Source: an uncultured Chloroflexales bacterium (GTDB taxonomy: Bacteria; Chloroflexota; Chloroflexia; Chloroflexales; Chloroflexaceae). From it: a DNA stretch of 64,000 nucleotides. The notes under the pieces were generated by a model. The model saw only the letters and a program-made list of their open reading frames with translations, had not been told where the DNA came from and ran no database searches. The stretch is taken from contig CAKZSI010000008.1 in the NCBI GenBank assembly GCA_937918935.1, positions 1 to 64,000 of the forward strand, in the 5' to 3' direction. Each line of letters opens with the position of its first letter. Positions within the stretch are counted from its first letter, which is position 1. The position numbers and the translations under genes were made by a program. Below, piece after piece: positions 1 to 64,000 of this stretch.

Positions 1-433
1 CGGGCAGGGCGTCGAGTTCGACCAGGAAGGCCTCCAGAATGGCATAGAGGGGCACAGGCTGCCGGGCGTTGAGCAGGTCGAGGGTGGTAGCCAGCGTGCC
101 GGGGGCAGCGTGCTCCACCGCCCCCGCCAGGTAGGTCAGGACGCACTGGGCGTCCTGGTCGTGCTCGTCGAGCGTAAGCCAGGCCACCGGGTGCCGTGAC
201 CCGTGGGGTCCGGGCGAACTGCCATTGCAACCATGGGGCGAGGCGGAGAGCCACTGAGCCGCCAGGGTAGACTTCCCGAAACCTGCCGGGGCGACGATCA
301 AGGTCAGACGTCGGTGCGGGGGAAGGCCCAACCGTTCCACCAGATGCGCGCGCCCCACCCACGTCTCGCGGTAGGGGGGCGGTGTCAATTTGGTTGGAAT
401 GATCAGGCGATTCGAAACCGTGACTGTTTTCAT
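1..433 (-). CDS. LuxR-family (MalT-like) ATP-dependent regulator, N-terminal part
   Basis: This is the 5' end of a gene running off the left edge; about 144 codons are visible. The ATG lies at 433-431. The protein starts with a short lead and the phrase RLIIPTKLTPPPYR, then has a P-loop (APAGFGKSTLAAQWL, about residues 48-62) and the strand VAWLTLDEHDQD (about 84-95). This order is characteristic of the MalT/LuxR-type STAND regulators, which couple an NTPase, TPR-like repeats and a C-terminal helix-turn-helix. The output domain lies outside the window, so its targets cannot be named. A TTGTTC-N17-TATAAT promoter stands just upstream. The family call rests on the P-loop and the motif after it. 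Confidence 0.75.
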   Translation of the reverse strand, partial: MKTVTVSNRLIIPTKLTPPPYRETWVGRAHLVERLGLPPHRRLTLIVAPAGFGKSTLAAQWLSASPHGCNGSSPGPHGSRHPVAWLTLDEHDQDAQCVLTYLAGAVEHAAPGTLATTLDLLNARQPVPLYAILEAFLVELDALP

Positions 434-908
434 AGAACCCTGTACTGACCGTTGGTACAGCAATAGAGCCTATCCTGTAGATTATACGCGAGTCGCTACC
501 AGCGAACAAATCGCCGCGCGGCGCCGACACGGGGATCATGCACCATCTCCGGGTTGCGCCCCACCCTCCCCGTGGTTCGCTGGTTTCGGCGGCGCAGGTG
601 CACCAATCCCCGCCGCCGAAGTTTGCATCAGCTCTAAGGGCCGGCAAAAAATACTCCTTTTTGAGTGATGCCAGCAGTAACGAATGTGCTACACTCATAA
701 GGGTACATCATCGCCCAGCCGAAGGCAAAGATCCTTCACCTCAAGAGAGGGAAACGTGGTTTCCCCACGTCCCCGCCGGATGGCAGGGTTTGGAAGGGCT
801 GTGCTCTTCCAGGCTCTTTTGCGTGTAATCGGTTCGCACCTGAACCGACCGCCACAGGGGGCGATGGATGCCGCCTCAGAAACTCGCAACTCGAAGAAGG
901 AGCGCACG
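434..908. other. intergenic region with divergent promoters and a dispersed repeat
   Basis: This 475-base gap separates divergent genes. It holds the minus-strand promoter at 481-509, an extended -10 for the plus-strand gene (TG-C-TACACT, 687-695), an 18-base block at 576-593 with a near copy at 25254-25271, and a palindrome around 749-774 built on the GAAAC/GTTTC core seen in many other gaps. No convincing reading frame fills it. Confidence 0.4.
481..509 (-). promoter_or_regulatory. sigma70-type promoter of the LuxR-like gene
   Basis: Reading the minus strand, TTGTTC (509-504), a 17-base spacer and a perfect TATAAT (486-481) precede the ATG at 433. The expected leader is about 40 nt. Confidence 0.55.
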
Positions 909-1397
909 ATGGCCACACTGACCGTGTTCAAGTTTTCGACCCCCGAAGGCGCCGAGCAGACCCTGAGCAAGCTAGAGGATCTTCAGAAGCGGCAACTAAT
1001 CACCATTCTCGATGCGGCGATTGTCACCTGGCCCGCCGACAAGAAGAAGCCCAGGACACGGCAACTCTACAACCTGGCCAGCGCTGGCGCCCTCACCGGC
1101 GCCTTCTGGGGCATGCTCTTCGGGCTGATCTTCCTGATGCCGTTCATGGGGGCCTTGATCGGCGCAGCCGCTGGCGCGATCAGCGGTTCGTTCGCCGATG
1201 TGGGCATTGACGACAACTTTATCAAAGAGGTCCGCGAAAAGGTCGTTCCGGGCACTTCGGCGCTGTTCCTGATGAGCGCCAATGCGGTGGTCGATCGTAT
1301 CCGCAGCGAGCTGGGGGCCCTCGACGCCGAGTTGATCGCCAGCAACCTCTCGGCTGAGCAGGAGGCAAAGCTCCGGGAAATCTTCAGCGAGGAATAG
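909..1397 (+). CDS. DUF1269-family membrane protein
   Basis: The protein has 162 residues. I start it at ATG 909 because AAGGAG lies at 896-901, while the in-frame upstream codons lie in repeat-rich leader sequence. It opens MATLTVFKFSTPEGAEQTL, a predicted soluble ferredoxin-like half. A glycine/alanine-rich hydrophobic hairpin follows (about residues 65-100, with GAFWGMLFGLIF and ALIGAAAGAISG). The C-terminal half ends in an alpha-helical segment rich in acidic residues. This matches the DUF1269 family of unknown function. A perfect-looking hairpin (1423-1455) lies 25 bases past the stop and may end the transcript. No function is assigned. Confidence 0.75.
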   Translation: MATLTVFKFSTPEGAEQTLSKLEDLQKRQLITILDAAIVTWPADKKKPRTRQLYNLASAGALTGAFWGMLFGLIFLMPFMGALIGAAAGAISGSFADVGIDDNFIKEVREKVVPGTSALFLMSANAVVDRIRSELGALDAELIASNLSAEQEAKLREIFSEE

Positions 1398-1422
1398 TCC
1401 TGATGTGAATATCGTTGCTGGA

Positions 1423-1455
1423 GGGGGATGGGGAAACCATGTTTCTCCATCCCCC
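1423..1455. repeat. GGGGAAAC-type palindrome
   Basis: The stem is 15 bp with one mismatch (1423-1437 with 1441-1455) around the loop CAT. It belongs to a palindrome family with a GGGGAAAC/GTTTCCCC core that recurs in at least seven gaps here. It could also act as a factor-independent 3' end for the DUF1269 gene, but no T-run follows. Confidence 0.7.
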
Positions 1456-1588
1456 TGCTCATGGAAGGGCCTCAGCGACCTGAATGCCGGTTGTTCGACC
1501 TGGCGCTCCGTTGGTTATGACCCTGGCGGTGGTGATGGTGACGATTGCGATCCCCCTGGGTGGATAACCACCCTTCACGCCGGGGGCA

Positions 1589-1617
1589 TTGGTTCCTAAC
1601 GATAAACTTGCTATACT
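1589..1617 (+). promoter_or_regulatory. candidate promoter of the P-type ATPase
   Basis: TTGGTT (1589-1594), 17 bases, then TATACT (1612-1617) preceded by TGC, so it is also an extended -10. The gene starts at 1775, leaving a leader of about 150 nt. The rest of the 1398-1774 gap holds only the palindrome at 1423-1455. Confidence 0.5.
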
Positions 1618-1774
1618 GGGGCCAGGTAAGCCTGGCGCCGATGACCGCGCCTGAGGATCCCCGTTCCTCACCCCTCGCCGTTCCCCGCTACCCCCTGCGT
1701 CTTCCGGGAGCGGTCCCGCTGCCGAATCCTCCTCACGCGCGACGCTCATCCGCCATCGACGGAAAGCAAGTCCC

Positions 1775-4537
1775 ATGGCTCTGCACACCACCGATCAGGA
1801 CGCGCGACACGCCGTCCTTCCCCAGGGCGGCACGCTCTGGCACACCCTTCCGCCCAGCGAGGTGCTTGAGGCATGGCACAGCGGCCCCGAGGGTCTCACC
1901 AGCGCCGAGGCGGAGCGTCGTCTGGCCCACTACGGCCCGAACCAGTTTCCCACGCGCGCCGCGCCGCCCCTGTGGGAGATCTTTCTGCGCCAGTTCCTCA
2001 GCCCTTTGATTTACATTCTTCTGGCAGCCGGCATCGTGTCAATACTCATTGGTGATCTTAAGGACACCATATTCATCTTCATCGTGATCCTGATCAATGC
2101 CGTCCTCGGGGCCTATCAAGAGAATCGCGCCGAACAGAGCGCCGCGGCCCTGCGCACCCTGCTCACCGTCACCACCCGCGTGCGACGCGATGGGCGGGTG
2201 CAGCAACGCAGCGCCGAAGACCTCGTGCCAGGCGATGTGGTGCTGATCGAGTCGGGGGATCGGGTGCCCGCCGATCTCTACCTGCTTACCGCCACGAACC
2301 TGGCGGTGGACGAAGCCTTTCTCACCGGCGAGTCGGAGGCGGCCATTAAAACCGCCGCCATCACCCTCGCTCCAGAAACCCCTGTGGCTGACCGCGATAA
2401 TCTGGCCTATGCCGGTTCCACCGTGACCACCGGGCGAGCGGTCGGGGTGGTGATCGCCACCGGCACGCACACTGAGATCGGCAAAATTGCTGAGGCCACG
2501 GCCAGAGGCGAGGAGGTGAAACCGCCTCTGGTGATCCGCATGGAACGCTTCAGCCGCTGGATCAGCGTCGCAGTGCTGGTCGCCGCAGGCGCGCTGGTGG
2601 CGATCTCGCTCACACGGGGCACGCCCTTCATCGAGATTTTCTTCCTGGCGGTGGCCCTGGCGGTCTCGGCCATTCCCGAAGGGTTGCCGGTGGCCCTGAC
2701 GGTGGCCCTGTCGGTCGCCGTGCAGCGCATGGCCCGGCGCCGGGTGATTGTGCGGAAAATGACCGCCGTCGAGGGACTGGGGAGCTGCACCATCATCGCC
2801 AGCGACAAGACCGGCACGCTGACGGTCAATATGCAGACCATTCGCCTGCTGGTCCTGCCCACCGGCGAGCAGTTGGCGGTTTCGGGGGAAGGTTACAACG
2901 GCCAGGGCGCCATCAACGCCGGTGACGAGCCGGCGCCGCCGCCGCTCGCAGAGCGGGCCGCCGCCCTGGCCCTGGCGGGAACCCTCTGCAACGAGGGCGA
3001 ACTGCAACCCGTTGACGACACCTGGCAGCACTCGGGCGACGCGGTTGACGTGGCCTTCCTGGCCCTGGGCTACAAGGCTGGACTGGACGTGCCCGCCCTG
3101 CGGCGGGCCACGCCGGCTCTGGGTGCCATTCCCTTCGAGTCGGAGCGCCAGTACGCCGGCGTGGCCTTCGAGCAGGACGGGCAGGTCCTGGTGGCCGTGA
3201 AGGGCGCCACCGAGCGAGTCCTCACTTTCTGCGACACCATGCAGGGGCCCGATGGTCCGCTGCCGCTAACCCCGGAGGCCATTATGGCCACCGCGGACCA
3301 CCTGGCCGCCCGCGGCTACCGGGTGATCGCCGTGGCCCAGGGCCGCTACATGGGCGACCCCGCCGCCCTCGACGAACACCACCTGGAGGGTCTGACCCTC
3401 CTCGGCCTGGTGGGCATGATCGACCCGCTGCGACCGGAGGCCAGAGACGCAGTGGCCGAATGCCGCGCCGCCGGGGTGCAGGTGGCCATGGTCACGGGCG
3501 ACCATCCCGCCACGGCGCTGGCCATTGCCCGCGACCTGGGCATCGCCAGCGAACCCGACGACCTGGTGGTGGGCCGCGACCTGCCCCACGTGGAAAGCGG
3601 CAGCGAGCCGGACTTTCTAGAGCGCACCCGCGGCATCCACGTATTCGCCCGCGTAACGCCGTTGCAGAAATTGCACATTGTCGAGGCCCTGCGGGCGCAG
3701 GGGCACTTCGTGGCCGTCACCGGCGACGGGGTGAATGACGCCCCGGCGCTACGCGCCGCCAACATCGGCGTGGCCATGGGATCGGGCACCGACATCGCCA
3801 AAGACACCGCCGACATTATCGTCACCGACGACAATTTCGCCTCGATTGTTCATGGCGTCGAGGAGGGGCGCTACGCCTACGCCAACGTGCGTAAGGTCAT
3901 TCTGCTGCTGGTCTCGACTGGCGCGGCGGAGGTGCTACTCTTCCTGCTGGCGGTAGCTCTCGATTTCCCCCTGCCCCTCATCGCCGTGCAGATCCTGTGG
4001 CTCAACCTGGTCACCAACGGCATCCAGCACATCGCCCTCTCCTTCGAGGCGGGCGAAAAAGGGCTGATGCGCCGGCCCCCCCGGCGGCCCGAAGAGGGCA
4101 TCTTCAACCGGCGCATGGTCGAACAAGTCATGCTCTCCGGGCTGACCATCGGGCTGATCGGCTTCGCAGTCTGGATCTATCTGCTCAACACAGGCTGGGA
4201 GGAAGAGGCGGCGCGGAATCTACTCCTGCTGCTGATCGTCCTCTTTCAGAACTACCACGTCTTCAACTGCCGCTCGGAGTACGTGTCGGCCTTCCGTATG
4301 CCCTTCCGCAACAACCCCTTCGCCTTCGTAGCGGTGATCGCGGCCCTGGGGTTGCACACGCTGGTGATGCACGTACCCTTCATGCAATCGCTGCTGCGCA
4401 TCGCCCCGGTAACGCTGGAGCAGTTCCTGATCCTGGCCGCCCTCGCCGGCGCCATCCTGGTGGTGATGGAGCTGTACAAGCTCATCCGGCGCGAAGCGGC
4501 GCCAGCGCTGAAAGGATCATTGGCGCAGGCGGGTTAG
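1775..4537 (+). CDS. cation-transporting P-type ATPase (P2 type)
   Basis: The protein has 920 residues, full length for P2 pumps. In order it shows the cation-ATPase N domain (about 22-90), TGES (184-187) in the actuator domain, PEGLP (301-305) in M4, the phosphorylation loop DKTGTLT starting at D344, the nucleotide-binding domain, the hinge TGDGVNDAP (649-657) and a C-terminal six-helix block. PEGLP and overall order point to the calcium-pump group. However, the M6 ion-binding stretch reads NLVTNG (744-749), with Asn748 where SERCA has Asp800, so ion selectivity is uncertain (Ca2+, Na+ or Mn2+ all remain possible). It is single-standing and convergent with the ABC-F gene, with only 12 bases between the stop codons. 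Confidence 0.9.
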   Translation: MALHTTDQDARHAVLPQGGTLWHTLPPSEVLEAWHSGPEGLTSAEAERRLAHYGPNQFPTRAAPPLWEIFLRQFLSPLIYILLAAGIVSILIGDLKDTIFIFIVILINAVLGAYQENRAEQSAAALRTLLTVTTRVRRDGRVQQRSAEDLVPGDVVLIESGDRVPADLYLLTATNLAVDEAFLTGESEAAIKTAAITLAPETPVADRDNLAYAGSTVTTGRAVGVVIATGTHTEIGKIAEATARGEEVKPPLVIRMERFSRWISVAVLVAAGALVAISLTRGTPFIEIFFLAVALAVSAIPEGLPVALTVALSVAVQRMARRRVIVRKMTAVEGLGSCTIIASDKTGTLTVNMQTIRLLVLPTGEQLAVSGEGYNGQGAINAGDEPAPPPLAERAAALALAGTLCNEGELQPVDDTWQHSGDAVDVAFLALGYKAGLDVPALRRATPALGAIPFESERQYAGVAFEQDGQVLVAVKGATERVLTFCDTMQGPDGPLPLTPEAIMATADHLAARGYRVIAVAQGRYMGDPAALDEHHLEGLTLLGLVGMIDPLRPEARDAVAECRAAGVQVAMVTGDHPATALAIARDLGIASEPDDLVVGRDLPHVESGSEPDFLERTRGIHVFARVTPLQKLHIVEALRAQGHFVAVTGDGVNDAPALRAANIGVAMGSGTDIAKDTADIIVTDDNFASIVHGVEEGRYAYANVRKVILLLVSTGAAEVLLFLLAVALDFPLPLIAVQILWLNLVTNGIQHIALSFEAGEKGLMRRPPRRPEEGIFNRRMVEQVMLSGLTIGLIGFAVWIYLLNTGWEEEAARNLLLLLIVLFQNYHVFNCRSEYVSAFRMPFRNNPFAFVAVIAALGLHTLVMHVPFMQSLLRIAPVTLEQFLILAALAGAILVVMELYKLIRREAAPALKGSLAQAG

Positions 4538-4549
4538 AGCAGAGCTTCA

Positions 4550-6490
4550 TCACGCTGCCAGTTCGGCCCACTGGTCGTACTTCGCTGCCAGCAGGGTTTC
4601 GAGTTCGGCGTATTGCGTGCCCAGGGCGGTGATCTGCTGCACGTCGCGGGCGGCGCTGGCCAGTTCCAGGTCAGCCTTGAGGCGGCCAAGTTCCTGTTCG
4701 AGCAGAGCCACTTCCGCTTCCAGCGCCGCCAGGCGCTTCTTGCGCAGGCGCTCCTGCGGCGCAGTCGGCTCGGGCGTCGCCACCGGGCGCACCGCGGCAG
4801 GAGATGGGGAAGGTGTCCGGGCCGCCTGCGCCTCGGACGGCGCCCCGGCGCTCCTGGCTGTAGCCGCTTCGCGGGCGGCAACGAAGTCGCTGTAGCCGCC
4901 GAGGTACTCGCGAATGCGCCCCTGTTCGACGTGCCAGATCTTGTCGGCCAGGGCGTCAATGAAGTAGCGGTCGTGGGAAACGAAGAGGATCGCGCCGGGA
5001 TACTCTTTGAGCACACCCTCGAGGGCCTCGCGGGCGCCGATATCCAGGTGATTGGTCGGCTCGTCGAGGATAAGCAGGTTACCCGGCAGCAATGTCAGTT
5101 GGGCCAGGGCGACGCGCGAACGTTCGCCGCCGCTGAGGTCGCCGATGCGCTTGAAGACATCGTCGCCGCTGAAGAGGAAGCGCCCCAGCAGGGTGCGGGC
5201 CGCCGCTTCGCCGAGGTTCGGGCTGGCACGCGTCAGTTCCTCCAGCACGGTCGCATTCCAGTTGAGCGCGTCGTGGCCCTGGGCGTAGTAGCCGATCTGC
5301 ACCTGATGCCCCAGGCGCGCCTGGCCCCGCAACGGGCGCACCTGGCCCAGAATGGTGCGTAGCAGGGTGGTCTTGCCGCTGCCGTTGGGACCAAGGAGCG
5401 CCACCCGCTCGCCGCGATGCACCTCAAGACCATCGGCCCGGAGCAGCACGCGCGGATCGGCCTCCTGGCGATTGCCGGGAAAGCCGACCACCAGGTCATC
5501 GAGCGCGAGCGCGAGGGCGCCACTGCGAAGCTGAGTGTCGAGGAAGAGGCGCAAGCGCGCCGGTTCGCGGGGTCGCTCGATGGCCTGCTCGCGCTTCAGC
5601 CGTTCGAGGCGCTTCTCACGGCCCTTCGCCTCGCGGGCGCGCTGGCCGGCCTTGTAGCGGCGGATGAACTCCTCGGTGCGGGCGATAAATTCCTGCTGGG
5701 CGCGAAACTCCTTTAGCCGCCGTTCCATCCGCTCGGCCTTGAGTTCCAGGTAGCGGTTATAGGGGGCCGGGTAGTCCTCCAGCTTGCCGAAGGCCACTTC
5801 CAGGGTGCGCCGGGTGACGCGATCGAGGAAGTAGCGGTCGTGGGAAGTCACGATCAACGTGCCATCCCAGGCGCGGAGGAAGTGTTCGAGCCACTCCAGG
5901 GCCTGCATGTCGAGATGGTTGGTCGGCTCATCGAGCAGCAGCAGGTCGGGGTCGGAGAGCAGCGCGGCGGCGAGGGCAGCGCGGGTCTTCTGGCCGCCGG
6001 AGAAGTGGGCCAGGCGCTGGTGGTACTGGCTCTCGTGGAACCCCAGGCCCTGCAGGGTGCGCTTGATGCGTGGCTCGACCTCATAGCCGCCCATATGCTC
6101 GAAGCGGGCGCTGAGTTCGCCGTAGCGTTCCATCGCCGCTTCCCAGCCCGGGGCGGCGGTGTCGGCAATCACCGGTTCTAGCGCCTGGATTTCCGCCTCC
6201 AGCTCCCGCAGGGCCGCCAGGGCACGCTCCATCTCCTGCCAGAGGGTGCGTTCGCCGCCGAAACGCACCTCCTGGGACAGATAGGCGATGCGGGCGCCAC
6301 GGGCGATGGCCACCTGACCTCCGTCGGGGCTTTCCAGGCCGGCAATGATCTTCAGCAGGGTGCTCTTACCGGCGCCATTCACACCGACCAGGGCGACCTT
6401 GTCGCCCCGGGCTACCTGGAAATTGAGGTTCTCGAAAATCAGTTCGGCGCCGTAATACCTGGTCAGGCCACCGACGCTCAACAGGGTCAT
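4550..6490 (-). CDS. ABC-F family ATPase
   Basis: The protein has 646 residues and two ABC domains with no membrane segments, the hallmark of ABC-F proteins acting on the ribosome. Domain 1 has Walker A GVNGAGKST and signature FSGGQKT. Domain 2 has GPNGSGKTT and LSGGERS. Both carry LLLDEPTNHLD-type Walker B motifs. A charged linker lies between them, and a Pro/Ala-rich stretch leads to a C-terminal coiled coil (Uup-type C-terminal domain, last ~80 residues). I prefer ATG 6490 (GGAG 8 bases upstream) over the in-frame ATG at 6505, which has no ribosome site. It may be a translation factor or resistance-type ABC-F; sequence alone cannot choose. Confidence 0.9.
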   Translation of the reverse strand: MTLLSVGGLTRYYGAELIFENLNFQVARGDKVALVGVNGAGKSTLLKIIAGLESPDGGQVAIARGARIAYLSQEVRFGGERTLWQEMERALAALRELEAEIQALEPVIADTAAPGWEAAMERYGELSARFEHMGGYEVEPRIKRTLQGLGFHESQYHQRLAHFSGGQKTRAALAAALLSDPDLLLLDEPTNHLDMQALEWLEHFLRAWDGTLIVTSHDRYFLDRVTRRTLEVAFGKLEDYPAPYNRYLELKAERMERRLKEFRAQQEFIARTEEFIRRYKAGQRAREAKGREKRLERLKREQAIERPREPARLRLFLDTQLRSGALALALDDLVVGFPGNRQEADPRVLLRADGLEVHRGERVALLGPNGSGKTTLLRTILGQVRPLRGQARLGHQVQIGYYAQGHDALNWNATVLEELTRASPNLGEAAARTLLGRFLFSGDDVFKRIGDLSGGERSRVALAQLTLLPGNLLILDEPTNHLDIGAREALEGVLKEYPGAILFVSHDRYFIDALADKIWHVEQGRIREYLGGYSDFVAAREAATARSAGAPSEAQAARTPSPSPAAVRPVATPEPTAPQERLRKKRLAALEAEVALLEQELGRLKADLELASAARDVQQITALGTQYAELETLLAAKYDQWAELAA

Positions 6491-6537
6491 CGCGTTGCTC
6501 CGCATACAGATGCGGGGCCTGGCCCCGCTCTGCTTTC

Positions 6538-6565
6538 ATTATGCCAGATGGCGGGCGTCTGTCAA
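6538..6565 (-). promoter_or_regulatory. promoter of the ABC-F gene
   Basis: Minus strand: perfect TTGACA (6565-6560), 16-base spacer, CATAAT (6543-6538), about 48 bases upstream of the chosen start. Confidence 0.6.
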
Positions 6566-6646
6566 CCGGCTGCGCCGCGCGCCATCGAGGAGACAGAAGT
6601 TTTTGGGCGAGGGCGCCGCCCTCCCACACTCTCCCGCCGGCAGGGG

Positions 6647-7825
6647 TCAGGGGGAGGGAGAAGACCGCCTCAGTTCCCCGAGAATGCGCTCCAACTCGGC
6701 GCAGTGGCGTTGCCAGGAGTAGCGGGCCTCCACCCGCGCGCGCGCGGCTGCACCCATGGCCAGGGCGGCGTCGGGATCGGCCAGCACGCGAGCGATGGCC
6801 ACGGCCAGGGCCTCCACGTCGCCTTCGGGGAAGAGGGCGCCCTCGCGGCCCTCACGGATGACCGTGGTCAGCGGAGGGATGGCCGTGGTGACCACGGGCA
6901 GGCCGGCGGCCATGTACTCGTAGACCTTCAACGGCGACCAGAAGAAGCCGGCAGCGCGCAGGGCCGGGTGCGGCGCGGTGGTGAAGGGGGCCAGGCCCAC
7001 GTCGGCATCGGCAAGCAATTCGGGCACGCGGGCATAGGGCACGGCCCCGGTAAAGGTGAACCGCTCCGCGCGCGACGCGGCGAGGGCCACGGCAGCGTCC
7101 CGCTCCGGCCCGTCGCCGATGAGGGTGAAGCGCAGGTTATGGCCCCGTTCGATCAGGCGCAGCCCGGCGCGCACGACATCGGTGACGCCGTGCCAGGCGC
7201 GAAAAGAACCCAGAAAGACCACATTGGGCGGGCAGTGGATCTGGCGACGCTGCCGGGCTACGGAGGCGAAGCGCTCCACATCGGCGCCCCAGGGCAATTC
7301 GATGATCCGGTCGCGCGGGATGCCCGCCGGCACGGTAGTGTGCAGCGGCGTCACAATACGATTGGCGGCGCGGCACTGCCACTCGGCCCAGCGCCGCAGC
7401 GGGCCGCCCAGGGCATCGTCGAGGCGCCGCTTGAACACCACGGGCGGATCAACGATCAGGGCGTTGACTTCCAGGAGCGCGGGCACGCCAAGGCGCCGGG
7501 CGGCAAGGATACCGACCCCGGCGAAGTTGTAGTAGCGCTCCATGATTACGTCGGGGCGCAGAGCGCGCGCCAGGCGCAATACCGGCGCTGCGCCAAGCAG
7601 GCTCAGAGCCCTGGGCACATCCTGGTGGTGCAGGTAGATACCGTCGAGACGCGAGGAGACCGGGCGGGCGAAGGGCGCCAGGCCGCTCCAGCCTTCGCGC
7701 GACGCGGCCACGAGGTGCACCTCGTGCCCGCGACTGGCCAGGCCCCGCGCCACCTCGTAGGCGTGGGTACTGCCGCCGAGAGCCCCCGGCACCGGAATGC
7801 CGGCAGCGACGTAGAGGATCTTCAC
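6647..7825 (-). CDS. glycosyltransferase, GT4-like (GT-B fold)
   Basis: The protein has 392 residues. The N-terminal Rossmann half begins MKILYVAAGIPVPGALGGST, with the glycine-rich acceptor loop typical of GT4 enzymes. The C-terminal half has the donor-site region KVYEYMAAGLPVV and, earlier, FTLIGDGPERD. It should transfer a sugar from a nucleotide-sugar donor in the cytoplasm; donor and acceptor cannot be read from sequence. The start is GTG at 7825-7823, sharing four bases (GTGA) with the stop of the c-di-AMP receptor gene upstream. The two are therefore translationally coupled in one operon driven by the promoter at 8096-8124. Confidence 0.85.
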   Translation of the reverse strand: MKILYVAAGIPVPGALGGSTHAYEVARGLASRGHEVHLVAASREGWSGLAPFARPVSSRLDGIYLHHQDVPRALSLLGAAPVLRLARALRPDVIMERYYNFAGVGILAARRLGVPALLEVNALIVDPPVVFKRRLDDALGGPLRRWAEWQCRAANRIVTPLHTTVPAGIPRDRIIELPWGADVERFASVARQRRQIHCPPNVVFLGSFRAWHGVTDVVRAGLRLIERGHNLRFTLIGDGPERDAAVALAASRAERFTFTGAVPYARVPELLADADVGLAPFTTAPHPALRAAGFFWSPLKVYEYMAAGLPVVTTAIPPLTTVIREGREGALFPEGDVEALAVAIARVLADPDAALAMGAAARARVEARYSWQRHCAELERILGELRRSSPSP

Positions 7826-8064
7826 AGGCGCTCGTAGCGCTCCAGGTCCATGATAATCGCCAGGGTGCCAGGGGCGACGCCCTTGACCAGATCGCAGGCC
7901 TGATCGACCTGCTGATCCTCGACGCCGACGAGCAGGGTCGTATTGCCCCGGCGCAGAAAACCGCCGGTCGTCGCCAGGCGCGTGACCCGAAAGCCCTTCC
8001 CGACCAGGGTGTCCACGCTCACGTCGGCATAGGCATCGTCGGTGACAAACACAATCAGTTTCAT
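7822..8064 (-). CDS. cyclic-di-AMP receptor, DarA/PstA-like (DUF970), short form
   Basis: The protein has 80 residues starting MKLIVFVTDD. It carries the family signature TGGFLRRGNTTLLVGVED (about 34-51) that forms the nucleotide-binding loop of DarA/PstA proteins. Those are PII-like trimers of about 109 residues; this one is shorter in its second half, so the large loop of the family is probably missing. ATG 8064 is preceded by AGGG and by a strong promoter, which argues against the longer in-frame start. Its stop overlaps the glycosyltransferase start. By family knowledge it senses c-di-AMP; no enzymatic role is expected. Confidence 0.8.
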   Translation of the reverse strand: MKLIVFVTDDAYADVSVDTLVGKGFRVTRLATTGGFLRRGNTTLLVGVEDQQVDQACDLVKGVAPGTLAIIMDLERYERL

Positions 8065-8095
8065 GGCCCTACCCTGCGCGCGACACTCCGAAGGC

Positions 8096-8124
8096 ATTAT
8101 AGCCAGCGCCCAGCACGCCGTCAA
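8096..8124 (-). promoter_or_regulatory. promoter of the DarA-like/glycosyltransferase operon
   Basis: Minus strand: TTGACG (8124-8119), 17 bases, perfect TATAAT (8101-8096), with the ATG at 8064. This is one of the best promoter matches in the window. Confidence 0.7.
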
Positions 8125-8182
8125 CGGCGCGCGCAGGCCACGCCACGGCAAAGGACTGGGGAATGCTTCGGCCCTGCCTGCA

Positions 8183-9349
8183 TCACCCCCCCACCCCCAG
8201 GGCCGCCAGCATAATCAGGGTAAAATTGTACCCCCCGTGAACGATCGCCGCCACGCTGGTGCTGCTGCGCTGGCGCACCACCCCGCACACGACGCCTACC
8301 AGAAAGACGACCAGCAGGGCGTCCCAGTTGTATTGGAAGGCATGGAGGCTCATAAAGAAGAGGTTGGAGAGCAACAACCCCAGCCGTGGCTGCAACACGC
8401 CCCGCACGGCCAGTTCCTCCCCCAACCCGGCGGAGATGCCGATCACCACCGCGCCAGCCGGGTTCATGGCAAAGGCAAACAACTGGTCAAAGGCTTCCTC
8501 ATCGGTCACCGGCCAGCCCATCAACCCCCAGAGCCACTCGATGCCCGTGCCAATCACCTGCACGGCGCCAGCGAGGAGGAGGGCCAGACCCAACCCGAGC
8601 AATGCCTGGCGCAGCGTCGGGCGGGTCAACCCCAGACGCGCCAGCGCCCCGCGCAGATCGCGGGTAATACCGAAGCCAACGGCAAGAATGGCCGCCGGGA
8701 TCGTCCAGATCAGACTGTAGACCTGATCGCGCAGCAACCCCGCCGGGTCGCGCCCGCCAGCCTGAGCGGCCAGATCATCAACCAGGGTCAGGAACGGCGG
8801 CGCACCGAGCACCACCAGGGGCACAATGGCGATCAGCCCGATGGTGGCCACGGCGATCAGCGCGACGGTATGCACAAATGACGCCGGATTGATGGGCACG
8901 ATCCGCGCAACCAGGCGGCGCATACCGGGCAGGATGAACAGCGCGCCGATGGCGATACTGCCCGTGATACCCAGCACGACCAGCCCCAGGCGCGCCAGAT
9001 CGGCCGGCGCCAGCATCGGTAACGCCCCCGCACCGGGCGACAGGCCGCTGGTCAGCACGTTTAGCGACAGACCCAGGGCGATCAGACTGACCCCGCCGAT
9101 CATCAACATGAGCCAGAGCGCCGTGGCGACCCAGGCCCAGTTGGGGCGCTCGCCGCCGAGGTAGGCCAGCACCGCAAGCATGGCGAAGGGCAGCGTGTTG
9201 ACGCTGGCGGCCATGATCTGACCGGGCTCCCCGCCAATGGCGCTGCCCACGGCGAAGAGCAGCACAAATAGCCCCAGGCCCACACCGAAGGGCAACAGAT
9301 TGATCGCTTGCCGCTGCTCCTCAGCGCGTACCCCGCCAGGCTCGGCCAT
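8183..9349 (-). CDS. CPBP-family intramembrane metalloprotease
   Basis: The protein has 388 residues and is strongly hydrophobic, with about ten predicted membrane helices. The CPBP (CAAX protease/bacteriocin-processing) motifs appear in order near the C-terminus: EELAVRG (EExxxR), FFMSLHAF (FxxxH) and HGGYNF (HxxxN/D). These residues bind the metal inside the membrane. I start at ATG 9349 (MAEPGGVR); the in-frame upstream extension reads through a palindromic repeat (9404-9431) and lacks membrane or family features. Substrate unknown. Its neighbour on the right is the receiver-EAL gene, also on the minus strand but 220 bases away. Confidence 0.85.
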   Translation of the reverse strand: MAEPGGVRAEEQRQAINLLPFGVGLGLFVLLFAVGSAIGGEPGQIMAASVNTLPFAMLAVLAYLGGERPNWAWVATALWLMLMIGGVSLIALGLSLNVLTSGLSPGAGALPMLAPADLARLGLVVLGITGSIAIGALFILPGMRRLVARIVPINPASFVHTVALIAVATIGLIAIVPLVVLGAPPFLTLVDDLAAQAGGRDPAGLLRDQVYSLIWTIPAAILAVGFGITRDLRGALARLGLTRPTLRQALLGLGLALLLAGAVQVIGTGIEWLWGLMGWPVTDEEAFDQLFAFAMNPAGAVVIGISAGLGEELAVRGVLQPRLGLLLSNLFFMSLHAFQYNWDALLVVFLVGVVCGVVRQRSSTSVAAIVHGGYNFTLIMLAALGVGG

Positions 9350-9403
9350 ACGCCTGCTCCTTCCTGTTCCCTCAGCGCCCCCTACGGCCAACCTCCGGGT
9401 CGC

Positions 9404-9431
9404 GGGATGGGGAAACCTGCTTTCCCATGCC
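9404..9431. repeat. GGGGAAA-type palindrome
   Basis: GGGATGGGGAAA pairs with TTTCCCATGCCC (two mismatches) around CCTGC. Same family as 1423-1455. The rest of this gap contains AATCCGCAATCCA near 9543, which also occurs in the long inverted repeat at 18432-18491. Confidence 0.6.
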
Positions 9432-9572
9432 CTGACACGCGGGAGCATATGGAAGCGCAACCCTTCGGGTCACGGATTGGAGCAGCCCGATGTTCATGTG
9501 CCCCTACCCGACGCGAGCATCTGGCACGTCACAACTACAAACAATCCGCAATCCAGAATCGTCAATTGAACA

Positions 9573-10829
9573 TTATCGCACCCAGACCCGCTGCTGCATC
9601 CAGCGCACGGCCACGTCGCCGGGCATGGGTTGGGCGATGGCATGGCCCTGCACCAGATCACAACCGATGCTTTGCAAATAGGCCAGCACCTGTACATCCT
9701 CAACGCCCTCGGCAGTACAGCGGAGCCCCAGGCTGCGCCCGAGGTCGACGATAAAGCGCGTAACCGTGCGCGACTCCTGCGACTGCATCGCCGTCATCAC
9801 GAAAGACTTGTCAATTTTGATTTCCGAGAACGGCAGGCGTACCAGTTGCAGCATAGACGAAAAGCCGGTGCCGAAATCGTCGAGGGCGAGGTGAAAGCCC
9901 TGCATGCGCAGGCGGGTGAGCAGATCGAGCGAGGCGATCGGATCGTCCATCGCGCTACTCTCCGTCAGTTCAAAGCTCAGGCGCTCGGCGGCAATGCCCA
10001 GTTGCGAGCAGCGTTCGCGTATCTCGTCGAAGAGGGCGGTATTGCTCAACGTGCGCGCCGAGATGTTCATCGCCAGTTGCATCCCCACCCCGGGGGTAGC
10101 GGAGAGCTTTCCGGGGCCGGCTCCATTGCCGGAGGTGCAGAGCGGCGCGAACCAGCGCAGCGCCTGATCGGTCACGTACAACGTCAGGTCGTCAATCAAA
10201 CCAGAGACTTCGGCCAGGGGAATAAAGCGCGTGGGCAGAATGAGGCCCTGCGTGGGATGGCCCCAGCGTGCCAGGACCTCGAAACCGGCCAGGGCGCCGG
10301 TGGCGCAAACGACCTTTGGTTGGAAGTAGGGCACGATCGCCCCGCTGAGAATGGCGCGCCGCAGCTCTTCAGCGCTAAGCGTCGCCGCTGGCGCCAATGC
10401 ACCTTCCTGACTAACTCCACGCTCGCCAAAACTCGACGGACCGGGGACCTCGCTCAGCAGCAACTGGCGCAGGCGGGCCGGCGTGAAGGGTTTGGCAAGC
10501 ACCCCGATGATGTTCAGGCCATGCTCTGCGGCGAGACGTCCGGCGGCATCGAGCACCCGCGTGCCAACGCCGCTGGTGATGATGATCGCCGCTTCACACC
10601 CGCGCAGCGCCAGGCGCTGGATCACCTGCACTCCGTCCATCTTCGGCATAACCAGATCCAGAGCGATATGGGTCGGGCGCCATTCCTCGACGGCGCGAAA
10701 GAACTCCTCGGGGTTTTGGGTATAGCACGTTTCCAGCCCCGCCAATGCGGCGATGGCGGTGATCGTCTGCCCGATCAGCGAATCGTCATCCAGTATCAAC
10801 AGACGTCTGCGCGACACACTGCTGGTCAT
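9573..10829 (-). CDS. response regulator with c-di-GMP phosphodiesterase (EAL) output
   Basis: The protein has 418 residues. The receiver domain (about 8-125) has the acidic triad start DDD (14-16), phospho-acceptor D58 in ALDLVMP and KPF near its end. The EAL domain follows (about 155-405): GFEVLARW in place of the canonical EAL triplet (E-V-L, a common variant), ELTES, DDFGTGF, IKIDKSF and AEGVED. The metal-binding and catalytic residues are therefore all present, and c-di-GMP hydrolysis to pGpG is expected. The ATG overlaps the stop of the hybrid kinase by four bases (ATGA), making that kinase the likely phosphodonor. Confidence 0.92.
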   Translation of the reverse strand: MTSSVSRRRLLILDDDSLIGQTITAIAALAGLETCYTQNPEEFFRAVEEWRPTHIALDLVMPKMDGVQVIQRLALRGCEAAIIITSGVGTRVLDAAGRLAAEHGLNIIGVLAKPFTPARLRQLLLSEVPGPSSFGERGVSQEGALAPAATLSAEELRRAILSGAIVPYFQPKVVCATGALAGFEVLARWGHPTQGLILPTRFIPLAEVSGLIDDLTLYVTDQALRWFAPLCTSGNGAGPGKLSATPGVGMQLAMNISARTLSNTALFDEIRERCSQLGIAAERLSFELTESSAMDDPIASLDLLTRLRMQGFHLALDDFGTGFSSMLQLVRLPFSEIKIDKSFVMTAMQSQESRTVTRFIVDLGRSLGLRCTAEGVEDVQVLAYLQSIGCDLVQGHAIAQPMPGDVAVRWMQQRVWVR

Positions 10830-13800
10830 ACACTCTGTTCCCCGCCCCCTTGTCCCTCGGCCTCGGCTAGAAGCGCTTCCCGCACCTTCCGCGCCAGGTC
10901 GGCGCGCCGGTAGGGCTTGCTGAGGAGCAGCACGCCTGGATCCAGGCGTCCGTGGTGCACAATTACGTTTTCGGCATAGCCCGACGTGTAGAGCACCTTG
11001 AGGCCCGGGCGCACCTGGCGCGCCGCTTCGACTAACTCACGCCCGCTCATACCTCCGGGCATGACAATATCGGTGAAGAGCAGGGCAACGTCATCGTGGG
11101 CGCGGACGATCTCCAGCGCCTCTGGTCCGGTCCCGGCCTCCAGCACCCGGTATCCCAGGCTCGTCAACTGCTGGCGGGCAAAGTGACGCACCGCCTCATC
11201 ATCTTCGACCAGCAGAATGGTCTCATTTCCACCCGGCCAGGCCCCTTCGATACCGGTTTCATAGCCGGCGACGTCCTCGACGCTACGTGGTAGATATAGC
11301 TTGACCGTGGTTCCCCGACCCGGTTCAGAGTAAATCGTCACGTGTCCTTGCGATTGCTTGACGAAGCCATAGACCATGCTCAGGCCGAGGCCGCTACCCT
11401 TCCCTTTCTCCTTGGTCGTGAAGAACGGCTCAAAGACGTGGGGCAAATGCTCCGGCGCAATGCCAGCGCCGGTATCCGAGACTGCGACCAGCACGTAGGC
11501 CCCGGGGGTTACGTCCGTGGAGCGATCCGCATAGTGCTGATCGAGCAACACGTTCGCGGTTTCGATCGTCAGTGTGCCGCCTTCCGGCATCGCGTCACGG
11601 GCATTAATACAAAGGTTGAGCAGCGCGCTTTCGAGTTGCGCCGGATCAACCAGCGCCGGCCACAGATTGGGAGCGAGGATCAGCAGTATCGTGATGTGTT
11701 CGCCGAGGACGCGGCGGATCAGCCCATCCATCCCTGTGATCAGCCGGTTCACATCCACCGCGAGGGGATCGAGGACCTGACGCTGGGCAAAGGCCAGCAG
11801 GTGCCGGGTAAGGGCCGCACCGCGCTGAGCGGCTGTGCTGATCATCTCGGCCAATGGCTTGAGATCTGGATTGCCGACAAGGGCTTCGCTCAAGAGTTCG
11901 GCATTGCCCTGCATCACCGTAAGCAGATTGTTGAAATCATGCGCCACCCCGCCGGTCAACTGGCCCACTGCTTCCAGCCGTTGCGCCTGGCGCAACTGTT
12001 CTTCGAGCTTCACCTGCTCAGTAATGTCCCTTTGAATGGAGACAAAATGGGTGCAATTGCCCTTCTCATCGGTAATAGGAACAATGCTGAATTCGTTCCA
12101 AAACTCTTCTCCTGATTTTCGGTAATTGATGACCTTTACTACTACGAACTCACAGCGCTGCAACGCGGCGCGCACGCGGTCAAGCTCGCTGCGTCGGGTG
12201 CGCGGGCCTTGCAGGAAGCGTGGACTGCGCCCGAGCGCCTCGGCGCGGCTGTAATCCGTTATCCGCTCAAAGGCATCGTTGACAAAAACGATCCGCGGGC
12301 CGGGTTCATCAATTGGCCGGGCCTCGGTGATCATCACCACGTCGTTCAGCCGCGCCACTGCCGTTTCAAGCAGGCACAACTGGTCCTCCATCGCCCGGCG
12401 CCGGGTCACGTCGCGAAAATAGACCGCCACGCCCTCCTCGGAGGGGTAGAGGCTGAACTCGATCCACAACCCCCGTCTGGGGAAAAACTCCTCGAAGTGG
12501 GCCGCGCGCTCCGTGGCCTGCACCTCGGTGTACTCGCGGTCGAACCGCGTTCCGCGGATCTGCGGAAATGCCTCGTAGATGCTCTTGCCGAGGAGATCGG
12601 CCCGGCGCTGGAGCAGGATCTGCTCGGCGGGGTCGTTCAGGTAGGCAATGCTCCCATCGGGAGCGATAATCGCGAACCCGTCGGTGATGCTTTCCAGGAT
12701 CGTTCGCAGACGGGTGGCCATGCGCTTTTGCTCATCAATACTGGTAGAGGTGCCGTACCACTTAACAATGTTGCCCTGTTCGTCGCGAAAGGGGATGGCG
12801 CGGGCCAGATGCCAGCGATAGCTCCCGTCGCTGGCGCGGAAGCGAAACTCGGCCTCAGAGGGCGTGCCGGCCCGCACCGCATGCTCCCAGACCGCGCGTG
12901 TCGCCTCCACATCCTCGGGATGCAGCAACGAAAGCCAGCCATCGCCCAGGGCCTGCACCGGCGCCTCCGGGCCACATAGATCAGCAATGGCATGACTTAT
13001 GTAATCAACCTTCCCCGCGACATCGGTGGTCCAGACGATCGACGGCAATGTCTCGGCGAATTGCCGGAAGAGCGCCTCACTCCGGGCCAGCGACGCCTCC
13101 ATCTCCCTGGCTCGCGAAATGTCCTGCACCGCTCCCTGGACTGCAATAATCTGACCGGCGGCGTTGCGCACCGCACGTCCAAATGCGCTGACCCAGAGAC
13201 GTCGTCTGCTCGCAGTGATAATCTGAAACTCCTCATCGTAGGGAGTGCCGTCACGGGCACAACGCTCGAAACATGCGCGCATATGCTCCAGGAACTCCGG
13301 AGCGATGAAGCGCTCAAAATCCAGCGTCTGCGGCGGTGACGTCGTATCCAGTTCGTAGATCCGCGCCACCTCATCGGTCCACTGCACCGGACCGGCGGGG
13401 AGATGGATGATCCATCCTCCCAGGCGCCCCGCCGTGCTGGCCATACGCAGCAGTTCATACTGCTCTTCCACAGCTCGTCGCCGCGCCTCGTTCCGCTCCA
13501 TGATGCGCAACAGAGCCATGCCCAACCCGGTCGCGGCGAGGACGCTGGCCGCCGCGCTCCCCCGATTGACCAGGGCGTACACCGACCATGTCTCGGGAGG
13601 CGGCTCCAGAGCATCCATCGCAGCGCCCAGGAGCATGCCCAGGATCGCGACGGCGAGAATAAACCAGACACGCCGCGCAAAGATCGCGACCAGTACCGGA
13701 AGGACGTACAGCGCCGCCAATGCCCTCATCAGCGGCATCACCCCATCGGCCACGGCAACCAGCGCCAGGGTTGCCAGACTCAGGGCCATCCAGAATGGTG

Positions 13801-13840
13801 GAGGTGAGGTCACAGGCAACTGGATCGCAGATCGTTTCAT
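10826..13840 (-). CDS. hybrid sensor histidine kinase with four PAS domains
   Basis: The protein has 1004 residues. Three to four N-terminal membrane helices (about 15-112) are followed by four PAS-type domains (about 130-245, 255-372, 378-482, 490-608). The phospho-acceptor helix has H634 in [11 protein letters not shown]. The ATPase domain shows the N box ([11 protein letters not shown]), DTGAGI and [13 protein letters not shown]-terminal receiver (about 880-995) has [12 protein letters not shown]. The fourth PAS has LOV-family wording ([20 protein letters not shown]), but Pro540 stands where flavin-binding LOV domains have Cys. It is a membrane kinase, probably passing phosphate to the co-translated receiver-EAL protein. 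The signal is unknown. Confidence 0.92.
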
Positions 13841-14433
13841 ACGTCCTCACCTGCCTGACGCAACCGTCTGCACATCCAGAATCGTGGCCGCACCTTCCAT
13901 GTGGTAGTGCAGCAGCATTGTTGCAGCCACTCATTGCCAGAGAGGAGCGTTGCCGCGAACGTGAAGCCCTGCCCAGCACCCCCGCCGGTCAGAAGCGTGA
14001 GGCGTCGCTTCTCAATGTCTCCACTTCGCTGTGTCTGGCGCCACCCTCCTCATACCTGTGGTGGAGAGGTAAGGATTGGTGGAGAACCAGGAAGCACCAT
14101 CCTTCACCTCAGGCGACCCGGTCGCAGTACCTCCCCCCATCATCATGTTACCGTATAACTGCTGACATATGGGCGGACGGTGCGGCAAAACTTGCCCTGT
14201 ATTCTAATCATACGTTACCGATATTACCCCGTGCACCCTCCCGACCGATGAGGCGGAGCCTGAGTCGCCCGGGTTGACCCGCTATTCCGCTCGCCTCGGC
14301 GGACCTGTCCTGATTTTACCAGAGCATGCGCCCGCTGCGGGCGGACAGTAGTAAGGGGCAGCATCGTAGCCTCTCCGCCCCCCGGACAGCACCTCGGGCG
14401 TGAACCTTGTTTAACATTTCTTTGCAAAGACTG
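13841..14433. other. long intergenic region, no gene recognised
   Basis: Divergent gap between the kinase and the SRPBCC gene. I see an imperfect inverted repeat (AGGT-AAGGAT about 14068-14078, pairing with ATCCTTCACCT about 14099-14109) and an AT-richer patch about 14130-14230 that may hold the kinase promoter. No coding frame has family similarity. Confidence 0.3.
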
Positions 14434-14462
14434 TTGACAGGCGTGACAAAACCACGTATACT
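14434..14462 (+). promoter_or_regulatory. consensus promoter of the SRPBCC gene with flanking operator-like repeats
   Basis: Perfect TTGACA (14434-14439), exact 17-base spacer, TATACT (14457-14462). A perfect palindrome CTTTGCAAAG (14420-14429) lies just upstream. The related CTTTGTGCAAAG lies just downstream (14465-14476), followed by two more TGTGCAA copies and a second TTGACA (14479-14484). The arrangement looks like regulator sites bracketing a strong promoter. Confidence 0.75.
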
Positions 14463-14551
14463 GTCTTTGTGCAAAGCATTGACAAACCTGTGCAACAGAC
14501 TGTGCAAATGCACAGAATCGTGGGCCTGCCGCCCGGAGAGGAAACTGACCA

Positions 14552-15031
14552 ATGATTAATGTTACGCGCCAGGCCTATCTGGAAGGCTTCACCCCAGCCG
14601 AGATCTTCGCCGCTCTCTCCGACTCGCAGGCCATTGCGCATATTTTGCCCCGTGTGCAACGGGTTGAGGTCACCCGGCGCGACGATGTGGCTCGCACCGC
14701 ACGTCTGGTGACCTACATGAACATTGGCGGCATCTTTGGCACTATCCGCTCCGAGGGCGAACTGTTCTGGGAAGATGACCGTGCCATTCGCTTCAAGGTG
14801 CGCACCCCGGTTGAAGTTGAGACGTCCTGGGAACTACTGCCAGTCAAAACCGGCACGGATATTCAGTTGTCCACCTCGCTCAACCTGGCGCCAATGCTCG
14901 GCCCGATGGCGTCCTTTGTCCCTACCCAGCAGGTGAGCGCTATGATGGCGACCGAGTTGGAAGGGGTGCTCAAGGCGCTTGCTCGACGTATGCGTGAGAG
15001 CCGGCTCCAGGAGCGCGCTATCGCGGCATAA
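14552..15031 (+). CDS. SRPBCC (START-like) superfamily protein
   Basis: The protein has 159 residues. It resembles polyketide-cyclase/START-type proteins that bind a hydrophobic ligand in a helix-grip fold. It opens with RQAYLEGFTPAEIFAALSD, has the central strands GTIRSEGELFWEDDRAIRFK and a long C-terminal helix (MATELEGVLKALARRM). AGAGGA precedes ATG 14552. The unusually good promoter with bracketing repeats suggests tight regulation. A hairpin followed by TTTT (15057-15091) ends the unit, so it appears monocistronic. Ligand and function are unknown; no active-site residues can be named. Confidence 0.75.
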   Translation: MINVTRQAYLEGFTPAEIFAALSDSQAIAHILPRVQRVEVTRRDDVARTARLVTYMNIGGIFGTIRSEGELFWEDDRAIRFKVRTPVEVETSWELLPVKTGTDIQLSTSLNLAPMLGPMASFVPTQQVSAMMATELEGVLKALARRMRESRLQERAIAA

Positions 15032-15056
15032 CAACTCGCCGGTGCGCTATATAATA

Positions 15057-15091
15057 GACCTCGCGGCCTGACAGCGCCCGTGAGGTCTTTT
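15057..15091 (+). terminator. intrinsic terminator after the SRPBCC gene
   Basis: GACCTCGCGG (15057-15066) pairs with CCGTGAGGTC (15078-15087, one wobble pair) and TTTT follows (15088-15091). Confidence 0.7.
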
Positions 15092-15234
15092 GGCGTTTGC
15101 GCCTGCATTGTTTTGCGTGGACTCGCGAGGGCTTCACCCTCCCAAGATGCCTGCCCTGGCGCTGCGCGGCGCAGCCGCACGTGCAACCGATAAACCGGAG
15201 GTTCTCCCCTCCACCCACATGCCGGAAGCATCGC

Positions 15235-17307
15235 ATGCCACTGCCATTTCTCAACCTCTATCGCCACGGCTTCGCACGGGTCGCCGTGGCCGTGCCCGCC
15301 GTGCGCCCGGCCGACCCGGCGTTCAATGCCGAACGCACCATCGCCCTGGCGCAGCGCGCCCATGATGCCGGCGCGGCGGTGGCGCTGTTTCCCGAACTGG
15401 GTCTTTCGGCCTATACCAACGAGGATCTCTTTCACCAGGCCACCCTGCTCGAGGCCACCCTTGCCGCCCTGGGCCAGGTAGTGGCCGCCAGCGCCCGGCT
15501 GCGCCCCCTGCTACTCGTGGGCGCTCCTCTGACCGTCGAGGGCAAACTCTTCAACTGCGCCGTCGCCATTCACGCCGGGCGCGTCCTGGGGGTGATCCCG
15601 AAAAGCTACCTGCCCAACTACCGTGAGTTCTACGAGAAACGGCATTTTAGCGCTGCCCGCGCCGCCCTGAACGCCACCATCGCTCTTTTCGATGCCACCG
15701 TTCCCTTCGGCTCCGATCTGCTCTTTGTGGCCCGGGGCCTGCCCGCCCTCACGATCCACGCCGAGATCTGCGAAGATGTCTGGACGCCCATTCCACCCAG
15801 CGCCTACGCCGCCCTCGCCGGGGCCACCGTGCTCTGTAACCTCTCGGCCAGTAATATCACCATCGGCAAGGCCGACTATCGCCGCGCCCTCTGCGCCGCC
15901 CAATCGGGCAAATGCCTGGCGGCCTACCTCTACTCCGCCGCCGGTCCCGGCGAAAGCACCACTGACCTGGCATGGGATGGCCATGCCCTGATCTATGAGC
16001 ATGGCGAATGCCTCGCCGAGTCGCCACGCTTTGCCAACGACGAACAGATTGTCTTCGCCGATGTGGACCTTGAACGGCTGCTCCAGGAGCGCATGCGCCA
16101 GACCAGTTTCGGCGACGCCGCCAGCGACTATTACCAGCGCCTGCAAACCTTCCGCCGTGTGCCCTTCGCCTTCGAACCGCCCAGGGGAGAACTGCCCCTG
16201 CTGCGGGCCGTCGAGCGTTTCCCGTATGTGCCCAATGATCCCGCGACCCGCGATGAACGTTGCTACGAGGCCTACAATATCCAGGTTCACGGCCTGATGC
16301 AACGGCTCAGAGCAACTGGCATCGGCAAGGTCGTCATCGGCGTCTCCGGCGGCCTCGACAGCACCCAGGCGCTGATCGTCGCCGCCCGGACGATGGACCG
16401 CCTCGACCTGCCGCGCGCCAACATTCTCGCCTATACCCTGCCGGGCTTCGCCACCAGCGAGCGCACCCGCGCCAACGCCCACGCGCTGATGGGCGCTCTC
16501 GGGGTCAGCGCCGGCGAGATTGACATTCGCCCCTCCGCCCTGCAAATGCTCCGCGACATCAACCATCCCTACGCCCGGGGTGAGCCGGTCTTCGACGTGA
16601 CCTTCGAGAATGTGCAGGCCGGAGAACGCACCTCGCATCTCTTCCGCCTGGCTAACTTCCACCAGGCCCTTGTGCTTGGCACCGGCGACCTGAGCGAACT
16701 GGCCCTGGGATGGACCACCTATGGCGTCGGTGACCATATGTCGCATTACAACGTCAACGCATCGGTACCGAAAACCCTCATCCAGCATCTCATCCGCTGG
16801 GTGATCCGTTCGGGCCAGTTCGACGAAGCGACGAACGCCACGCTCCTGTCCATCCTTGATACCGAGATCTCGCCAGAACTGGTGCCGGCCCGCGATGGCG
16901 CGGCCCAGGAGCCAGCGCAACACACCGAGGCCCTTATCGGCCCCTACGCCCTGCAAGACTTCAACCTCTACTACCTCACCCGCTTCGGCTTTCGTCCGAG
17001 CAAGGTCGCCTTTCTCAGCTACCACGCCTGGGCCGACGCGACCCGCGGTGAATGGCCCGAGGGCCTGCCCGAGAGCAGACGGGTGGCCTACGACCTGCCA
17101 ACGATCAAGCACTGGCTGGAGATTTTTCTGTACCGATTCTTCCAACTCAGCCAGTTCAAGCGCTCGGCGTTGCCCAACGGCCCGAAGGTCGGCTCAGGCG
17201 GCTCACTCTCGCCCCGCGGAGACTGGCGCGCCCCCAGTGACTCGAGCGCCCGCGTGTGGCTGGAGGAACTGCGCGCCAATGTGCCCGATATGCCAGGCTC
17301 TCCCTGA
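15235..17307 (+). CDS. nadE: NAD+ synthase, glutamine-hydrolysing
   Basis: The protein has 690 residues, the size of the two-domain enzymes that amidate nicotinate adenine dinucleotide with glutamine. The N-terminal nitrilase-type glutaminase (about 1-320) shows the Glu-Lys-Cys triad context: [24 protein letters not shown] and HAEICEDVW. The C-terminal synthetase has the PP-loop [12 protein letters not shown] (about 370) and the [12 protein letters not shown] motif. GGAAG lies six bases before ATG 15235; the in-frame codons before it have no family similarity. It is the last step of NAD synthesis, in the cytoplasm. The next gene, an NADH-dependent dehydrogenase, lies 116 bases away across a palindrome. 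Confidence 0.93.
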
Positions 17308-17320
17308 CCCTGCAAGCAGG

Positions 17321-17349
17321 GGTGTGGGGAGACCTGGTTTCCCCACACC
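17321..17349. repeat. GGGGAAACC-type palindrome
   Basis: GGTGTGGGGAGACC pairs with GGTTTCCCCACACC (one wobble) around a single T. Same family as 23635-23665. Confidence 0.75.
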
Positions 17350-17423
17350 CCCCAACCGGATGGGGAAGGTGGGTTCCCGGCAAGACCAGACCCTCCCCGC
17401 CGGAAGAGAAGAAGGAGAGACGC

Positions 17424-18419
17424 ATGCGCGTCCTTGTGTACGACACCCATTCCTACGATCGCACCTTTCTCGATCAGGCCAATCAGGGTCGCCACCAGAT
17501 GGAGTACACCTCAGCCCAGCTCGACCCCCACACCGCGACCCTGGCCCAGGGTTACGATGCCGTCTGTCTTTTCGTCAACGACCGCGCCGATGCGCCGGCC
17601 ATCGAGCGTCTGGCCAGCGGCGGCGTGCGGATGATCGCCCAGCGTTCCACCGGCTTCAACAACATTGACCTGGTCGCTGCCCGGCGTCACGGGATCACGG
17701 CGATGCGCGTCAGTTATTACTCGCCCTATTCGGTCGCCGAGTTCGCCGTCGGCCTGTTGCAGACCCTCAACCGGCGCATCCACCGGGCCTACAACCGCAC
17801 CCGCGAGTTCAACTTCCGCCTGGCCGGCCTGCTGGGCCATGACCTGCACGGGCGCACCGTCGGCGTGGTGGGCACCGGCAAAATCGGTGCAATCTTCGCG
17901 CGTATTATGCACGGCTTCGGCTGCCCGCTCCTGGCCTACGATGTGCGCGAAAACCCCGACTGCCTGGCCCTGGGCGCCACCTACGTCAGCCTGGAGGAAC
18001 TGCTGCGTCGTGCTGACATCATCAGCCTGCACGTGCCCCTGCTGCCCGAGACCCACCATATGGTCAACGCCACGACCCTGGCGCTGATGAAGCCGGGCGT
18101 GATGCTGGTCAACACCAGTCGCGGCGGCCTGATCGACACCGAGGCGCTGATTGCGGCCATCCAGCGCGGGCACGTCGGCGCCGTGGCTCTCGATGTCTAC
18201 GAGGAAGAGGAGGGCAAGTTCTTCCGCGATCTCTCCGACACGGTGATAGGTGACGAGGTGCTGGCCCGCCTGATGACCTTCCCCAACGTGCTCGTCACCA
18301 GCCATCAGGCCTTCTTCACCTACGAGGCCATGACCACCATCGCCGAGACTACCATCCGCAACCTCACCGACTTCGAAGAGGGCCGCGAAAACGAGAACCT
18401 GCTGCGCCCCGGCCAGTAA
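17424..18419 (+). CDS. D-2-hydroxyacid dehydrogenase (D-lactate dehydrogenase-like)
   Basis: The protein has 331 residues. GAAGGAGAG precedes ATG 17424. The NAD-binding fold has VGVVGTGKIG, and the substrate/catalytic motifs are NTSRGGLIDTEAL, DVYEEEEG and the late histidine in SHQAFFTYEA. The wording matches fermentative D-lactate dehydrogenases (LdhA type), which reduce pyruvate with NADH, but other small 2-oxoacids cannot be excluded. It follows nadE on the same strand and is followed by a long inverted repeat before the ComM-like gene. Confidence 0.88.
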   Translation: MRVLVYDTHSYDRTFLDQANQGRHQMEYTSAQLDPHTATLAQGYDAVCLFVNDRADAPAIERLASGGVRMIAQRSTGFNNIDLVAARRHGITAMRVSYYSPYSVAEFAVGLLQTLNRRIHRAYNRTREFNFRLAGLLGHDLHGRTVGVVGTGKIGAIFARIMHGFGCPLLAYDVRENPDCLALGATYVSLEELLRRADIISLHVPLLPETHHMVNATTLALMKPGVMLVNTSRGGLIDTEALIAAIQRGHVGAVALDVYEEEEGKFFRDLSDTVIGDEVLARLMTFPNVLVTSHQAFFTYEAMTTIAETTIRNLTDFEEGRENENLLRPGQ

Positions 18420-18431
18420 GTGTAGATTTTA

Positions 18432-18491
18432 GATGTTGGATTGCGGATCGGGATGTCTGGTTATGTCACGCCCAATCCGCAATCCAACATC
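18432..18491. repeat. 17-bp perfect inverted repeat
   Basis: GATGTTGGATTGCGGAT (18432-18448) and its exact complement (18475-18491) flank a 26-base loop. There is no T-run. The inner part AATCCGCAATCCA also occurs near 9543, and a looser relative lies about 37550-37565, so it looks like a dispersed element rather than a terminator. Confidence 0.75.
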
Positions 18492-18572
18492 GGCCCGCCC
18501 CGTAACCTGCTCCTGCACTATCCGGTACACAGAGCGGAATATCGAGGGAGTATCGGGAAGGCGGGGGGCCAC

Positions 18573-20090
18573 ATGCTCGCCAAGGTTCACAGTTGCGCCG
18601 TCATCGGGCTGGAAGGCCTTGTGGTCGAAGTCGAGGTAGACATCGCCCAGGGACTGCCGTCGTTCACCGTCGTTGGCCTGGGTGACGCGGCGGTGCAGGA
18701 GAGCCGCGAACGGGTCCGCTCGGCAGTGCGTAATTCCGGGCTGACCTTCCCGATGAAACGGCTCACGGTGAACCTGGCCCCCGCCGACCTGCGCAAGGCC
18801 GGGCCGGCCTACGATCTGCCGATCGCCGTGGGCCTGGCGCTGGCTTCGGGCCAGGTGTTCGGCGCCACCGAGGGGGCTGCCTTTATCGGCGAACTTGGCC
18901 TCGACGGCGGGGTGCGCCACACCGAGGGCGTGCTGCCAATGGCTGCGGTCGCCCGCCAGCACGGCCTCACCACGCTCTACGTGCCAGTCGAGGACGCCGC
19001 CGAAGCCAGTCTGGTGGAAGACATCAGGGTCATCCCCGTGCGGAGCCTGGCCGACCTGCTCGCCCACATCAGCGGCGAGCGGCCCATCGCCCCCTACCTC
19101 AGCCAGGCGCGCCACCTCCCCGAAGAGGAGACCTTCCCCGTAGATTTCCAGGACATCAAGGGCCAGGAACACGTCAAGCGGGCGCTGGAGGTGGCCGCCG
19201 CTGGCGGGCACAACATCCTCATGTCGGGCACGCCCGGCTCGGGCAAAACGATGATGGCCCGCGCCCTCATCTCCATCCTGCCACCCCTGCGGCTCGACGA
19301 GGCCCTGGAAGTGACCAAGATCTACAGCGTCTGCGGCCAGTTGCCCAGGGACACCCCCCTGGTGCGCCGCCGGCCCTTTTGCGCCCCCCACCACACCACC
19401 TCCATCGCCGGGCTGGTGGGTGGCGGTCCGGGGCGTGCCCGCCCGGGCATGATCAGCATGGCCCATCGGGGCGTGCTATTCCTCGACGAACTGCCCGAAT
19501 TCGGCCCCAAACTCGAGGTCCTGCGGCAACCGCTGGAGGAGCGGGTGGTCACCCTCAGTCGCTCCTCGGGGACCATTACCTACCCGGCGGCGGTGATGCT
19601 GGTGGCCGCGCAGAACCCCTGCCCCTGCGGCTGGTACGGCGACCCCGAGCGCCAGTGTACTTGCTCGCCGGCAATGGTCACGCGCTACCAGAAGCGCATC
19701 TCCGGGCCGCTGCTCGACCGGCTGGACATCCACGTTGACGTGCCGCGGGTGAACTACGAGAAGCTCAGCAGCGACCGTCTGGGCGAACCGTCGCGGACCA
19801 TCCGCGACCGAGTGATCGCCGCACGTGAACGACAGCATGAGCGTTTCGGCAGCGCGGGGACGCGGACCAATGCCGACATGGGCCCGGCCGACTTGCGGCG
19901 CCATTGCCAGCTCGACGCGGCGGGGCAGGCGCTCATGAAGGCCGCCGCGCGGCAGATGAACCTCTCGGCGCGCGGCTACCACCGCGTCATCAAGCTCGCT
20001 CGCACCATTGCCGACCTGGCTGGCGTCGAGCAGATTGGCCCGGCCCACCTGGCGGAGGCCCTCCAGTACCGGCCCTGCCGGATGGAATAA
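18573..20090 (+). CDS. YifB/ComM-family Mg-chelatase-like AAA+ ATPase
   Basis: The protein has 505 residues. The N-terminal ChlI-type fold begins MLAKVHSCAVIGLEGLVVEV and includes the family phrase GLPSFTVVGLGDAAVQESRE. The AAA+ core has Walker A GTPGSGKTMMARAL (about 225) and Walker B LFLDELPEF. A cysteine-rich insert (NPCPCGWYGDPERQCTC) and a C-terminal Mg-chelatase domain (SARGYHRVIKLARTIADL) follow. ComM members are hexameric helicases promoting branch migration during natural transformation. The start at 18573 is chosen because conservation begins there. Confidence 0.92.
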   Translation: MLAKVHSCAVIGLEGLVVEVEVDIAQGLPSFTVVGLGDAAVQESRERVRSAVRNSGLTFPMKRLTVNLAPADLRKAGPAYDLPIAVGLALASGQVFGATEGAAFIGELGLDGGVRHTEGVLPMAAVARQHGLTTLYVPVEDAAEASLVEDIRVIPVRSLADLLAHISGERPIAPYLSQARHLPEEETFPVDFQDIKGQEHVKRALEVAAAGGHNILMSGTPGSGKTMMARALISILPPLRLDEALEVTKIYSVCGQLPRDTPLVRRRPFCAPHHTTSIAGLVGGGPGRARPGMISMAHRGVLFLDELPEFGPKLEVLRQPLEERVVTLSRSSGTITYPAAVMLVAAQNPCPCGWYGDPERQCTCSPAMVTRYQKRISGPLLDRLDIHVDVPRVNYEKLSSDRLGEPSRTIRDRVIAARERQHERFGSAGTRTNADMGPADLRRHCQLDAAGQALMKAAARQMNLSARGYHRVIKLARTIADLAGVEQIGPAHLAEALQYRPCRME

Positions 20091-20291
20091 TACCATCCTG
20101 GATGTCGCGTTAGCCCGCTGCGTTCGGCGATACCGCAATATGTTCGTAACGTTCACGAGCCGCCGGACGCGGGGTGGATAGCGGATGTTTTGTTCAAAGA
20201 CCATAAGATAAGCTACAGGCTACAGATGCAAAGCCCGTCCTCACGGTCTATACCGGAATGTATTGCTTTCAGAAGACCACACGGAGCAACT

Positions 20292-20699
20292 ATGGCTCAT
20301 GCATTGATGCCAGACATAGCCCCGGTTCCTCTTCCCAACGCTCCCTGCCCGCCCGCCAACAACCCCGAGGCCATCCTGCACTGGCTCTACTGGCAGCACC
20401 TGCAAGCCGGACGGATCGAGCCGCGACGCGAACACGCCGACCCCTTCTGGCGGCGCATAGCCGAGAAACGCCACGACCAGCAGCGCCTGGCCGCCAGTCT
20501 CCGCGCCGACCCGGAACGCGAGACGCGCCTGGTTCGCATCGCCAGCCTCCTGGGACTCGACCTTTCGGAATTGGACCTCGAGGCGCAGATCGAGACGGTC
20601 GTGCGCGCGTTTGTGCCGATGCGGTATCATATCAGTGGAGAGCTTGAATTGCTGGGAGAGGTCGAACGGGCCGCCGAGGTGCTCGTGGCGACGTATTGA
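20292..20699 (+). CDS. hypothetical protein
   Basis: The protein has 135 residues; CGGAG stands six bases before ATG 20292. After a proline-rich start it is a charged, mostly helical protein (WRRIAEKRHDQQRLAASL), ending in a segment with MRYHISGELELLGEVERAAE. No membrane segment, signal peptide or known motif is seen. It is on the same strand as the YifB gene but 200 bases away. Codon use matches its neighbours, which supports a real gene. Confidence 0.6.
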   Translation: MAHALMPDIAPVPLPNAPCPPANNPEAILHWLYWQHLQAGRIEPRREHADPFWRRIAEKRHDQQRLAASLRADPERETRLVRIASLLGLDLSELDLEAQIETVVRAFVPMRYHISGELELLGEVERAAEVLVATY

Positions 20700-21016
20700 G
20701 GTGACACCGGGGATGCGATCCTCACCTTCCCCCCGGCCCCCTCCCTCTCCACCAGTGGTAAAGAGGGAGGGGGCTCCGAGCGTAGCCTGGCGGGGGCGAG
20801 TGAGGATCAGTTGCCAGTGCGAGCACTGTAGGAACCCGAGATTCCTGGTGCTGTTGCTCGATAGGGGTTCCAGGAGGGCTTCGCCCTTCCAGGCATCCTT
20901 ATTTCATCCGAGATCTACCCAATGGTGCAGTGTGTCAACAGGTGCACTGGTATACGATAGCTGGTGAGCGCCAGGCTTCCAGTGTGGCGTTACCATGGTG
21001 AGTAAAGGAGCAGTCT
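20700..21016. other. intergenic region with hairpins
   Basis: It contains a long imperfect inverted repeat (CCCCCTCCCTCT about 20739-20750 with AGAGGGAGGGGG about 20763-20774) and a GGAGGGC/GCCCTTCC element about 20870-20893. No gene is seen. Confidence 0.4.
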
Positions 21017-21403
21017 ATGGGTCTCTTTGAACGCAAAAGTCCCGCCGAGGACATGATTGAACAGGCAGAAAGCAGTGCCGCGGCTGCGGTTGAGCAACTC
21101 GCCCAGACGATCCGCGAGCGTGTGGACAACGAGACCGGCCAGCAAATCGCCAAATTGCTCACGCGCCTGGCCGAGCGCGTCGACGCGATGGACCTGGCCG
21201 CACAGATGGAGAAGGCCGCACAGCGCGTCAGCGAGCAGGTCGAGGAGAAGGGCGAGCAACTGGCTGCCCTCGGCGCCAGATCGGTCCCTGAGCAGCCATC
21301 GGGATGGATCACCCCCTCGCTGATAGGATTCTTGCTGGGCCTCGGCACGGGGATCGTGCTGGATCGCTTCGTCTTCAGCCAGCAAGAGGGTAAGCCTGTT
21401 TAG
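21017..21403 (+). CDS. small tail-anchored coiled-coil protein, unknown function
   Basis: The protein has 128 residues; AAGGAG is six bases before the ATG. The first ~90 residues are heptad-rich and acidic/basic (IEQAESSAAAAVEQLAQTI, MEKAAQRVSEQVEEKGEQL), predicting coiled coil. A single hydrophobic helix follows near the C-terminus (ITPSLIGFLLGLGTGIVL), then a short basic tail. It is probably a membrane-attached scaffold or stress protein. I do not recognise a family. Confidence 0.65.
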   Translation: MGLFERKSPAEDMIEQAESSAAAAVEQLAQTIRERVDNETGQQIAKLLTRLAERVDAMDLAAQMEKAAQRVSEQVEEKGEQLAALGARSVPEQPSGWITPSLIGFLLGLGTGIVLDRFVFSQQEGKPV

Positions 21404-21444
21404 TCCTGCGTCCGAGCGTATGTGATCGGTCGGCTCTCGCCTGG

Positions 21445-21483
21445 TAAGGCCGAAGCGTTGGTGCAGCCGATGCTTCGGCCTTA
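21445..21483. repeat. GGCCGAAGC palindrome, copy 1
   Basis: TAAGGCCGAAGC (21445-21456) and its exact complement (21472-21483) flank a 15-base loop. A second copy with a related loop lies at 27213-27243. Confidence 0.75.
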
Positions 21484-21514
21484 CTACGCGGCGCAGCCAG
21501 GAGACTGTCCGACA

Positions 21515-22690
21515 ATGTTCCCACAGTTGACTATCAGCGGAGCAGCCTACGAGCGCGGATGGGCTTACGGCGCCGCGGTCGCACCCATGATCCGCCACAG
21601 CATCGCCAGTTACGCCCGGCTCTTCGCCGTGCGACGAGGCATGGACTGGGCGACCAGTCAGGCCGAGGCGCTGCGCTTCGTGCCCCTGCTCGCCAGTGTG
21701 GTCCCCGATCTGCTTGAGGAGATGCGCGGCATCGCCGACGGCGCCGGCTGCGCCCTGGGCGAAATTATTGCGCTCAACGTGCGTACCGAGCTGCTGGCCG
21801 GTATTTCCCCGGGCAGCTATCACCCCGACGGCCCGGCCGCGCGCGCCCGTAACCGCCTGGCCGGCGTGCCCGAACATCCGCCCGAGCCGAGAGAAACCGA
21901 GTTGCCATCCGCGCGGGTCGCGGACGATGGCGAATGCACCACCGTGGCGGCGACGGGCGCCGCGACCCTGGAGGGCGGTACGTTCCTGGCGCAGACCTGG
22001 GACTGGCAGGGCGATCAGCGCGCCGCATGCCTGCTGTTACGGGTGCGCGCCCCCGGTGAACCCGACATCCTGACCCTGACCGAAGCGGGGATGCTTGCCA
22101 AGTGCGGCCTGAACGGCGCTGGCGTGGCAGTCGCGCTGAACCTGCTCCGCTCGCGCAAGGACGGCCGCGACGTGGGAATGCCGGTGCACGTGCTGCTGCG
22201 CAAGATGCTCCAGGGTCAGGACTTCGCCGCGGCGCGGGCATGCACCGACCTGGCCGCGCCGAGTGCTTCATCGTGCGTCACGCTGGCAAGCGACCGTGGC
22301 GACCTGGTGAGCCTGGAGATCACCCCGGATGGTGTGGCGGAAGTACACACCAGGGCAGGGCTGCTGGCCCATGCCAACCACTGCGTTGACCCGCGCGCGG
22401 CGGCGGGTGAATGCCCGCTGGAACCAACCTCGACCACGCAGGAGCGCCTGGGGCGAGCGTGGGATCTGTTGCGCGGCGGCGCCGGGCGACTCGATGTCAC
22501 GGCGCTCCAGGCCATCCTGACCGATCACCAGGGCGCGCCGCGCTGCATCTGCCGGCACCCTGATCCGCGCGTGCCCCGCCTGGACCGGGCCGAGAGCATC
22601 TGCGGCCTGGTCATGGATCTGCGAGCGCGGGTCATACACGTAGCGCCGCACGTACCCTGCACAGCGCCCTTCGCGCCGGTGGCGCTGTAG
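21515..22690 (+). CDS. C45-family peptidase / acyl-CoA:6-APA acyltransferase-like Ntn hydrolase
   Basis: The protein has 391 residues from ATG 21515 (MFPQLTISGAAYERGWAYG). The N-terminal half resembles the AAT/C45 family, with GAAYERGWAYGAAVA and EEMRGIADGAGCALGEIIALNVRTEL. The putative nucleophile Cys141 sits in GECTTVAA, where family members cut themselves to expose the cysteine. TWDW and the AGMLAKCGLNGAGVAVALN region follow. Members act on amide bonds of acylated substrates; the substrate here is unknown. An in-frame extension to 21422 would translate through the palindrome at 21445-21483 and is rejected. Confidence 0.85.
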   Translation: MFPQLTISGAAYERGWAYGAAVAPMIRHSIASYARLFAVRRGMDWATSQAEALRFVPLLASVVPDLLEEMRGIADGAGCALGEIIALNVRTELLAGISPGSYHPDGPAARARNRLAGVPEHPPEPRETELPSARVADDGECTTVAATGAATLEGGTFLAQTWDWQGDQRAACLLLRVRAPGEPDILTLTEAGMLAKCGLNGAGVAVALNLLRSRKDGRDVGMPVHVLLRKMLQGQDFAAARACTDLAAPSASSCVTLASDRGDLVSLEITPDGVAEVHTRAGLLAHANHCVDPRAAAGECPLEPTSTTQERLGRAWDLLRGGAGRLDVTALQAILTDHQGAPRCICRHPDPRVPRLDRAESICGLVMDLRARVIHVAPHVPCTAPFAPVAL

Positions 22691-22775
22691 AACAGCGACG
22701 GGCGCCGCCGCTTCCCCTTCCCTTGCAGTGAAGAAACGTCCACGGACAACAGACGCACGTGGCACGCTTCTCTTG

Positions 22776-22804
22776 TTGCAAATACCTTTTGTCATATATA
22801 CAAT
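22776..22804 (+). promoter_or_regulatory. candidate promoter of the 22.9-kb membrane protein
   Basis: TTGCAA (22776-22781), 17 bases, TACAAT (22799-22804). It sits in an AT-rich island unlike the surroundings. A hairpin-rich leader of about 130 nt follows before the ATG. Confidence 0.55.
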
Positions 22805-22938
22805 AGATTTGTACAGGGAAGCCGCATACCACCAGAAAGGGGAAGGGTTTGTGAGGGCTTCGCCCCTGACGAAACCTCCCTTCCGGCAAGCTGGTTCCGC
22901 GCAGGGTCGCCGCTTGAAACAAAGGAGTGAAGACGGCT

Positions 22939-23628
22939 ATGGAAGGCGTCACCGTTCCTCTCGCGTTGCAAGACTACATGACGGTCATCTTCTCGGCCCT
23001 TGGTCTGGCCATCCTCACCCGCATGGTCTACCAGCTTAATCGAGAGTTGGGGCGCATGGCCCTGGCCGGCACGGTGCTGATCGTGCTGGGGGGCTTTCTG
23101 AAGGCGAGCGGCAAACTGGTAAGCGCCGCCGGCGGCCCCGATCTGGCGCTGCTGCATCAGGGCCTCTTTCCCTTGATTGCGCCTGGCTTCGCGCTCATGG
23201 CCTGGTCACTTTACCAGATCCGCCGCGTGTTCCGTGACCAGCCACCTCTGCAAAGGCCCTGGCTCGTGCCCGCGGTAATTATTGCCGTCTCTGGCATCGG
23301 TGTCACTGCCCTGGCTCTGGCCGGGGGGCCGTGGAAGGTGCCGCTGATCCTGCTGGCCACCGTTGGCAACGTGAGTATGCTCATCATGCTGGCCCTCGCT
23401 GCCTGGGGCCGCAACATGTGGTTCACCGGATCGCTCTTCATCGTGACCCTGGTGGTGGTGCTGGTCATGTCGCAACTTGCCAACACGAAAGACGTGTCGA
23501 TCGGGATGATCTGGTTTGAACAGATCACCCAGACGGTGGCACAGATGCTCTTTGTCCTGGCCGCCTGGAACTACACTCAGAAGGTCGAAGCGGCGTACGC
23601 CCGCCCCCTGGCCGCCCAGACAGTGTGA
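22939..23628 (+). CDS. multi-pass membrane protein, unknown function
   Basis: The protein has 229 residues from ATG 22939; AAAGGAG at 22921-22927 favours this start over the GTG that overlaps it. Seven hydrophobic helices are visible, beginning with DYMTVIFSALGLAILTRMVYQL and ending with ITQTVAQMLFVLAAWNY. Short charged loops lie between them and no cofactor motifs are evident. It precedes the five-heme lipoprotein on the same strand, but a palindrome and 200 bases separate them. No family is recognised with confidence. Confidence 0.7.
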   Translation: MEGVTVPLALQDYMTVIFSALGLAILTRMVYQLNRELGRMALAGTVLIVLGGFLKASGKLVSAAGGPDLALLHQGLFPLIAPGFALMAWSLYQIRRVFRDQPPLQRPWLVPAVIIAVSGIGVTALALAGGPWKVPLILLATVGNVSMLIMLALAAWGRNMWFTGSLFIVTLVVVLVMSQLANTKDVSIGMIWFEQITQTVAQMLFVLAAWNYTQKVEAAYARPLAAQTV

Positions 23629-23634
23629 TACGAG

Positions 23635-23665
23635 GGGTGTGGGGAAACCAGGTTTCCCCATACCC
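23635..23665. repeat. GGGGAAACC-type palindrome
   Basis: A 15-bp stem (one wobble pair) around a single A, seven bases after the stop of the membrane protein gene. Confidence 0.75.
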
Positions 23666-23847
23666 TGCTCAGCGGGAGGCAGAAGAGTGTAGGAAGGCCA
23701 GACCCGCACAGGCTCTTTTCGACCAGTTGCGCCGCCAGGTAGCCGAGACCTAACGATAAGGGAACAGGTATTTACCGCTCACTCGGATCAGTCTGGCTAT
23801 ACTCATTCCAGGCTAGCCAGTGCCAGACGCCCCTGAGAGGAGCGGAG

Positions 23848-24939
23848 ATGTGTAGCTTGCGTTTATGGCGCGCCGGCGGTCTGTTGGTGACCATTATCCT
23901 TGTTGCCAGCATACTGGCCGGTTGTAGCGCCGGTCCCTCCACTGCTGCTTTGCTCGATCCCCCATCGCCTGCGTCACCATCGCCTGTGCCGGCCCCGGAC
24001 GATGCAGAGGTGGGCCGGCAACTCTTCACCGGCCAGATCGCCGTGCCTGGTTTCGTGGCATGCATCGGTTGTCATAGCGTCAATCCTGCTGGACGAGCGG
24101 GGATCGGCCCGAACCTGGCCGAGATCGGCCAGATCGCCGGCCAACGGATCCCCGGAATGTCGGCTGCCGAGTACATCGAAGAATCGATCCGTTTTCACGA
24201 TGCCTTTGTAGTTCCAGGCTACGGCCCGGGGATTGCACGGGGCGCGATGGGAGGCAGAGATTTTGACGAGGTGCTGAGCGACGCCCAGGTGGTCGCTCTG
24301 GTGGCGTATCTGATGAGCCTGCCCGCCAGCCCATCCGGCGCCGATCCTCCATCGGGCGTCACCGGGGCGCTTTCCCTGCCCCCATCAGACACCGCGACGC
24401 CGCGGGTCACCACAAGCGCCACCACAACCCCCACGGCAAGCGTTACCGCCAGCGCAACCCCCATGACGAGCGTTACCGCCAGCGCAACCCCTGGCCCCAC
24501 CACAACGCCCACAGCAAGCGCCACCAGGGGCGCAACCACTAGCGCCACCCCGGCCGCAACCAGCACTTCGACAGCAAGCCCAACGCCGGCAGTAACCCCG
24601 GTTGCAACGCCCACGGCACCACCCTCGCCGACACCGCCACCCACCCCGACGCCAACGCCAGTCGCAACGCCTACCGTGGTTGCCGTCGCCTCGCCGACCT
24701 CGGCGCCGTTACCCTCGGCGCCTGACGAACCCAATCTTGCGCGCTACGCCGGGTGCGTGAGTTGTCACAACCAGCATCCGCAACAGGTGCGCATGCCCCA
24801 CCCGCTGAACCCGACATGCAACGAGTGCCACCGTGGATCGCCGAACCGCATCGGCTGCCCGACATGCCACAGTATGCATGCGATTGACAACAAGCACGAA
24901 CCCATACCCGATCTTGCCTGCGCGACATGTCATCAGTAG
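23848..24939 (+). CDS. five-heme cytochrome c lipoprotein
   Basis: The protein has 363 residues. A lipoprotein signal peptide (lipobox ILAGC, Cys26) sends it across the membrane. A mono-heme cytochrome-like domain follows (CIGCH at 72-76, with ALVAYLMSLP at its end near 155). Next comes a linker of about 140 residues made almost only of Thr, Ala, Pro, Ser and Val, with short repeats such as TASVTASATP. The last 60 residues pack four more CxxCH sites (CVSCH, CNECH, CPTCH, CATCH) with extra histidines as possible distal ligands. It probably carries electrons at the outer face. Partners are not encoded next to it. GAGAGGAG precedes the ATG. Confidence 0.88.
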   Translation: MCSLRLWRAGGLLVTIILVASILAGCSAGPSTAALLDPPSPASPSPVPAPDDAEVGRQLFTGQIAVPGFVACIGCHSVNPAGRAGIGPNLAEIGQIAGQRIPGMSAAEYIEESIRFHDAFVVPGYGPGIARGAMGGRDFDEVLSDAQVVALVAYLMSLPASPSGADPPSGVTGALSLPPSDTATPRVTTSATTTPTASVTASATPMTSVTASATPGPTTTPTASATRGATTSATPAATSTSTASPTPAVTPVATPTAPPSPTPPPTPTPTPVATPTVVAVASPTSAPLPSAPDEPNLARYAGCVSCHNQHPQQVRMPHPLNPTCNECHRGSPNRIGCPTCHSMHAIDNKHEPIPDLACATCHQ

Positions 24940-25466
24940 CAATGGCCCGGGAGGCTGTTTCTACGCCTGGTCGTCTCCCTGCATCGCTGAAGCCGGGCCG
25001 GTTCTCGGTCACCCTCACATCAGTTTGGAGGGGGCAACGCGCGTATGTGAAACGTAATGGATTTAGACCTGGCTCTGAAACAGAACGTCGCACAACCCCA
25101 CACGGGCTATGCAAAGATGCTGCTGGAAAACCCGGGAGCGCGGGCCGCTGGCTCGCATGCCGGCAGGACGCCCCCGCTCCTGGTCGCATCCACACAAGAG
25201 TTCGCCAGCAGTATCAGGCAAAGTCTTTGGGGCAAGTCCCCAACCCCACATGTTTCGCTGGTTTTGGCGGCCTGGCCGGCCCGTACTCCCCGCCGGAGGC
25301 GGACTTCGCCACGGCCCTGACACTGCACCACGCCTTGTACAGTGCATGCTAAGGTAGTGGTACAATAATGTTAAGCACGGTCCCGCGTGGCTTCGAAAGG
25401 TAGAGCCTCAGGTGCGTTTCAAACCGGCTTGAGAATCTGACCTTCACCTCACTGGAATGGAAGCCG
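24940..25466. other. intergenic region with dispersed repeat and operator-like inverted repeat
   Basis: This 527-base gap has no recognisable gene. It includes an 18-base block at 25254-25271 nearly identical to 576-593. An inverted repeat TTGTAC (25335-25340)/GTACAA (25360-25365) overlaps TACAAT and may be a regulated promoter of the next gene. Confidence 0.4.
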
Positions 25467-25862
25467 ATGGTTCTGATTGCGACCCTCTGCGCCCCGATGC
25501 GCGTTGCGTTGAGTCGCCTGGTTGCGCGTCGAGGCATGACCGCCCTGGTCTGTTTTGATGGCGCAGCGGCAGTAGCCGCCGGGCGCGCGCAACGCGGTGA
25601 GTTGCGCGGCGCGATCCTCGATGCCGACCTGCCCACGATGAGCGGCCCGGACGTCGCCCGCGCCCTGGAAGATGAAGTTGGTCCTCTGCCAACCTTTTTC
25701 CTCGCTCACCCTTCTGTTCCATTGCCATCCAACCCTTCCGGCATCAGTGACGACGAACTGGCGCAGATCGATGCCTGGCTCGCGAGGCTTGCACTCGCGC
25801 CATCTCTGGAGCGGCTGCGAGCTTCCGAACCCGAGCTGGTGCTTGAGGATATGAGCTTCTAG
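25467..25862 (+). CDS. degenerate receiver-domain protein
   Basis: The protein has 131 residues. It has a receiver-like core: MRVALSRLVARRGMTALVCFDG, then AILDADLPTMSG with the phospho-acceptor position at Asp52. The N-terminal acidic pair is absent (LCAP stands there), and the conserved Lys-Pro near the end is replaced by AHPS. Phosphorylation by the normal mechanism is therefore doubtful. There is no output domain and no adjacent kinase. It may be a pseudo-receiver used for protein contacts. Confidence 0.6.
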   Translation: MVLIATLCAPMRVALSRLVARRGMTALVCFDGAAAVAAGRAQRGELRGAILDADLPTMSGPDVARALEDEVGPLPTFFLAHPSVPLPSNPSGISDDELAQIDAWLARLALAPSLERLRASEPELVLEDMSF

Positions 25863-26049
25863 GCGCTGGCCGACCCGTCACGTGCGCTCGGACGGAGTAC
25901 CAGGCCCCGTATCGAGGGTGAAGGCTTCCCAGAATTTCCCACGTTCCTGCGCGCCGGGAGGGTCTGGGAGTGCAAGCCCTCCCAGGAACATTCTGTTGTT
26001 GTGCGGCTGCGCCGCCCAGGCCCTGACATCTGCATAGGAGGTTGCCCCG

Positions 26050-27105
26050 ATGAGCCGGCTCGAACAGACCATCGCCCAGATCGCCCCCCTCGACAGTGAA
26101 GCCATGGCCGCGGCGCGGGCACGCCAGGCTGTGCTGACGAAGCCCCAGGGCGCCCTGGGGCGTCTGGAAACGCTGGCCACGCAGATCGCCGGGATCACCG
26201 GCGATCCGCGTCCGCGTCTGCTCCAGCCGGCGGTGGTGGTGATGGCCGGCGACCACGGCGTGGCTGCACAGGGTGTGAGCCTCTACCCCGCCGAGGTCAC
26301 GCCGCAGATGGTGCTGAACTTTCTGCGTGGCGGCGCGGCGATCAACGTCCTGGCGCGCCACGTTGGCGCGCGGGTGGTCGTGGTTGACATGGGAGTGGCA
26401 GTCGATCTGCCACCCCACCCCGAGTTGCTGGTACGCAAGATCGCCCACGGCACCCGCGATTTCAGCCGCGAGCCGGCGATGAGCCGCGAACAGGCTCAAC
26501 AGGCCGTAGAGACCGGTATCATGGTGGTGGAGGACGTGATCACCGCGGGCGTTGATGTGGTTGCCACCGGCGATATGGGCATTGGCAATACTACCCCCTC
26601 AAGCGCCATCGTTGTCGCCATCACTGGCCGGCCAGTCGCCGAAGTGACCGGACGCGGCACCGGTCTGGATGATGCCGGACTGGCCCGCAAAGTGGCCGTG
26701 ATCGAGGCTGCGCTGGCCCTCCACCAACCCGATCCAACTGATGGCCTGGATGTGCTGGCCAAGGTCGGAGGATTGGAGATCGGCGGGCTGGCCGGGGTGA
26801 TGATCGGCGCGGCGGCCCGGCGCGTACCGGTGGTGGTTGACGGCTTTATCTCCGGCGCGGCGGCCCTTATCGCCAGCGCTCTGGCGCCGGCTGTGCAGCC
26901 CTACCTGATCGCCGGGCATCGCTCGGTCGAACGGGGTCATCAGGCCGTTTTTGGCCGGCTTGACCTCGAGCCGCTGCTCGACCTGGGGTTGCGCCTGGGT
27001 GAAGGCACGGGAGCGGTGCTGGCCATTTCGCTCTGCCAGGCCGCCTGCAAGATCCTCGATGAGATGGCTACCTTTGGCGAAGCCGGAGTGTCGGGACCGG
27101 CGTAG
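26050..27105 (+). CDS. cobT: nicotinate-nucleotide:dimethylbenzimidazole phosphoribosyltransferase
   Basis: The protein has 351 residues, the family's usual length; AGGAGG is nine bases before the ATG. Signature stretches are TKPQGALGRLE, VMAGDHGVAAQGVSLYPAEVT, TGDMGIGNTTPSSA and the late LGEGTGAVLAI that carries the catalytic glutamate. It makes alpha-ribazole phosphate for the lower ligand of cobalamin. It stands alone: no other cob genes and no recognisable cobalamin riboswitch are in the adjacent gaps. That suggests lower-ligand remodelling or pathway genes dispersed elsewhere. Confidence 0.94.
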   Translation: MSRLEQTIAQIAPLDSEAMAAARARQAVLTKPQGALGRLETLATQIAGITGDPRPRLLQPAVVVMAGDHGVAAQGVSLYPAEVTPQMVLNFLRGGAAINVLARHVGARVVVVDMGVAVDLPPHPELLVRKIAHGTRDFSREPAMSREQAQQAVETGIMVVEDVITAGVDVVATGDMGIGNTTPSSAIVVAITGRPVAEVTGRGTGLDDAGLARKVAVIEAALALHQPDPTDGLDVLAKVGGLEIGGLAGVMIGAAARRVPVVVDGFISGAAALIASALAPAVQPYLIAGHRSVERGHQAVFGRLDLEPLLDLGLRLGEGTGAVLAISLCQAACKILDEMATFGEAGVSGPA

Positions 27106-27212
27106 ACGCTCCCCTACCCGCCGAGAGAGTGCAGGAGGGCGCGGTTCTCCGAGGGTTTCCCCACGTTGTTACCAACCAGTGCCACGTTCGAGTCTGGTTG
27201 CCCGGTTAGTGG

Positions 27213-27243
27213 GCCGAAGCATTGGCACAGCTAATGCTTCGGC
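27213..27243. repeat. GGCCGAAGC palindrome, copy 2
   Basis: GCCGAAGCATT (27213-27223) and its exact complement (27233-27243). Stem and loop resemble copy 1 at 21445-21483. Confidence 0.7.
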
Positions 27244-27326
27244 TACCAGGCCAGGACTGACGCCCGCTGTCGGATGGAGCGCCAGGATGGTCCGCGAGGG
27301 CGCGGCCCTTCCAGTTTTCTCCTTCA

Positions 27327-29162
27327 TCAGCGCACGATGAAGCGGATGGCGTGGCTCACATCGTTATCTACGTTGTCGTTCTGCGAACTGCGAATGGCCA
27401 TTACGTAAAGACCACGCTGCGCTCCCTGTGGCACGGTGTAGGTCCAGGTAATGACCCCATTCGCATCGGCCCGAAGTTCGCGGTCAAAGCGCTCGATTGA
27501 TCCATCGGGCCGGTTCAGCCAGTAGCCGGCGAATTCGCCGTCCTTAAAGCCCGAGGCGCTGAAGGTGAAGGTCGTCCCAATACCGCCCTCCTCAGGCGTG
27601 ACTCGGGCCAGGGGCGCAGGGCTGGCCCCATTGGTGATACTGAAAGGGATGCGCTCCGTCTTCCGGGTGTCCTTGCCCCGCGCCACCATGATCCACTGGC
27701 CGCCGATGCTGGTGGCCGGAGCCGTCCAGGTCCAGGTGACCGTACCATCGGGATTGGCCCGAATGTCGGGGGGACCGGCGACGATGACGCCATCGGGGCG
27801 TTCGAGCCAGGTATCGAGCCGCTCGATGGCGTTGAAACCACGGGCCTGGAAGGTAAAGGTGGTGCCAGGAGGCCCACTGAGCGGGTTGACGCTCGCCATG
27901 AACGGCGGATCAGCGGCGATAACGAAGGCAACCTGGGTCTCGCGGCGGGTTTGGAGGCCGCGGAAGCTCATCGTCCAGAGGCCCGACAGCGCCCGCGCCG
28001 GGGCCTGCCAGGTCAGGGTTACGCGACCATCGCCATCGGCCCGCACAGGGGTGCGTCTGGTGTCATCCACCGTCCCGTCGGGCCGGGTTGGCCAGTAGCC
28101 GACCTCTTCGACACTCTTGAATCCCGTTACCACGAAGGTGAAGGTAGCGCCGGGCGTGCCCGCGGCAGGGGTAACCTGGCCGCCAGGCGGGGGAGGACCT
28201 GCCGGCGCGGGATTCGCGCCGGTGACGGTGAAGGGAATAGCCACTTCCACGGCGCTATCACGCCCGCGGCTGACGGCCTGCCACACGCCGGCCTGGGCGC
28301 TGGCAGGACTGGCCCAGCGCCAGGTCACCACACCATTGCGGTCGGCGATCAGGTACGGTGTAGCATCGACGGCCCGCCCATCGGGTGTGGTCAGCCACGA
28401 GCCGACCTGTTCGCCAGGGGTAAAGCCGCCAATGGTGACGCTGAAGATCGTGCCCGGTGCCCCGCTCGGGGGTGTCACGCTGCGCCGGGGGGCCGGGGCT
28501 TCTGGCGCAACGATGGCAAAGCGCGCGATGATCTCGCGGCTGGTCTGCAGATCGCGCACCACCATCTGCCAGACACCGCCGCGGGCATTGTCCGGCGCTG
28601 TCCAGCGCCAGCGCAACTCACCACGGGCGTCGGCGACGAGATTCGGGTCCTTGCCGGGCGCCAGGTCACGAGCGGCGCCAGTGGGATCAACCAGCCAGGC
28701 GGCCACCCGCCGGCCGGGCGTGAGGCCGCTGGCTTCAAACTCGAAGGTGGTTCCCGGCACGCCACTGGATGGGGCCACGCTGATCGGATCGGGGAGCGGG
28801 TTTGACCCCGTAACGGTGAAGGGGATAGCGAGCAACACGTTGCTGGTGACGCCGCGGGCGGTCATGGTCCATTCCCCATCAGGGTCGCCGGGCGCAACGT
28901 CCCAACTCCAGATGATGGCGCCGCCGCCATCGGCAACGACCGAAGGATAGCGTGGTCGTGTGGCGCCGCCGGGCGGGCTGGCCCACAGGTCAACCCGTTC
29001 GCCAGGCCTGAATCCAGTAGCGCTAAAATGGATGCGCGTGCCTGGCCCGGCTACGGGGGGCGAGGCGCTGCCACTGGCAGCATGCGCCGTCGGGGCAAGG
29101 CCGGACAGCGCCAGGGCGCTGAGGATTAACACAAGCGTCAAGGTTCGAAGATGCAGGTTCAT
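27327..29162 (-). CDS. secreted protein of six tandem Ig-like repeats
   Basis: The protein has 611 residues with a cleavable signal peptide (hydrophobic stretch LTLVLILSALALSGLAPTAHA). The rest is six repeats of about 95 residues. Each starts with a VxPxxGxPGTxFxFxAxGF phrase, then a tryptophan strand (GYWLNRPDG), then VTWTWTAP and GxWxMxxRG. This is the look of Ig-like/IPT-type beta domains of surface proteins. No catalytic domain, sortase motif or membrane anchor is seen. It is probably an extracellular or envelope structural protein. Repeats differ enough (about 30-45% by eye) to be an old duplication. Confidence 0.75.
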   Translation of the reverse strand: MNLHLRTLTLVLILSALALSGLAPTAHAASGSASPPVAGPGTRIHFSATGFRPGERVDLWASPPGGATRPRYPSVVADGGGAIIWSWDVAPGDPDGEWTMTARGVTSNVLLAIPFTVTGSNPLPDPISVAPSSGVPGTTFEFEASGLTPGRRVAAWLVDPTGAARDLAPGKDPNLVADARGELRWRWTAPDNARGGVWQMVVRDLQTSREIIARFAIVAPEAPAPRRSVTPPSGAPGTIFSVTIGGFTPGEQVGSWLTTPDGRAVDATPYLIADRNGVVTWRWASPASAQAGVWQAVSRGRDSAVEVAIPFTVTGANPAPAGPPPPGGQVTPAAGTPGATFTFVVTGFKSVEEVGYWPTRPDGTVDDTRRTPVRADGDGRVTLTWQAPARALSGLWTMSFRGLQTRRETQVAFVIAADPPFMASVNPLSGPPGTTFTFQARGFNAIERLDTWLERPDGVIVAGPPDIRANPDGTVTWTWTAPATSIGGQWIMVARGKDTRKTERIPFSITNGASPAPLARVTPEEGGIGTTFTFSASGFKDGEFAGYWLNRPDGSIERFDRELRADANGVITWTYTVPQGAQRGLYVMAIRSSQNDNVDNDVSHAIRFIVR

Positions 29163-29362
29163 GGGTATTCCAGACCCTCCTACAAGGTATAACTCAGAGT
29201 CATTGTACTACGCTTGAGAGTCGGTGAAACCCGACGCGAGGACGAAGCCGGGTTACATCTGTGTCATCCATAACCGGTACGGGAGGACGAAGCCCTTCCT
29301 ACCGATGGTGCACAGCGCTCGCGCTCCCGCCGGTCGCCGATTGTAGGCACTGGCGATCCTCG

Positions 29363-29371
29363 TGCTACAAT
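29363..29371 (+). promoter_or_regulatory. extended -10 upstream of the DUF4332 gene
   Basis: TG-C-TACAAT at 29363-29371 with a loose TTGTAG at 29341-29346 (19-base spacing). A similar TGC-TACAAT stands before deoC (41159-41167). Confidence 0.4.
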
Positions 29372-29531
29372 ACGCGCGCTTACCAGTTGCCATGATGATT
29401 GTGATGGATGCGCTGAGAGAGGGGGCGTGGGAGAGCGAAGACCTCCCCGCAACATCCATCATCACCAGGTTGCTCCACCAGTAGTTCACCGGCAGTACTT
29501 GTGCTCCAGGCTTATTCAGGGAGGTATGGGT

Positions 29532-30017
29532 ATGACGACGGAACCGCTTCAGGAGGGAGAAGCCATCACGAGTGGCGGCGCGGTCAGCTTTGCCACAAAG
29601 CTGCGCGCCGTGCCCGGTCTCGATCCGGAGGTGGTTGAGAAATTGAACGCGATCGGGATCGCCGATAATGCCACACTCCTCGCGCGGGGCGCGCAGCCCG
29701 AAGGTCGCGATGCGATCTGTGCTGCAACCGGCATCAATGCAGTGCAACTGCTCAGCACCCTGTACCTGATGGATCTCGAGCGCGTGGATGGCGTATCGTG
29801 GACCAACGCGCGGCTGCTGGTCGGTGCGGGAGTTACGACGGTGCCTGATCTGGCCTTTCGCAGCGCGGAGGATCTCGTGCCCCAGATCCAGCGAGCCAAC
29901 GAGGAAATGGGTCTGGTGAAGCGCCTGCCCTCACGCAAGGCTATTCAGGGCTGGATTGACCACGCGCGCACGTTGCCCCAGGCTATCTTCTTCGGGGGGA
30001 ACAGCGAAGTGTTCTGA
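29532..30017 (+). CDS. DUF4332-family protein (helix-hairpin-helix-like)
   Basis: The protein has 161 residues from ATG 29532; AGGGAGG is seven bases upstream, which favours it over ATG 29526. It contains two HhH-like segments (LRAVPGLDPEVVEKLNAIGIADNATLL, then LERVDGVSWTNARLLVGAGVTTVPDLA) as in DUF4332 proteins, which may bind nucleic acid. The second half ends in a helix with RKAIQGWIDHARTLP. Function is unknown. A 17-bp perfect hairpin lies 23 bases past the stop. Confidence 0.75.
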   Translation: MTTEPLQEGEAITSGGAVSFATKLRAVPGLDPEVVEKLNAIGIADNATLLARGAQPEGRDAICAATGINAVQLLSTLYLMDLERVDGVSWTNARLLVGAGVTTVPDLAFRSAEDLVPQIQRANEEMGLVKRLPSRKAIQGWIDHARTLPQAIFFGGNSEVF

Positions 30018-30039
30018 GGTGAACAGAGGCCATCAATGG

Positions 30040-30076
30040 AAGGGCCTGGGAGGGCGCTGCCCTCCCAGGCCCTTCG
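30040..30076. repeat. GGGAGGGC-type perfect hairpin between convergent genes
   Basis: A 17-bp perfect stem (30040-30056 with 30060-30076) around the loop GCT. It sits between convergent genes and could end both transcripts. Related shorter copies: 36103-36125, 46206-46231, 58153-58177. Confidence 0.75.
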
Positions 30077-30129
30077 AGACTCCTTCTCGGCAGCGATTGC
30101 GGGGGCCGGTGGGTCCCTCCGAACCTGCC

Positions 30130-32652
30130 CTACACGAAGAGGTCTCGGTGGAGTAAGAGTGACTCGAACCGGGACGCGGGCAGCGGGTGGCTAAAAAGAA
30201 AGCCCTGAAACAGATCGCAACCGGCATCGAGCAGGTAGCGATATTGCCATTCGGTTTCGATGCCTTCAGCGACGAGTTGCAGGTTCAGCGACCGCCCCAG
30301 GGTAATGATGGCCTGGACGATGCCCCGGCTGCCGTTGTGCGCCGCAGCATCAAGCCGGGCCACAAAGGTGCGGTCCACTTTCAGGGTAGTGAGGGGTAGG
30401 CGTTGCAGATAGGCCAGCGACGAATAGCCCGTACCGAAATCATCCAGGGAGAGGGCGAGGCCTAACGCACGCAGTTCGTGTAACTGGCGCAGGAGGGGTT
30501 CCAGGTCGCTAAGCAGGGCGCTCTCGGTCAGTTCCAGTTCGAACAGCGCCGGGTCAAGGCCGCTGCTGGCGATAGTGGCGGCAACCATAGACAGGAAGGA
30601 AGGCTGGGCGAACTGGATCGCGGAGATGTTGACCGCTACAGGAACGAGCGGCAGACCCTTCTGTCGCCATTCCTGGAGCTGGCGGCTGACCTCCTGCAGG
30701 CACCATTCGCCGATAGGCACAATCAGCCCCAGTTCTTCGGCCAGCGGAATGAAGTGACCCGGCAGCGTCGTGCCCTGCGTGGGATGTTGCCAGCGGATCA
30801 GCGCCTCCGCCCCGCTCAGCCGTCCGGCACGATCCACCTTGGGCTGGTAGAACAGCACAAACTCATTGCGTTCAAGCGCTCGTCGCAGATGGCTTTCCAG
30901 TTGCAGGCGCTCAAGAGCCATCCGATTGATGCCGGGTTCGAAGAATTGAAAGCTGTTGCGCAGGGTAGTTTTGGCGCGGTACATGGCCACATCGGCGTTA
31001 CGTTGCAGCGTATTGGCATCTTCGCCATCATCGGGGAAGATGCTGGCGCCGATGCTGGCGCTGAGAAACAGTTCCTGGCCATTGACCAGAAACGGCATAC
31101 GCAGCATCTCGTGCAACCGGTTGGCAACCTGTGCGACCTGGCTGGTCTCGACGATCTCAGGCAGAACCAGCATAAACTCATCCCCACCCCGGCGCGCCAG
31201 GGTGTCGCTGGCGCGCAGGCAGCCCTCAAAGCGGCGCGCGAGTTGTACAAGGAGTACATCACCAACGTTGTGCCCCAGAGTGTCGTTGATCTGTTTGAAG
31301 CGGTCCAGATCAATGAACAGCACCGCCACCTTGTGGCGGGTGCGTCGGGCGGCTTCGAGCGCCTGACGGAGGCGATCCTCGAAGAGTACACGGTTAGGCA
31401 GCCGCGTCAGGGGATCGTAGTAGGCCTGAAAGGCGATCTGATGCAGACGCTCGTGCTGCTCAACCGCAATGCTGATCAACTGGTTCACCATTTCGAAGAA
31501 GCGCAGATCATCACTATCGGGGCGGGCCATGGCCCGCCGGCAAATGGTCAACGTACCCGGCGGGACATTAGGATTAAGTTGTAGCATGCAGCGCCAGCAA
31601 ACGAGTACTGCTGGCGTTGCCGTGCTCTCAGGGATGGCAAAGGTCGTGATCTCCGGGTTGGCGTCCGAGGCGGGAGGATGAGTTTGCACTGCGGTGCGAG
31701 TGAAGGCCTCGAGGGTCGCAACAAATTCCGTAGTCAGATCGGCATCGTGGGCATCGAAGAAGAGATCCGTGTGTCGCAGGGCCAGGGCCACGTAGGCGGC
31801 ATCCCTGTAACGTTCGCGGGTCAGAGCGACCAGTTCGGTTGCCACGACGCTGAGGGGTTGCTGGCGGGCTACCAGTTCCAGCACCCGCCGTCGCGTCATG
31901 TCGAAAGCTTCGGCGCGCTTGCGTTCGGTAATACACTCCAGGGAGACGACCGCCCGGCCCCATGGCGTATCCCCACAATGGCTGACGTGCATCGCGAACC
32001 ACTGCTGATGGCCCCCCTCTTCGACCGCATATTCAGTGGCGAAGCGCGTGCACTGCCCTTGAAGCACCTTACGAAGGCCCGCGGTGACCGCGGGGGCCTC
32101 AGGCATGGCCGAGACGGCCCAGATCGCCAGGTAATTCCCACCGATGCCAGCGCGGGGTTCGGGAGAATCATCACCGTTCAACGCTGCGCGCCAGTTCTGA
32201 TTGACCGCCACGATGACACCCTTCTGGTCGAGGATGGCGATCCGGGCCGACAGCCCATCGAGCGCCGTGCGGAGCAGGCGCTGCGAGTCGATTAGCAGTT
32301 GCTCGGCGCGCTTGCGGGCGGTAATATCGTGGAGCGCCGCGAGAAAGGCCGGGCATCCCTGCCAGAGGATCGACTCCACGCGCAACTCGGCGAAGACCAT
32401 CGTGCCGTCTGGGCGCAGCAATTCGATGTCACAGACCCGATTGGTCACGAGCGGCAGGCCAAATGGCTGGTTGATCAAGCGCTCGGGAGGGCGTCCGAAG
32501 AGACGAGCGGCTGCCGGATTGGCGAACTGCACAATCCCCCGGTCATCAACAATCAGTGCGGCATCAACGTTGTGCGTAGCGATCAGACGCAACAGATCGC
32601 CGGGGAGGGCGGTCTCGGCATTCCGGGCAAGGGGCAGGAATTCATCGCACAT
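30130..32652 (-). CDS. PAS-PAS-GAF-GGDEF-EAL c-di-GMP enzyme
   Basis: The protein has 840 residues from ATG 32652 (GGTGGA seven bases upstream; an ATG at 32667 is possible). Domains: PAS (about 20-115), PAS (about 125-245), a GAF-like segment (about 255-405), GGDEF (about 415-570) and EAL (about 590-835). The cyclase motif RRGGDEF is intact (GGDEF at 489-493) and has the inhibitory RxxD exactly five residues before it (481-484). The phosphodiesterase motifs are intact too (EAL 616-618, ELTES, DDFGTGYSS, AEGIE). It could make or break c-di-GMP. It lies 48 bases downstream of kaiC on the same strand and is probably co-transcribed, making it a candidate output of the Kai module. Confidence 0.92.
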   Translation of the reverse strand: MCDEFLPLARNAETALPGDLLRLIATHNVDAALIVDDRGIVQFANPAAARLFGRPPERLINQPFGLPLVTNRVCDIELLRPDGTMVFAELRVESILWQGCPAFLAALHDITARKRAEQLLIDSQRLLRTALDGLSARIAILDQKGVIVAVNQNWRAALNGDDSPEPRAGIGGNYLAIWAVSAMPEAPAVTAGLRKVLQGQCTRFATEYAVEEGGHQQWFAMHVSHCGDTPWGRAVVSLECITERKRAEAFDMTRRRVLELVARQQPLSVVATELVALTRERYRDAAYVALALRHTDLFFDAHDADLTTEFVATLEAFTRTAVQTHPPASDANPEITTFAIPESTATPAVLVCWRCMLQLNPNVPPGTLTICRRAMARPDSDDLRFFEMVNQLISIAVEQHERLHQIAFQAYYDPLTRLPNRVLFEDRLRQALEAARRTRHKVAVLFIDLDRFKQINDTLGHNVGDVLLVQLARRFEGCLRASDTLARRGGDEFMLVLPEIVETSQVAQVANRLHEMLRMPFLVNGQELFLSASIGASIFPDDGEDANTLQRNADVAMYRAKTTLRNSFQFFEPGINRMALERLQLESHLRRALERNEFVLFYQPKVDRAGRLSGAEALIRWQHPTQGTTLPGHFIPLAEELGLIVPIGEWCLQEVSRQLQEWRQKGLPLVPVAVNISAIQFAQPSFLSMVAATIASSGLDPALFELELTESALLSDLEPLLRQLHELRALGLALSLDDFGTGYSSLAYLQRLPLTTLKVDRTFVARLDAAAHNGSRGIVQAIITLGRSLNLQLVAEGIETEWQYRYLLDAGCDLFQGFLFSHPLPASRFESLLLHRDLFV

Positions 32653-32700
32653 AGGAGAATCCACCATGCGCTCGGAGCGTCTGAGGCATCCCGATTGCGA

Positions 32701-34233
32701 TTATTCGGCTGAAGGCGCGGTCTCATCATCCCGGAACATGGCCCCGAGCCGCTCCAGTTCACTGGGTGAGACGTGGGTAAACTGTCCGGACAGAATGCCC
32801 GAGATATTGCGAAACGGACGCCCGATATGCATCCCTTTGCTGTCAATGGAAAACTCGCGGATCTCCTTGTCGTGGATCGAGCCGCGCATTTTCAGCACCG
32901 TCAGCCCACGCCGCATCTCACCAAAGAGTTCAACGTAACGCAGCAGGATGATCGAGTCGGTGATCGTCGAGATATGGGCCTCGGTAATTGACGAGCCGCC
33001 GAGCAGGGTAGAGGTGGTGGACGTATACAGGCCGACAATCTCCTGGTGCTTGATAAACGACGTCAAGCTAATCACAAACTCGCGAAAGCTGCGCAAGGTC
33101 GAAACGCGCTCCAGGGCCGAGAGACTGTCTACAGCAATGCGTTGCGGTTTGAAACGATCGATCTCGGACTGCATGGCAATCAGTTGGTCCTCCAGGCTGG
33201 TCACTTCGGGATAATTGGCCACCACCCGGAGCAGGCCATCCTTCTCCATCTGCTCGAAATCAATCCCCCAGCCCTCGGCATTGCGGAACAACTGGTCGCG
33301 GCTCTCTTCGAAGGCGAAGAGCAGGGCGCGTTCGCCGTGCTGCGCACCAGCAGCCATAAAGGTGGTGGACATGAGCGTTTTGCCCGTCCCCGTTGCACCA
33401 CTAACCAGAATAATTGAGTCGCGAAAAAAGCCGCCGCCGCACATCCGGTCGAGTTCGGCATTGCCCGAGGTGATGCGCAGATTCGAGGAGCGCTGCTTCA
33501 ACTCCATTGCCGAGAGGGGGATCATGACGATCCCGCGGCCAGGGATCACCGTAAAGGGGAAACTGCCCTTCTGGTGAGCAGTGCCGCGGAACTTCAGGAT
33601 CTCGACGGTGCGGCGGCGCTTTTCCTCTTCCATGACGTTGCGGAGAATAACCACGTCATCGGTGACGAACTCCTCGATCCCAAAGCGGGCAATTTCGCCA
33701 TTCTCGTGGGCGCGCTCGGCAGTGATCACCCCCGTCACCCCCAGCCGTTTAAGGGTGGAAACGATGCGGAACAGTTCGTCGCGAACCAGACGGGTATCGC
33801 CGAGCCGGGCGAAGATCGCGCCGAGCGAATCCATCGAGATACGTGAGGCTTTCACCCGGCGCACCGCGTGTTCGATCCGCGCCAGCAGCGCGCCAAGATC
33901 ATAGGAGCCCATTACCAGCAGTTCCTGGTCGGGTTGCGGCGAGGCATCTACGAAGGCCCAGAGACCTTCAGCTTCCCATCTGGCAATGTCCCAGCCGAAG
34001 CCACGCATATTGCGCCGCAGATCATCGGGTGACTCCTCAAAGGTGACAAAGACCACGCCTTCGCCCCGCTGCGCCCCTGCGGCGAGAAACTGAGCGGCAA
34101 AAACGGTTTTGGCGCTCCCGGCGGTACCGGAGACCAGTGTCGTTCGACCGCGCGGCAACCCCCCATTGGCAATATGATCGAATCCGGGGATACCGGTCGG
34201 AAGACGTTCAATCGCATCATGCTTTACGTTCAA
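32701..34233 (-). CDS. kaiC: KaiC-family double-domain ATPase/kinase
   Basis: The protein has 510 residues and two RecA-like domains. CI: P-loop GTAGSAKT (36-43, Ala where Gly is usual, as in some non-cyanobacterial KaiC) and catalytic pair E66-E67. CII: P-loop GATGTGKT (279-286), E309-E310 and the phospho-loop TEAHISTITD, so the S431/T432 equivalents are Ser422/Thr423 and the T426 equivalent is Thr417. A C-terminal tail (about 475-510, FRNISGILSGQFTHVSPSE) corresponds to the A-loop and KaiA-binding tail of the clock protein. The start is TTG 34233 with AAGGAG seven bases upstream. All residues for autophosphorylation are present. Confidence 0.94.
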   Translation of the reverse strand: MNVKHDAIERLPTGIPGFDHIANGGLPRGRTTLVSGTAGSAKTVFAAQFLAAGAQRGEGVVFVTFEESPDDLRRNMRGFGWDIARWEAEGLWAFVDASPQPDQELLVMGSYDLGALLARIEHAVRRVKASRISMDSLGAIFARLGDTRLVRDELFRIVSTLKRLGVTGVITAERAHENGEIARFGIEEFVTDDVVILRNVMEEEKRRRTVEILKFRGTAHQKGSFPFTVIPGRGIVMIPLSAMELKQRSSNLRITSGNAELDRMCGGGFFRDSIILVSGATGTGKTLMSTTFMAAGAQHGERALLFAFEESRDQLFRNAEGWGIDFEQMEKDGLLRVVANYPEVTSLEDQLIAMQSEIDRFKPQRIAVDSLSALERVSTLRSFREFVISLTSFIKHQEIVGLYTSTTSTLLGGSSITEAHISTITDSIILLRYVELFGEMRRGLTVLKMRGSIHDKEIREFSIDSKGMHIGRPFRNISGILSGQFTHVSPSELERLGAMFRDDETAPSAE

Positions 34234-34292
34234 CGCTCTTCTCCTTGAATGACCCCTTGAGCTGCGGCACTGAGGCGAGCACCATGGCCCCT

Positions 34293-34574
34293 CTATGCCG
34301 GAGGCAGATTCAGGGCATTCAGCACCTCAGAAGGGTCGGCGGCAAGATCGCCAATCACCCGCCGCTGCGGGAGCGGCTGCTCCTTAATCAGGGTCGGAGT
34401 GGCGAGGATTTTATGGATTTCAGCCTGCATCGGATCTGCCAGAACATCGATAACCGAGAAATCGCACTCGTAAGCGGCAAGTTCGTGCTCGCAGAGCCGG
34501 CGCAGCAGGGCAATTGCCCGCTCTGACCGCGGCGTGCGGCCGGCGATATACAAATGAAGAACAATCCTGGTCAC
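34293..34574 (-). CDS. kaiB: KaiB-family protein
   Basis: The protein has 93 residues from GTG 34574 (TTG 34616 is an alternative with no ribosome site). It has the thioredoxin-like KaiB pattern: VLHLYIAGRTPRSERAIALL, then VIDVLADP, and ILATPTLIKEQPLPQRRVIG with the cis-proline region. Length and ending (GDLAADPSEVLNALNL) match KaiB without the acidic tail of the cyanobacterial form. KaiB binds the CI ring of KaiC in its fold-switched state. It is 59 bases upstream of kaiC and clearly in the same operon. Confidence 0.93.
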   Translation of the reverse strand: MTRIVLHLYIAGRTPRSERAIALLRRLCEHELAAYECDFSVIDVLADPMQAEIHKILATPTLIKEQPLPQRRVIGDLAADPSEVLNALNLPPA

Positions 34575-34744
34575 TGAGATGCTCGCAGTGCCCCGACTAC
34601 GGGACCTAAGAGCCAATCCGACGAACCAAAATGCCGATGCGGGTGCATTCCTCTACGGGAAAGTTTCGGAGAGCGTAGCTCTCCCAGGAATCATTCGCGC
34701 CCGGCGCCGCACCCGATAGGCCCGGCCTTTCGCACTATTATATT

Positions 34745-35938
34745 TCAACGTTGCGGTTCGAGTGCAACGATGCCCAGGGAACGCGATCGGTAATATGCCG
34801 CAAGATGGCCCATCAGTTCCAGCACGAGCAGACGGCCTTCTTCGAGATAGGCCTGCTGGCGGATGATGGGCGCTTCGGCGCTGACGGCGCGGATCGCAGC
34901 CAGATGAATCTCCACCACGTCACGCGGACTGGCGGCCTCAGCGCCGAGACGCTCGCCAAGCTCACGTAGGGAAACCGAAGGGAGTTGTTCGTCGAATGGG
35001 CGCCGCTTCAGGGCCTCATCAACGAGGCTGATGTAGACGTTGACCGCCTCGCGAAAGGCTTCCGGGTTACGCCGGCGCAGGGGCTGGCTGGCTTCAGCGA
35101 GGATCTGGCCGCTCGGCGGACGCGAGATCCGCTCCACGTCACGCAATTCCCGCTCCATGGCCTGGAGGCGCTGGCGCAACTCCTCTGCCTCGGCGGCAGC
35201 ACGCGCCGTGCGTCGCTGTTCGGTAATGTCGGTATGGGCCACCACCAGACCGCGCTGGGCGCCCTGCAACGGCAGCACGCGCAGCAAGAACCAGCGCTCC
35301 TCGGTGGGGCTGTGGCAGGGGTACTCCAGTTCGTAGAGGGGCAATTCCCCGCGCAGCACCGCCTGCATCCCGGCCAGAACCTTTCCCGCTTCGACGACGT
35401 TCTGATCCCGGGCGCCCTCGCATACCTGGAAGTAGTTGGTTCCCACCCCGGTGGCCCGCAGGCCCGGGTCGCCATTGGTGCGCGCGAATTCGCGCCAGGC
35501 GTCATTGACGGCGATGATCGTCCCGTGTTCGTCGAGCACGGCAATATGGACGGTCAACGAGTTGAGGATGGCCCAGTTGAATGCCTCGGCGTGCCGCAGG
35601 GCCTCCTGGGCGCGGCGGTGCTCGGTAATGTCGCGCAGGGAGATCAGGTGGGCCGGCACTCCGTCCCACTCCGTGGCGACCACACGCATCTCGGCCACGT
35701 GATGGTCGCCCTGGGGGTGCAAGACGTCAATTTCGGCCCGATCGCCCGAAAGTAGCGGGAAGCCGAACAATTCACCGAGCAGTGCGTCGGCAGGACGGGC
35801 GAGGAGTTGTTCGGCGGCGGGGTTGAGGAAGCGCACACGCCCCTCGGCATCGACCACGATGATGCCATCGGCGTTTTCGGCGATAATCTGGCGCAATCGT
35901 CGGTCGTCGGCCACAGGCTGATGCTCAAGTGGCTGCAT
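34745..35938 (-). CDS. PAS-PAS protein with KaiA/RsbU-N-like C-terminal helical domain
   Basis: The protein has 397 residues; AGGAG lies nine bases before ATG 35938. PAS 1 (about 10-108, LFGFPLLSGDRAEIDVLHP), PAS 2 (about 118-240, VHIAVLDEHGTIIAVNDAW) and a coiled coil (about 243-272) are followed by a helical domain (about 290-390). The last part, SPRDVVEIHLAAI ... EEGRLLVLELMGHLAAYYRS, follows the pattern of the KaiA C-terminal domain (VxEIHxxLx ... RLxLIDxxxHLxxxYR) and of the related RsbU N-terminal domain. There is no kinase, GGDEF or phosphatase domain. It is the first gene of the kai cluster, so a sensory KaiA-like activator is plausible. The fold assignment is from pattern memory, not a search. 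Confidence 0.7.
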   Translation of the reverse strand: MQPLEHQPVADDRRLRQIIAENADGIIVVDAEGRVRFLNPAAEQLLARPADALLGELFGFPLLSGDRAEIDVLHPQGDHHVAEMRVVATEWDGVPAHLISLRDITEHRRAQEALRHAEAFNWAILNSLTVHIAVLDEHGTIIAVNDAWREFARTNGDPGLRATGVGTNYFQVCEGARDQNVVEAGKVLAGMQAVLRGELPLYELEYPCHSPTEERWFLLRVLPLQGAQRGLVVAHTDITEQRRTARAAAEAEELRQRLQAMERELRDVERISRPPSGQILAEASQPLRRRNPEAFREAVNVYISLVDEALKRRPFDEQLPSVSLRELGERLGAEAASPRDVVEIHLAAIRAVSAEAPIIRQQAYLEEGRLLVLELMGHLAAYYRSRSLGIVALEPQR

Positions 35939-35993
35939 GACGGCTCACTCCTGTGGATGGCGCCATTTGTCGGCGCGACGGGTTGTGTAGTTC

Positions 35994-36022
35994 ATGATTG
36001 CCATGTCCCGCACGCATGTCAA
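35994..36022 (-). promoter_or_regulatory. possible promoter of the kai cluster
   Basis: Minus strand: perfect TTGACA (36022-36017), 17 bases, AATCAT (35999-35994), a weak -10. The ATG is at 35938. Confidence 0.4.
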
Positions 36023-36102
36023 GTCGTGACCGCGTTTCTGATGTGGGAGAGTTGTTGGGGCGAAAGATGATTCACCCGACCCCACGAAAATACATATGTT
36101 TC

Positions 36103-36125
36103 CTGGGAGGGCTCTGCCCTCCCAG
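36103..36125. repeat. GGGAGGGC-type perfect hairpin
   Basis: CTGGGAGGGC, loop TCT, exact complement. It lies between the potD-like stop and the kai cluster promoter. Confidence 0.65.
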
Positions 36126-36160
36126 CCCGTCCCGGGCGGGGCCTCTATCCCACAGGGGTG

Positions 36161-37318
36161 CTACCGGCCCTTGACCACGGTCCAGAGATCGGTGAACACA
36201 GCGGTTTGCTCATTGCGGACGGCCCACTCCAGGCGCTGACGCACCTCGTCGTCGGGAGCGAAGCCTTCGGCATACAGCGCCTGCAGGTCCTCCGACAGCA
36301 AGGGCAGCGCGTCCTGGTTTGGCGTCAGGTAGCCGGTCCACTCGGCATTCCGGGCCGCCACTTCGGGGTCGAGCAGAAAGTTGATGAACACGTGAGCGGT
36401 GTAGCTGCCAGGCGAATTGGCCACAACCACCAGGTTGTCCATCCAGATCATGCCGCCTTCTTCAGGGATCACGAAGCGAATATCGGGGTTGCCCGCGAAC
36501 TCGCCCTCCAGACCATTGCGCGCCTGCAGGGCCGAGCCGCTCCAGGCGTGGGCTATGACGTACTCCTCCGAGGCCAGTTTGCGGTTGACATCGGCGCTAT
36601 TGTAGGCCGCCAGGTAGGGCTTCTGGGCGATCAGCAACTCCTCGACCTGTCGCAAAATGGCCGGGTCGGTCTCGTTGAGCGAGTGGCCCAGGTAGCGCAG
36701 GGCAGCGCCGGGGGTCTCCCGTTCATCGTCGAGCATGCTTAATTTCCCCCGGTAGGCCGCAATCGCGCTGGTGTCAAAGACGGCCGACCAGGTGTCGATC
36801 CCTTCAGGAAAAGATTTGACGTTGTACGCGATGCCGGTAATGCCATAAAAATAGGGTGCTGAGATGGCATTGTCGGGGTCGAAGGGCTGGTTGAGCAGAT
36901 CGGGGTCGAGGTGTACCAGGTTGGGCAGCAGGTTCTTGTCGAGGGAGGCGGCAAGCTTCTCGGCAGCCATAATCGTGACCGCGTAGTCCGAGGGCACGAC
37001 CAGGTCGTACCCCGAGTTGCCCGCGCGCAGTTTGGCGATCATGTCTTCATTCGAGTCGTAGGTGTCAACAATCACCCGCACCCCGTATTCGGCCTCGAAC
37101 TGCGCCAGCAATTCCGGATTAATGTAATCGGACCAGTTGTAGAAGTAGAGTTCTCTGGAAAGTCTGTTGCGGTCCACGCCCCCCGCCGGCATATCGGTGG
37201 TCTGCGGGGCGCCGCCTCCGCCGTATTCGTTGCCGGGGCTGGCCGTGCCGCCGCCACACGCCGCGAGGAGCACCAGGGTCAGGGCGAGCGCAAGGCCGAT
37301 CAGACTGCGGTTGTCCAT
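36161..37318 (-). CDS. potD: polyamine ABC transporter substrate-binding lipoprotein
   Basis: The protein has 385 residues from ATG 37318 with AGGAGG nine bases upstream. The signal peptide has a lipobox LLAAC. The mature part has the PotD/PotF-type phrases LYFYNWSDYINPELLAQFEAE, YDLVVPSDYAVTIMA, YFYGITGIAYNVK and WMDNLVVVANSPG. It binds spermidine/putrescine-type ligands outside the membrane and delivers them to the PotBC channel. It is the last gene of potABCD, set apart by 286 bases that contain a weak palindrome (about 37440-37475). Confidence 0.92.
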   Translation of the reverse strand: MDNRSLIGLALALTLVLLAACGGGTASPGNEYGGGGAPQTTDMPAGGVDRNRLSRELYFYNWSDYINPELLAQFEAEYGVRVIVDTYDSNEDMIAKLRAGNSGYDLVVPSDYAVTIMAAEKLAASLDKNLLPNLVHLDPDLLNQPFDPDNAISAPYFYGITGIAYNVKSFPEGIDTWSAVFDTSAIAAYRGKLSMLDDERETPGAALRYLGHSLNETDPAILRQVEELLIAQKPYLAAYNSADVNRKLASEEYVIAHAWSGSALQARNGLEGEFAGNPDIRFVIPEEGGMIWMDNLVVVANSPGSYTAHVFINFLLDPEVAARNAEWTGYLTPNQDALPLLSEDLQALYAEGFAPDDEVRQRLEWAVRNEQTAVFTDLWTVVKGR

Positions 37319-37604
37319 CAAGTTGTTCCTCCTGGCGTTTCAGCAACGCTCCATGGATGTTCCCATATTGTGCCGTCCGACCCCTTTCCCGACTCCTCAC
37401 AGATGCAGGGTTTTTCGAGGGAGAGGGGGGAGTTGGGTCCATGTGGGGCAAGCGCCTTTCCCCACGCCCCTGCCGATCCAGTGCACTTCCAGGCGACCCG
37501 TTGGGGATCAGCGTGACGCCAATACGCCCAGATGCGACGCGCGCAGGCCGCAATCGGCAATCTACCATCGCACTGGCGCGACTCTCCGAGTTGCACCGGG
37601 GAAG

Positions 37605-38474
37605 TCACTGTCTCCGTTGCACCGACTGCGAAAGGACCACCAGGGTAATCGAAAGCGCCAGCATGAGGGTGGAGATGGCGTTGATTTCGGGTGTCACGGC
37701 GCGACGCACCTTATTGTACACCTCGACCGGCAGCAGCGAGGTGCCCGGCCCCGAGAGGAACAGGCTGATAATGAAGTCATCAAGTGACAGGGTGAAGGCC
37801 AGCAAGGCCCCGCCGATGATGCCGGGAAGGATGAGCGGAAAGGTCACCCGCCAGAAGATATTCCAACTGTTGGCCCCCAGATCGGCGGCGGCCTCTTCCA
37901 GGCGCCGGTCGAAGTTCTTGAGGCTGGTGCGCACCACCACGACCACGAATGAGACACTGAAGGCGATATGCCCGATAATCACTGTGGTCAGACTGCGACG
38001 CAGCGTCTCGCCGGTGAGCAGACGGATCAGGTCAAAGGCCAGCGCCGAGAAGGCCAGCAGCGCCACGGCCATCACGATCTCTGGAATAACGATCGGAAGG
38101 TAGATCAATGTATCTACGCTATTTCGCCCACGAAAGCGGTAACGCTCCAGCGCCATTGCCAGCAACGTGCCGAGGACGGTCGCGACGATGGTGGAGACCA
38201 GCGCCACGTACAGCGTGTTCACCGTCGCGCCCATCAGGCGTTCATTGGCGAAGAGGCGCGTGTACCAGTCCAGGGTGAAGCCGGTCCAGCGCACGCCAAA
38301 CTGGTCACGGGTGAAGGAGAAGAGCACCAGAATAGCGATCGGAAGGTAGAGGAAAAGGTAAATGAGCACCGCGCAGGCCATGAGGACCAGGCCGCCCCAG
38401 GTCAGGCGACCCTGTTCGAGAGCCGGGCGGGCTGCCCGGCGTGGCTGCGTGGCGGTCGAGGTGGCTTCGATCAT
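37605..38474 (-). CDS. potC: polyamine ABC transporter permease PotC
   Basis: The protein has 289 residues and six membrane helices. The binding-protein-dependent permease loop is EEAAADLGANSWNIFWRVTFPLILPGI, which contacts the ATPase. The ATG at 38474 shares four bases (ATGA) with the potB stop. Function by family: one half of the inner membrane channel for polyamines. The phrase LSLDDFIISLFLSGPG is typical of PotC. Confidence 0.93.
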   Translation of the reverse strand: MIEATSTATQPRRAARPALEQGRLTWGGLVLMACAVLIYLFLYLPIAILVLFSFTRDQFGVRWTGFTLDWYTRLFANERLMGATVNTLYVALVSTIVATVLGTLLAMALERYRFRGRNSVDTLIYLPIVIPEIVMAVALLAFSALAFDLIRLLTGETLRRSLTTVIIGHIAFSVSFVVVVVRTSLKNFDRRLEEAAADLGANSWNIFWRVTFPLILPGIIGGALLAFTLSLDDFIISLFLSGPGTSLLPVEVYNKVRRAVTPEINAISTLMLALSITLVVLSQSVQRRQ

Positions 38475-39346
38475 CGGTCTTCCTCCGTGGTGGTGCGGAA
38501 GTAGATCAGGATGAGCGCGAGCAGCACCAGCATCATGGCCATGGCCATGGCCGAGCCGAGGGGCCAGTTAGGCGGGTTGGAGCGCAGGAAGAGCCGCTGG
38601 ATCAGGTTGCCCAGGTAATCAACTTTGGCCCCACCAAGCAGTTCGCTCACCACGAACTGGCCGATGGTGGGGATGAAGACCAGCACCGAGCCGGCGGCGA
38701 CCCCCGGCATCGTCATTGGCAGCATGACGCGCCAGAACGCCCGGCGCTTGCTGGCCCCGAGGTCAGCGGCGGCTTCCATCAGGGTGAAGTCGAAGCGATC
38801 GAGCGCCGCGTAGATCGGCAGCACCATAAAGGGCAATTCGCCGTAGACCAGACCGAGCAACGTCGCACCCTCGGTGTTGAGCAGGGTCAGCGGGGGCAGA
38901 CCGAGGCTGCGCAGGGCGCTGTTGATCAGACCATTGTTGGCCAGAATGATCTGCCAGGCGTAGATGCGCACCAGAAAGTTCGTCCAGAATGGTATCAACA
39001 CCAGGAAGAGCAGCACCGTGCGCCAGCGGGGCGGCTGACGCACGATGAAGAGCGCCAGGGGATAGCCGAGCACCAGACAGATCACCGTCGTGAGGACGCT
39101 GATCCAGATGGAACGCAGATAGGCATTGAAGTAGATCGATCGCGTGAACAGGTCAACGTAATTGCCGAGCGTGAATTGCCAGACGATATTGCCCCGTGGC
39201 CCGTTGGTCATGAAACTGTAGACCAGAATAATCACCAGGGGCAGGGCAAAGAAGAGAATGAGCCAGAGCAGGCCCGGCGTCAGCAGGGCGGCCAGCGTCC
39301 GCCGCTCTCGTCGCTGCCGCTCACGCTCCAGAGCATTGAGGGTCAT
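38471..39346 (-). CDS. potB: polyamine ABC transporter permease PotB
   Basis: The protein has 291 residues from ATG 39346 (MTLNALERERQRRERR), followed at once by the first helix (LTPGLLWLILFFALPLVIIL). Six helices and the EAADLGASKRRAFWRVMLPMTMPG coupling loop are visible. A far longer in-frame extension runs through the potA coding region in another frame and is not real. It lies ten bases after potA and overlaps potC, so all are co-translated. Confidence 0.92.
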   Translation of the reverse strand: MTLNALERERQRRERRTLAALLTPGLLWLILFFALPLVIILVYSFMTNGPRGNIVWQFTLGNYVDLFTRSIYFNAYLRSIWISVLTTVICLVLGYPLALFIVRQPPRWRTVLLFLVLIPFWTNFLVRIYAWQIILANNGLINSALRSLGLPPLTLLNTEGATLLGLVYGELPFMVLPIYAALDRFDFTLMEAAADLGASKRRAFWRVMLPMTMPGVAAGSVLVFIPTIGQFVVSELLGGAKVDYLGNLIQRLFLRSNPPNWPLGSAMAMAMMLVLLALILIYFRTTTEEDR

Positions 39347-39356
39347 CGGCAGCCTC

Positions 39357-40460
39357 CTACTCGGTAAGTACGAGGGCGTTATCGGGTGGACAGACCAGCA
39401 CGGCCGGCTCGCCGGGCTGCCAGTAGGCGTCCCGGTCGAGGGTGCTGAGCGTGTTCTGTTCCCAGACGTCAAAGGTGCGCTGATCATTGAGGCGCACGGT
39501 AATGCGCGTGTCGCTGCCGATGTAACTGACCAGTTCGACCCGTGCGGGTATCGCGAAGGCGTGCCCGGCGCGGGCGTCGCCGGGGGCGAGCAGAAGGGCC
39601 TTTTCGGGGCGGATGGAGAGCACCGCCGGCTCCCCGACCCGCACTGGTCGCGGGGTGAGACCGCGCAGGCGCAGGCCATCGGGCGTCTCGATCGTGGCGG
39701 CGTTGGCGCCGTTTTCGATCACTTTCCCGGCAATAAAGTTGGTCTCGCCAATAAAATCGGCCACGAAGCGGCAGGTAGGGCGCTCGTAGATCTCAGTGGG
39801 GGAGCCGATCTGCAGAACCTTGCCCTGACTCATCACGGCGATGCGATCGGACATGGTCAGGGCCTCTTCCTGATCGTGGGTAACGAAGACGAAGGTGATT
39901 CCAACGCGCCGTTGCAGACTTTTCAGCTCGATCTGCAACTCTTTGCGCAGTTTCTGATCCAGCGCGCCGAGCGGCTCGTCGAGGAGCAGGACCTCAGGCT
40001 GGTTGATCAGTGCACGCGCCAGGGCGACCCGCTGCTGCTGACCGCCCGACAACTGCCGGGGACGCCGATCAGCGAAGCCGCTCAGCCGCACCTGTTCCAG
40101 GGCTTCCCGCACCCGCGCGGCAATCTCGTCTTTGGGGCGGCGCTGCATCTCAAGGCCAAAGGCCACATTCTGCGCGACCGTCAGGTGCGGGAAGAGGGCG
40201 TATGACTGGAACACCGTATTCACCGGCCGCCGATGCGGGGGGATGGTCGCCATCTCGCGACCGTGGATCACGATCGAGCCGCTGCTCGGGTATTCGAAGC
40301 CCGCAATCATGCGCAGCGTTGTAGTTTTGCCACAGCCGCTCGGCCCGAGCAGAGAGAAAAACTCGCCGTCGCGGATCTCAAGCGAAACATGGTCCACAGC
40401 GGCGATATCGCCGAAACGTTTGACAACGTTGCGCAGTTCGACCGCGTTCGTGGTGCTCAA
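39357..40460 (-). CDS. potA: polyamine ABC transporter ATPase PotA
   Basis: The protein has 367 residues. Walker [10 protein letters not shown], signature [15 protein letters not shown] and Walker [12 protein letters not shown] are present, followed by a TOBE-type C-terminal domain (about 285-365). I chose TTG 40460 because GGAGG is ten bases upstream and family similarity starts there ([17 protein letters not shown]). ATG 40493 (MRLFCYGGQ) is possible but adds residues unlike PotA. It powers PotBC and is the first gene of the operon. Confidence 0.92.
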
Positions 40461-40493
40461 CCCTGGCTGTCCTCCATAGCAGAACAGTCGCAT

Positions 40494-41158
40494 CACCGAT
40501 GCGACAGGCGTGCTACACTGCGGGAGCGCGTTCCGGGGAACTTTTTTGAGTATACCATGGTTTTCTGGCCCTTTGCGGCTACGTAAGACCGGCGGGTGCG
40601 GCCTATATGCTTGCACATGCAGATCCCCGCCACGCCCGGCGCCACCTCCGGGCCCGCAGGCCGTAGGGGCGGCCACGCCGATGAGGTTCACCCGATGGCG
40701 TGCGCGAACCACTCCACAGCGTGGATGTCGTCACGGGCGCGCAGGGGGACACGACGGTTGCCGGCAGGGGCACAGCTCCCCATTGCCCGGCAGCTAAAGC
40801 CACAGGCTAACAACCCGCGAAGCCGGCGGCCCGGGCCGGGGCTTCAGCAGGCTTCGCACCCGGCCTCCGCAACACTGGCCGGCGCTTTCGGGCGCCCGAC
40901 GGGCCGGCGGGCCGCAGCACGTGCAAGACGTTTCGTCACACCCGGGGATCAGGAAACTCTCTTCCCCGCTCTCCCGCGTGCGGCAGAGCGGGAGAGGGAT
41001 GAGAAAGGTCGGCGGGCTGGAATGCCGCCCCCCTCCTTACGCTCTCGAATAATCCTGGTTGTGCGCATACGCCTCGGGGCGTATGCACGCCACTAAAACC
41101 CTGCCCCTGCGAGGGCGGGAAAACCCGGTCACCCCATTTTCACGATAACGGACAGGTA
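40494..41158. other. long GC-rich intergenic region, content unknown
   Basis: This gap lies between the divergent potA and deoC genes. It includes several strong hairpins: GGCCCGCAGGCC about 40657, and two mutually exclusive stems about 40963-40997 built from CTCTCCCGC, CCGCTCT and their complements. Nothing here reads as a family protein in any frame. It could hold a decayed mobile element, a structured RNA, or both. Confidence 0.3.
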
Positions 41159-41167
41159 TGCTACAAT
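41159..41167 (+). promoter_or_regulatory. extended -10 of deoC
   Basis: TG-C-TACAAT (41159-41167), about 60 bases before the ATG. No clear -35, as is common for extended -10 promoters. Confidence 0.45.
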
Positions 41168-41225
41168 ACTGCCCATTCAGAGAAGCGCTTGTGACCAGCC
41201 CTGTTGCTTCGAGGTGGAGGCGCAG

Positions 41226-41987
41226 ATGGACGAACTGATCGAACAGGTCACCCGGGCCATCGCCGCCCTGCCCGGAATACCCGCCAGTTCGCCCCTGCCG
41301 CGCGTCGTGCCTGCACCATCAGATACGCCGATCGCCGGCCTGATTGACCACACCTTGCTCAGACCGGAGGCAACTCCCGCCCGGATCGAAGCCCTGTGCG
41401 ACGAAGCTGCGCGCTATCGCTTCGCCAGCGTGTGCGTGAATCCGGCCTATGTCCCCCTCTGCGCCGGGCTGCTGCGCTCAACCCCGGTGGCGGTGTGCAC
41501 CGTTATCGGCTTTCCACTGGGCGCAACCACCACCAGGACCAAGGTCTTCGAGGCAACCCAGGCGATCGGCAATGGCGCGCGCGAGCTTGACATGGTCATC
41601 AACCCTGGCTGGCTCAAGGCGGGCGACTACGGGGCCGTCGCCGAGGATCTCCACGCTGTGATTGAAGCCGCGCACGCCCGGCAGGTGCTGGTCAAAGTGA
41701 TCATCGAAACCGCGCTGCTCACCGATAGCGAGAAGGTGGCGGCATGCGCCCTGGCGGCACGTGTTGGCGCGGATTTCGTCAAGACCAGCACGGGGTTCCT
41801 GGGCGGGGGCGCCAGCGTCGCCGATGTGGCCCTGATGCGGCGGGTGGTCGGCCCTGCCGTGGGTGTGAAAGCCTCGGGCGGTATCCGCACCCTGGCCGAC
41901 GCCCAGGCGCTGATCGCCGCCGGCGCCGACCGTATCGGCACCAGTTCCGGCGTGGCAATCGTACAGGCCGCTGAAGGCGCAGCCTGA
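41226..41987 (+). CDS. deoC: deoxyribose-phosphate aldolase
   Basis: The protein has 253 residues from ATG 41226, with GTGGAGG five bases upstream. The class I aldolase barrel shows [22 protein letters not shown], the [11 protein letters not shown] strand, the [16 protein letters not shown] strand and the Schiff-base lysine K186 in FVKTSTGF. It splits 2-deoxyribose 5-phosphate into glyceraldehyde 3-phosphate and acetaldehyde in nucleoside salvage. No other deo genes are adjacent; sucD follows 170 bases later, perhaps as a separate unit. Confidence 0.94.
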
Positions 41988-42158
41988 GGCGCGCTCGGCA
42001 TCCTGGGTGATGAGGAACCCTGCTTTTTCACGCGCCCTTGCCTGCCGGAGGGGGAGAGCCGCCAGCAGCCTGATGAACATACAGAAAGAAAACCGGCATC
42101 CACTGGCGCCCTACGTATTCTGTGGTTCAAGCGAGGATTGCAAGCAGAGGAGGTAGCC

Positions 42159-43046
42159 TTGAGCATCCTGATCGACGCGAACACCCGGCTGCTGGTGCAG
42201 GGCATCACCGGCAAAGAGGGCGAGTTCCACACCCGGGCCATGATGGCCTACGGCACCAACGTGGTGGCCGGGGTGGTTCCGGGGCGCGGCGGCCAGCACG
42301 CGATTGATGGCCAGGTGCCGATTTTCAACACCGTGAAGCAGGCCGTGCAGGTCACCGGGGCCAACTGTTCGGTGATCTATGTGCCCGCCGCCTTCGCGCC
42401 TGATGCCGTTCGCGAAGCTGCCGCCGCTGGCATTCCGCTGATCGTCTGCATTACCGAGGGCATCCCGGCCCTCGATATGGTGAGCACGTATGCCTTCGTT
42501 CAGGAGTGCGGCGCGCGTCTCGTCGGCCCGAACTGCCCCGGCCTGCTCACCCCCGGCGGGGCCAAGGTCGGCATCATTCCGGGCAACATCGCCACCCCCG
42601 GCCCTGTTGGCGTGGTCAGCAAGTCGGGAACCCTCACCTATGAGGCGGTGGACGCCTTGACCCGCATCGGCCTGGGCCAGAGTACCATTGTCGGCATTGG
42701 CGGCGACCCGATTATCGGCACCAGTTTCATTGATGTACTGGAGTTGTTCCAGGCGGACCCGCAAACCGAGGCGATCGTGCTCATCGGCGAGATCGGCGGG
42801 GACGCAGAGATCCAGGCCGCGCGCTACATCGCGGCGCACGTCACCAAGCCTGTGGTCGGCTTCATCGCCGGCCAGACGGCGCCCGAAGGCAAGCGCATGG
42901 GTCACGCCGGGGCGATCATCAGCGGCGGCGAGGGCACCGCCCAGGAGAAGATCAAGGCCCTGGAGGCGGTTGGCGTCAAGGTGGCCCGCCTGCCCACCGA
43001 CATCGCCCAACTGGTCAAAGATGTTATGAGCGCCGGTGTATCGTAA
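42159..43046 (+). CDS. sucD: succinyl-CoA synthetase (ADP-forming) alpha subunit
   Basis: The protein has 295 residues. The start is TTG 42159 with AGAGGAGG five bases upstream. CoA-binding domain: [13 protein letters not shown] and NTVKQAV. The ligase domain carries the phosphohistidine His249 in [15 protein letters not shown]. It joins succinate and CoA with ATP, as a heterodimer with SucC. Unusually, sucC is not adjacent but 17.5 kb away at 60522-61661, with its own promoter. Confidence 0.94.
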
Positions 43047-43161
43047 GAATAGAGAAACCAGCCTTCCCCACGCCCCTGCCCCGTGAGAGGGGCAAGGGCG
43101 AACAATCTTCGCGCCTGTTGGGGCGAGAGCCTTTCGCCCCAACAGAACCCTTACCGCCGTA

Positions 43162-44793
43162 TCACCCCAACGGAACCCGTAGTTCCACTGTTGTCCCGTG
43201 ACCCTGCTCGGACTTGATACGCAGGTCGCCGCCAATCAGCCGCGCGCGCTCCTTCATGTTGAGCAGCCCCAGGCTGCCGCGGTTGGCGTAAATCGCCTCA
43301 ACCGCGGCCAGATTGAAGCCCCGTCCTCGATCACGCACGCTGGCAACGAACACGCCTTCTTCTTCGTACAGATAGATGATGATCGTGTCGCTGCGGGCAT
43401 GCTTTCGCGCGTTGTTCACCGCCTCCTGAATAATGATGAAGATCGCGGTTTCTTTCTCCGGGGCCAGGCGCGGCATATGCGGCGGGGCCTCCAGCCGCAA
43501 CTGGATGCCCCCGCCCGAGGGGTCGCGCCAGCGCTCAACGTACTGCTGCAGGGTGGGAAGGAGGCCCTGGGTCTCCAGGCCCAGCGGGCGCAGTTCAAAC
43601 AACAGTGTGCGGATGTCGTGGGTCGTCTTGTTGACCAGTTCCGCCAGGGTGTCGAGTTCATCGGGCACGCGCTCGGGCATCGCGCGGAACAGTTTTTTGA
43701 TGAACTCGATGTTCATGGCGATCGCCGCAATGCTCTGGGCAGGGCCGTCGTGCAGGTCACGGGCGATGGCGTGGCGCACCTCGGCCTCTTTGTGCAACAG
43801 GCGATCGTGTTCCTGCTTCAGGCTCTGATAGAGACGCGCGTTTTCAATGGCGATTGCTGCCTGCGCGGCCAGGGTGGTCAGCAACTGCAAATCCTGTTCG
43901 GAGAAACTGCCCCCATCGACCTTGTTGAGCAACTGCATCGCGCCAATCGTGCGCTCCTTCAGGCGCATCGGCACACAGGCGATGGAACGGGTCACGAAAT
44001 CGGCCTCACGACCGATAGCGTCGTACCAGCGGCTGTCCTGCTCCACATCGTTGACGATCTGTCCCATGCCGTGCGTCACCACCCAGCCGGCGATGCCGCG
44101 ATCGGCAGGCATGCGGTAGGTGCGCTGCTCGTGGGGTAGTTCCAGCACCAGTTCATTGGCAGCTTCGTCGAGCAGGAAGATCGAGCAGCGCTCGGCGCCG
44201 ACAACCGGCGGCACGCGCAGCTTGATGTCGTTGAGCAGGCTGGCCAGATCCAGATTGACCGCCAGCGACTGGCCGATCTCGTACAGCAGGTGCAACTCGC
44301 GCAGATCGCGTTCGGCCCGGCGCAGCATGGCGATTTTGTCGGCTTCGCCGCCGATGGCCCGCACCAGCAGCACCAGCAGGTCTTCGTCGAGTGGCGGAGC
44401 GCTCTCCCGGCCCTCGGCATCCTGGCCTTCTACCACCAGGTGTAGCAGACCGACGCCCTGGGCGCCGCTTTGCAAGGGCAACTCAATCAGATCGCGCCCA
44501 TCATCGAGCGAGTAACTGCCAACGATCGGCTCGCCGCCCTCGGCGCGGCGGGTGAAGCCCTGCCGCGCCTGTTCGATCAATGTGCGCGCTTCTTTGTCCA
44601 GCGGTCCCTGCGTGTAGCGCACCATTTCGCCATAGGGGCTGACATACAAGAGCGCGCCAGCGCGAGCGGGCCAGAAGGAGATCAGGCGTTCGAGCGACGC
44701 GGCGAGCAGGTCGGTGACATCGTGATGCCCGCCCGCGATCAGCAACTGGCTAAGGGTCTCGAGCTGGCGCTGGTTGATGGCGATGGGTGACAT
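43162..44793 (-). CDS. GAF-domain sensor histidine kinase (NarL/LiaS-type HisKA_3)
   Basis: The protein has 543 residues from ATG 44793. An N-terminal GAF-like region (about 20-155) and a second clear GAF (about 175-320, VPPVVGAERCSIFLLDE) are followed by the phospho-acceptor helix ARDLHDGPAQSIAAIAMNIEF. The ATPase domain has EAVNNARKHARSD and DRGRGFN. There is no membrane helix, so it is probably cytoplasmic. HisKA_3 kinases usually pair with LuxR-type regulators, but none lies beside it. Promoter at 44830-44859. Confidence 0.9.
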   Translation of the reverse strand: MSPIAINQRQLETLSQLLIAGGHHDVTDLLAASLERLISFWPARAGALLYVSPYGEMVRYTQGPLDKEARTLIEQARQGFTRRAEGGEPIVGSYSLDDGRDLIELPLQSGAQGVGLLHLVVEGQDAEGRESAPPLDEDLLVLLVRAIGGEADKIAMLRRAERDLRELHLLYEIGQSLAVNLDLASLLNDIKLRVPPVVGAERCSIFLLDEAANELVLELPHEQRTYRMPADRGIAGWVVTHGMGQIVNDVEQDSRWYDAIGREADFVTRSIACVPMRLKERTIGAMQLLNKVDGGSFSEQDLQLLTTLAAQAAIAIENARLYQSLKQEHDRLLHKEAEVRHAIARDLHDGPAQSIAAIAMNIEFIKKLFRAMPERVPDELDTLAELVNKTTHDIRTLLFELRPLGLETQGLLPTLQQYVERWRDPSGGGIQLRLEAPPHMPRLAPEKETAIFIIIQEAVNNARKHARSDTIIIYLYEEEGVFVASVRDRGRGFNLAAVEAIYANRGSLGLLNMKERARLIGGDLRIKSEQGHGTTVELRVPLG

Positions 44794-44829
44794 ACGATAC
44801 CTCGCGGATGGCGTTGTAATGGTTTTGTA

Positions 44830-44859
44830 ACTGTACCCTATTCGTGTAACCACTGTCAA
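44830..44859 (-). promoter_or_regulatory. promoter of the GAF histidine kinase
   Basis: Minus strand: TTGACA (44859-44854), 18 bases, TACAGT (44835-44830), 37 bases from the ATG. Confidence 0.55.
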
Positions 44860-44969
44860 CCGGGGCGCGGGCGAAACAGGGCGCGGGCGCTCCGCCTTCA
44901 ACGGTCGGGGCCGGGCCTTGCCCCGTTGCATAAGCCCTGGCGGGCGAAACAGCCTTCCCTCGCAGGCAA

Positions 44970-44988
44970 GGGGAAACCGGGTTTCCCC
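44970..44988. repeat. GGGGAAAC palindrome
   Basis: GGGGAAAC, loop CGG, GTTTCCCC. It is the upstream member of the repeat array that follows. Confidence 0.65.
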
Positions 44989-45016
44989 ATCTTCGCAACG
45001 CGGAGGGTGGGGCGAA

Positions 45017-45167
45017 AGCTTTTCCCCAATAGGCAGGAGGATGGGAAGCGCCTACCCCAACGAGTATTACAGTAGGCAGCTTTTCCCCAATAGGCAGGGG
45101 GATGGGTTTGCGCGCCCCCTTGCGGGGGCGCGCAAGATCAGCTTTTCCCCACAGGCAGGGGGATGGG
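45017..45167. repeat. array of three 28-29 bp direct repeats
   Basis: Copies at 45017-45045, 45078-45106 and 45140-45167 share the core TTTTCCCCAATAGGCAGG (the third has CACAGG) and end in GGATGGG. They are separated by 32 and 33 bases. The second spacer is itself a perfect 12-bp hairpin (45108-45119 with 45124-45135). A weaker relative begins near 44950. No cas gene is in the window. Confidence 0.7.
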
Positions 45168-45190
45168 GAAATCCGGTTTCCCCATTTTTT
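45163..45190 (+). terminator. terminator-like hairpin with T-run
   Basis: ATGGGGAAA and TTTCCCCAT form a perfect 9-bp stem, directly followed by six Ts (45185-45190). On the plus strand this looks like a factor-independent terminator, yet no plus-strand gene precedes it. It would end a transcript crossing the repeat array. Confidence 0.6.
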
Positions 45191-45220
45191 CTTCAGGCGC
45201 GTGTCGGGCATGGCTCAACG

Positions 45221-45226
45221 TATAAT
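45221..45226 (+). promoter_or_regulatory. -10 box of the Rieske gene
   Basis: Perfect TATAAT (45221-45226), 37 bases before the ATG. No good -35 is visible. Confidence 0.4.
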
Positions 45227-45263
45227 GGCGCCATGAACATCGACCTGAACCTGGCAGGCGCCG

Positions 45264-45587
45264 ATGGCCGCTGAACTGGTGCGTGTTGCTGCCCTGGGCG
45301 ATTTGCCGCCGGGACGGCTGTTGTATGTGGAAGTAGATGGCCTCCCCATCGCCCTGGCGAATGTAGGAGGGGCGATCTACGCTTTTGGGGATAGTTGCCG
45401 CCACGAAGGCGGCCCCCTTTCGGCCGGCGTGCTGATCGGCGAGACGATCACCTGCCCCTGGCACGGCTGGGCCTACAATGTGCGCACAGGCAAAAGCATC
45501 GTCCCACCCGTCGGATTGCGTATTCCCACCTATCCCGTCACGCTGCGTGATGGCGAGATCTTTGTGGCCATTGATTGGGAGGGGTAG
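45264..45587 (+). CDS. Rieske [2Fe-2S] ferredoxin-like protein
   Basis: The protein has 107 residues and a single Rieske domain. Ligands are Cys45 and His47 (CRH), then Cys64 and His67 (CPWH). The spacing and HEGGPL / CPWHGWAYNVRTG wording match ferredoxin components of dioxygenase and NirD-like systems, not the cytochrome bc type (no disulfide cysteines, no membrane anchor). It shuttles single electrons in the cytoplasm. No partner oxygenase or reductase is adjacent. Confidence 0.9.
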   Translation: MAAELVRVAALGDLPPGRLLYVEVDGLPIALANVGGAIYAFGDSCRHEGGPLSAGVLIGETITCPWHGWAYNVRTGKSIVPPVGLRIPTYPVTLRDGEIFVAIDWEG

Positions 45588-45885
45588 CGCCTTGTTGGAT
45601 TGGGGATTTTAGAATGCTGGAAATGGCATCCCAATAAGATCTAGCAATGATGCACGTGCGCCGGGTTCAGCAGGATCAGGTGGCGGCGCCGCCAGATGGG
45701 GCGAGGGGTGCGGAAAAGCCCGGTTGTTCCACTCAACGCTCAGCGCCTGTCAATTGTCTGGACGAGGTCTCCAGGGCTTCGGCCAGGCGATTCCCGCAAC
45801 ATTCCGCACCTCTCCCGCGTCCTACGGGCAGACCAATGGACCCGCCCGGCGTCTGTCGGGCGGGGAACACGAGAGGAGCGAAACG

Positions 45886-46173
45886 ATGAACGGCAAACGC
45901 ATGACCCGCAGCCGTGGCGACCGGTTGATCGCCGGGGTTGCCAGCGGTCTGGCAGCATATTTCGGCATTGATCCGTTGTTTGTGCGGATCGGGTTCGTGA
46001 TCCTGTCGCTGTTCAACGGAATAGGCGTGATTCTCTACGTGGCACTCTGGCTGATTGTGCCGAATGAGGACAGCCTCAGTGAAGGCCGCGCGACGGTGCA
46101 GGAGGCCGTGGCCGAGATGCGCGCTGTGGTCGAGGATCTGATTGCCCGCCTGCGCGGCGTGTTACAGCGCTAA
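45886..46173 (+). CDS. PspC-domain membrane protein
   Basis: The protein has 95 residues from ATG 45886; AGGAG is eight bases upstream. The PspC domain is complete: RSRGDRLIAGVASGLAAYFG, then two helices (FVRIGFVILSLFNGIGVILYVALWLIVP). An amphipathic tail (VQEAVAEMRAVVEDLIARLRGVL) follows. PspC proteins sit in the inner membrane and are linked to envelope stress. No pspA-like gene is close by. Confidence 0.88.
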   Translation: MNGKRMTRSRGDRLIAGVASGLAAYFGIDPLFVRIGFVILSLFNGIGVILYVALWLIVPNEDSLSEGRATVQEAVAEMRAVVEDLIARLRGVLQR

Positions 46174-46205
46174 ATGCTTCCCAACTGAAGTCTGCGACAA
46201 GGTGG

Positions 46206-46231
46206 TTCAGGGAGGGCCTACCCTCCCTGAA
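46206..46231. repeat. GGGAGGG-type perfect hairpin
   Basis: TTCAGGGAGGG, loop CCTA, exact complement. It lies 32 bases after the PspC gene and may end its transcript. Confidence 0.65.
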
Positions 46232-46356
46232 CAATCTTCTTCTCACCATGTGAAAGGCTGCAAGCATATAGCGCAGTTCCGGGCGAGTGGTCCTGGCATC
46301 AGCGCTACTACGTTCCCGTCCAGATGTGCGGCGCTCATTCGGTCATTACGCTCGGA

Positions 46357-46500
46357 TCATTGCCCGACTGCCAGATCGGCGATGAAGTTCCAGAACTCGG
46401 TACGTTCGGCGTTCTCGGCCTGAACTTCAAGTTCGATGAAATGCTGGCCAGCGACGATGGGTGCGCCGTTGGGCCACCCGGGGCTTTCAGAGAGAGTCCC
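46357..46500 (-). pseudogene. C-terminal gene remnant
   Basis: On the minus strand, a frame open for at least 45 codons reads SPGWPNGAPIVAGQHF, then IELEVQAENAERTEFWNF and IADLAVGQ, ending in TGA at 46359-46357. Composition and GC-rich third positions look like genuine protein. There is no start codon or ribosome site, and upstream the frame runs into a CCTCCGGGCCTGCCC repeat. I read it as the last part of a broken gene; the family is not recognised. Confidence 0.4.
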
Positions 46501-46620
46501 CCCCTCCGGGCCTGCCCTACAAGGGGAAGTCTCGTTGTAGTATTATGGAGGTCTGGAGCAGGGCCGGTACCTTCCTCATGGTTGACCAATTCTCACACTT
46601 CCGCTATCCTGCAGATCACT

Positions 46621-48390
46621 ATGAAGTCGCCCCCTGGCCTGCTTGCGCTGATCCTCTTCGTACTGGCGGCATGCGTCGCGCCGCCGCCCACGCCGACCCC
46701 ATCTCCGCCTGTCACCCCTGTGGCCGTTCGCTCATCGACGCCGGTCCCACCGCTCAGGGCAACACCTCTGCCGTTGCCCTCGCCTGCGATGACCGCGGTG
46801 ACGGAACCGTCGCCGAGCGACCCCCTTTTTGATCCGCGCCGGCTCAGTTACGCACACAACTTCAACCACCCGGAAATCCAGGCGTTCCTCGAAGCCCGCG
46901 GCAGCCCGCTGGCAACCGCGCGCTTTCAGGTCGGCGACCGGTCGCATTCGTTCAGCGAAGTGCTGGTGGGCCTGAGCAGCCTCTACAGCCTCAACCCCCG
47001 CGTGCTGCTTGCCTTGCTGGACCTGCAGAGCGGCCTGGTAAGCAGTCGCAGCGCCAGTCCCGAGCAACTGGCCTGGGCCATGGGCTACCGTGGCGATCAA
47101 GGTGGCCGGCGCGGGCTCTACAACCAGCTTCGCTGGGCCGCCCGCGAACTCCGCTGGGCCATCCGCGATTACACCATCCACGGTCCCGGCGCGCTGCCAC
47201 CACTGACCTTCGCCGATGGGTCACGCCAGGAGGTGGCCGCCGATCTCCCCTTCAGCCGCTACGTGCTGGCGCGGGTGCTGGCGCCCACGGTGTCCCCCGG
47301 CAGCCTGGGGGTGCGCCTCGACGGCCTGGTGATGAGCTACGCACGTCTCTTCGACGATCCGCGCGTTCCGCCCGATGATTGGCCCCCTCCTGCACGGCCC
47401 TTTCTAACGCGGCCCATGGAGGGTTCCTTTCCCGTTTCTTCTTTTTTCGACCACGACACCCCCTTCCTGCAAAAGAATGGTTCGCTGTTAACCTATTGGG
47501 GGCGCGCCGAAACCGATCTCGCCTTTGCCTACGACGGGCATACCGGCTGGGATTACGCCATGCAGCCCCCCGACAAGGTCCTTGCCGCTGCCGCTGGCCT
47601 GGTTACTTTCGCCGGCAACTCTGACGACGGCTGCGGCTCGCCGGCCCGCGCCGTCATCGTTGACCACGGCAACGGCTACCGCACCCTCTACTGGCACCTG
47701 GCCAGCATCGCCGTCACTGTGGGCCAGGCCGTGGCCCGCGGCGACGCGCTCGGCGTAGCCGGCGAGAGCGGCTGCGCCTTCGGCCCGCACCTGCACTTCC
47801 AGGTGCAATACCTGGGCCGGGACGTGGACCCCTACGGCTGGTGCGGCGCCGAACCCGATCCCTGGGCGGGCGCTCCCGCGGGACAGGTAAGCGTCTGGCT
47901 CTGGGAAGATATGCCTTCACCCTGCGGTCCACCCCCGCCAGGGGTGATTGTGGTAGACGATGGCGGCCCCGGTTTCAGCAGCGCGGGTGCGTGGCAGGCG
48001 CACGATGTGGGCTACGGCGGCGGATCGCGCTTCGCGGCAGGCAGCTTCGCCGGCAGCGCCGCGCGTCCCTGGCGCGCCGCGGCCCTGCGCGCCCCGGTGG
48101 TAGCGGTCTGGCGCCCCGCCTTGCCGCGCGCCGGGCGCTACCGCGTGCTGGCCTATGTACCCTTCGCGCTCAACGGCCTCGACGAAACGCGCGAGGCGCG
48201 CTACCTCGTGCGCCATCGTGACGGCGAAAGCCTGGTAGCGGCCAATGTGGAACGCGAGCGCAACTGGTGGGTCGATCTGGGGACCTATGACCTGGAACCA
48301 CATACCGTGCTGGTTAGCACCAGCACTCTGGCCGGTGACGACCGCCGGGGCGTGTGGGTTGATGCGGTCGCCTTCGTGCCCGTGGAGTAG
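46621..48390 (+). CDS. M23-family metallopeptidase, lipoprotein
   Basis: The protein has 589 residues. A lipoprotein signal (lipobox VLAAC) and a Pro/Thr/Ser-rich spacer (about 20-65) come first. A helical domain (about 75-260) precedes the M23 LytM domain, with His307 and Asp311 in HTGWD, the strand NGYRTLYWHLASI, and His390/His392 in HLH. All zinc and catalytic positions are present. A C-terminal beta domain (about 440-585, with a GYGGGSRFAAG motif) may bind wall or polysaccharide. By family, it cuts peptide cross-links outside the membrane. The long upstream in-frame extension covers the pseudogene area and is not used. Confidence 0.88.
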   Translation: MKSPPGLLALILFVLAACVAPPPTPTPSPPVTPVAVRSSTPVPPLRATPLPLPSPAMTAVTEPSPSDPLFDPRRLSYAHNFNHPEIQAFLEARGSPLATARFQVGDRSHSFSEVLVGLSSLYSLNPRVLLALLDLQSGLVSSRSASPEQLAWAMGYRGDQGGRRGLYNQLRWAARELRWAIRDYTIHGPGALPPLTFADGSRQEVAADLPFSRYVLARVLAPTVSPGSLGVRLDGLVMSYARLFDDPRVPPDDWPPPARPFLTRPMEGSFPVSSFFDHDTPFLQKNGSLLTYWGRAETDLAFAYDGHTGWDYAMQPPDKVLAAAAGLVTFAGNSDDGCGSPARAVIVDHGNGYRTLYWHLASIAVTVGQAVARGDALGVAGESGCAFGPHLHFQVQYLGRDVDPYGWCGAEPDPWAGAPAGQVSVWLWEDMPSPCGPPPPGVIVVDDGGPGFSSAGAWQAHDVGYGGGSRFAAGSFAGSAARPWRAAALRAPVVAVWRPALPRAGRYRVLAYVPFALNGLDETREARYLVRHRDGESLVAANVERERNWWVDLGTYDLEPHTVLVSTSTLAGDDRRGVWVDAVAFVPVE

Positions 48391-48414
48391 AGACGAAACA
48401 TCTCTGGCCCCTGC

Positions 48415-49161
48415 TCACTGACTGCTAAACATCACGTCCCTGCGCGACAGGGCATACATCGAGAGGCCAAGTAGCGAGGCAAGCAGCAGGGCCTGGGCCA
48501 GCAGATTGGCGAAGGCCGTTGGCGTGCTGAAATCACGGGTCACTGCCAGTTGGAACCCATAAAACGCTGGCACCAGCGGGCCACCCACCAGGGCCTGCAC
48601 TGCCCGCAACAGCGCCCGGCCGGTCTCGGGCAACGCTTCGAGCATCACACCGCCGATGAAGTTACTCGAAAAAGCCAGAGCGATCAAGCCGAGCACCAGC
48701 AGGCGCCAGCCGGTTGAGAGAACGAGGGGCGAGAGCAGCAGCATCAACGCCGCGAGCAGCCCGATATTGAGGAACAGGGGCAAACTGCCAGGCAGCCAGT
48801 CGCCCAGGCTCAGATCTACCGGCCGATTCAACAGCGCCACACCGAGGCTCAGCAGACCATAGGCGCCGAACACGATGGTGCAGGCACTCAGGAAGAGACC
48901 GAGTAGATACGTGCCGCGTCCGATCCCGTGCGCGAGCGGCACATAGCTCTGGGGACGGTCGCCCAGGCCAATGATGATCGCCGTGGTGTAGAGGGCCAGC
49001 ACCGGGGTGAAGATCCCCAGCGCGCTAAAGAAATACTGCGCATCCATCGGCCGACGGAGAAACACGAAATACACCACGAGCGTGGCGACAATTTCAATCG
49101 CAACGCGACCCGAGCGCAGGTATTCCAGCAGCGTAAATCCGGTAAAACGTAGTAATCGCAT
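48415..49161 (-). CDS. ABC transporter permease (ABC-2-like)
   Basis: The protein has 248 residues with six hydrophobic helices (first YLRSGRVAIEIVATLVVYFVFL, last LLAQALLLASLLGLSMYAL). There is no motif beyond the exporter-like topology. The gene lies 186 bases downstream of an ABC ATPase on the same strand, and the pair most likely forms one exporter. The substrate is unknown. Confidence 0.75.
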   Translation of the reverse strand: MRLLRFTGFTLLEYLRSGRVAIEIVATLVVYFVFLRRPMDAQYFFSALGIFTPVLALYTTAIIIGLGDRPQSYVPLAHGIGRGTYLLGLFLSACTIVFGAYGLLSLGVALLNRPVDLSLGDWLPGSLPLFLNIGLLAALMLLLSPLVLSTGWRLLVLGLIALAFSSNFIGGVMLEALPETGRALLRAVQALVGGPLVPAFYGFQLAVTRDFSTPTAFANLLAQALLLASLLGLSMYALSRRDVMFSSQ

Positions 49162-49347
49162 AGATCTCGCCTATCGTTCAACCGGGCATGATAGGAAATC
49201 CAGGATGACGGTGCGTACCACCCCTCGTGACCCTTAGAACTGTTGAACGTCCGCCTCCGGCGGAGGGATCTGGATCGGCTACGCGGCTCGACGAGGTTGG
49301 GGCTTCGCCTCGAAGACTTTACCGTCGAAGCATAGAAGTATAGGCGT

Positions 49348-50424
49348 TCACCGTTGGCTATCCGCTTCTCCATCAGTTTCACTGCGGCCCAGCAGTTCAC
49401 TGAGGAGCGTGTCGCTCTTGCCCGGGCGCTCATCGGCGGGTGGCGGTGCGGCAGGCGGCGCGGCGATCAGATTGGCGTCCCAGGACGGAAGAAGTACGCC
49501 ACGCGCCTCGGCGCTTGTTGGCGGTACGCTGTGCAGCGCCCAGAGATACAGTCGCTCCAGAGGGCTTTCCAACGGCTCCAGGGCCATAATCGCAACTTCC
49601 GCGTCGAGAAGCATGCGTAACACGGTTGCCTGCAACTCAGGCGTGTTAGGGCTGAGACGCACGCTCTGGGCATCGCAGTGTACACTGCCGCCGAGGCTCT
49701 CCAGTTGCGCGCGTAGCCGCGTATCGAGTGCGCCGACCCGGATGCGCACACTGTTGGCCACGTCCCGCAGATCGCGCATCCGCGCCTCGGCAGCGATACG
49801 CCCTCCCGCCAGCACGCCCACCCGATCGCAGAGAAGTTCCACCTCTTGCAGGTAGTGGGTGCAGAGGAAGATCGTATGGCCGCGAGCGCGTACACTGGCG
49901 AGCAGTTCAATCACTTCGCGCTGCCCGGCCAGATCGAGGCCGCTGGTCGGCTCATCGATGAGCAGCAGGTCCGGATCGCTCAATAGCGCCTGCGCAACGC
50001 CGAGACGCTGAAGCATGCCTTTCGAGTAGGTGCCGAGGCTGCGGTCGGCGGCCGCCAGCAACCCCACGGTCGCCAGTTCACGTTCGACCCGCTCATGCAG
50101 TATCGCTCCGGTCAGGCCGCTGAACTGCCCCAGGAAGCGCAGATACTCGCGAGCAGTGTAGCGGGTGTGATAGCGCTGGCGTTCGGGGATGTAGCCGATA
50201 CGCGGGCGCACCCGTTCCAGGTTCGTGCTACCGAGGAGCCGCAGACGCCCCTGGTTGGGCCGCAGGAAGCCCATCATCAGATGAATGAGCGTCGTTTTTC
50301 CGGCGCCGTTTGGCCCGAGGAGTCCATAGACTTCGCCTGCCGCGACGTGCAGGCTCAGCGCCTGCAGCACCGGCAGGCTGCCATAGGCTTTGTGTAACTC
50401 CTCGATCTCAATGACGTCGGTCAC
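49348..50424 (-). CDS. ABC transporter ATP-binding protein
   Basis: The protein has 358 residues, starting with GTG at 50424. Walker A GPNGAGKTT, signature YSKGMLQRLGVAQ and Walker B LLIDEPTSGLDLAGQ are the wording of CcmA/DrrA-type exporter ATPases. After the ATPase (about 1-225) comes a C-terminal region of about 130 residues ending in a charged tail. It should energise the permease encoded next. The gap between them (49162-49347) contains hairpins only. Confidence 0.9.
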   Translation of the reverse strand: MTDVIEIEELHKAYGSLPVLQALSLHVAAGEVYGLLGPNGAGKTTLIHLMMGFLRPNQGRLRLLGSTNLERVRPRIGYIPERQRYHTRYTAREYLRFLGQFSGLTGAILHERVERELATVGLLAAADRSLGTYSKGMLQRLGVAQALLSDPDLLLIDEPTSGLDLAGQREVIELLASVRARGHTIFLCTHYLQEVELLCDRVGVLAGGRIAAEARMRDLRDVANSVRIRVGALDTRLRAQLESLGGSVHCDAQSVRLSPNTPELQATVLRMLLDAEVAIMALEPLESPLERLYLWALHSVPPTSAEARGVLLPSWDANLIAAPPAAPPPADERPGKSDTLLSELLGRSETDGEADSQR

Positions 50425-50692
50425 GTGTTCCTCTTGGCAACGATTTTAAGACCCGTGAAGCGTACAAGACTGGCACATCAATACTCTGTGAACGATGTTT
50501 TTCGGTAACTCCATCCCCTCCCCAACCCTCCCGGGCTAGGGGAGGGAGTCTGGCTCCGCCCCCCAACGGAGGGTGGTTGGGAAGGGGGCGGACACGCAAG
50601 GAAACGTAGTTGACAGACTGATAACAGTGTTTTCCTGAGAGGGCAAGGCCCTCCCAAAACCTCTTCTCTGGCAGGGGTGCAGGTAAACGGCG

Positions 50693-51508
50693 TCACAGCC
50701 ACCTGACCGCGCTCAGAACCACAGACGCCAGCGCCGCCAGGGGCAGGGCCCACAGCAGACCCAGGCGCAGGGCGTCGGGCAGCGAGAACCGGGGAACGCG
50801 GCCTTCGACGCGGCGCAGGATCAGGCCAATGCTCGCAAAGCCAGCACCGGCCACCAGCAATCCCAGGCCGGGGAGGCTTACCGCCACTGGCAACCCGGCG
50901 ACCACGATCGCCGCCAGGAGCGCCCCCGCGCGCACATCACGCGCCCAGGAGTCGAGGGCGCACGCGGCATCTGGCAACCCCGCTGCCGTGCCGCCTGGCG
51001 TGATACTCTCCTCACCACTGAAGGGACCCCAACCCGTCGCCGCGGGAAAGACCAGCAGCGCCGCTGCCAGGGCCAGCAGGTGGCCGAGGGCGGTAGCGGC
51101 GCGCCAGTCGGCGTGCGCCGCCAGGGCCGGGCCAAGCGCCAGCCAGATCACCGCCCGTGCCAGCACCCCCAATTGCGCCTCACGGATGGCCGCTCGCGCC
51201 ACCGCAGGCAGGCCAGTTGCCAGGGCGGGCGCCAGGGGCAGAAGAAAGGCCACTTCGAAACCCGCCCAGGCCCACGGCCACGCCGCTGCGGCAGAGACGG
51301 GGTTCAGAGGCCAGGGCAGGGTTGCCAGGGCCAGCCCGGCGCCGAGTACGCTACCCGTCGCTGCCAATGCCTCGCGGGAAGCGAAAGCGCCTCTTACGGG
51401 CCAGCGTGGGCGACTACGGACCAGCAGCCCAAACAGCGCCCCCAGCACAATGGCTGTCAGCAAGCCAGGATAGATCGCTCCCGCGACCAGCAGCGCCAGC
51501 CATTCCAT
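50693..51508 (-). CDS. NuoH/HyfC-like membrane subunit of an Ehr-type complex
   Basis: The protein has 271 residues, nearly all membrane helices. One cytoplasmic loop reads AIREAQLGVLARAVIWLAL, resembling the REAMLGVL loop of HyfC-type subunits, which link the membrane arm to the redox module. Similarity is otherwise weak. I use ATG 51508; GTG 51523 overlaps the upstream stop (TAGTG) and is also possible. It is the last gene of the five-gene operon. Confidence 0.6.
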   Translation of the reverse strand: MEWLALLVAGAIYPGLLTAIVLGALFGLLVRSRPRWPVRGAFASREALAATGSVLGAGLALATLPWPLNPVSAAAAWPWAWAGFEVAFLLPLAPALATGLPAVARAAIREAQLGVLARAVIWLALGPALAAHADWRAATALGHLLALAAALLVFPAATGWGPFSGEESITPGGTAAGLPDAACALDSWARDVRAGALLAAIVVAGLPVAVSLPGLGLLVAGAGFASIGLILRRVEGRVPRFSLPDALRLGLLWALPLAALASVVLSAVRWL

Positions 51509-51522
51509 ATCGCTATTCACCA

Positions 51523-52974
51523 CTACAGGGCCCGCAGGAACGACAGCCCGCGGATGGCCTCGTCAATCGTTGCCAGCAACGCTTGCGGGTACAACCCGAT
51601 ACCCAGGCACAACACCAGCAGCACAAGCGTCAAGGCTGCCGTCGAGCGTGGTTCCGGGGCAAGCCGCCGCGGCGCCGGGCGATCCAGATCAATTTCGCCG
51701 AGCAATGGCGGCTCCGCTTCTCCCTCGACTTCTGAAGGTCCCAGCAGGCGCTCCGCGGCGACGCGGGCCAGCCCTACGCCCGCCAGCAGCGTTGCCAACA
51801 CCAGCGGCAACAACTCGTCCCATCCGCGTTGGGCCGCAGCCTGGTAGATCAGAATCTGGCTTATTGCCCCGTTGAGCGGTGGCAACCCGATGAGCACCAG
51901 GCCACCGACCAGAAAGCCGGCCCCGGCCACCGGCCAGCGGCGCAACAGGTCACGGCGTATCACACCCGGTGCGCGACCATCGGGGCGTTCCAGCAATCCC
52001 AGACTGACAAACAGCAGGGTCACTGCCAGGGTCTGATTCAACGCCCCAAAGATGGCCCCGGCCAGGCCGATGCTCGATACCGATGCCAGACCATAGAATA
52101 CCATACCACAATCGTACAGGATAAGATAGGCCAGGGTGCGGCGCAATGCGGCCTGCCCGACGGCCAGCAGGCCCCCGGCCAGCGCGCTGACAATCGCGCC
52201 CAGCCGCATCACGCCGTGGGCGCCTTCACTCTCCAGGAGCAGGTTCGGATAGCTCTGGAAGACCAGGATCAGCACCAGCAGGCTGGTCGTATTGAGAAGG
52301 GTGATGATCAGCGCCGCCACCAGCGGTTCGGCGCGATCCACCAGATCGGTGAGCCAGGTATGAAAGGGGATCAGCGCGAGCCGCAGTGCAAAGCCCACCA
52401 CCAGGAGCGCCAGAATGAAGCGCGCAGGAGAGATGCGCCCGGGTAGTTCGCCAGGCCGGTAGATGTCGGTGAGCACAAAGGCAATATACATCAGCACCGC
52501 GGCCACGCTCATCAGCACCAGATACTTCAGCGCCGCAGCGATCGCCTGCGTTCCCACCAGGTTACTTGCCCCTGCCGGAAGATCCACAATCGCCAGCACG
52601 GCTGTCAACCCTGTCGCCGCCAGCAGCAACGTGGTGATGAACGGATCCTGGAGCAGCAGCACCGTGCAGACCTGCGACAGAATGAGCAGGGCGATAGGGA
52701 TGAAGTTCTCGCCGTGGGGCAGGTGCCAGGCGCCAATCATCGCGAAGCCGCCAATCGTCAGGAACAACAGCATGAAGACCCGGTTGAGCGGGCTGAGGGT
52801 GAGCGTTATTCCCAGGAAGCGCGTCGGGTCGTCAACGGGGATCTGCGTCGCGATGAGGAGTTGCGCCAGTACTGTGCCCAGAGCCGCAAAGATCACCAGT
52901 TCCGTCTGGCGCCGCAGAACGAAGGTGCTGGCGGCCATGGTCATAGGGAAAAAGATCAGCAGCAGGTAGGTCAT
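51523..52974 (-). CDS. NuoN/HyfF-like proton-translocating membrane subunit
   Basis: The protein has 483 residues and about 14 helices. The antiporter-type signature is preserved in ALIPFHTWLTDLVDRAEPLVAALIITLLN, and VLTGLPPLNGAIS-like wording (LVLIGLPPLNGAISQ) appears later. I start at ATG 52974. The in-frame sequence back to GTG 53052 encodes a GGGAGGGC-type repeat (about 52984-53014), which is non-coding elsewhere in the window. By family it moves protons or sodium when driven by a redox module. Confidence 0.82.
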   Translation of the reverse strand: MTYLLLIFFPMTMAASTFVLRRQTELVIFAALGTVLAQLLIATQIPVDDPTRFLGITLTLSPLNRVFMLLFLTIGGFAMIGAWHLPHGENFIPIALLILSQVCTVLLLQDPFITTLLLAATGLTAVLAIVDLPAGASNLVGTQAIAAALKYLVLMSVAAVLMYIAFVLTDIYRPGELPGRISPARFILALLVVGFALRLALIPFHTWLTDLVDRAEPLVAALIITLLNTTSLLVLILVFQSYPNLLLESEGAHGVMRLGAIVSALAGGLLAVGQAALRRTLAYLILYDCGMVFYGLASVSSIGLAGAIFGALNQTLAVTLLFVSLGLLERPDGRAPGVIRRDLLRRWPVAGAGFLVGGLVLIGLPPLNGAISQILIYQAAAQRGWDELLPLVLATLLAGVGLARVAAERLLGPSEVEGEAEPPLLGEIDLDRPAPRRLAPEPRSTAALTLVLLVLCLGIGLYPQALLATIDEAIRGLSFLRAL

Positions 52975-53051
52975 AGATGCCTGAAGGGAGGGTCTGGAAT
53001 GGCTGCGCCCTCCCAGAATGAAATCGGATACCCTGTTGATCTGGCCAGGCA

Positions 53052-53777
53052 CTACCGCCCGTACAACGCGCTGAGTTCCAGCGTCTTTAGACGCCCATAC
53101 AACAAACCGCTCAGGTAGGCGATGGCCAGGGCCAGAAGAATGTTGAAGGCGCTCAACAGCGTCAGTGGCGCCACGTTCAGGCCACTGGCTTCGGGAGTGC
53201 TGACCACGGCGGTGTAGAGCAAATCAATCGCGCTGGCGCACAGCAGTAATCCCAACCCGATCTTCAGCAGGTCGCTGGCCGTGGCAATCGTCAACAGGCC
53301 GGTCAGGGTCAGCCAGTACCAGGCAAAATCAATCCCCTCCGAAGGCGCGATCGGATAGATGCGTGGCAGGGCCAGGCTGGCCAGCAGGGCCAGCACCCCC
53401 GACCAGAAGGGCACCACGTAGTCGCTGAGCTGGAAGGGCGTGCTGGCTCGTTGCCGCTGGGCCGCCCGCGCGGCGCGTCGAAGCTCAGCCAGACCGAATT
53501 CGTCAAGGTTCTCCAGACCGTATTCTCGGGAGAAAGTTAATGCGGTAATGGTTAGAATGAGCGTCACAGCGATCCCGCAGATCAGCTTTACCACAACCAG
53601 AGTGCTGACCTCCAGGCCGAGGAGGCGCAAATCCGGCGCAACGAAACGTTGCTGGGCCAGGAACAGCGCCAGGGAGATGTTGTTGAGCAGCAGCGCCGAG
53701 AAGGTTAACCGCCAGTCACGGAACAGCAGGATCACCGCTGCGGTGGCTCCGATCCCGAGTAGAAACCAGTTAATCAT
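53052..53777 (-). CDS. HyfE/NuoK-like membrane subunit
   Basis: The protein has 241 residues. Two groups of three to four helices are joined by a basic loop (RAARAAQRQRASTPF). The phrase TASDLLKIGLGLLLCASAIDLLY matches the NuoK-like core of HyfE-type proteins. It fits its place between two antiporter-like subunits. Its stop is followed by a GTG that shares the last base (TAGTG), but the next gene's ATG is 78 bases further on. Confidence 0.75.
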   Translation of the reverse strand: MINWFLLGIGATAAVILLFRDWRLTFSALLLNNISLALFLAQQRFVAPDLRLLGLEVSTLVVVKLICGIAVTLILTITALTFSREYGLENLDEFGLAELRRAARAAQRQRASTPFQLSDYVVPFWSGVLALLASLALPRIYPIAPSEGIDFAWYWLTLTGLLTIATASDLLKIGLGLLLCASAIDLLYTAVVSTPEASGLNVAPLTLLSAFNILLALAIAYLSGLLYGRLKTLELSALYGR

Positions 53778-53847
53778 ACGGCCGCGTGTTCCTCCCCTCC
53801 GGCAAGTGGTGCAACCCGAAGGTTTGCACCATTCCCCTCATCTCACG

Positions 53848-55542
53848 TCAACGCGCCATGAGCAGCATGATCGTCAGCAGAGCCGCCAGAACGCCCAGCA
53901 GGTAGTAGCGTTGTTCAAACAGCGTGAGCGGAACGCGTAGGAGTTCGCTGGCCCGCTGGAGGGCGACCCGGGAACTCCGCAGCAATGGCATCGGCCGCGC
54001 AAGCCAGCTCAGTGGACGCAGCGCCACACCCAGACCCTCAGGCGCCAGGCTTACCAGTTCTTCGTCGGGATCGCGTTCCAGAGAACGCCCGGGCGCAGCG
54101 CGCGCCATCAACAGGCCAGGTATTGCCAGGAGCATCCCGGCGACAATGGAAGCGCCCTGGATCACCGGCGCGATTGGCGCGTCGCCTGGCCAGAACATCC
54201 GGACAAGTTGGGGCGCAACTCCTGGCCCCAGTAACAGGCTTCCCCCCAGCGCCAGCGGGACGGCGTCGGTCCATTGCACCCGGCGGGGAGGAAGCCTGGC
54301 AGGGCTGAGCAACCCCGCGAGGGGCGCGAGCAGGGCCAGTGTCAACAGCACCGACGCGGCAAGGGTCAGGGCCGCCAGCCAGGGTTGCTGCTCCTGCACG
54401 GCTTGCAGGAACCACAGGCGGCCCCAGAACCCCCACAGCGGCGGCAGGCCCAGGCTCACCAGCATCCCGACGGCCCACGCCGCGGTCGCCAGGCGCGGCG
54501 CACCGCCGGCGGCCGTGTAGTCATCGCTGCCGGTGTGCTGCTCGAGGACCGCCGCGGCGCTCGCGGCTACGACCGAACCCAACAACAGACCCAGGAGCAT
54601 GCTGGCTCCCGCTTCGACCCCGCGTGGCGGCGCCAGGCCCGCAGCAGCGACAATCAGGGCCGCCTGGAACCCCCAGGTCCAGTTCAGGATCGGACGCAGC
54701 CGCCGCTCACCGAGGGCGCCGGCCGCACTGGCAAGCGCTCCGAGGCCGCCAATCAAGCCGAGGGTCACTCCCCAGGCGGGCGGAAGGGAAGGCAACGTCG
54801 CGACGCTCTGCAGCAACCACCCCAGCGCCGCGGCGGGAGCGGCAAGCCCGAAGATCAACGCGCTCAGAGGTGCGGGCGCCAACGCTGTCTCGTCGCGCGC
54901 ATACAGCAGCGGCGCGCAACCCGTCAGGCCCAGGGCCGCCAGCACCCCGCCGGCCGCGGCGGGCCACCCGGGGAGTTGCCCCGCGCCAGCACCGGGCCCC
55001 GCTACCAGCAAAGAGACTAGCAACAGCAGGCTCGCGCCGAGACCAGTGGCAACCATCAGCGGCGGCGCCTCGCTCTGCGCCGTGGCGCCGCTGGCCCGCA
55101 GAGCGCCATAGCCGGCCAGCGCCACGACCGACCAGGCAAGAGGATGCACCATCGAAAACGCTGGCGTGATCACACTCAACAGCGCCGCCGCCAGAGCGAT
55201 CGTCGCCCAGGCGAATACCCCGCCAAAGCCACGCACGGACGGAGGCGTCGCGCCGGCCAGACTCAACAGCGCCGTTCCGCCGCCTCCGAGCAGCGCCAGG
55301 GCCACGATCCGTTCCACGGCGCTCGGGGTGGGCCACAAACTAAAGCGCGCCCCGCCAATCGCCAATACCTCAACCGGCGCCTGGTCCACGGCGCGCACCG
55401 GAACCAGGAGCATAAGCGCCGCCGCGGCAAACACCGCCGCCCCGGTGGCGAAACCCAGACGCCGGGTGGGCGCTACCTGGTTCAGCCCAAAGGCGAGCGC
55501 GGCGACGAACAGCAGGAGGCTAAAGATGAGCGTAAGGAGCAT
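53848..55542 (-). CDS. NuoL/M (HyfB)-like membrane subunit, degenerate
   Basis: The protein has 564 residues with about 14 helices, starting at ATG 55542 (GTG 55548 possible). It has the gross topology of antiporter-like subunits, but the loop that normally reads PFHTWLPDAHxEAP is APLLYARDETALAPAPLSAL. The channel histidine and the aromatic residues are missing, and the helix remnants are Ala/Leu-rich. Proton translocation through this subunit is therefore doubtful. The C-terminal part (EQRYYLLGVLAALLTIMLL) returns to normal helix. Confidence 0.72.
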   Translation of the reverse strand: MLLTLIFSLLLFVAALAFGLNQVAPTRRLGFATGAAVFAAAALMLLVPVRAVDQAPVEVLAIGGARFSLWPTPSAVERIVALALLGGGGTALLSLAGATPPSVRGFGGVFAWATIALAAALLSVITPAFSMVHPLAWSVVALAGYGALRASGATAQSEAPPLMVATGLGASLLLLVSLLVAGPGAGAGQLPGWPAAAGGVLAALGLTGCAPLLYARDETALAPAPLSALIFGLAAPAAALGWLLQSVATLPSLPPAWGVTLGLIGGLGALASAAGALGERRLRPILNWTWGFQAALIVAAAGLAPPRGVEAGASMLLGLLLGSVVAASAAAVLEQHTGSDDYTAAGGAPRLATAAWAVGMLVSLGLPPLWGFWGRLWFLQAVQEQQPWLAALTLAASVLLTLALLAPLAGLLSPARLPPRRVQWTDAVPLALGGSLLLGPGVAPQLVRMFWPGDAPIAPVIQGASIVAGMLLAIPGLLMARAAPGRSLERDPDEELVSLAPEGLGVALRPLSWLARPMPLLRSSRVALQRASELLRVPLTLFEQRYYLLGVLAALLTIMLLMAR

Positions 55543-55611
55543 AGGCACCGGTTTCTATCCGCGCCCGCACGGGAGCTTCCGGGAGGGAAACCCCCTCCCA
55601 GAAAGACCTCG

Positions 55612-56691
55612 TTATATCTGTGGTTGCACCAGGCACGTATCGCACGGATCAGTAGAGACCACGATCAACGCCGCGTCGTCGAGCGCGGCGTTTACCAACA
55701 CGGTACGGGCCAGCAGACGATCAAGCTGAGGGGCGTTCTGAAAGCGAACCTCGCTGATCTGGCGCCCATCGCTGGCGACGTGGTAGCGCAACGGCCCCCG
55801 TGGCGCCTCAACCGCGGCGCTGGCGGCGGCGGCGGGCAACGGCTCGGGCAGCCTGACGCGCGTGGGGCCTTCCTGGCGTTCCTGCACCACCCGTTGCACC
55901 AGACGCAGCGACTCAAGGGTTTCGAGGAACAGCACTGCCATGCGCGCGTGGACATCGCCGCCCTCCTGGAGCGCCAGTTCAGGTGTCAGTTCAGCGTAGG
56001 CCCCGTAAGGCGCATCGCGCCGCAGATCGGCACTCAACCCCGCCGCACGGGCAAGCGGCCCGGCCAGCCCGTACTGCATGGCCGCGGTCGCGCTGATCAC
56101 TCCGATCTCCACCGTGCGCGCCAGCAGCATGCGCCGGGCGATGGTCCGCTCAGCGAGTGAGAACAGGCGGGTGAGGATCGGCTCGACCTCGGCGAGGACC
56201 GTCCAGGTCGCTGCATCGGCTTCGCGTGCCAGGCCCCCGGGGCGCAACCAGGCCGCCACATCGCCGCCGGTCAGCCCGGCAAGCGCGGCGCGGATCGCCG
56301 TTGCCTCATCGGCGCAGGTGCGGGCCAGCGGCATCAGCGACAGGATGCGAAACAACGCGGCCAGGGTCGTCAGGTGCGAGGCGGCCCGTTCCAGTTCCGC
56401 CGCAGCCAGGCGCAGCCGCTCGGCGCACGGTGGCGCGGGCGTCTCCACCAGCGCCTCGATGGCATAGCACAACGCCAACCCGTGGGCGATGCCGCTATCG
56501 GGGCAGATGCGGGTTGACGTCTCGACGATTTCACCAAAACGCATCCGCTCCCGCCGGGTGAATGGAACCTCCTCGCCTGGATCGGGGCGGTATTCGACAT
56601 CTGCGATCCGCTCGCCCTCGACCTTGAGCACGAAACGTTGCGGTCGCAAAAAAGCCGGCGCTTCTGGTTTGAGCGTGAGCGTGTAGGTCAC
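55612..56691 (-). CDS. NiFe-hydrogenase/NuoD-like large subunit with an incomplete metal site
   Basis: The protein has 359 residues from GTG 56691, five bases after GGAGG. The ATG at 56817 lies inside a TATAAT box and cannot be the start. The fold signature is clear: GEIVETSTRICPDSGIAH, GGDVHARMAVLFLETLESLRL, EAPRGPLRYHV and a C-terminal STDPCDTCL. The N-terminal ligand pair, normally CxxC, is Cys63-x-x-Ser66 with His70 kept; the C-terminal pair Cys350/Cys353 is intact. Three of four ligands remain, so hydrogenase activity is unlikely while a related cofactor is possible. It heads an operon of four membrane subunits. Confidence 0.85.
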   Translation of the reverse strand: MTYTLTLKPEAPAFLRPQRFVLKVEGERIADVEYRPDPGEEVPFTRRERMRFGEIVETSTRICPDSGIAHGLALCYAIEALVETPAPPCAERLRLAAAELERAASHLTTLAALFRILSLMPLARTCADEATAIRAALAGLTGGDVAAWLRPGGLAREADAATWTVLAEVEPILTRLFSLAERTIARRMLLARTVEIGVISATAAMQYGLAGPLARAAGLSADLRRDAPYGAYAELTPELALQEGGDVHARMAVLFLETLESLRLVQRVVQERQEGPTRVRLPEPLPAAAASAAVEAPRGPLRYHVASDGRQISEVRFQNAPQLDRLLARTVLVNAALDDAALIVVSTDPCDTCLVQPQI

Positions 56692-56815
56692 CAGGGCCTC
56701 CAAAACACCGCCGGCCAGCGGGCGACTTTCAGGACCGATGCAACCTGGCAAGCACCCGACTCCACCGCCGGAGACCGACGTTGCATCAACCGCCAGAGCC
56801 GACCGTCGGAGCGGC

Positions 56816-56821
56816 ATTATA
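56816..56821 (-). promoter_or_regulatory. -10 box of the Ehr-like operon
   Basis: TATAAT on the minus strand (56821-56816), about 125 bases upstream of GTG 56691. It faces away from the plus-strand TATAAT at 56836. Confidence 0.5.
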
Positions 56822-56835
56822 CCACCAGAGGGTGC

Positions 56836-56841
56836 TATAAT
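56836..56841 (+). promoter_or_regulatory. -10 box of argD
   Basis: Perfect TATAAT (56836-56841), 38 bases before the argD ATG. It is back to back with the Ehr operon's -10 only 14 bases away, so the two polymerase sites overlap. Confidence 0.5.
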
Positions 56842-56879
56842 CAGCGCGGGAGCCTGGTAGCGCGCAGAAAGGACGGCAT

Positions 56880-58079
56880 ATGATCACGGAGCGGACAGCG
56901 GCGGCGGTACAGGCCGATCGCGACTATATTCTCCAGACCTATGTGAAGCCCCCATTTGTGATCGAGCGCGGCGAAGGGGTCTATCTCTTCGACACCGAGG
57001 GGCGGCGCTACCTCGATTTTGTCAGTGGCATTGCCGTCAACGCGCTTGGCTACGGTGACGCCGAGGTGATCGCGACGATCGCCGAGCAGGCCGCCAGACT
57101 CATTCATGTTTCCAATCTGTACCTCACCGCTCCGGCAGGAGAGTTGGCACGCATGCTGGTCTCAAGCCACCCGGCCTTCGATCGAGTCTTCTTTGCCAAC
57201 AGCGGCGCCGAGGCCGTCGAAGGGGCGATCAAGTTTGCCCGTCGCTACGCCCGCGACCGCGTGGGCGAGGGCAAGACCGCGATTGTCGCCTTCGATGGCT
57301 CGTTCCACGGGCGCACCATGGGCGCCCTGGCCGTAACTGCCCGCGAGAAGTACCGTGAGCCGTTCATGCCGCTGATGCCCGGCGTGCACTTCGCCAGGTT
57401 CAATGACAGCGCTTCGCTTGAAGCAACCATGGGTCCCGACGTGTGCGCAGTGATCCTCGAGCCGGTGCAGGGCGAGGGTGGCCTGCGCGTCGCTGACACC
57501 GCCTTCCTGCGGGCGGCCCGCGCCCTCTGCGACCACTACGGCGCCCTGCTCATCTTCGACGAGATCCAGTGCGGCATGGGGCGCACCGGCACACTCTGGG
57601 CGCACGAGCCCTCGGGCGTGCGCCCGGACATCATGACCATCGCCAAACCCCTCGCCGGCGGGCTGCCCATTGGCGCCGTGTTGATGAGCCAGGACGTGGC
57701 CGATACCATCCACGTTGGCGATCACGGCACCACCTTCGGCGGCAACCCCCTGGTGACCGCGGTGGCTGGCGTGGTCTTCCGCCGCGTCAGCGATCCCGCG
57801 TTCCTGGCGCGGGTGCGCGAGGTCAGCGGATACCTGGACGAGGCCCTGCACGACCTGGCCGCCGAACGCGCCGACACGATCATCGAACTGCGCGGGCGCG
57901 GGTTGATGCGCGGCCTGCGTCTGACCGGATCGGCCAGCGCCGCACGCGAAGCCGCCCAGGAGCGCGGCCTGCTGGTCGCCACCGCTGGCGAGGACGTGCT
58001 GCGCCTGCTGCCGCCGTTGATCATCGAGCCGCGCCACGTGGATGACAGCATCGCCGTGCTGCGCCAGGTGCTCAAATAA
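56880..58079 (+). CDS. argD: acetylornithine aminotransferase (class III PLP)
   Basis: The protein has 399 residues. The class III aminotransferase order is present: GRRYLDFVSGIAVNALGY, FFANSGAEAVEGAIKFARR, the conserved FHGRTMGALAVT, IFDEIQCGMGRTG (cofactor aspartate), and the PLP lysine in IAKPLAGGLPIGAVL. Wording fits ArgD (N-acetylornithine to the semialdehyde in arginine synthesis), but GABA or succinylornithine transaminases are close relatives. No other arg genes are adjacent. Confidence 0.85.
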   Translation: MITERTAAAVQADRDYILQTYVKPPFVIERGEGVYLFDTEGRRYLDFVSGIAVNALGYGDAEVIATIAEQAARLIHVSNLYLTAPAGELARMLVSSHPAFDRVFFANSGAEAVEGAIKFARRYARDRVGEGKTAIVAFDGSFHGRTMGALAVTAREKYREPFMPLMPGVHFARFNDSASLEATMGPDVCAVILEPVQGEGGLRVADTAFLRAARALCDHYGALLIFDEIQCGMGRTGTLWAHEPSGVRPDIMTIAKPLAGGLPIGAVLMSQDVADTIHVGDHGTTFGGNPLVTAVAGVVFRRVSDPAFLARVREVSGYLDEALHDLAAERADTIIELRGRGLMRGLRLTGSASAAREAAQERGLLVATAGEDVLRLLPPLIIEPRHVDDSIAVLRQVLK

Positions 58080-58152
58080 CCCTGCCTTATGTGGCAGAGC
58101 CGGGGATGATCCATTCAAACGTGTAGTCTGCACCTGGGTTACGCCTGGAGGG

Positions 58153-58177
58153 TGCGGGGAGGCATAGCCTCCCCGCA
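58153..58177. repeat. GGGGAGGC-type perfect hairpin
   Basis: TGCGGGGAGGC, loop ATA, exact complement. The rest of the 306-base gap before purA holds further GC hairpins and no gene. Confidence 0.6.
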
Positions 58178-58385
58178 TCCCACGTTCCGCCCGCGGCGGG
58201 CGCGCGCCCTGGCGAAACGGGGAAGAGTCTCCCGCCGCCGGCAGAACACGAAGGATCGCGGAGGGCCAGGCCCTCCGCACCTCGCCAACAAGGGTTTCCA
58301 ACCCGAGGCCGGGACCGGCAGGGCCTCTGAAGGGGCCTGGCCGCCCCCATCCTTAGCCTCGGCACGTAAGAGAAAGGAGCCGGCG

Positions 58386-59678
58386 ATGCCCGTTATCGCA
58401 TTGATTGGCGCCCAGTGGGGCGATGAGGGCAAAGGTCATCTGGTGGATCTGCTGGCGGGCAAGGCGCGACTGGTGGTGCGCTATAGCGGTGGTAACAATG
58501 CCGGCCACACCGTTGTCAATCACCTGGGCACATTCAAACTCCACCTGGTCCCTTCAGGCATTTTCGACCCGGCAACTGTAAATGTTATCGGCCCAGGAGT
58601 GGTAGTAAATCCTGAGGTGCTACTGGATGAGATCCGTGATCTGGAAGCGCGCGGGGTGGCTACGGCGAAGCTGTTCGTCAGTGAGCGGGCCCACGTGATT
58701 ATGCCCTACCACATCCTGCTCGACCAGCTTCAGGAGGAGGCCCGCGGCGAAGGACGCATCGGCACGACCGGTCGTGGTATCGGCCCGGCCTTTGCCGACA
58801 AGATGAGCCGCAGCGGCATTCGTATGGCCGATCTGCTTCACGAAGAAACCCTTCTCAACCGTCTGCGCGTGGTGCTGGATGAAAAGAACCGCCTGATCAC
58901 CAAAATCTATGGCGCGAAGCCGATCTCGTTGCACGATACCTACCTGCGCTTTTTGGAGTTTGGTCGCCAGTTGGCCGAACATGTCACTGACGTGCATCCG
59001 ATCATCAACCGCGCGATTGACAAAGATCTGCCGGTATTGCTGGAGGGCGCCCAGGGTGCGCTGCTCGACGTGGATCACGGCACCTACCCCTACGTCACTT
59101 CGTCGCCGCCGGGGGCGGCGGGCGCCTGCCAGGGCGCGGGCATCGGCCCGACCCGCCTGAACGCGGTCATCGGGGTCCTGAAAGCCTACACCACGCGTGT
59201 CGGCGAGGGACCGTTCCCCACCGAAGCACACGGCCCGGAGGCTGACGAACTCAGGCAGATCGGCACGCCCTGGGCCGAAGTCGGCGCCACCACCGGCCGG
59301 CTGCGTCGCGTGGGCTGGTTCGATGCGATCCTGGCGCGCTATGCGGCGCAGATCAACGGCATTGACACCATTGCCATCACCAAACTCGATGTGCTCGACA
59401 ACTTGCCCACAATCAAGATTTGCGTCGGTTACCGGCTTAACGAAACCTATCTCGAGTACCCCCCCGCGACCGTGGCAGTGCTCGAACGCTGTGAGCCAGT
59501 TTACGAAGAACTGCCAGGCTGGCAGGTCTCCACCCGGGACGCGCGCCACTTCCACGATCTTCCCGAGGCGGCCCAGTCTTACGTGGCGCGCATCTGCCAG
59601 CTCGTCGGCGCGCGGCTGGGCCTGGTCTCTGTCGGGCCGAGCCGTGAGCAGGTGATCCAGGTGGTTGATCTCTTTTAA
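58386..59678 (+). CDS. purA: adenylosuccinate synthetase
   Basis: The protein has 430 residues from ATG 58386 with AGGAG upstream. GTP-binding GAQWGDEGKGHLVDLLAG, the catalytic NNAGHTV histidine, TTGRGIGPAFADK and the guanine-binding TKLDVLDNLP are intact. It joins IMP and aspartate with GTP in AMP synthesis. It is single-standing and ends 8 bases before a 21-bp perfect hairpin shared with the convergent glutaredoxin gene. Confidence 0.97.
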   Translation: MPVIALIGAQWGDEGKGHLVDLLAGKARLVVRYSGGNNAGHTVVNHLGTFKLHLVPSGIFDPATVNVIGPGVVVNPEVLLDEIRDLEARGVATAKLFVSERAHVIMPYHILLDQLQEEARGEGRIGTTGRGIGPAFADKMSRSGIRMADLLHEETLLNRLRVVLDEKNRLITKIYGAKPISLHDTYLRFLEFGRQLAEHVTDVHPIINRAIDKDLPVLLEGAQGALLDVDHGTYPYVTSSPPGAAGACQGAGIGPTRLNAVIGVLKAYTTRVGEGPFPTEAHGPEADELRQIGTPWAEVGATTGRLRRVGWFDAILARYAAQINGIDTIAITKLDVLDNLPTIKICVGYRLNETYLEYPPATVAVLERCEPVYEELPGWQVSTRDARHFHDLPEAAQSYVARICQLVGARLGLVSVGPSREQVIQVVDLF

Positions 59679-59686
59679 TGGCATTA

Positions 59687-59731
59687 GTTGATCCCGTGGA
59701 GCAATCCTGAGGATTGCTCCACGGGATCAAC
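59687..59731. terminator. 21-bp perfect hairpin between convergent genes
   Basis: The two arms (59687-59707 and 59711-59731) are exact complements around the loop TGA. It lies between the purA and glutaredoxin stops. No T-run follows on either side, so termination would rely on the very stable stem. Confidence 0.7.
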
Positions 59732-59745
59732 CGGTGTTTCGACAC

Positions 59746-59994
59746 TCATCCGACCAGTTTGGCCAGCAGTTCCGCGCTGGAAGGCTCCACCAGGATGGAC
59801 CCGTCGGGGAACACGATGGTGGGAACGCTACGGTAGCCGTTGTTGACTTGTACCACGTAGTCGGCTGCGGTCGCATCCTCCTCAATGTTCACGTACAAGA
59901 ACGCTGCGCCGTGCTGTTGCAGCACTCGCAGCGCCCGCCGGCAGTCGGGGCACCAGGTCGTGCCGTACATGACAATCGGTTGCTGGCTGCTCAT
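59746..59994 (-). CDS. glutaredoxin/mycoredoxin-like protein
   Basis: The protein has 82 residues from ATG 59994 (AGGGA upstream). The thioredoxin fold has active site WCPDC (Cys15, Cys18), the cis-Pro segment RSVPTIVFPDG and the GSIL strand. CPDC is less usual than glutaredoxin's CPYC and closer to NrdH/mycoredoxin proteins. It reduces disulfides in the cytoplasm. TATAAT lies 42 bases upstream. Confidence 0.85.
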   Translation of the reverse strand: MSSQQPIVMYGTTWCPDCRRALRVLQQHGAAFLYVNIEEDATAADYVVQVNNGYRSVPTIVFPDGSILVEPSSAELLAKLVG

Positions 59995-60035
59995 GGTTCC
60001 CTGCAAGGTTATACTGCTACATACCCTCGGGGGGT

Positions 60036-60041
60036 ATTATA
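60036..60041 (-). promoter_or_regulatory. -10 box of the glutaredoxin gene with repeated flank
   Basis: TATAAT on the minus strand (60041-60036). Just upstream, in the spacer/-35 zone, the unit ATGATACC repeats in tandem (about 60043-60059) and may be a regulator site. Confidence 0.45.
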
Positions 60042-60059
60042 CCATGATACCATGATACC

Positions 60060-60350
60060 TTGTCGGACCGCCCGATCGCCCCGACCCCCTGGCCGGGGGC
60101 CGACGTTGCCTCGGCCCTGCTGGTCTTCCTCTCGGGGCAACCCGGTTGCCCCACCCGGCAGGAAACCGATTCCAAAAAAAGAAACCCGCTCTCCCCGTTG
60201 TAATCCCTCTCCTTTCCCGGTACAAAGAAGCGGTATTGGGCGTAGCCTCATCGCGTTCCATGGCGCATTGCGTCAAACCGCATCTTCCTGGCCGGCTCAG
60301 TGTTCACGTATTGTTCATCATTTGCAATTATTTTGAACAAAACGAGCCAT
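60060..60350. other. divergent intergenic region with an operator-like inverted repeat
   Basis: TTGTTCA (60311-60317) and TGAACAA (60334-60340) form an inverted repeat with a 16-base spacer, and a further TGTTCA starts at 60301. They end 11 bases upstream of the sucC -35. The left part holds a GGGGCAACC/GGTTGCCCC palindrome about 60137-60155. Confidence 0.5.
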
Positions 60351-60380
60351 TTGACAGTGATTTAGCGCCTGTGCTACCAT
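60351..60380 (+). promoter_or_regulatory. promoter of sucC
   Basis: Perfect TTGACA (60351-60356), 18 bases, TACCAT (60375-60380). The leader to ATG 60522 is about 135 nt. Confidence 0.55.
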
Positions 60381-60521
60381 AGGGCTTGCGATTGCTCGTA
60401 GCGCTCAATGTAATTGCGCGCTCCTCGATAATGGCGCTGTGGCCGGAGGCCCGGAAGGTTCGCAGCGCTGTTGTTATTCCTGTTTGCCGGATCATGCAGA
60501 GGGTTTGACCAGGAGCACGGC

Positions 60522-61661
60522 ATGAAGTTGCACGAGTATCAGGCGCGTGACTTGCTCGCGAAGTACGGTATTCCGGTCACTCGTGGCGGAGTTGCGGTTA
60601 CTCCGGGTGAAGCACGCGCCGTGGCCGAGTCGATCGGCGGCCCCGTGGTGGTCAAGGCGCAGGTGTTCGTCGGTGGCCGGGGCAAGGCCGGCGGCGTGAA
60701 ACTGGCCGATACGCCCGAACAGGCCGAACAGGCGGCCTCCCAGATCCTGGGCATGTCGATCAAGGGGTTGACCGTCGAGAAGGTGCTGGTGGCTGAAGCA
60801 ATTACCTATACCAGAGAGATCTACCTCAGCGCCATTCTCGACCGCGCTGCCAAGCGCGTGACGATGATCGCCTCGGCTGAGGGCGGGGTCGAGATTGAAG
60901 AAGTGGCCCGCACCAACCCGGACGCGATTATTAAGATCCCCGCTCATCCCCACCTTGGCTTGCTCGATTTTCAGGCCCGTGAACTGGCCTTCGGCATCGG
61001 TCTTACCGATGGCAAGCAGGCCCGCCAGTTCGCCCAGATCGCCTCGGCCCTCTATCGCGTCTTCGTCGAGAGTGATGCCTCCCTCGCCGAGATTAACCCG
61101 CTGGTCATCCGCACCGATGGCGCCCTCCAGGCCCTCGACTCCAAGGTGTTGCTCGACGACAGCGCCCTTTTCCGCCACCCTGATCTCGCCGCCCTGCGCG
61201 ACTCCTCGGATGAGCCCGAGGCTGAGTTGCGCGCTCGCGAGGCTGATCTGACCTATATCAAGCTCGATGGTTCCATCGGTTGTATGGTCAATGGCGCCGG
61301 TCTGGCCATGGCAACGATGGACGTGGTCAAACTCTACGGTGGCGAACCGGCCAATTTTCTCGATATCGGCGGCGGCGCGGGCAAGGAGAAGGTCAAGGCC
61401 GCTTTGCAAATTATCCTCGCCGATCCGAACGTGAAGGCGGTTATGTTCAACATCTTCGGCGGGATTACCCGCGTTGATGAAGTCGCCCGCGGCATCGTCG
61501 CCGCCCTCGAGGAGGTGCAGACCGATGTGCCCATGGTGGCGCGCCTGACGGGCACCAATGAGGAGGAGGGCCGGCGCATCCTCGCCGCCTCGCGCCTCAT
61601 TCCCGCGGCGACCCTCGCCGAAGCCGCGGAGAAGGCCGTCGCCGCCGCCCATGGCGCCTGA
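60522..61661 (+). CDS. sucC: succinyl-CoA synthetase (ADP-forming) beta subunit
   Basis: The protein has 379 residues from ATG 60522 (AGGAG six bases upstream). It begins [20 protein letters not shown], has the ATP-grasp domain ([21 protein letters not shown], later LAEINPLVI) and the C-terminal ligase domain ([36 protein letters not shown]). It works with SucD at 42159-43046. The operator-like repeat before its promoter suggests regulation of its own. Confidence 0.95.
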
Positions 61662-61869
61662 CTGTTTCACGCCAGGTTTTGTTGTCGGCCGATCTCAGAA
61701 GCCGAAACGGCACAGAGACCTGCGAGGGCTGCGCGCTCCCAGATGCTGCCATACCTCAGGCGCTTCGCTCCGTCCCTCGCACTGCAAACGGTTAGCTGGG
61801 GGTAACGTTGCGGCTCTCTCATCTAACAACGTATGGGAAGCTCCGAGGGGCCGCACCATTCCAAAAGCC

Positions 61870-61909
61870 CCACTCGGGTGCGGGGTGACGCTGGGCCGCA
61901 CCCGAGTGG
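61870..61909. repeat. 14-bp perfect hairpin
   Basis: CCACTCGGGTGCGG (61870-61883) and its exact complement (61896-61909) around a 12-base loop. On the minus strand it would be followed by a T-rich stretch, but no minus-strand gene is near. The 337-base gap holds nothing else I recognise. Confidence 0.6.
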
Positions 61910-61989
61910 AAAATCCTGCGGGCGCCTGCGCCTGCCGCCCTCCCCACCGAGACGAAGTCTCGTTGTACTGCTAACTGATTTGCTTGTGA

Positions 61990-63206
<1,217 letters not shown>

Positions 63207-63215
63207 GTTTCAACA

Positions 63216-63255
63216 CCGAGCAGGCCCGAAGGATGTCCTTCGAGCCTGCTCGGTA
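63216..63255 (+). terminator. hairpin after gmd and the small gene
   Basis: ACCGAGCAGGC (63216-63226) pairs with its exact complement (63245-63255). Inside, CGAAGGA pairs with TCCTTCG around TG, giving an 18-bp stem with one mismatch. A short T-containing stretch follows. Confidence 0.65.
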
Positions 63256-63320
63256 TTCTGTGACCATGTGTTTCTTGAGCCGGTGCAACCCTCCCCAACG
63301 CTCCCCTCAGGCAGGGAGGT

Positions 63321-63338
63321 GGGGAAACCTGCTTTCCC
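63321..63338. repeat. GGGGAAA palindrome
   Basis: GGGGAAA, CCTGC, TTTCCCC. Same family as 9404-9431, with the same CCTGC loop. Confidence 0.6.
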
Positions 63339-63449
63339 CGCGGATCCCTGCGGCGTTTCTCGAAACAATTCACCTGCAACGATGGCGGCACGAGCGCAGC
63401 GAGCCACACCGCTCAGCGTCCTCAGGGGATCAATCTTCCGGTCCGTGGG

Positions 63450-64000
63450 CTAACGTTCCCCCTCCGGAGCGCCGACGGCCGCGCTCTGCGGCACGTGTTG
63501 CTCGAGCGCGTCCAGGCGGGCGTTCATCGCCCGGCGCCAGGACTCGTCATCAACCTGCATGGTTCGCACCCGGTAGAGGATCTCCTCCTGCACCCGGCGC
63601 ACCCCGCCGACCCGGTCGGCCAGCAGGCCGATCAGGAAGGTGATTAGCGCCATCAGCACCAGGATGCTGCCTACCAGCAGGGCCTGCACGTTGTCAGCCG
63701 TCAGATCGGTGATGCGCCGCCCGATAAAGACGTAAGCCGCCCGCCCCAGGAGCAGAATGCCGGGAAGAAAGAAGGCCGCGGCAATGTAACTGAAGACCTT
63801 CAGCGGTTCGTAGGTGGCGTAGGTGCGGGCGATGATGGCCGCCTGGCGCTTGATAAAGTTCCAGTTGCCCCGGTGCAGACGCGAGGGACGCTCGACGTAG
63901 TTGGTGCGGATCGGCACCGCCTGGATGGTCAGGCGGCGCTTGCCGGCCTGGATCAGGTTCTCGACCGTGTAGGAGAAGTCGGTAGTCACGAAGGTGCGCA
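63450..64000 (-). CDS. membrane glycosyltransferase (GT2-like), C-terminal part
   Basis: This is the 3' part of a gene running off the right edge; 183 codons are visible, with no start codon needed inside the window. The first visible stretch RTFVTTDFSYTVENLIQAG matches the end of the catalytic domain of GT2 enzymes of the dolichol-phosphate-mannose type. IRTNYVERPSRLHRG follows, then two membrane helices (FSYIAAAFFLPGILLLG, LLVGSILVLMALITFLIGLL) and an acidic coiled tail with ILYRVRTMQVDDESW. It should transfer a sugar at the inner membrane, fitting the neighbouring gmd. Confidence 0.82.
   Translation of the reverse strand, partial: RTFVTTDFSYTVENLIQAGKRRLTIQAVPIRTNYVERPSRLHRGNWNFIKRQAAIIARTYATYEPLKVFSYIAAAFFLPGILLLGRAAYVFIGRRITDLTADNVQALLVGSILVLMALITFLIGLLADRVGGVRRVQEEILYRVRTMQVDDESWRRAMNARLDALEQHVPQSAAVGAPEGER

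Follow-up and report, generated by a model that had tools for sequence, protein, structure and literature searches.

Do anoxygenic phototrophs outside the cyanobacteria possess true clocks, and where did KaiA get its input domain? Both open questions are touched by a locus in the stretch of Chloroflexales DNA analysed here (64,000 nucleotides, hereafter the window). An earlier note, made from the sequence alone, had read four minus-strand genes in it as a possible KaiA-KaiB-KaiC timer of a Chloroflexota-like genome, with a sensory PAS front end and c-di-GMP as output. The Chloroflexota host was supported by computation, and an ORF and Pfam search of the window found the four genes where they had been placed, encoding in order a PAS-PAS-helical protein, KaiB, KaiC and a PAS-PAS-GGDEF-EAL enzyme, with intergenic gaps of 128, 59 and 33 bp. 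The features are as follows.

35994..36022, minus strand: weak match to a sigma-70-like promoter, some 55 bp before the kaiA-like gene
34745..35938, minus strand: kaiA-like gene, PAS-PAS-linker helix-predicted KaiA-type C-terminal domain (397 aa; ORF, Pfam, model)
35627..35899, minus strand: PAS domain 1, about residues 14-104 (Pfam PAS/PAS_8; PAS structures top the VIA list, Z 11-13)
35210..35566, minus strand: PAS domain 2, residues 125-243 (Pfam PAS_4, 4e-19)
35123..35224, minus strand: predicted long linker helix, residues 239-272, running from PAS2 towards the helical domain (AlphaFold2 model)
34763..35080, minus strand: predicted KaiA-type C-terminal four-helix domain, residues 287-392 (model, two fold searches, hhalign against shuffles)
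34293..34616, minus strand: kaiB (107 aa by the given start; PF07689, 2e-20; PDB KaiB matches)
32701..34233, minus strand: double-domain kaiC (510 aa; PF06745 twice, 9e-114; two NCBIfam KaiC equivalogs)
32704..32814, minus strand: KaiC A-loop and C-terminal tail, residues 474-510 (conservation of E492/R495/F500)
30130..32667, minus strand: PAS-PAS-GGDEF-EAL enzyme (845 aa; PAS, GGDEF 4e-52 and EAL 8e-69 by Pfam)

The promoter match agrees at 10 of 12 positions, and five such matches occurred in the scanned region against a shuffle mean of 2.6.

The modelled helical domain of the first protein (pLDDT 89.9, pTM 0.82) has the KaiA C-terminal fold, and the structure prediction that had been proposed as a check came out in favor of KaiA, which headed both fold searches. 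Foldseek returned KaiA C-terminal chains at ranks 1-5, all with probability 1.00 and TM 0.60-0.64, the E values being weak (0.08-0.2). In the VIA structural search KaiA took eight of the best nine rows at Z 9.9-10.8, with 13-19% identity in the alignments; a Z of about 10 is below the caution level of the tool for helical bundles, and the RsbR-type domain 3zta tied with KaiA at 10.3. With the full-length model the VIA list was filled by PAS domains.

Sequence comparison gave a fainter signal. With hhalign the C-domain family gave a 106-column match to KaiA of Synechococcus elongatus (E 1.9e-4; low probabilities of 22% and 16%), the score with alignment A4 being 24.7 and the best of 400 shuffles 21.9; the offset of 172-173 agrees with the 170-174 given by the end points of the structural alignments with S. 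elongatus KaiA. Of 2002 entries ranked by hmmsearch the KaiA C-terminus came first, yet with an E value of 0.022, and full-length KaiA was in third place, beneath one shuffle. In the profile search called for by the earlier note, hmmscan of the window protein gave no match up to E 1 to the Pfam KaiA model PF07688 or to RsbU_N (PF08673). The KaiA/RsbU-N pattern claimed for the last 100 or so residues stands as a predicted fold (Foldseek and VIA, last ~105 residues) and is not visible to hmmscan in the window protein. PF07688 was above its cut-off in 0 of 61 genomes, and in 1 of 14 control genomes, S. elongatus being among five controls that gave a signal. The PDB search with the family profile did not recover KaiA, and when the protein or its C-domain served as query, phmmer and profile searches there returned PAS structures or chance helical matches instead. 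The plasmid search gave one chance match for KaiA (E 0.2) and none for the C-domain.

At the N-terminus, where canonical KaiA has a pseudo-receiver, the window protein has two Pfam PAS domains; Response_reg had no match up to E 1, and the phospho-acceptor Asp is absent with the receiver. The proposal of a PAS front end in place of the receiver is borne out in this respect, and in a photosynthetic Chloroflexota bacterium KaiA appears to come joined to a chemical sensor of its own. We regard the window protein as a putative KaiA-type activator turned one-component sensor.

KaiB scored 72.7 bits against PF07689 (cut-off 27) and lay below the cut-offs of both NCBIfam KaiB equivalogs; several homologues are about 93 aa long and start about 14 residues later than the window kaiB. 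KaiC scored above the cut-offs of NF006799 and TIGR02655, and has two RecA-like domains. The phospho-sites S422/T423 (HIST at 420) and T417 (SIT at 415) and both catalytic Glu pairs, E66/E67 and E309/E310, are present, and so is the C-terminal tail, as read from the sequence initially. Residues 474-510 correspond to the part of S. elongatus KaiC that binds KaiA. The tail motif is kept among 46 linked KaiC proteins (E492 and R495 each in 45/46, F500 in 46/46), residues 470-500 taken together being more variable (mean entropy 1.06) than CI (0.83) or CII (0.62). The best PDB matches of the protein were 8zn5/8zn6/8zn7, for which a literature search found no relevant paper. Some of the 61 genomes have a second KaiC, at 34-39% identity.

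In the 845-aa enzyme the GGDEF, RxxD (RASD), EAL, DDFGTG, NIS and ELTE motifs are intact. The GAF domain that had been assigned to it was not confirmed, the stretch from PAS2 to GGDEF (31438-31920 of the window) matching no Pfam family up to E 5. Its PAS pair is the closest relative, within the genome of the window, of the PAS pair of the activator (36-37% identity).

Full-length PAS-PAS-helical matches (45-100% identity) occur in 27 of the 61 genomes including its own, four of them with an extra N-terminal part. The KaiA-type C-domain was found in 35 genomes, which are exactly the 35 whose KaiC shows 70% identity or more, and its gene adjoins kaiB and/or kaiC in 34, the remaining one lying at a contig end; KaiB is present in all 46 compared clusters (in L109 by tblastn only). 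Because many genomes show the identical gene order, that order is more than chance, and the survey upholds the expected conservation of the neighborhood across relatives. Photo_RC occurs in 45 of the 61 genomes, all 35 carriers among them. Phototrophy as a general condition of the kai set nevertheless loses support, as G190, G236, G335 and G316 carry both KaiC and the domain but no Photo_RC (type I reaction centres lay outside the search). G126 encodes an unlinked PAS-PAS-KaiA-type protein and gave no KaiC match at E 1e-60.

The counts carry a defined scope. The genome contig scan used one peptide pattern, and absence from its list (of cyanobacteria, for example) is uninformative. The 46 clusters used for the tree and neighborhood counts were hand-chosen from the fetched loci, excluding same-genome repeats, loci that were truncated or at a contig edge, and those in which the search for the domain came up empty; those left out include L004, L006, L008, L013, L015, L059, L072, L085, L090, L093, L110 and L123. 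Domain calls came from BLAST queries cut from window and Roseiflexaceae proteins, with Pfam on a sample, and kinases were called with two kinase queries at 1e-6. Flanking room is small at L066 (813 bp upstream) and at L073, L036 and L127 (711, 111 and 315 bp downstream). The cluster counts ignore kinship, and near-copies (L063/L074, L103/L109) are among the rows. By the family of the window we mean genome group f1, which includes Chloroflexus, Oscillochloris and others; G031 is presumably Chloroflexus aurantiacus J-10-fl.

Among KaiA-type proteins encoded upstream of kaiB the N-terminal sensor varies: receiver, receiver-PAS-PAS, PAS-PAS or a single PAS. A receiver-type copy is linked to kaiBC in 8 of the 61 genomes (G017, G027, G042, G048, G051, G054, G056 and G060), of which we take G042 to be Roseiflexus sp. 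RS-1. In alignment A1 the window C-domain is 44-51% identical to six linked receiver-type C-domains (L034, L035, L036, L037, L040, L041; Synechocystis KaiA3 was outside the comparison). The neighbors differ with the sensor. Of 17 receiver clusters, 14 have a histidine kinase no farther than 1.5 kb upstream or 0.6 kb downstream, versus none of the 20 PAS-PAS clusters of the family, and a GGDEF-EAL gene directly follows kaiC in 19 of those 20, L062 being the sole exception, versus none of the 17. The linkage of a c-di-GMP enzyme to the kai cluster, first seen in the window, is supported. No such gene follows kaiC in the receiver-PAS-PAS or x-PAS-PAS clusters (711 bp of room at L073). A neighboring GGDEF gene is not peculiar to the PAS-PAS form, the receiver clusters L092 and L121 having one directly upstream.

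In the KaiC tree the PAS-PAS clusters of the family form one group, joined next by x-PAS-PAS and then by receiver-PAS-PAS, all starred, with the receiver clusters outside. Two Anaerolineae-type PAS-PAS clusters, both with a kinase downstream, branch outside the group that unites receiver-PAS-PAS and the family; this speaks against a single origin of all PAS forms, and either the receiver disappeared on more than one occasion or the locus has moved. The C-domain tree (116 columns) is poorly resolved and lacks the order of the KaiC tree. A GAF-like N-terminus in L162, an impression by eye, had no Pfam match. The natural series from receiver through receiver-PAS-PAS to PAS-PAS, in which inputs are exchanged and the KaiC-facing domain is retained, suggests that clock inputs can be exchanged like modules.

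Taken as a whole, the cluster likely gives an anoxygenic phototroph a KaiA3B3C3-kind timer whose KaiA bears two PAS sensors and no receiver. The C-terminal domain would form a dimer, clasp the tail of KaiC and promote its autophosphorylation at S422/T423, and KaiB would oppose this stimulation. The PAS pair would gate it directly, as a one-component input, whereas a histidine kinase close by is the usual arrangement in receiver-type relatives. The level of c-di-GMP is probably altered by the GGDEF-EAL enzyme, either as the output or in a branch that runs in parallel, and the three-protein set may keep time. A bolder reading, which we offer tentatively and consider possible though not favored, makes KaiA a modular clock adaptor with one KaiC-facing helical domain and interchangeable sensors; the Chloroflexus family would have swapped phosphorelay for direct PAS sensing in steps visible in living lineages, and would possess a self-contained circadian oscillator reporting through c-di-GMP. 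The sensors found attached are receivers of at least two kinds, receiver-PAS-PAS, PAS-PAS, single PAS and one N-terminus without a domain assignment.

Given the tie with 3zta, it was reasonable to consider that the helical domain is an RsbU-N- or RsbR-like, stressosome-type partner-binding domain, regulating KaiC or another ATPase in a switch rather than driving a clock. Sub-threshold RsbU_N matches within the domain of paralogues L048 and L051 (E 0.064 and 0.073) point the same way, as does the fold that the KaiA C-terminus and RsbU-N have in common (PMC11372060, in part). On the other hand, KaiA heads the Foldseek ranking, the receiver, PAS and mixed forms all lie upstream of kaiB-kaiC, Pfam finds neither a phosphatase nor a STAS partner domain in the protein, and KaiC co-occurs in 35/35 carriers among the 61 genomes, and we judge this reading improbable.

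A different alternative, compatible with KaiA function, accepts the three proteins and doubts a self-sustained clock: a stress/redox or hourglass module, damped and reset daily, in which PAS signals and c-di-GMP would fix the state, day or night, oxic or anoxic. Redox or ligand sensing is typical of PAS pairs, and the related pair on the GGDEF-EAL enzyme fits as well. Hot-spring mats are oxic by day and anoxic by night (PMC11788075, in part); a search of the main text of that diel study for kai transcripts met no word beginning with 'kai'. Elsewhere, homologues of KaiB and KaiC take part in the response to stress or form an hourglass timer, but the Rhodobacter hourglass runs without KaiA (PMC11372060, in part), and here a KaiA-type gene is present. 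We give the stress/redox or hourglass module a substantial chance, a little short of even. Finally, the GGDEF-EAL gene may be an operon passenger with the kai output elsewhere, which is compatible with the other readings. It does not follow kaiC in the receiver (17/17), receiver-PAS-PAS, x-PAS-PAS or L062 clusters, yet the family keeps it nearly throughout and its PAS pair resembles that of the activator; we think this rather unlikely.

The proposed KaiA3B3C3-kind timer with PAS input can be set against known systems. KaiA had been regarded as largely cyanobacterial, a view superseded by published KaiA-like proteins elsewhere: KaiA3 is described outside cyanobacteria in Roseiflexus, Chloroflexus, Chloroherpeton, Rhodospirillum and Bradyrhizobium, receiver-type KaiA3B3C3 is published with Roseiflexus included, and the Synechocystis set oscillates in vitro (PMC11372060, in part). 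Because KaiA3 is published in Roseiflexus and Chloroflexus, the mere presence of an A-B-C set is no novelty in Chloroflexota; we found no published description of the PAS-PAS version. Cultured strains of Chloroflexus thereby gain a candidate KaiA. G269, which we take to be Chloroflexus aggregans DSM 9485, has an orphan receiver-type gene plus a PAS-PAS-KaiA at kaiBC. This probably explains why C. aggregans is the one exception to the published KaiA3B3C3 synteny (PMC11372060, in part).

The window shares with KaiA3-KaiB3-KaiC3 a KaiA-like C-terminal domain and the order kaiA-kaiB-kaiC, and differs in having PAS-PAS in place of a NarL-type receiver with its phospho-acceptor Asp, no adjoining histidine kinase, and a GGDEF-EAL gene 3' of kaiC. 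With canonical KaiA (S. elongatus, PDB 1r8j, 5c5e) it shares the predicted C-terminal fold (Z up to 10.8), a weak collinear sequence match and the position upstream of kaiB, while lacking the pseudo-receiver and a PF07688 match and showing low identity in the VIA alignments. Its helical fold class is also that of the RsbU (PF08673) and RsbR N-terminal domains, from which the missing phosphatase or STAS partner and the kaiBC context separate it. The Rhodobacter KaiC2, by contrast, has an extended C-terminus (PMC11372060, in part). The window resembles that hourglass in its KaiB and double-domain KaiC (36.9% identical to the Cereibacter sphaeroides plasmid KaiC), and departs from it in the short KaiC tail and the KaiA-type partner.

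The four open reading frames of the cluster were found where the earlier note had placed them, separated by intergenic gaps of 128, 59 and 33 bp:

34745-35938, minus strand, kaiA-like gene for the putative activator (397 aa; PAS-PAS, linker helix and C-domain, residues 287-392)
34293-34616, minus strand, kaiB
32701-34233, minus strand, kaiC (510 aa)
30130-32667, minus strand, PAS-PAS-GGDEF-EAL gene (845 aa)

Pfam assigned PAS-PAS with an unassigned C-terminus, KaiB, a double-domain KaiC and PAS-PAS-GGDEF-EAL to the respective products; the GAF domain also claimed for the last of these received no support, and in KaiC the expected S422/T423, T417 and both Glu pairs were in place. The motifs of the GGDEF-EAL protein suggest that both activities are possible. 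In the 4.6 Mb source assembly the window is part of contig C8, and contig C63 has a pair of PF00124 reaction-centre genes. An ABC transporter set (36161-40712, minus strand; binding protein, two permeases, ATPase), which we read as polyamine type, lies immediately upstream of the kaiA-like gene. A binding-protein gene retains this upstream place in 8 of 20 PAS-PAS clusters from the window's family, the group with Chloroflexus, Oscillochloris and others.

The earlier note had likened the C-terminal helices of the activator to KaiA and RsbU_N, and hmmscan found neither in the window protein, nor did PF07688 exceed its cut-off in any of the 61 genomes of our order-level set. The likeness to KaiA was upheld by structure prediction, which gave four main helices (pLDDT 89.9) whose best matches in Foldseek and VIA were mainly KaiA. 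KaiA C-terminal chains took Foldseek ranks 1-5 (prob 1.00, TM 0.60-0.64, E 0.08-0.2), and in VIA the KaiA entries 5n8y, 1q6a, 1r8j, 4g86, 1r5q, 1v2z, 5c5e and 5jwr scored Z 9.9-10.8, with one stressosome RsbR domain (3zta) at Z 10.3. In hhalign, the family against KaiA 166-280 gave 106 columns at E 1.9e-4 with a probability of only 22%, and A2, an alignment of C-domains from relatives, gave E 0.0017 and 16%. A second such alignment, A4, scored 24.7, above 400/400 shuffles (best shuffle 21.9), at an offset of 172-173 residues that agrees with the range ends (170-174) of the S. elongatus structural alignments, as taken from first and last residues only. Among 2002 sequences searched with hmmsearch, the KaiA C-terminus came top, with an E no better than 0.022; full-length KaiA came third, with one shuffle above it. 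A family-profile search of the PDB did not find KaiA. We read the C-domain as a probable remote homologue of KaiA, the predicted fold being good and the sequence signal weak. Its nearest named relatives, in a list from which the window's own genome may have been left out, are in Chloroflexaceae and Chloroflexi MAGs, Oscillochloris, Candidatus Viridilinea, Candidatus Chloroploca and Chloroflexus.

A profile search found the C-domain in 35 of the 61 genomes, the window's own included, and these are exactly the 35 whose KaiC shares 70% or more identity with that of the window; two further genomes with KaiC at E 1e-60 (57% and 34% identity) lack it (Fisher p 8e-18, a statistic that ignores the relatedness of the genomes). 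The neighbourhood survey bore out the conserved linkage: the gene adjoins kaiB and/or kaiC in 34/35 carriers, the copy in G004 being a contig-edge fragment, and in the remaining carrier, G021, the contig ends there and kaiC lies on another. Photo_RC was found in 45 of the 61 genomes, all 35 carriers included. This link fails outside the order, where G190, G236, G335 and G316 have C-domain and KaiC without Photo_RC. G126 (Chloroflexota; assembly listed at 6% contamination) encodes a 415-aa PAS-PAS-KaiA-type protein (L165:1625-2872) and has no KaiC at E 1e-60. In G107 the sole C-domain match is weak (E 7.8e-4), and no KaiC was found.

The sensor domains vary while the KaiC side stays constant. 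Of the 35 carriers, 27 have a full-length PAS-PAS match (in 23 of them PAS-PAS by itself, in 3 receiver-PAS-PAS, and in 1 PAS-PAS with some other N-terminal part), and in the other 8 the kaiBC-linked copy is of receiver type. By Pfam on a sample and BLAST for the rest, the receiver type stands upstream of kaiB in Roseiflexaceae and in two genomes from the window's family, as well as in named MAGs from Anaerolineales, Planctomycetota, Verrucomicrobia, Rhodospirillales, Sneathiellales and Magnetocorallium. Receiver-PAS-PAS occurs in G010, G019 and G021; the PAS-PAS form in Chloroflexus, Oscillochloris, Chloroploca and Viridilinea, in the window's genus and in two MAGs of Anaerolineae type; and a single PAS in one Acidobacteria and one Gemmatimonadaceae MAG. 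In Defluviicoccus (L128:5498-6405) the receiver and the KaiA-type domain are encoded upstream of kaiB-kaiC by two ORFs that differ in frame and have 5 bp between them, which may be a split gene or a frameshift. The receivers of L073, L122 and L164 lack Asp at the usual place, and some receivers thus look degenerate. In 46 chosen kai clusters (repeats of one genome, truncated or contig-edge loci and loci in which the C-domain was not found left out) kaiB is always present, in L109 by tblastn only, and the linked KaiC retain the tail motif (E492 45/46, R495 45/46, F500 46/46) in a region, residues 470-500, that is more variable than CI or CII (mean entropy 1.06 versus 0.83 and 0.62). The CI P-loop of the window's KaiC, GTAGSAKT (residues 36-43, window 34105-34128), has Ala versus the Gly of the usual Walker A, as do 40 of the 46, with Gly in 6; the CII loop is normal. 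Separately, G006, with no Photo_RC match, encodes a 268-aa receiver protein (L166:1621-2427) with KaiB and KaiC (57%); its C-terminus reaches just 3.8 bits against the family model but looks by eye like canonical KaiA, and the protein may represent a third KaiA type.

Neighbouring genes differ with the sensor. A same-strand histidine kinase, at most 1.5 kb upstream or 0.6 kb downstream, accompanies 14/17 receiver clusters versus 0/20 PAS-PAS clusters of the window's family (seven kinases were checked by Pfam), whereas a GGDEF/EAL gene follows kaiC in 0/17 and 19/20, respectively. This contrast may reflect a passage from two-component to one-component input; the split is not clean, however, as a kinase lies downstream of kaiC in both PAS-PAS clusters of Anaerolineae type. 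Because receiver-type L092 (4183-5478, Anaerolineales) and L121 (2531-5473, Magnetocorallium) each have a GGDEF gene immediately upstream of the kaiA-like gene, a neighbourhood of kai and c-di-GMP genes is found beyond the window's family too. In the midpoint-rooted KaiC tree the family's PAS-PAS clusters form one group (99/96), with x-PAS-PAS (100/98), receiver-PAS-PAS (98/90) and the Anaerolineae-type pair (99/85) as successive neighbours and receiver clusters outside, an order that the C-domain tree (116 columns) did not recover.

By analogy with KaiA and KaiA3, a C-domain dimer would bind the KaiC tail and favour autophosphorylation, KaiB would counteract this effect, and the PAS pair could act by way of the long helix 239-272 to make KaiC activation depend on bound ligand or redox state. 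The best match of the activator's PAS region in its own genome, after itself, is the PAS pair of the GGDEF-EAL protein (36-37% identity), and since the pairs are related, the two proteins may read related cues.

At least one further C-domain copy is present in 15/35 carriers, the window's own genome among them, and all six orphans run through Pfam have a receiver. The window's genome has its second copy on contig C83 (L033:5069-6046), unlinked to kaiBC and 1.3 kb from a receiver-GGDEF gene (7324-9228). The C-domain there follows a receiver that retains the usual Asp, and the protein may serve the same KaiC as a second activator. Genome G269, which we take to be Chloroflexus aggregans DSM 9485, has two C-domain genes: one, PAS-PAS-KaiA, with kaiB-kaiC-GGDEF-EAL downstream, and one unlinked, beside a receiver-HD-GYP gene, that aligns with receiver-type orphans. 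With these two neighbours, c-di-GMP enzymes flank orphan copies too.

According to Koebler et al. (PMC11372060), KaiA3 consists of a receiver and a KaiA-like domain, KaiA3B3C3 oscillates in vitro, and kaiA3B3C3 synteny extends outside cyanobacteria, C. aggregans excepted. Given two copies in G269, the unlinked one aligning with receiver-type orphans, the orphan is most likely the published reciprocal-BLAST orthologue, and a KaiA of its own, the PAS-PAS one, most likely serves the kaiBC locus. Cyanobacterial KaiA N-terminal domains vary (OmpR, REC, AtoC, PHA02030), and KaiA occurs in a few other bacteria, according to Dvornyk and Mei (PMC8113500). Neither paper has a word starting with PAS in its main text, and a PAS-KaiA was not found described in a literature search mostly confined to non-subscription sources. 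Systems of the KaiABC kind with a KaiA3-like activator are already known; the sensor swap is the new part.
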